Below, in pieces: positions 1-10,917 of a DNA stretch of 10,917 nucleotides. Both the position numbers and the translations under genes were made by a program. The stretch lies in the NCBI GenBank assembly GCA_016291725.1, contig JAEEYJ010000138.1:1-10917 (forward strand). Reading direction: 5' to 3'. The notes under the pieces were generated by a model, which saw nothing but the letters and a program-made list of their open reading frames with translations, was not told the DNA's origin and searched no databases. This stretch comes from Solobacterium sp. Lineage in GTDB: Bacteria; Bacillota_I; Bacilli_A; Erysipelotrichales; Erysipelotrichaceae. The stretch's first letter is position 1. Each line of letters opens with the position of its first letter.

Positions 1-1190
1 AGGATGGTCTGCGCTTTGATGCCGGCACCGAGAGCCTGCTCCGTAAGGGACAGTACCTGTTTGCGCCTGCCCTTGACCAGAGCGTCGCTGATTGCGCTCA
101 GCAGTTCCGTGTTCTGCTGTTCTGCACCGGCGTTTCCGGTCTTTCCGGCCGTCCGGGCACTCCGATTCCTGTGGGGAACGGATGCGGTGAAGAATTTCGG
201 CATGTGCAGTACAGCATTGTACAGATCAATCTCTTCATTGATGATCGGATCTACATGCGGACACACCGTACCGGCCAGTCCGTAGGTGATGCAGGGGATG
301 TAGTGCCCGCCGGGGCAGTTCTCTGCAAGCACCTGTCTGACATAGGTGCGGATTTCTTCTTCGGAAGCGTCCGGACGGTCGATGGCTGCACCGATGCCGC
401 CCATCAGGACCATTCTGCCCTGCAGTTTCTCCTGCAGCGAAGGAATATCATTCTCCGGAAGAGCACCCTGCCATACCTGGATCCCGATCTCCGCCATATC
501 TTCAACAATCGGTACGAGATAGGAGTCCGCGTGGTGGACCGTGATGATTCCGCGATCGCGGATATAGCCGTAGAAGCGGCGGTAAGGCTCCTTGAAGAAT
601 TCACGCCACATATCGGGCTTCATGAACAGGGCATCCTTGGTCCCCCAGTCATCGTGGGTAAAGATGACTTCCGGGTGCAGACGGTCTATCAGCAGACGGA
701 CATAGTTCATCCGGTATTCCGTGATGAAGTCGATCAGTTCATGCAGTTCGTCCGGATACTCATACAGTGCTGTAAGTGTATCTTCAAAGCCCATCAGGAA
801 GTGCAGCTGCTCAAAGATTCCGGTTGCCATGAAGCCGGCAATCAGCTTTTCACCGCCGGCCTTTTCCTTTGCGCCTTCAATGCAGGCTTCCCATCCATCC
901 TGGCAGTTCGCCTCAATATCCGGCGCATGTACATAGTCCCGCCAGTGTTCAATGTCCTTGCATACTTTCAGCTCTTCGGTTGTGACCGGCATCGGTCCCG
1001 GTGCATCGGCGGGGAAATTGATGGTTGTGCCCCAGCGGTCCTTGGATACCGATCCCCTGACTCTGCTTCCGCGCAGATAGCCGTTGATAGGATCCGTCAG
1101 GACCATATGAAGGGCTTCGTACTGTTTCAGCTGACGCTCGGGCTGTCCGCCCGGTTTCAGCAGTTCGAGAAAGATCTCTTTCGGTGTCAT
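1..1190 (-). CDS. URO-D-fold corrinoid methyltransferase fused to a corrinoid-protein cap domain (partial)
   Basis: Minus-strand ORF open from ATG at 1190 to the window edge, about 397 residues visible with no stop. Residues 1-335 look like the uroporphyrinogen-decarboxylase-fold methyltransferases (MtaA/MtbA/CmuA relatives): HDDWGT (179-184), FMKPDMWREF (189-198), VWQG (239-242), MGGI (263-266) and IPCITYG (298-304). A low-complexity linker (about 338-358) follows. Residues 360-397 then read like the helical B12-binding_2 cap that starts corrinoid proteins such as MtaC (TELLSAISDALVKG, then EQALGAGI). This order, methyltransferase then corrinoid module, is that of chloromethane methyltransferase CmuA. 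The expected role is methyl transfer between a small substrate and a cob(I)amide in the cytoplasm; the substrate is unknown. The MtaA-type zinc motif HxCG is replaced by HHAD (219-222), so chemistry may differ. It overlaps the upstream DUF2284 gene by 4 bp, so translation is probably coupled. The cobalamin-binding domain itself lies outside the window. Confidence 0.85.
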   Translation of the reverse strand, partial: MTPKEIFLELLKPGGQPERQLKQYEALHMVLTDPINGYLRGSRVRGSVSKDRWGTTINFPADAPGPMPVTTEELKVCKDIEHWRDYVHAPDIEANCQDGWEACIEGAKEKAGGEKLIAGFMATGIFEQLHFLMGFEDTLTALYEYPDELHELIDFITEYRMNYVRLLIDRLHPEVIFTHDDWGTKDALFMKPDMWREFFKEPYRRFYGYIRDRGIITVHHADSYLVPIVEDMAEIGIQVWQGALPENDIPSLQEKLQGRMVLMGGIGAAIDRPDASEEEIRTYVRQVLAENCPGGHYIPCITYGLAGTVCPHVDPIINEEIDLYNAVLHMPKFFTASVPHRNRSARTAGKTGNAGAEQQNTELLSAISDALVKGRRKQVLSLTEQALGAGIKAQTI

Positions 1191-1732
1191 ACACTGTTAC
1201 CTCGCTTCATCAGTATACAGGAGTCAAATGTCAGGCTCTTCGGCCCGTAATAGTACTTCAGGCCGGATGCTTCGCATACGTCCTTGACCAGAAGACCGTA
1301 GGCTTCCATGGAGGAGTACCGTTTATCCGGAAAGCGGCAGGGGTGATCCGGACAGGTGCACTTTCTGCACAGTGTGCAGGCACCGGCTGTCAGCGGCAGG
1401 CAATTGCCGTGCAGCAGACGGATCTGCCTGGCCAGGGTCAGGAACATGGCCTTGTGCTTCTTTTCGGTTTCCCGGACAGTCTCATAGTCGAATTCATCCT
1501 TCATGGACGCTGTTGTCTGCACCAGAATGCCGCAGTCGTACTGCTTGATGCGCTCAGCACACTGCTGTGTCGTCCCGCACCAGGGCGGGCAGCTCCAGTT
1601 GTTCCCGTACATCCGGCATTTTCCGCTGATGCACATATCCCGGATATCCTCCCGGACGATCAAAGCGTCCATGTTCAGTTCCGAGAAATGAGAAAAACCG
1701 ATTTCACGGGCAAGCTGAAGGATATTGTCCAT
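1187..1732 (-). CDS. DUF2284 cysteine-rich metal-binding protein
   Basis: 181 residues with 12 cysteines. The N-terminal half has C34, C39 and the block YGNNWSCPPWC (42-52). The C-terminal half has a ferredoxin-like cluster of C119, C122, C125, C127 and C132, followed by the PCR-P pattern. This matches the DUF2284 'predicted metal-binding' family, whose function is not established; an iron-sulfur cluster is likely. The start is ATG at 1732-1730 with GGGAGG at 1745-1740 (minus sense), 7 nt away. Its stop overlaps the start of the corrinoid methyltransferase gene (ATGA), so the two are co-translated. It is also divergent from a corrinoid activation protein. Possible roles are electron delivery to, or maturation of, a corrinoid protein; this is inference from context only. 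Confidence 0.8.
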   Translation of the reverse strand: MDNILQLAREIGFSHFSELNMDALIVREDIRDMCISGKCRMYGNNWSCPPWCGTTQQCAERIKQYDCGILVQTTASMKDEFDYETVRETEKKHKAMFLTLARQIRLLHGNCLPLTAGACTLCRKCTCPDHPCRFPDKRYSSMEAYGLLVKDVCEASGLKYYYGPKSLTFDSCILMKRGNSV

Positions 1733-1733
1733 A

Positions 1734-1745
1734 GAGGTACCTCCC
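1734..1745 (-). promoter_or_regulatory. Ribosome binding site of DUF2284 gene inside a 10-bp palindrome
   Basis: GGGAGG (minus sense, 1745-1740) lies 7 nt before the ATG at 1732. It overlaps the perfect palindrome GAGGTACCTC at 1734-1743. The site fixes the start codon. The palindrome could be chance, an operator half, or a small RNA element that limits access to the site. Confidence 0.6.
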
Positions 1746-1815
1746 GGGGTCAGGGTTTTTTCCCTTCACTATTTGAAGTATAATTCTATTCAAGATAAAA
1801 ATATACGTAATAACG
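1746..1815. promoter_or_regulatory. Divergent promoter/operator region between the two corrinoid operons
   Basis: This AT-rich stretch separates divergently transcribed genes. On the plus strand TATAAT lies at 1779-1784 without a convincing -35. An alternative is TTGAAG (1773-1778) with an AT-rich -10-like stretch near 1796-1801. On the minus strand TATACT overlaps the same block. TTGAA (1773-1777) and TTCAA (1789-1793) form an inverted repeat spanning 21 bp over both candidate -10 sites, the place expected for a shared operator. No Shine-Dalgarno sequence is visible before the plus-strand ATG at 1816. Promoter boxes are read by eye and uncertain. Confidence 0.45.
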
Positions 1816-3303
1816 ATGAAAGAACTGTGTGCAGTCATAGATGGTGCAGAAAAAAAACTGAAAGCCGGGAAAGATGAAACCCTGCTGGATGTTTTCCGCC
1901 GGTACGGGATTCCGGTATCGGCACCGTGCGGAGGAAAGGGCACCTGCCGCAAGTGTACGGTCATAGCCGATGGCAAAGAAGTGCTTGCCTGCCGTACACC
2001 GGCAGATGAGGTCAGTACGGTTTCTCTGCGGACGGAAGAAAACAGCCGGCTGCTGTCACAGACGGTTCCGGCACGGGATCATACAGCCAGGAAAGGGACA
2101 GGAGCCGCAGTGGATCTCGGTACGACTTCCATCGCCGTAAAGGTCTACGATCTGGAGAGCGGCAGGGAGCTGGGAAGTGATGCACGCTGGAATGTACAGC
2201 GTGCCTACGGAGCGGATGTCATCAGCCGGATCCAGTATACGCTGGACCATGCAGATGGTCTGCAGCACCTGCAGTCCATCCTTCATGATCAGATCATGGA
2301 CATGGTCGGTACTGTTTCTCCGGAAGTCCGGGAGATGGTCATTGCGGGCAATACCGTTATGGAGCACATCGCTGCGGGAATCTCTCCCGAACCGATCGCT
2401 TCTGCACCATTTATACCTGAAACGCGCTTCCTGGAAGACAGAAACGATACGGTCGGGGGAATCCCGGCATATTACGTACCCTGTGTAGCCGGGTATGTCG
2501 GCGGGGATATCGTCGCTGGTCTGCTGAGCATCGGGGAAGCTGCTGGCAATGCCCTGTTCCTGGATATCGGCACCAATGGTGAAATGGTCCTGATCCACGA
2601 TGGAGGAATGCTTGCCTGCGCTGTTGCCTGCGGTCCGGCGTTTGAAGGCGGCAATATCAGCTGCGGCATGCCGGGCACGGCAGGCGCTGTACAGAAAGCT
2701 GTCATGAAGGATACACTGGAACTGGATGTCATCGGCCGTACTGCAGTGAAGGGCATCTGCGGCAGCGGGCTCATCGATCTCATTGCGGTACTGGTGGAGC
2801 AGGGTGTCATTGATTCCTTCGGCAGGCTGCTGCCTCCCGAGGAAGCACCCTCCGGCTGGCAGGCGTATCTGGAAGAGGATGAAAACGGCAACGGCCGTTT
2901 CCGGATCGACGGGAACGTGTGGCTTACAGCCGGGGATGTACGGCAGGTACAGCTGGCCAAGGCAGCTGTTGCGGCCGGAATCGAGATCCTGCTGGATACA
3001 GCCGGGCTGAAGCCGGAAGAGATCGGTACGGTCATTCTTGCCGGTGGATTCGGCTGTTCCCTGGATCCGGCGAGTGCGGAAGCGATCGGCATGTTCCCGG
3101 AAGGATTTGCCGCAAGGACAAGGACGGTCGGCGATGCCTCCCTCAGCGGTGCCGCAATGACGCTGCTGAAGGAAGACAGCCGGCAGAAACTGCATGAAAT
3201 CGTTGATCAATGCCATTATCTGGAACTGTCGGGACACCCGGCATTCAACCGGATCTATACAGAACATATGCTGTTCGGTGAGGAGGAAGAACTATGGAAC
3301 TGA
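1816..3303 (+). CDS. Compact RACo/RamA-type corrinoid reductive activation protein ([2Fe-2S] + ASKHA)
   Basis: 495 residues. An N-terminal plant-type [2Fe-2S] ferredoxin domain has C38-x5-C44-x2-C47-x11-C59. An ASKHA ATPase domain begins at about residue 97: DLGTTS (100-105), AGNTVMEHIAAG (177-188), LDIGTNGE (249-256), GPAFEG (273-278), GICGSGLID (313-321) and LAGGFG (408-413). This is the RACo family, which uses ATP hydrolysis to drive reduction of inactive Co(II) corrinoid to Co(I). Characterised RACo is about 630 residues, with a linker and middle domain between the ferredoxin and ASKHA parts. Here the two lie only about 35-40 residues apart, so the middle domain appears absent. No ribosome binding site is visible before the ATG, but the ferredoxin beta strand starts directly after it, which supports this start. 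It overlaps the homocysteine methyltransferase gene by 10 bp. The likely client is the fused corrinoid protein transcribed in the opposite direction. Confidence 0.9.
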   Translation: MKELCAVIDGAEKKLKAGKDETLLDVFRRYGIPVSAPCGGKGTCRKCTVIADGKEVLACRTPADEVSTVSLRTEENSRLLSQTVPARDHTARKGTGAAVDLGTTSIAVKVYDLESGRELGSDARWNVQRAYGADVISRIQYTLDHADGLQHLQSILHDQIMDMVGTVSPEVREMVIAGNTVMEHIAAGISPEPIASAPFIPETRFLEDRNDTVGGIPAYYVPCVAGYVGGDIVAGLLSIGEAAGNALFLDIGTNGEMVLIHDGGMLACAVACGPAFEGGNISCGMPGTAGAVQKAVMKDTLELDVIGRTAVKGICGSGLIDLIAVLVEQGVIDSFGRLLPPEEAPSGWQAYLEEDENGNGRFRIDGNVWLTAGDVRQVQLAKAAVAAGIEILLDTAGLKPEEIGTVILAGGFGCSLDPASAEAIGMFPEGFAARTRTVGDASLSGAAMTLLKEDSRQKLHEIVDQCHYLELSGHPAFNRIYTEHMLFGEEEELWN

Positions 3304-4511
3304 AACTGCCGCTGCTGCTGGACGCCGCAACCGGAACGGAACTGCAGAAACACGGAATGCCTGCAGGGGTCTGCTCCGAACAATGGACACTGGAACACCC
3401 GGAAGCCATCGTAGAGATCCAGAAGGGATACATCGAGGCAGGCAGCCGTGCGGTCTATACACCGACCTTCGGTGCCAACCGGGTGAAGCTGGAAGCCAAC
3501 CATATCTTCAATAAAACAACGGAATACAACAAAAAGCTCGCGGCACTGGCCAGAGAAGCTGCCGGTGACAAGGCACTGGTTGCCGGAGATATCGCTCCGA
3601 CAGGACAGTTTCTCTACCCGCTGGGGAATACCACGTTTGAGGAGTTCGTTGAGATCTACACTGAGCAGGCGGCTGCGCTGGAAGAAGCCGGTGTGGACTT
3701 CTTTGTCATTGAAACGATGATGACGGTGGCGGAAGCACGGGCAGCGCTGCTGGCGGTGCGCTCCGTCAGTAAAAAACCGGTATTCGTCTCGTTCACCTGC
3801 GATGAAAACGGAAGAACACTGACCGGCTGCGATGTGACGGCTGTGCTGGAGATCATGCAGGGAATGGGTGCCGATGCGTTCGGATTGAACTGCTCCGTCG
3901 GACCGGATAAAATGGTCACACAGCTGAAGCGGCTGGGGAAAACCGCGAGAGTACCGCTGATTGCCAAGGCCAATGCCGGTATGCCGCAGCTCATCAACGG
4001 GAAGACGGTCTATGACTGTCCGCCGGAAGAATACACAGCCTACGTAGAAGAAATGGCAGAAGCGGGTGTCATGATCTTCGGCGGCTGCTGCGGCACAGAC
4101 GCGTCGCATATCGCTGCGCTGAACGAGAAACTGGCTCATGCTGTGCTGAAGAAGCCGGATCCGGACTATACAGACAGGCTGCCTGCTGCAACGGAGAAGG
4201 AAGTATTCTATCTGGATCCTTCCGCACGCTGGCTGAGTGTTCTGCCGTGTACACCGGAGCTGGAGGACACACTGGAGGATGCACTGGCGGATGAGGGTGA
4301 ACTGGTCGCCATTGCCATCGGCAGTGAAGAGGAGCTGGATACGTTCGCTGACTACCAGTACATGATCACCAAGCCGCTGTGCCTGGTTTGCGAAGACGCA
4401 GATGTCCTGGAAAAGGCACTGCGCCTGTACCAGGGAAGAGCGCTGTACGAAGGGAATCTGCCGGAAGAAGCACTGAAACCCCTGAGTGAAAAGTACGGTC
4501 TGATCTACTGA
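3294..4511 (+). CDS. Homocysteine S-methyltransferase (MetH N-terminal-type) with a degenerate C-terminal extension
   Basis: 405 residues. Residues 1-285 form a homocysteine methyltransferase TIM barrel: LLLDAATGTEL (7-17), YTPTFGANR (55-63), GDIAPTG (98-104), IETMM (139-143), GLNCS (197-201) and GGCCGT (263-268). The Zn ligands are C200, C265 and C266, all present. It should transfer a methyl group, probably from a methyl-corrinoid protein, to homocysteine to give methionine. Residues 290-405 are an extra segment. Its end (ITKPLCLVCEDADVLEKAL, then GRAL) vaguely resembles the later part of the MetH pterin-binding barrel, but it is far too short to be a full domain. No B12-binding or activation domain is present, so it needs partners in trans. 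AGGAGG at 3281-3286 sets the ATG, within the end of the RACo-like gene. The operon ends in a terminator just after the stop. Confidence 0.88.
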   Translation: MELKLPLLLDAATGTELQKHGMPAGVCSEQWTLEHPEAIVEIQKGYIEAGSRAVYTPTFGANRVKLEANHIFNKTTEYNKKLAALAREAAGDKALVAGDIAPTGQFLYPLGNTTFEEFVEIYTEQAAALEEAGVDFFVIETMMTVAEARAALLAVRSVSKKPVFVSFTCDENGRTLTGCDVTAVLEIMQGMGADAFGLNCSVGPDKMVTQLKRLGKTARVPLIAKANAGMPQLINGKTVYDCPPEEYTAYVEEMAEAGVMIFGGCCGTDASHIAALNEKLAHAVLKKPDPDYTDRLPAATEKEVFYLDPSARWLSVLPCTPELEDTLEDALADEGELVAIAIGSEEELDTFADYQYMITKPLCLVCEDADVLEKALRLYQGRALYEGNLPEEALKPLSEKYGLIY

Positions 4512-4517
4512 TGCCCG

Positions 4518-4542
4518 GGACGGTGGAAACACCGTCCTTTTT
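4518..4542 (+). terminator. Rho-independent terminator of the RACo/homocysteine methyltransferase operon
   Basis: GGACGGTG (4518-4525), a GAAA tetraloop, CACCGTCC (4530-4537), then five T. It lies 7 bp after the stop codon. Its T-tract abuts the next promoter. Confidence 0.92.
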
Positions 4543-4550
4543 GCTATAAT
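4542..4550 (+). promoter_or_regulatory. Extended -10 promoter of the esterase operon
   Basis: TGCTATAAT at 4542-4550 is a perfect TGn-extended -10 box. The -35 position falls inside the preceding terminator stem and has no TTGACA-like match, which an extended -10 can tolerate. Expected transcription start is near 4557, giving a leader of about 20 nt before the ATG at 4577. Confidence 0.72.
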
Positions 4551-4576
4551 GGAAACAGGAAGAAGAGGTATTGATC

Positions 4577-5374
4577 ATGGCAAAGCTTGTGTGCAATTTT
4601 TATTCGTACGTTCTTAACAGAGCTGTGGATATCACGGTGGTTCTGCCTTCTGTAACCTGCCCGGAATCACTGGGCATGGCGGACTATCCACCCTCCCACG
4701 TGATTCCCGGCAGATTTCCCGTGCTTTATCTGCTGCACGGCTTCGGCAACAACCATGCGCAGTGGACAGGCTATACCAATATCGAGATGTATGCCGAGGA
4801 AAGGCGGATCGCGGTAGTGAATCTGTCGACCGAAAACAAGTCCTATGCCAAAGTGGGCGGGGATGATTTTATGAAGTTCGTATCGGAAGAGCTCCCGGAG
4901 TTCATTCTGAACTACTTCCCTGTTTCGCCGCTTCCGGAAGATACCTATATCGCAGGTCTGTCCATGGGCGGCTACGGTTCCTACCTGCACGCCTTTACCC
5001 ATCCGGAGAAGTACTGTGCAGTCGGTGCGTTCTCGGCGGGGATTGACATCAATCCGCAGGCTCTGGTCTACGGACTGATGAACAATGAACAGAAGATCGA
5101 TCCCGCCTACGATATCCATGCCCTGGCGAAGAAACTGAAGGAAGACGGGAAGACCTTCCCGAAGGTCTACGCATCCTGCGGAGACCAGGACTTCCTGTAC
5201 GCGGCAGACAAAGCGTACGCTGAGGAACTGAAGGAGCTCGGTGCGGATGTCACCTGGACGGAAACGGCAGGCTACGGCCATGAATGGCGTTTCTGGGATG
5301 AACAGGTAGAGAAATTCCTGGACTGGATCCCCCGTACCGATGACTATGCAAAGATGGGGAAGAGATCAGTGTGA
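4577..5374 (+). CDS. Alpha/beta-hydrolase esterase (esterase D / tributyrin esterase type)
   Basis: 265 residues, cytoplasmic, with no signal peptide. The family signature is an N-terminal sheet followed by LYLLHGFGNN (50-59) with the oxyanion-hole HGFG, the nucleophile elbow GLSMGG (127-132) with Ser129, an acid in CGDQD (201-205, Asp203 or more likely Asp205), and a catalytic His235 in GHEW. Length and motifs fit the esterase family that includes S-formylglutathione hydrolase, the tributyrin esterase EstA and CE1 acetylxylan-type esterases. Substrate cannot be told from sequence. The ATG at 4577 is chosen over an in-frame TTG at 4571 because GAAGAGG (4561-4567) is 9 nt from the ATG and only 3 nt from the TTG. 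Its stop overlaps the GTG of the next gene. Confidence 0.87.
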   Translation: MAKLVCNFYSYVLNRAVDITVVLPSVTCPESLGMADYPPSHVIPGRFPVLYLLHGFGNNHAQWTGYTNIEMYAEERRIAVVNLSTENKSYAKVGGDDFMKFVSEELPEFILNYFPVSPLPEDTYIAGLSMGGYGSYLHAFTHPEKYCAVGAFSAGIDINPQALVYGLMNNEQKIDPAYDIHALAKKLKEDGKTFPKVYASCGDQDFLYAADKAYAEELKELGADVTWTETAGYGHEWRFWDEQVEKFLDWIPRTDDYAKMGKRSV

Positions 5375-5946
5375 GATTCCGGATCCTGACAGACAAAGAG
5401 ATTGGCGAAGAGCGTTTCCGTGAATTTGTGGAACTGGATCATACCACCTGGCCGGAAGGGGACCCTGCCTATCTCTCTACGGAATACCTGAAATCCCTGT
5501 ACCCGGATTGCTATGAAGGATTGTTTCTGGCCGTTGATCCGGATACGGACCGGGTTGCCGGATATTTCAACACGGTTTTCACGGATGAAGAGCACTTCCG
5601 GAAGTATATGAACGGATCATTTACGGATCTGGCGCCGGCAGCAAAGGCTAAGGGACAGCCGATGATCCTGTACCTGTATGCAGCAAACCTGTATCCGCAG
5701 TACAGAGGTACACCCTGCATGAAGGAACTGGGGGCTGCGTTCGCAGCGTGGCTGGATGAGCTGGAAGAGGCCGGATACCGGTTTGATGATGTATGGTGCG
5801 AGACAGTGAGCGCAGACGGCGCACGTACAGCGTCGAAGGGATTCGGAATGAAGCCGGTGGATACAGATGAGAACGGATTCGGTCATTGGTACGAGGGTGA
5901 TGCGCTCCGTTCGTACCGCAGAAAGATGAGGGAACAGGCACTATGA
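5371..5946 (+). CDS. GNAT-like N-acetyltransferase family protein
   Basis: 191 residues starting at GTG, overlapping the esterase stop (GTGA). The C-terminal half looks like a GNAT fold. A beta strand ILYLYAANLY (99-108) leads into QYRGTP (110-115), which resembles the acetyl-CoA pyrophosphate-binding turn (Q/RxxGxG/A). The following helix runs to about 134, and a later strand ends in ASKGFGM (154-160), where GNATs often have an aromatic residue in 'GF'. The turn is not a perfect match and the N-terminal half is not recognisable, so the acceptor substrate is unknown. It is the middle gene of a three-gene coupled operon, between an esterase and an iron-sulfur protein. It ends in an ATGA overlap with the next start. 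Confidence 0.6.
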   Translation: MRFRILTDKEIGEERFREFVELDHTTWPEGDPAYLSTEYLKSLYPDCYEGLFLAVDPDTDRVAGYFNTVFTDEEHFRKYMNGSFTDLAPAAKAKGQPMILYLYAANLYPQYRGTPCMKELGAAFAAWLDELEEAGYRFDDVWCETVSADGARTASKGFGMKPVDTDENGFGHWYEGDALRSYRRKMREQAL

Positions 5947-6773
5947 ACAACAGGGATGTCCTTGATTATGTGCAGAAAGCCTACAGAGAACTGACGAACA
6001 ACAGTGTGCATCTCCCGCAGGAGAACGTGGATATTGCCGTTCTGGATGAGCCGTTGATCGGCTTTGCGTCTGCGGATGATCCCATCTATGAGACATGTAA
6101 AAGACCGGAAGTAATCGGCCCGGAGTGGATGGCGCCGCGGGAGTGGATGGAGGACGCACATACAGTCATTACGCTGTTCTATCCGCGCGCAGAAGGGATC
6201 CGGACCCGTCTGGCAGAGGATCCGGGACCGGTAGTGGAGGCAGCGGAGCTTGGTTTTGCCCAGGCGGAAAAATGCGCCGCAAAGATTACGGCATCCCTGG
6301 GCGCCGAACTGGAAAGCCATGGCATCAAGGTCTGCAGTCCGGGACGGGATCCTCGTTCCGACATGAAGACAACCCCGTTCATGAACGGAGAAGAGCAGGA
6401 CCTGCACTTCTGCCCGACCTGGTCCGACAAGCACGCAGCCTATGCCTGCGGTCTCGGTACATTCGGACTGCACCGGCATATCATTACGGAGAAGGGATGC
6501 TGCGGTACGCTCGCTTCCTTTATCACCGATCATGAATTCGATCCCTCGCCCCGTCCCTATACAGGCGTCTATGACAACTGCATCATGTGCGGTGCCTGTG
6601 TCCGGCGCTGCCCGGCCGGAGCGATCACGATGGAGCATTCCCGCAATCTGCTGAAATGCATCCAGTACGGCGATGAACTGGAGAAACTGGGCGGCGGGGA
6701 ATGTGCCCGCTGTATGGCCGGGGTGCCCTGTGAACACAGGAACCCTGCAGCAAAGGAAAAAGCACCGGTCTGA
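5943..6773 (+). CDS. QueG-like (epoxyqueuosine-reductase-related) double [4Fe-4S] protein, short form
   Basis: 276 residues. TWSDKHAAYACGLGTFG (159-175), then IITEKG (180-185), match the segment before the ferredoxin domain in QueG-type proteins (a W-S-x4-A pattern and then GLG). A ferredoxin-type domain follows with C213, C216, C219 and C223-P, then C239, C254, C257 and C263, enough for two [4Fe-4S] clusters. QueG itself is a cobalamin-dependent reductase of about 350-390 residues related to reductive dehalogenases. This protein lacks QueG's C-terminal HEAT-like extension and is clearly not QueG proper. Function is unknown: a reductase or an electron-transfer partner, possibly corrinoid-binding given the neighbourhood. 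ATG overlaps the GNAT stop (ATGA); GAGGGA at 5928-5933 is 9 nt upstream. The stop codon sits in the loop of the terminator. Confidence 0.78.
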   Translation: MNNRDVLDYVQKAYRELTNNSVHLPQENVDIAVLDEPLIGFASADDPIYETCKRPEVIGPEWMAPREWMEDAHTVITLFYPRAEGIRTRLAEDPGPVVEAAELGFAQAEKCAAKITASLGAELESHGIKVCSPGRDPRSDMKTTPFMNGEEQDLHFCPTWSDKHAAYACGLGTFGLHRHIITEKGCCGTLASFITDHEFDPSPRPYTGVYDNCIMCGACVRRCPAGAITMEHSRNLLKCIQYGDELEKLGGGECARCMAGVPCEHRNPAAKEKAPV

Positions 6774-6787
6774 TGACCGGTGCTTTT
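6758..6787. terminator. Bidirectional rho-independent terminator shared by convergent operons
   Basis: A perfect 13-bp inverted repeat, AAAAGCACCGGTC (6758-6770) and GACCGGTGCTTTT (6775-6787), with a 4-nt loop. It gives a T-tract in both directions. The plus-strand stop TGA (6771-6773) is in the loop. The minus-strand stop (6786-6788) overlaps the right arm. Confidence 0.93.
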
Positions 6788-7292
6788 AGACAGACAGATT
6801 GATGTGTTCCAGCGCACCGGTCAAAGGCCGGTAAAGCAGAAAGCACAGGATGAAATTTGCGGCACAGTGGACAAGGTCGTAGGGAATGCCGGCAATCCAC
6901 CAGGCAACAGCTGCCTGCCAGCCGCCCAGAACCAGGGTTGTCAGGGAGCACATGGCTCCGAAGAACAGTCCGTAGAAAGCAGCCAGGATACTCCAGAACA
7001 GGACAGTGTCCTGTTTTCTGAACAGCGCGGCGAGCAGTACCAGGATGGGCCAGACATAGAAGTAGGTTGCAGTCCAGATGCTCAGGCCCCACCACAGGGT
7101 TTCCAGCAAAGTGAACAGCAGAACGACTGCCATCATCAGCCTGCCGCCGTATTTGCGGGTCAGGACAATCACCAGCAGGGTGATCAGTTCCACATTGGCA
7201 ATGGCATTCAGAGCAAACTTCGCTGTTTCCAGCAAGGCTGTCAGCAGAGCGATCAGGACCAGACGCCGTATCAGCCGTCCGGTGTCCGTCAT
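6786..7292 (-). CDS. ECF transporter S component, probably for cobalamin or a corrinoid
   Basis: 168 residues, very hydrophobic, with about five to six membrane segments. Segments lie near 8-28, 33-46, 53-70, 74-90, 98-125 and 140-155 by eye. The pattern NAIANVELITLLVIVLTRKYG (29-49), YVWPILVLLA near 80-88, FGAMCSL and WWIAGIPYDLVHCAANF (130-146) is typical of vitamin S components of energy-coupling factor transporters. These capture a vitamin and use a shared EcfA/A'/T module encoded elsewhere. Start ATG at 7292 is 6 nt past the DUF4430 stop, with no strong ribosome binding site, so translation is probably coupled. Substrate is inferred from the cobalamin riboswitch and the DUF4430 partner, not from the S component sequence itself. 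No EcfA or EcfT genes are in the window. Confidence 0.85.
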   Translation of the reverse strand: MTDTGRLIRRLVLIALLTALLETAKFALNAIANVELITLLVIVLTRKYGGRLMMAVVLLFTLLETLWWGLSIWTATYFYVWPILVLLAALFRKQDTVLFWSILAAFYGLFFGAMCSLTTLVLGGWQAAVAWWIAGIPYDLVHCAANFILCFLLYRPLTGALEHINLSV

Positions 7293-7298
7293 GCCGGC

Positions 7299-7715
7299 TT
7301 ACCAGGAAGAGATTTCGTAAGCCAGCCGGTATACATCACCGTCCGTGACCGGCTGCTGGTCGGCACCGTACTGACCGTAGTCACCGTTGACGTAGATGGC
7401 CCAGTAGGCATTGTCCTCTTCGTAGACTGCCTTCAGTCCGTTGACCGATTCGATGAAGAAGCCGTATTCACCATCGCTGCCGTCAAAGGTAAAATCCGTC
7501 CCGGCAGCCAGTTCGTCCATCGCACCTTTGAGGTACTCAGCATCGGTTGCGAGTTCGTAGGATGTGACCTTTTCCTCTTTGTCCACGACTTCGATGGTAA
7601 TGTGCTTGGCGCCTTCCGCAGTCTTCGGTTTTGTGAACCTGAATACACCGTAGAGTACAGCGGCGCATGCGAGCAGTGCAATGAGCCCGTAAAGCAGTTT
7701 GTTTGTTTTCTTCAT
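7299..7715 (-). CDS. DUF4430 (transcobalamin C-terminal-like) membrane-anchored protein
   Basis: 138 residues. KK at 2-3 and a hydrophobic segment at about 8-26 make an N-terminal anchor, with the rest outside the cell. LLAC at 14-17 also loosely fits a lipobox, but the hydrophobic run continues past the Cys, so a transmembrane anchor is likelier. Residues 38-138 are a DUF4430 domain: YLKGAMDEL (61-69), FFIESVNGL (86-94), YWAIYVNG (104-111), then the VTDGDVYRLAYE block (123-134). The same fold forms the C-terminal domain of transcobalamin and intrinsic factor. With a cobalamin riboswitch upstream and an ECF S component downstream, capture of corrinoid at the cell surface is the best guess. 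The start is ATG 7715 with GGAGGG at 7725-7720 (minus sense). A longer in-frame ORF from 7784 would run through the riboswitch expression platform. Confidence 0.85.
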   Translation of the reverse strand: MKKTNKLLYGLIALLACAAVLYGVFRFTKPKTAEGAKHITIEVVDKEEKVTSYELATDAEYLKGAMDELAAGTDFTFDGSDGEYGFFIESVNGLKAVYEEDNAYWAIYVNGDYGQYGADQQPVTDGDVYRLAYEISSW

Positions 7716-7831
7716 AATGCCCTCCAGAAGAAAATCCATGGGGAACCATGGACCGTCTGCACTGCAGGAACATACTGAAAACACGTTCCTGGATGAACAG
7801 TGATTGCCGGTGCCCGCGGTTCACGTCCGGG
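7716..7831 (-). promoter_or_regulatory. Riboswitch expression platform and leader
   Basis: Between the aptamer and the DUF4430 start. In minus sense, one hairpin pairs CAGGAAC (7791-7785) with GTTCCTG (7771-7765). A second pairs TCCATGG (7752-7746) with CCATGGA (7741-7735), loop TTCC, followed by TTTT (7734-7731), a short terminator-like T-run. The Shine-Dalgarno GGAGGG is at 7725-7720. An 8-nt segment overlapping it (TCTTCTGG, 7731-7724) is complementary to the B12 box. Whether control is by termination or translation cannot be decided by eye. Confidence 0.6.
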
Positions 7832-7993
7832 TACAGGCAGGTCTTCTGGCTCACGGTACCGTATCTGCGCCTTCTCGGTTACCCAATGGCATACTGCAGA
7901 GACATCCGTATACAGCGGCGGACCCGCACAGGATTTTCACCTGTTTCCCTTTTCAGGATGACCGGCAGACAGTGTCTGCTCATCCCACCTGTA
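7832..7993 (-). promoter_or_regulatory. Cobalamin riboswitch aptamer
   Basis: Read on the minus strand the conserved core appears in order. P1 pairs TACAGG (7993-7988) with CCTGTA (7837-7832). A GGATG/CATCC arm (7985-7981 with 7960-7956) is capped by the GCAGAC/GTCTGC hairpin. Then come AAAAGGGAAA (7953-7944), GGTGAAAATCC (7941-7931), GCGGGTCCGCCGCTGT (7927-7912), a TGCCATTGGG segment, and the B12 box AGCCAGAAGACCTGCCT (about 7852-7836). It should bind adenosylcobalamin or a related corrinoid and normally reduces downstream expression. It controls the DUF4430/ECF S component operon. Confidence 0.95.
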
Positions 7994-8049
7994 TCCTTCC
8001 TGGATATTCCTACATATCGTAACGCAGAAACGGAACGGAGAAAAGCGGG

Positions 8050-8055
8050 TATAAT
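8050..8055 (+). promoter_or_regulatory. Candidate -10 box of the cinA-ade operon
   Basis: A perfect TATAAT at 8050-8055 lies 22 nt before the ATG at 8078. No good -35 is seen at the usual spacing. Transcription from here would start near 8062, giving a leader of about 16 nt that still holds the purine-rich GGCGGGA (8066-8072). It supports the 8078 start over longer in-frame ones. Confidence 0.55.
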
Positions 8056-8077
8056 GAATATACAGGCGGGACAGACT

Positions 8078-8875
8078 ATGATTGTTGAGATTATTTGTGT
8101 CGGCACAGAGCTGCTGCTCGGAAACATTCTGAATACCAATGCGCAGTATCTATCGAAGAAACTGGCGGAAGCGGGAGCGGAAGTGCATTTCCAGACCGTT
8201 GTCGGGGACAATCCGGCAAGGATCATGGATGCAGTACGGATTGCGTTCACCAGAGCGGATACGATCATTCTCTCGGGCGGACTGGGGCCGACAAAGGATG
8301 ATATGACCAAGGAAAAGATTGCGGAATTCTTCGGCAGGAAGCTGGTCCTGGATGAAGCAGCCCTGCGGAATCTGGAAGGCTTCATGAACCGGATGAACAG
8401 GGAAACCGTAAAGAAGAACATACGCAAGCAGGCAATGGTTCCGGAGGGCTCCACGGTGCTGTACAACCATCATGGTACGGCACCGGGCATCATCCTGGAA
8501 GAGAACGGCAGAAGCTGCATTATGCTGCCGGGACCGCCGAAGGAACTGGAACCGATGTTCGAGGAATACTGCATGGAGTGGATCCGCCGGCGTACGCAGT
8601 GTGTACTGGTATCAATGAATATCAAGCTCCGCAGCATGAAGGAAGCACCGGTATCCATTGTAGGTGAAGCTGCGGTGGAGGAAGCACTGGGGGATCTGGT
8701 GAACGGTGTAAATCCGACAACCGCTACCTATGCCAAGGAAGACGGCTGCCTGATCCGGGTGACTGCTGAGGCACCGGACCATGAAGAAGCGATGAAGATG
8801 ATGGCGCCGGTAGTGGAGAGGATCAAGGAGATCTTCGGTGAAGAATACATCAAAGAACTGAAGGAGGATATATGA
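8078..8875 (+). CDS. cinA: CinA N-terminal half (MoCF domain + KH-like domain, no amidohydrolase domain)
   Basis: 265 residues. A MoCF/MogA-like domain fills residues 1-170: GTELLLG (9-15), SGGLGPTKDD (66-75), NHHGTAPG (130-137) and LPGPPKE (150-156). A KH-like domain follows (about 178-255), with the NPTTATYAKE (212-221) and IRVTAEAP (226-233) strands. This is COG1058, the CinA N-terminal unit; in characterised homologues it is linked to ADP-ribose/nucleotide pyrophosphatase activity. Full CinA is about 410 residues and carries a C-terminal nicotinamide-nucleotide amidohydrolase (PncC) domain; here the protein stops where that would begin. The ATG at 8078 starts exactly at the domain's first strand; upstream in-frame ATGs such as 8054 lie in the promoter. 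Its stop overlaps the ade start (ATGA), so a purine-related job is plausible. Confidence 0.88.
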   Translation: MIVEIICVGTELLLGNILNTNAQYLSKKLAEAGAEVHFQTVVGDNPARIMDAVRIAFTRADTIILSGGLGPTKDDMTKEKIAEFFGRKLVLDEAALRNLEGFMNRMNRETVKKNIRKQAMVPEGSTVLYNHHGTAPGIILEENGRSCIMLPGPPKELEPMFEEYCMEWIRRRTQCVLVSMNIKLRSMKEAPVSIVGEAAVEEALGDLVNGVNPTTATYAKEDGCLIRVTAEAPDHEEAMKMMAPVVERIKEIFGEEYIKELKEDI

Positions 8876-10641
8876 ACCTGTTTCCGAAAGACATGAAAAC
8901 CCTGCTCAGGGCAGCGCTGGGAGAGATTCCCAGCGACCTGATGATCACGAACGTCAAGGTGGTCAATGTATTTACAGGGGAAATCCTGCCGGCGAATGTA
9001 TTCATCAAGGATGGATACTTTGCGCACATCCAGTACCGCAGTCCGGAAACGCCGGACGGAGAAGCGGAAACGGTCATGGACGGGGAAGGGCTGTACATGA
9101 CGCCCGGCTTCCTGGACGCGCACATGCATGTCGAAAGCAGCCTGCTTACACCCAGGAACTTCGCTAAAGCGGTCATTCCCCACGGAACGACAACAGTGCT
9201 GACAGACCCGCATGAAGTAGGCAATGTCCTGGGTATACGGGGTGTGAAGTACATGCATGACAGTGCCGAGGACCTGCCGATGCGCCAGCTGATCGATGTC
9301 CCTTCCTGCGTCCCTTCCGTACCGGGCATGGAATTCACCGGTGCTGATTTCCAGGCAGAGGAGATTGCGATGCTGGCGGAGCTGGACCGGGCAGTAGGTT
9401 TGGCGGAAGTCATGGACTGCTACGCGGTCATGCACGGTGAAGAACGCATGATGGAGATTCTGAACGCAGCCCGGGAAAACGGCCTGTACCTGCAGGGGCA
9501 CGCTCCGGTACTGTCCGGCAGGGAACTCTCGGCTTATCTGGCCGGTGGACCGTATACGGACCACGAGACCTCCGGTTCCGAGGAAGCCCTGGAAAAGTAC
9601 AGGAACGGTATGTGGCTGGATGCCTGTGACTCCTCCATGTGCCACTATGTCGAAGCCATCCGGGAAGGTTTGAAGAATGTCCGGTACTTCGACACACTCT
9701 GCCTCTGTACGGACGACCGGGAAGCAGGGGATCTGCTGAAGCTCGGTCATATCAACGATGTCGCAAGGCACCTGATGAAAGCCGGAACGGATCCGGTCAC
9801 AGCCATCAAGTGCTGCACCATCAACATTGCCAGGGAAGCGAAGCTGGAGCGTGTCGGTGCCATTGCGCCGGGATACGTGGCTGATTTCAACCTGATTGCC
9901 GACCTTGAGGAACTGGAGCCGAAGTATGTCTTCTTCGGCGGTGAGAAAGTTGCCCAGGAAGGCCGCATGGTCAAGGAAATCGAAGAACGTACCTACGAAG
10001 AAGAAACCATCAACACGATGAACGTCCGGGAGCTGGCGCCGGAGGATTTCACTCTGAAGTGCCCGGTGGAGAACGGCACGGTGACGGTCAATGTCATCGA
10101 ATACCCGTCCCTGAACTCCAACTATACTGTACCGGCAAAGGTGGAAATGGAAGTACGGAACGGCAGACTGGTGCTGGCGGAAAACTGCATGTTTGCGGCT
10201 GTGGTCAACCGCTTCGGCCTGGATCACATTGCCCTGGGTGTTGTCAGGAACTTCGGCATTGCCCACGGTGCACTGTCATCCACGGTATCGCATGACTCGC
10301 ACAATCTTACGCTGGTCTATGATACACCGGAGAATGCGGCCGCAGCAGCGAACGTACTGCGTGAGTGCGGCGGCGGCATGGCTGCGGTGGAAGACGGCAA
10401 AGTGATCGAACTGCTGGCACTCCCGGTCTGCGGCCTGCTTACAAGACTGTCCCCGGAAGAGACAGCTAAGGCGGCAGAGCGGATGAAGGCTGCGGACAGA
10501 AAGCTCGGACTGACAGAAACGCTCAACCCGCTCCTGCGGATCGCCATCCTCGCACTGCCGGTGGTGCCGGAGATCAAGATGAGCGACACGGGAATCATCG
10601 ATGTAAACAACAAAGCCTACGTATCATTGTTTGATCAGTAA
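8872..10641 (+). CDS. ade: Adenine deaminase
   Basis: 589 residues, the usual length for the family. Adenine deaminase converts adenine to hypoxanthine and ammonia in cytoplasmic purine salvage. Amidohydrolase metal motif HMHVE (84-88) follows TPGFLDA. The family blocks TDPHEVGNVLG (111-121), VPSCVPSVPGMEF (143-155), LQGHAP (207-212), YTDHETSG (228-235) and LCTDDRE (278-284) are intact, as is PGYVADFNLI (333-342) at the end of the catalytic barrel. The C-terminal domain has SHDSHN (473-478) and ends in a conserved run near DTGIIDVNN. AAGGAGG at 8861-8867 lies within the end of cinA, 4 nt before the ATG, and the two genes overlap as ATGA. A terminator follows the stop. No residue expected for activity looks lost. 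Confidence 0.96.
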   Translation: MNLFPKDMKTLLRAALGEIPSDLMITNVKVVNVFTGEILPANVFIKDGYFAHIQYRSPETPDGEAETVMDGEGLYMTPGFLDAHMHVESSLLTPRNFAKAVIPHGTTTVLTDPHEVGNVLGIRGVKYMHDSAEDLPMRQLIDVPSCVPSVPGMEFTGADFQAEEIAMLAELDRAVGLAEVMDCYAVMHGEERMMEILNAARENGLYLQGHAPVLSGRELSAYLAGGPYTDHETSGSEEALEKYRNGMWLDACDSSMCHYVEAIREGLKNVRYFDTLCLCTDDREAGDLLKLGHINDVARHLMKAGTDPVTAIKCCTINIAREAKLERVGAIAPGYVADFNLIADLEELEPKYVFFGGEKVAQEGRMVKEIEERTYEEETINTMNVRELAPEDFTLKCPVENGTVTVNVIEYPSLNSNYTVPAKVEMEVRNGRLVLAENCMFAAVVNRFGLDHIALGVVRNFGIAHGALSSTVSHDSHNLTLVYDTPENAAAAANVLRECGGGMAAVEDGKVIELLALPVCGLLTRLSPEETAKAAERMKAADRKLGLTETLNPLLRIAILALPVVPEIKMSDTGIIDVNNKAYVSLFDQ

Positions 10642-10673
10642 AAACCGCACTGAACAGGCCGGTGAGAAAGAAG

Positions 10674-10705
10674 AAGCGGAGACTTGCAGTAAGCCTCCGC
10701 TTTTT
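10674..10705 (+). terminator. Rho-independent terminator of the cinA-ade operon
   Basis: AAGCGGAG (10674-10681) pairs with CTCCGCTT (10695-10702). CTT/AAG extend the stem inward past one mismatch. Five T (10701-10705) follow. It lies 32 bp after the ade stop. Confidence 0.9.
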
Positions 10706-10791
10706 AAGTTCCCGGTCTTCTCCGCAAACGATGCCATACCCCGGAATACCGGTTATAAGCTGTACACGACGCTGGATGATCTTAATCTTTT

Positions 10792-10825
10792 TTGTATTGC
10801 GCATGAGTGATACAGATAATACAAT
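10792..10825 (+). promoter_or_regulatory. Promoter of the GntR-family gene, with an inverted-repeat candidate operator
   Basis: TTGTAT (10792-10797), 17 bp, GATAAT (10815-10820). A second register, TTGCGC (10797-10802), 17 bp, TACAAT (10820-10825), is also possible. TTGTATT (10792-10798) and AATACAA (10818-10824) form a perfect 7-bp inverted repeat covering both boxes, as expected for an autoregulated repressor. Confidence 0.6.
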
Positions 10826-10845
10826 TAGTACAGATAGTACAGATA
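10810..10845 (+). repeat. Four contiguous 9-bp tandem repeats in the GntR leader
   Basis: ATACAGATA, ATACAATTA, GTACAGATA and GTACAGATA follow one another without gaps, at 10810, 10819, 10828 and 10837. The last two are identical. The array runs from the -10 box to the ribosome binding site (AGGAGGGG, 10845-10852). It may be operator sites for the regulator or a slippage-prone microsatellite. Confidence 0.8.
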
Positions 10846-10854
10846 GGAGGGGCC

Positions 10855-10917
10855 ATGTTCTTACTCAATCTACAGAGCAAAACACCGATCTATGAACAGA
10901 TCCAGGAACAGATCCTG
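10855..10917 (+). CDS. GntR-family transcriptional regulator, YtrA subfamily (partial N-terminus)
   Basis: Only 21 codons lie inside the window. The ATG at 10855 follows a strong AGGAGGGG site. The peptide holds a short strand LLNLQSKTP and then IYEQIQEQIL, the standard opening of YtrA-type GntR winged-helix regulators (a hydrophobic strand, then P-I-Y-x-Q-I and the first DNA-binding helix). YtrA regulators usually repress their own operon together with ABC transporter genes, so an ABC exporter may lie downstream. Target and effector cannot be judged from this fragment. Confidence 0.8.
   Translation, partial: MFLLNLQSKTPIYEQIQEQIL

Follow-up and report, generated by a model that had tools for sequence, protein, structure and literature searches.

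A putative multi-protein methionine synthase, dependent on a corrinoid but not on folate, predicted from a conserved gene cluster of Solobacterium and other Firmicutes

Introduction

Bacteria that lack MetE, MetH and MetF would be called methionine auxotrophs by genome-based prediction. In the part of the work of Price et al. 2021 drawn on here (PMC7857596), the MesA–MesD "core" methionine synthases convert homocysteine to methionine without methyl-tetrahydrofolate (methyl-THF), and for MesA–C a reliance on corrinoid proteins is predicted. Sections of two other reports describe a Mtg corrinoid protein that is common to methionine synthesis and a demethylase (PMC12478193), and RamA-like DUF4445 proteins for which reactivation of a MetH without an activation domain was inferred from mutant fitness (PMC5764234). 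S/Se-methyltransferases, in the cited portion of a further study (PMC10418091), hold a His-Cys-Cys zinc site.

Here we analyze a gene cluster from Solobacterium sp. that, judging from its domains and neighborhood, is probably a multi-protein methionine synthase that depends on a corrinoid but not on folate.

Results

The window, which is the whole 10,917-nt stretch of DNA that was analyzed, carries two divergent gene pairs between positions 3 and 4511, with genes that overlap within each pair, in keeping with the two divergent operons of the initial annotation. Pfam domain matches place all of the proteins that it had named, namely a methyltransferase-corrinoid fusion, a DUF2284 protein, a corrinoid activator and a homocysteine S-methyltransferase (HMT), where it had put them. 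The features are as follows.

3..1190, minus strand: URO-D/corrinoid-cap/B12-binding fusion, predicted methyltransferase I (MT1); PF01208, 67 bits; N-terminal 396 residues only
1187..1732, minus strand: DUF2284 protein; PF10050, 155.7 bits; 4-nt overlap with the fusion gene
1733..1815, no strand: divergent intergenic region, from the sequence
1816..3303, plus strand: predicted RACo/AcsV-like corrinoid reductive activase (RACo); PF14574, PF17651, PF00111
3294..4511, plus strand: HMT, 405 residues; S-methyl_trans PF02574, 242 bits; 10-nt overlap with RACo
4353..4508, plus strand: C-terminal stub of the HMT that shares homology with a portion of the pterin (folate) barrel of MetH by hhalign
7819..8007, minus strand: cobalamin riboswitch; RF00174, 100.8 bits

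Downstream of the cobalamin riboswitch lie genes for a protein with DUF4430 (7299-7784) and for a second, small one (6786-7292), which may help supply the corrinoid cofactor to the cluster, a link that we infer. An Rfam scan of positions 1500-2000 found no known riboswitch or T-box around the divergent intergenic region, and neither a SAM riboswitch nor a T-box reached the Rfam gathering threshold in 23 loci or in the window.

The fusion gene is cut by the contig end. Its remaining ~181 residues, with PF02310, lie on contig C142 of the same genome (L035:1-897), which overlaps positions 1-353 of the window over 353 nt with 7 mismatches, and this PF02310 match is the sole one in that genome (G000). 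The window part of the protein gives no Pfam match to a corrinoid cap because it is truncated there; full-length relatives carry PF02607 and PF02310 (L034 has PF01208, PF02607 and PF02310), and an intact 577-residue protein of Solobacterium sp. (P0005) shares 95% identity with the portion encoded in the window. The earlier description of the fusion as CmuA-like holds for its architecture, a likeness based on what we take to be the CmuA domain order, but not for family membership, which we rejected: the URO-D part scores 33.1 and 37.5 bits against the MtaA/CmuA model TIGR01463, far under the cut-off of 235.4.

In a weak alignment of the URO-D part to MtaA (4ay7, E 7e-4), using the positions that we assume to be the zinc ligands of 4ay7, His220 meets a ligand histidine and Asp222 meets a cysteine; both residues are invariant in 22 of 22 sequences. 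A His-Cys-Cys site is not seen in the URO-D part by this weak alignment, and we rejected an MtaA-type thiol methyltransferase on the exchange of Cys for Asp. The A4 search of the PDB returned eight weak matches (designed proteins, MtaA, UroD and a MukB chain), and beyond the weak one to MtaA no O-demethylase- or chloromethane-type MT1 among solved structures matched the fusion in sequence. The corrinoid domain matches the PDB entries 1y80 (215 bits) and 7xcn (173 bits) ahead of MetH (128 bits), and the fusion scores 202 bits against the MtgC model and 142 bits against the metH model, each under its cut-off; by these scores the domain is closer to methylamine/demethylase-type proteins than to MetH.

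The HMT lacks a cobalamin domain of its own, as first described, with no B12 domain found in the 405-residue protein. Its best PDB match is Thermotoga maritima MetH (1q7m, E 4e-63), to which C200, C265 and C266, presumably the zinc ligands, and the motifs D[GA]A.GT, ET and NAG.P are aligned; all of these are conserved across 22 of 22 HMTs, and we take the motifs and the three cysteines together to form the homocysteine site. Against the MetH model TIGR02082 the HMT scores 176.5 bits (the fusion, 142 bits) for a cut-off of 1010.85, and the full MetH domain set is not present. The C-terminal stub aligns with 25 MetH proteins of the genus and order (hhalign, 93% probability, E 2.8e-7, 52 columns) and also matches the L007 MetH by BLAST; a weak second stretch of the HMT matches 1q7m at 11.7 bits. 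The stub is all that is found of the methyl-THF (pterin) barrel: the folate-barrel motifs IDSS and INSV are absent from it, and G000 has no PF00809 match. A comparison of the whole-HMT profile with one MeTr sequence gave nothing informative.

We first considered the stub a recent decay inside the cluster and rejected this, since the tree and an order-wide sample show the stub to be common to a larger group of short HMTs. At 20 of 20 loci taken from that sample a short HMT occurs with no fusion beside it, several times in a MetH-bearing genome, and the barrel loss is therefore older than the cluster. One short HMT (L120, in G377) is 61% identical and falls within the cluster-HMT clade of the tree; there is no URO-D or corrinoid gene near it in 19 kb, and a 788-residue MetH is encoded elsewhere in that genome. 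In the order-wide sample of 297 genomes, only G105, G090 and G377 exceed 600 bits among the matches listed. L120, the 20 lone short HMTs, the gaps in RACo occurrence described below and the lack of SAM riboswitch or T-box control were each counted against a methionine-synthase reading.

The DUF2284 protein has seven cysteines that are invariant in its family here (alignment of 19 homologues, with L085 left out) and has no credible match in the PDB (two, E 0.9 and 1.6). Its gene lies at most 0.2 kb from the fusion in 44 of the 46 loci with full flanks. The activase is composed of Fer2, Raco_middle and RACo_C_ter domains and scores 307 bits against the AcsV model NF040756, under the cut-off of 800; it is present in 29 of these 46 loci and absent from 17.

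The gene set is found in Solobacterium, Oscillospiraceae/Ruminococcaceae and Mogibacterium genomes, and its recurrence in dozens of loci is far beyond chance. The homologous-protein search listed 120 of 1982 matches, and the best 80 of 99 relatives gave 67 fused loci and 13 lone URO-D loci. Within this set an HMT was found in 59 of the 67 fused loci (49 divergent, 10 co-directional), and the other eight each break off 2.1 kb or less upstream of the fusion. The HMT lies at most 3.3 kb from the fusion in all 46 loci with enough flank, a selection separate from the 46 loci used for genome searches; the neighborhood that had been put forward as a five-gene unit to look for in other genomes is thus conserved, but as four genes. 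Distances among the URO-D parts are correlated with those among the HMTs (Mantel r 0.85 over 56 loci, a value reached in 0 of 999 permutations), which could also come from shared ancestry alone.

This neighborhood bears on whether the cluster is instead a catabolic or detoxifying demethylase that strips a dietary methyl compound, with homocysteine merely a methyl sink. Such a role is suggested by one of the 13 lone URO-D loci, L104, which keeps the same invariant residues and has catabolic-looking neighbors: a corrinoid protein, MeTr, MTHFR and FolD, together with an MFS_2 transporter, an arylamine N-acetyltransferase and an OYE. Its invariant residues and the first four of these neighbors were also counted in favor of the methionine-synthase reading. 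It is the only one of the 13 (from the best 80 of 99 relatives) with a corrinoid gene; L101-L103 are closer relatives and have none. No widely conserved transporter, substrate gene or ring-modifying gene was found near the fused clusters, which argues against a catabolic role, and homocysteine would be a poor bulk methyl sink. The host genomes divide on the question, with the five that keep MetH and the 24 of 48 that lack MetA, LuxS and MetY in its favor and the 43 of 48 that have the cluster without MetH and MTHFR against it; on balance we regard a catabolic role as unlikely.

These counts come from 48 cluster genomes (G000, G029 and G060-G105, where G060 and G061 are G020 and G019 again by contig and coordinates); for the genome searches we hand-picked 46 of the 67 fused loci, mostly for longer contigs, and left out 21. 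Searches for metE and full-length metH found the MetE-type domain PF01717 in 0 of 48, and we rejected identity with the MetE/Mes family on this count. The MTHFR domain is present in five, exactly the five with a full (long) MetH, and both are missing from the other 43. These absences support the initially proposed split route, in which methyl groups would pass from a donor by way of a corrinoid into methionine without methyl-THF. Within the genus and order, long MetH occurs with MTHFR in 35 of 35 genomes, and MTHFR in none of four cluster genomes.

MetA was found in 13 of the 48 hosts, LuxS in 12 and MetY over its cut-off in 14. The 24 hosts with none of the three, G000 included, therefore show no homocysteine source among these three enzymes, which speaks against the methionine-synthase reading. 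It also favors an HMT that methylates another thiol, such as sulfide or methanethiol, to a product other than methionine, and anaerobes do form methanethiol from methoxyl groups. Against this stand the motifs and three cysteines shared with T. maritima MetH and seven hosts (G081, G083, G087, G089, G100, G101 and G103) that carry both MetA and MetY and lack MetE, long MetH and MTHFR, in which the cluster is therefore the only visible B12-type last step; we consider another thiol acceptor improbable. An MmuM-like HMT of ~330-370 residues is a possible other route in four genomes (G019, G020, G029 and G089). These MmuM-like HMT hosts, the lack of a conserved transporter or substrate gene and the solitary position of L104 among 13 were also counted against a methionine-synthase reading.

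Pterin_bind (PF00809) is over its cut-off in seven of the 48 hosts: the five with MetH, G063 (a 277-residue, DHPS-sized frame) and G101 (a 265-residue frame). The other 41 therefore lack DHPS too and need folate uptake, which would suit a folate-dependent split MetH fed by methyl-THF, either taken up from outside or delivered through a MeTr not seen here, as would the separate pterin protein of the Phaeobacter and Ruegeria split MetH systems in the cited parts of those reports (PMC5764234, PMC12478193). Such dependence is very hard to credit with PF00809 confined to these seven, five of them MetH hosts, with MTHFR missing from 43 of 48, and with imported folate an unlikely stoichiometric source of methyl groups.

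Discussion

In the methionine synthase that we favor, the URO-D domain would act as MT1, moving a methyl group from a donor to the Co(I) of the corrinoid domain to which it is fused; O-methyl compounds, e.g. aryl methyl ethers, are our guess for the donor. The 405-residue HMT would hold homocysteine on zinc and take the methyl group from methyl-Co(III) to give methionine, while RACo would re-reduce Co(II) left by accidental oxidation, and DUF2284 may serve as its Fe-S partner. The domains, the conserved neighborhood, the missing folate-binding half and the near-absence of MetE and MTHFR in the hosts searched are all read from sequence; the transfer direction, homocysteine as acceptor and the roles of RACo and DUF2284 are what we infer.

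We tentatively suggest, at somewhat less than even odds, that the cluster represents a fifth class of folate-independent methionine synthase, this one derived from MetH: an O-methyl demethylase wired to homocysteine and spread by gene transfer (e.g. into Solobacterium), through which Firmicutes of the gut and rumen that lack MetF, MetE and MetH would obtain methionine from environmental methyl groups. Should the methionine synthase that we favor operate, auxotrophy is wrongly predicted for many species of rumen and gut, methyl groups flow by an unmapped path from a donor compound through B12 to methionine, and folate-independent methionine synthesis reaches beyond the MetE-type MesA–D families. 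The question of the donor becomes testable with a handful of proteins.

The cluster shares with MetH (T. maritima 1q7m type and congeners of ~800 residues) the HMT domain with its cysteines and motifs, and the corrinoid cap and B12 domain as methyl carrier, and its HMT keeps part of the pterin barrel. It differs in that the full pterin barrel is gone, HMT and corrinoid are on separate proteins, and a URO-D domain and a demethylase-nearer corrinoid domain are added, in hosts mostly without MTHFR; no MetH activation domain was seen in the cluster proteins. MesA–D, in the cited part of that work, are MetE-related (PF01717), whereas the cluster is MetH-related with its own corrinoid domain and a predicted MT1 (PMC7857596).

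O-demethylase and chloromethane systems, as far as the cited sections of their reports extend (Mto, PMC8630106; Cdm, PMC13222342), have like the cluster a URO-D superfamily MT1, a corrinoid protein and a reductive activase. All three are predicted here, but RACo was found at only 29 of the 46 full-flank loci. The Mto and Cdm acceptor is tetrahydrofolate or H4MPT, whereas the predicted acceptor here is homocysteine, with MT1 and corrinoid protein fused (PMC8630106, PMC13222342); no MeTr that could serve as a methyltransferase II to THF is found among the four genes or their conserved neighbors, and PF00809 occurs in 7 of 48 hosts. CmuA, in the cited portion of one report (PMC13222342), combines the MTI function with that of a corrinoid carrier in a single protein, as the fusion is predicted to do, and the cluster has no CmuB-like folate acceptor.

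The split MetH with RamA/DUF4445 of Phaeobacter (PMC5764234) and MtgBCDE of Ruegeria (PMC12478193), in the sections of those papers used here, resemble the cluster in that HMT, corrinoid protein and a RACo-like activator are kept apart. To make methionine both require a pterin protein (PMC5764234, PMC12478193); the cluster has none, and its predicted MT1, in contrast to these systems as described there, is of the URO-D type and fused to the corrinoid domain.

Gene organization and the contig break

The window corresponds to contig C170 in a Solobacterium sp. metagenome-assembled genome (G000; 1.67 Mb, 81% complete), and it carries the following features.

3-1190, minus strand: URO-D protein, N-terminal part of the fusion, extending past the contig end
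1187-1732, minus strand: DUF2284 protein, overlapping the URO-D gene by 4 nt
1816-3303, plus strand: RACo-type activase, overlapping the HMT gene by 10 nt
3294-4511, plus strand: homocysteine methyltransferase (HMT), 405 aa
6786-7292, minus strand: small protein with no Pfam match, behind the cobalamin riboswitch
7299-7784, minus strand: DUF4430 protein, behind the cobalamin riboswitch
7819-8007, minus strand: cobalamin riboswitch, ahead of the DUF4430 and small proteins

The remainder of the URO-D protein, including its B12-binding domain, is encoded on a second contig of the same genome, C142, and the two contig ends overlap by 353 nt (window 1-353 against L035:1-353) with 7 mismatches. This overlap, and a complete Solobacterium protein of 577 aa that shares 95% identity with the part of the fusion in the window, lead us to take the cut for a break in the assembly; the mismatched overlap looks like a break at a site of strain variation.

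The DUF4430 and small proteins may together serve in corrinoid uptake; loci L032, L070 and L071 also have cobalamin riboswitches. A QueG-like 4Fe-4S protein lies at 5943-6773 on the plus strand (TIGR00276, 28.6 bits against a cut-off of 200), and near matches to it and to an esterase (4571-5374) adjoin the cluster in L032.

Conservation of the cluster

Using 22 fusions as query, we retained the best 80 of 99 related genome loci, of which 67 either have the fusion or end directly after URO-D and 13 have a lone URO-D. Within this set, HMT was found in 59 of the 67 fusion loci, and the remaining 8 are all cut at most 2.1 kb upstream of the fusion. Where at least 4.2 kb of flank is present on each side (46 loci), HMT is always found, at most 3.2 kb from the fusion, and DUF2284 is found in 44 loci, at most 0.2 kb away. 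RACo is present in 29 and missing in 17, which counts against the proposed reading. The initial annotation proposed that these genes may form one functional set, and relatives do keep the neighbourhood. HMT is divergent from the fusion in 49 loci and co-directional in 10, indicating that their link outlasted rearrangement. Hosts among the best 80 of 99 loci include Oscillospiraceae/Ruminococcaceae MAGs, Mogibacterium and Oscillibacter sp. ER4; no further family common to more than 10 of these loci was found.

Pairwise distances of URO-D and HMT are correlated (r 0.85, reached by 0 of 999 permutations; 56 loci), a pattern that joint inheritance explains no less well than function. The three Solobacterium copies of HMT cluster in the tree with copies from Oscillospiraceae (100/91) and are nested, with moderate support (92/85), in a larger clade of Oscillospiraceae copies, a placement that suggests horizontal transfer.

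Domain anatomy

Three cysteines and the motifs D[GA]A.GT, ET and NAG.P, which we take to bind zinc and homocysteine, are kept in 22/22 HMT rows, and residues 6-281 align to T. maritima MetH. By hhalign (93%, E 2.8e-7), the C-terminal ~50 residues correspond to a portion of the MetH pterin barrel, with VCED and YEG at the positions of MetH IDSS and INSV; the remainder of the barrel is absent. From the altered motifs and missing barrel, we infer that HMT cannot bind methyl-THF. The same stub is present in a wider short-HMT family of Oscillospirales, 19 members of which form one clade with the cluster HMTs, separate (100/100) from 25 MetH sequences belonging to the genus and order of the window. 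No fusion was found near the short HMT in the 20 wider-family loci fetched; one of them, L120, branches within the clade of cluster HMTs, a genuine exception to the fusion-HMT pairing.

The short HMTs of L121-L139 (~400-420 aa, e.g. L128:7890-9110; Oscillospirales), members of this wider stub-bearing family, often adjoin an apparent argS, judged by eye (7 of 12 loci listed), and twice nrdD; several of these genomes also hold full MetH. At L120:6069-7345 (genome G377), an apparent CRISPR-like repeat array, judged from translations only, lies just upstream of the short HMT.

In the URO-D domain, H179-D180-D181, H219, H220, D222 and Y303 are invariant in 22/22 fusions and in 18/18 rows that include 11 lone relatives. 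Seven cysteines of DUF2284 are invariant (19 rows) and suggest a metal centre.

Methionine and folate genes in host genomes

Our host sample comprised 46 of the 67 fusion-locus genomes plus G000 and G029 (48 cluster genomes). MetE was found in 0/48, while a MetH of 775-846 aa and an MTHFR domain occur in the same five (G070, G077, G082, G085, G091); in four of these the MTHFR shares a frame of 626-638 aa with a second HMT domain, and in G077 its frame is incomplete, at the end of a contig. G000, for which a split route to methionine had been proposed, lacks MetE and long MetH, in keeping with that proposal, and its sole PF02310 match is the fusion's.

In a control set of 60 genomes from the window's genus and order, G000 among them, long MetH occurs in 35, every one of which also has MTHFR (with a stop inside the match in G048 and G058, and the fused kind in G046). 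Neither was found in the cluster genomes G000, G019, G020 and G029. The remaining 21 lack both long MetH and the cluster (in G016 the end of a contig holds a partial MTHFR), so methionine synthase loss is common in the genus, and from this genome pattern the cluster marks a few members that kept or gained one. Counting against the proposed reading, G019, G020, G029 and G089 hold an HMT of ~330-370 aa, presumably MmuM-like given its length.

Pterin_bind exceeds its cut-off in 7/48 cluster genomes, five of them the MetH genomes. The other 41 have no PF00809 match over cut-off, dihydropteroate synthase included, and therefore seem to rely on folate from outside. A scan of the window and of 23 loci for methionine riboswitches and T-boxes was negative, which also counts against the proposed reading.

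For homocysteine supply, MetA is present in 13/48, LuxS in 12/48 and MetY, over cut-off, in 14/48; in 24/48, including G000, none of these three sources was found. MetA and MetY occur together in 11, seven of which (G081, G083, G087, G089, G100, G101, G103) lack MetE, long MetH and MTHFR, making the cluster their one visible B12-type last step in a route whose other steps are in place. G089 has a 334-aa HMT besides, and G101 a 265-aa PF00809 frame.

Proposed mechanism and comparison with known systems

Read from the domains and genome patterns observed here, URO-D would most likely transfer the methyl of a donor to Co(I), HMT would most likely pass the methyl of methyl-Co(III) to homocysteine, and RACo with DUF2284 would most likely rescue Co(II). 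The cluster is a strong candidate for a folate-independent methionine synthase of a new form. A search covering few subscription-journal papers found no description of it, and the text searched of PMC7857596 mentions neither uroporphyrinogen nor DUF4445 nor Oscillibacter. The literature considered comprises that paper and PMC5764234, PMC12478193, PMC10418091, PMC13222342, PMC8630106, PMC539065, PMC11378808, PMC7883539 and PMC13188914.

Among the 13 lone URO-D loci in the best 80 of 99, a corrinoid gene occurs only in L104, whose URO-D is a relative at 55-56% identity; none was found in L101-L103, slightly closer relatives. L104:7493-17996 encodes MFS_2, the lone URO-D, arylamine N-acetyltransferase, OYE, MTHFR, FolD, MeTr (methyl-THF:corrinoid methyltransferase) and a corrinoid protein, and forms a methyl-capturing route whose end point appears to be folate. 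An N-acetyltransferase family occurs in five of the best 80 of 99 loci, four times near a lone URO-D.

In a weak alignment, the position of the MtaA Cys is taken by Asp222 of the URO-D domain. The fusion's corrinoid domain scores 215 bits against 1y80, 173 against 7xcn and 128 against MetH in the PDB, and 202 against the MtgC model compared with 142 for metH, placing it nearer other corrinoid methyltransferase proteins than MetH.
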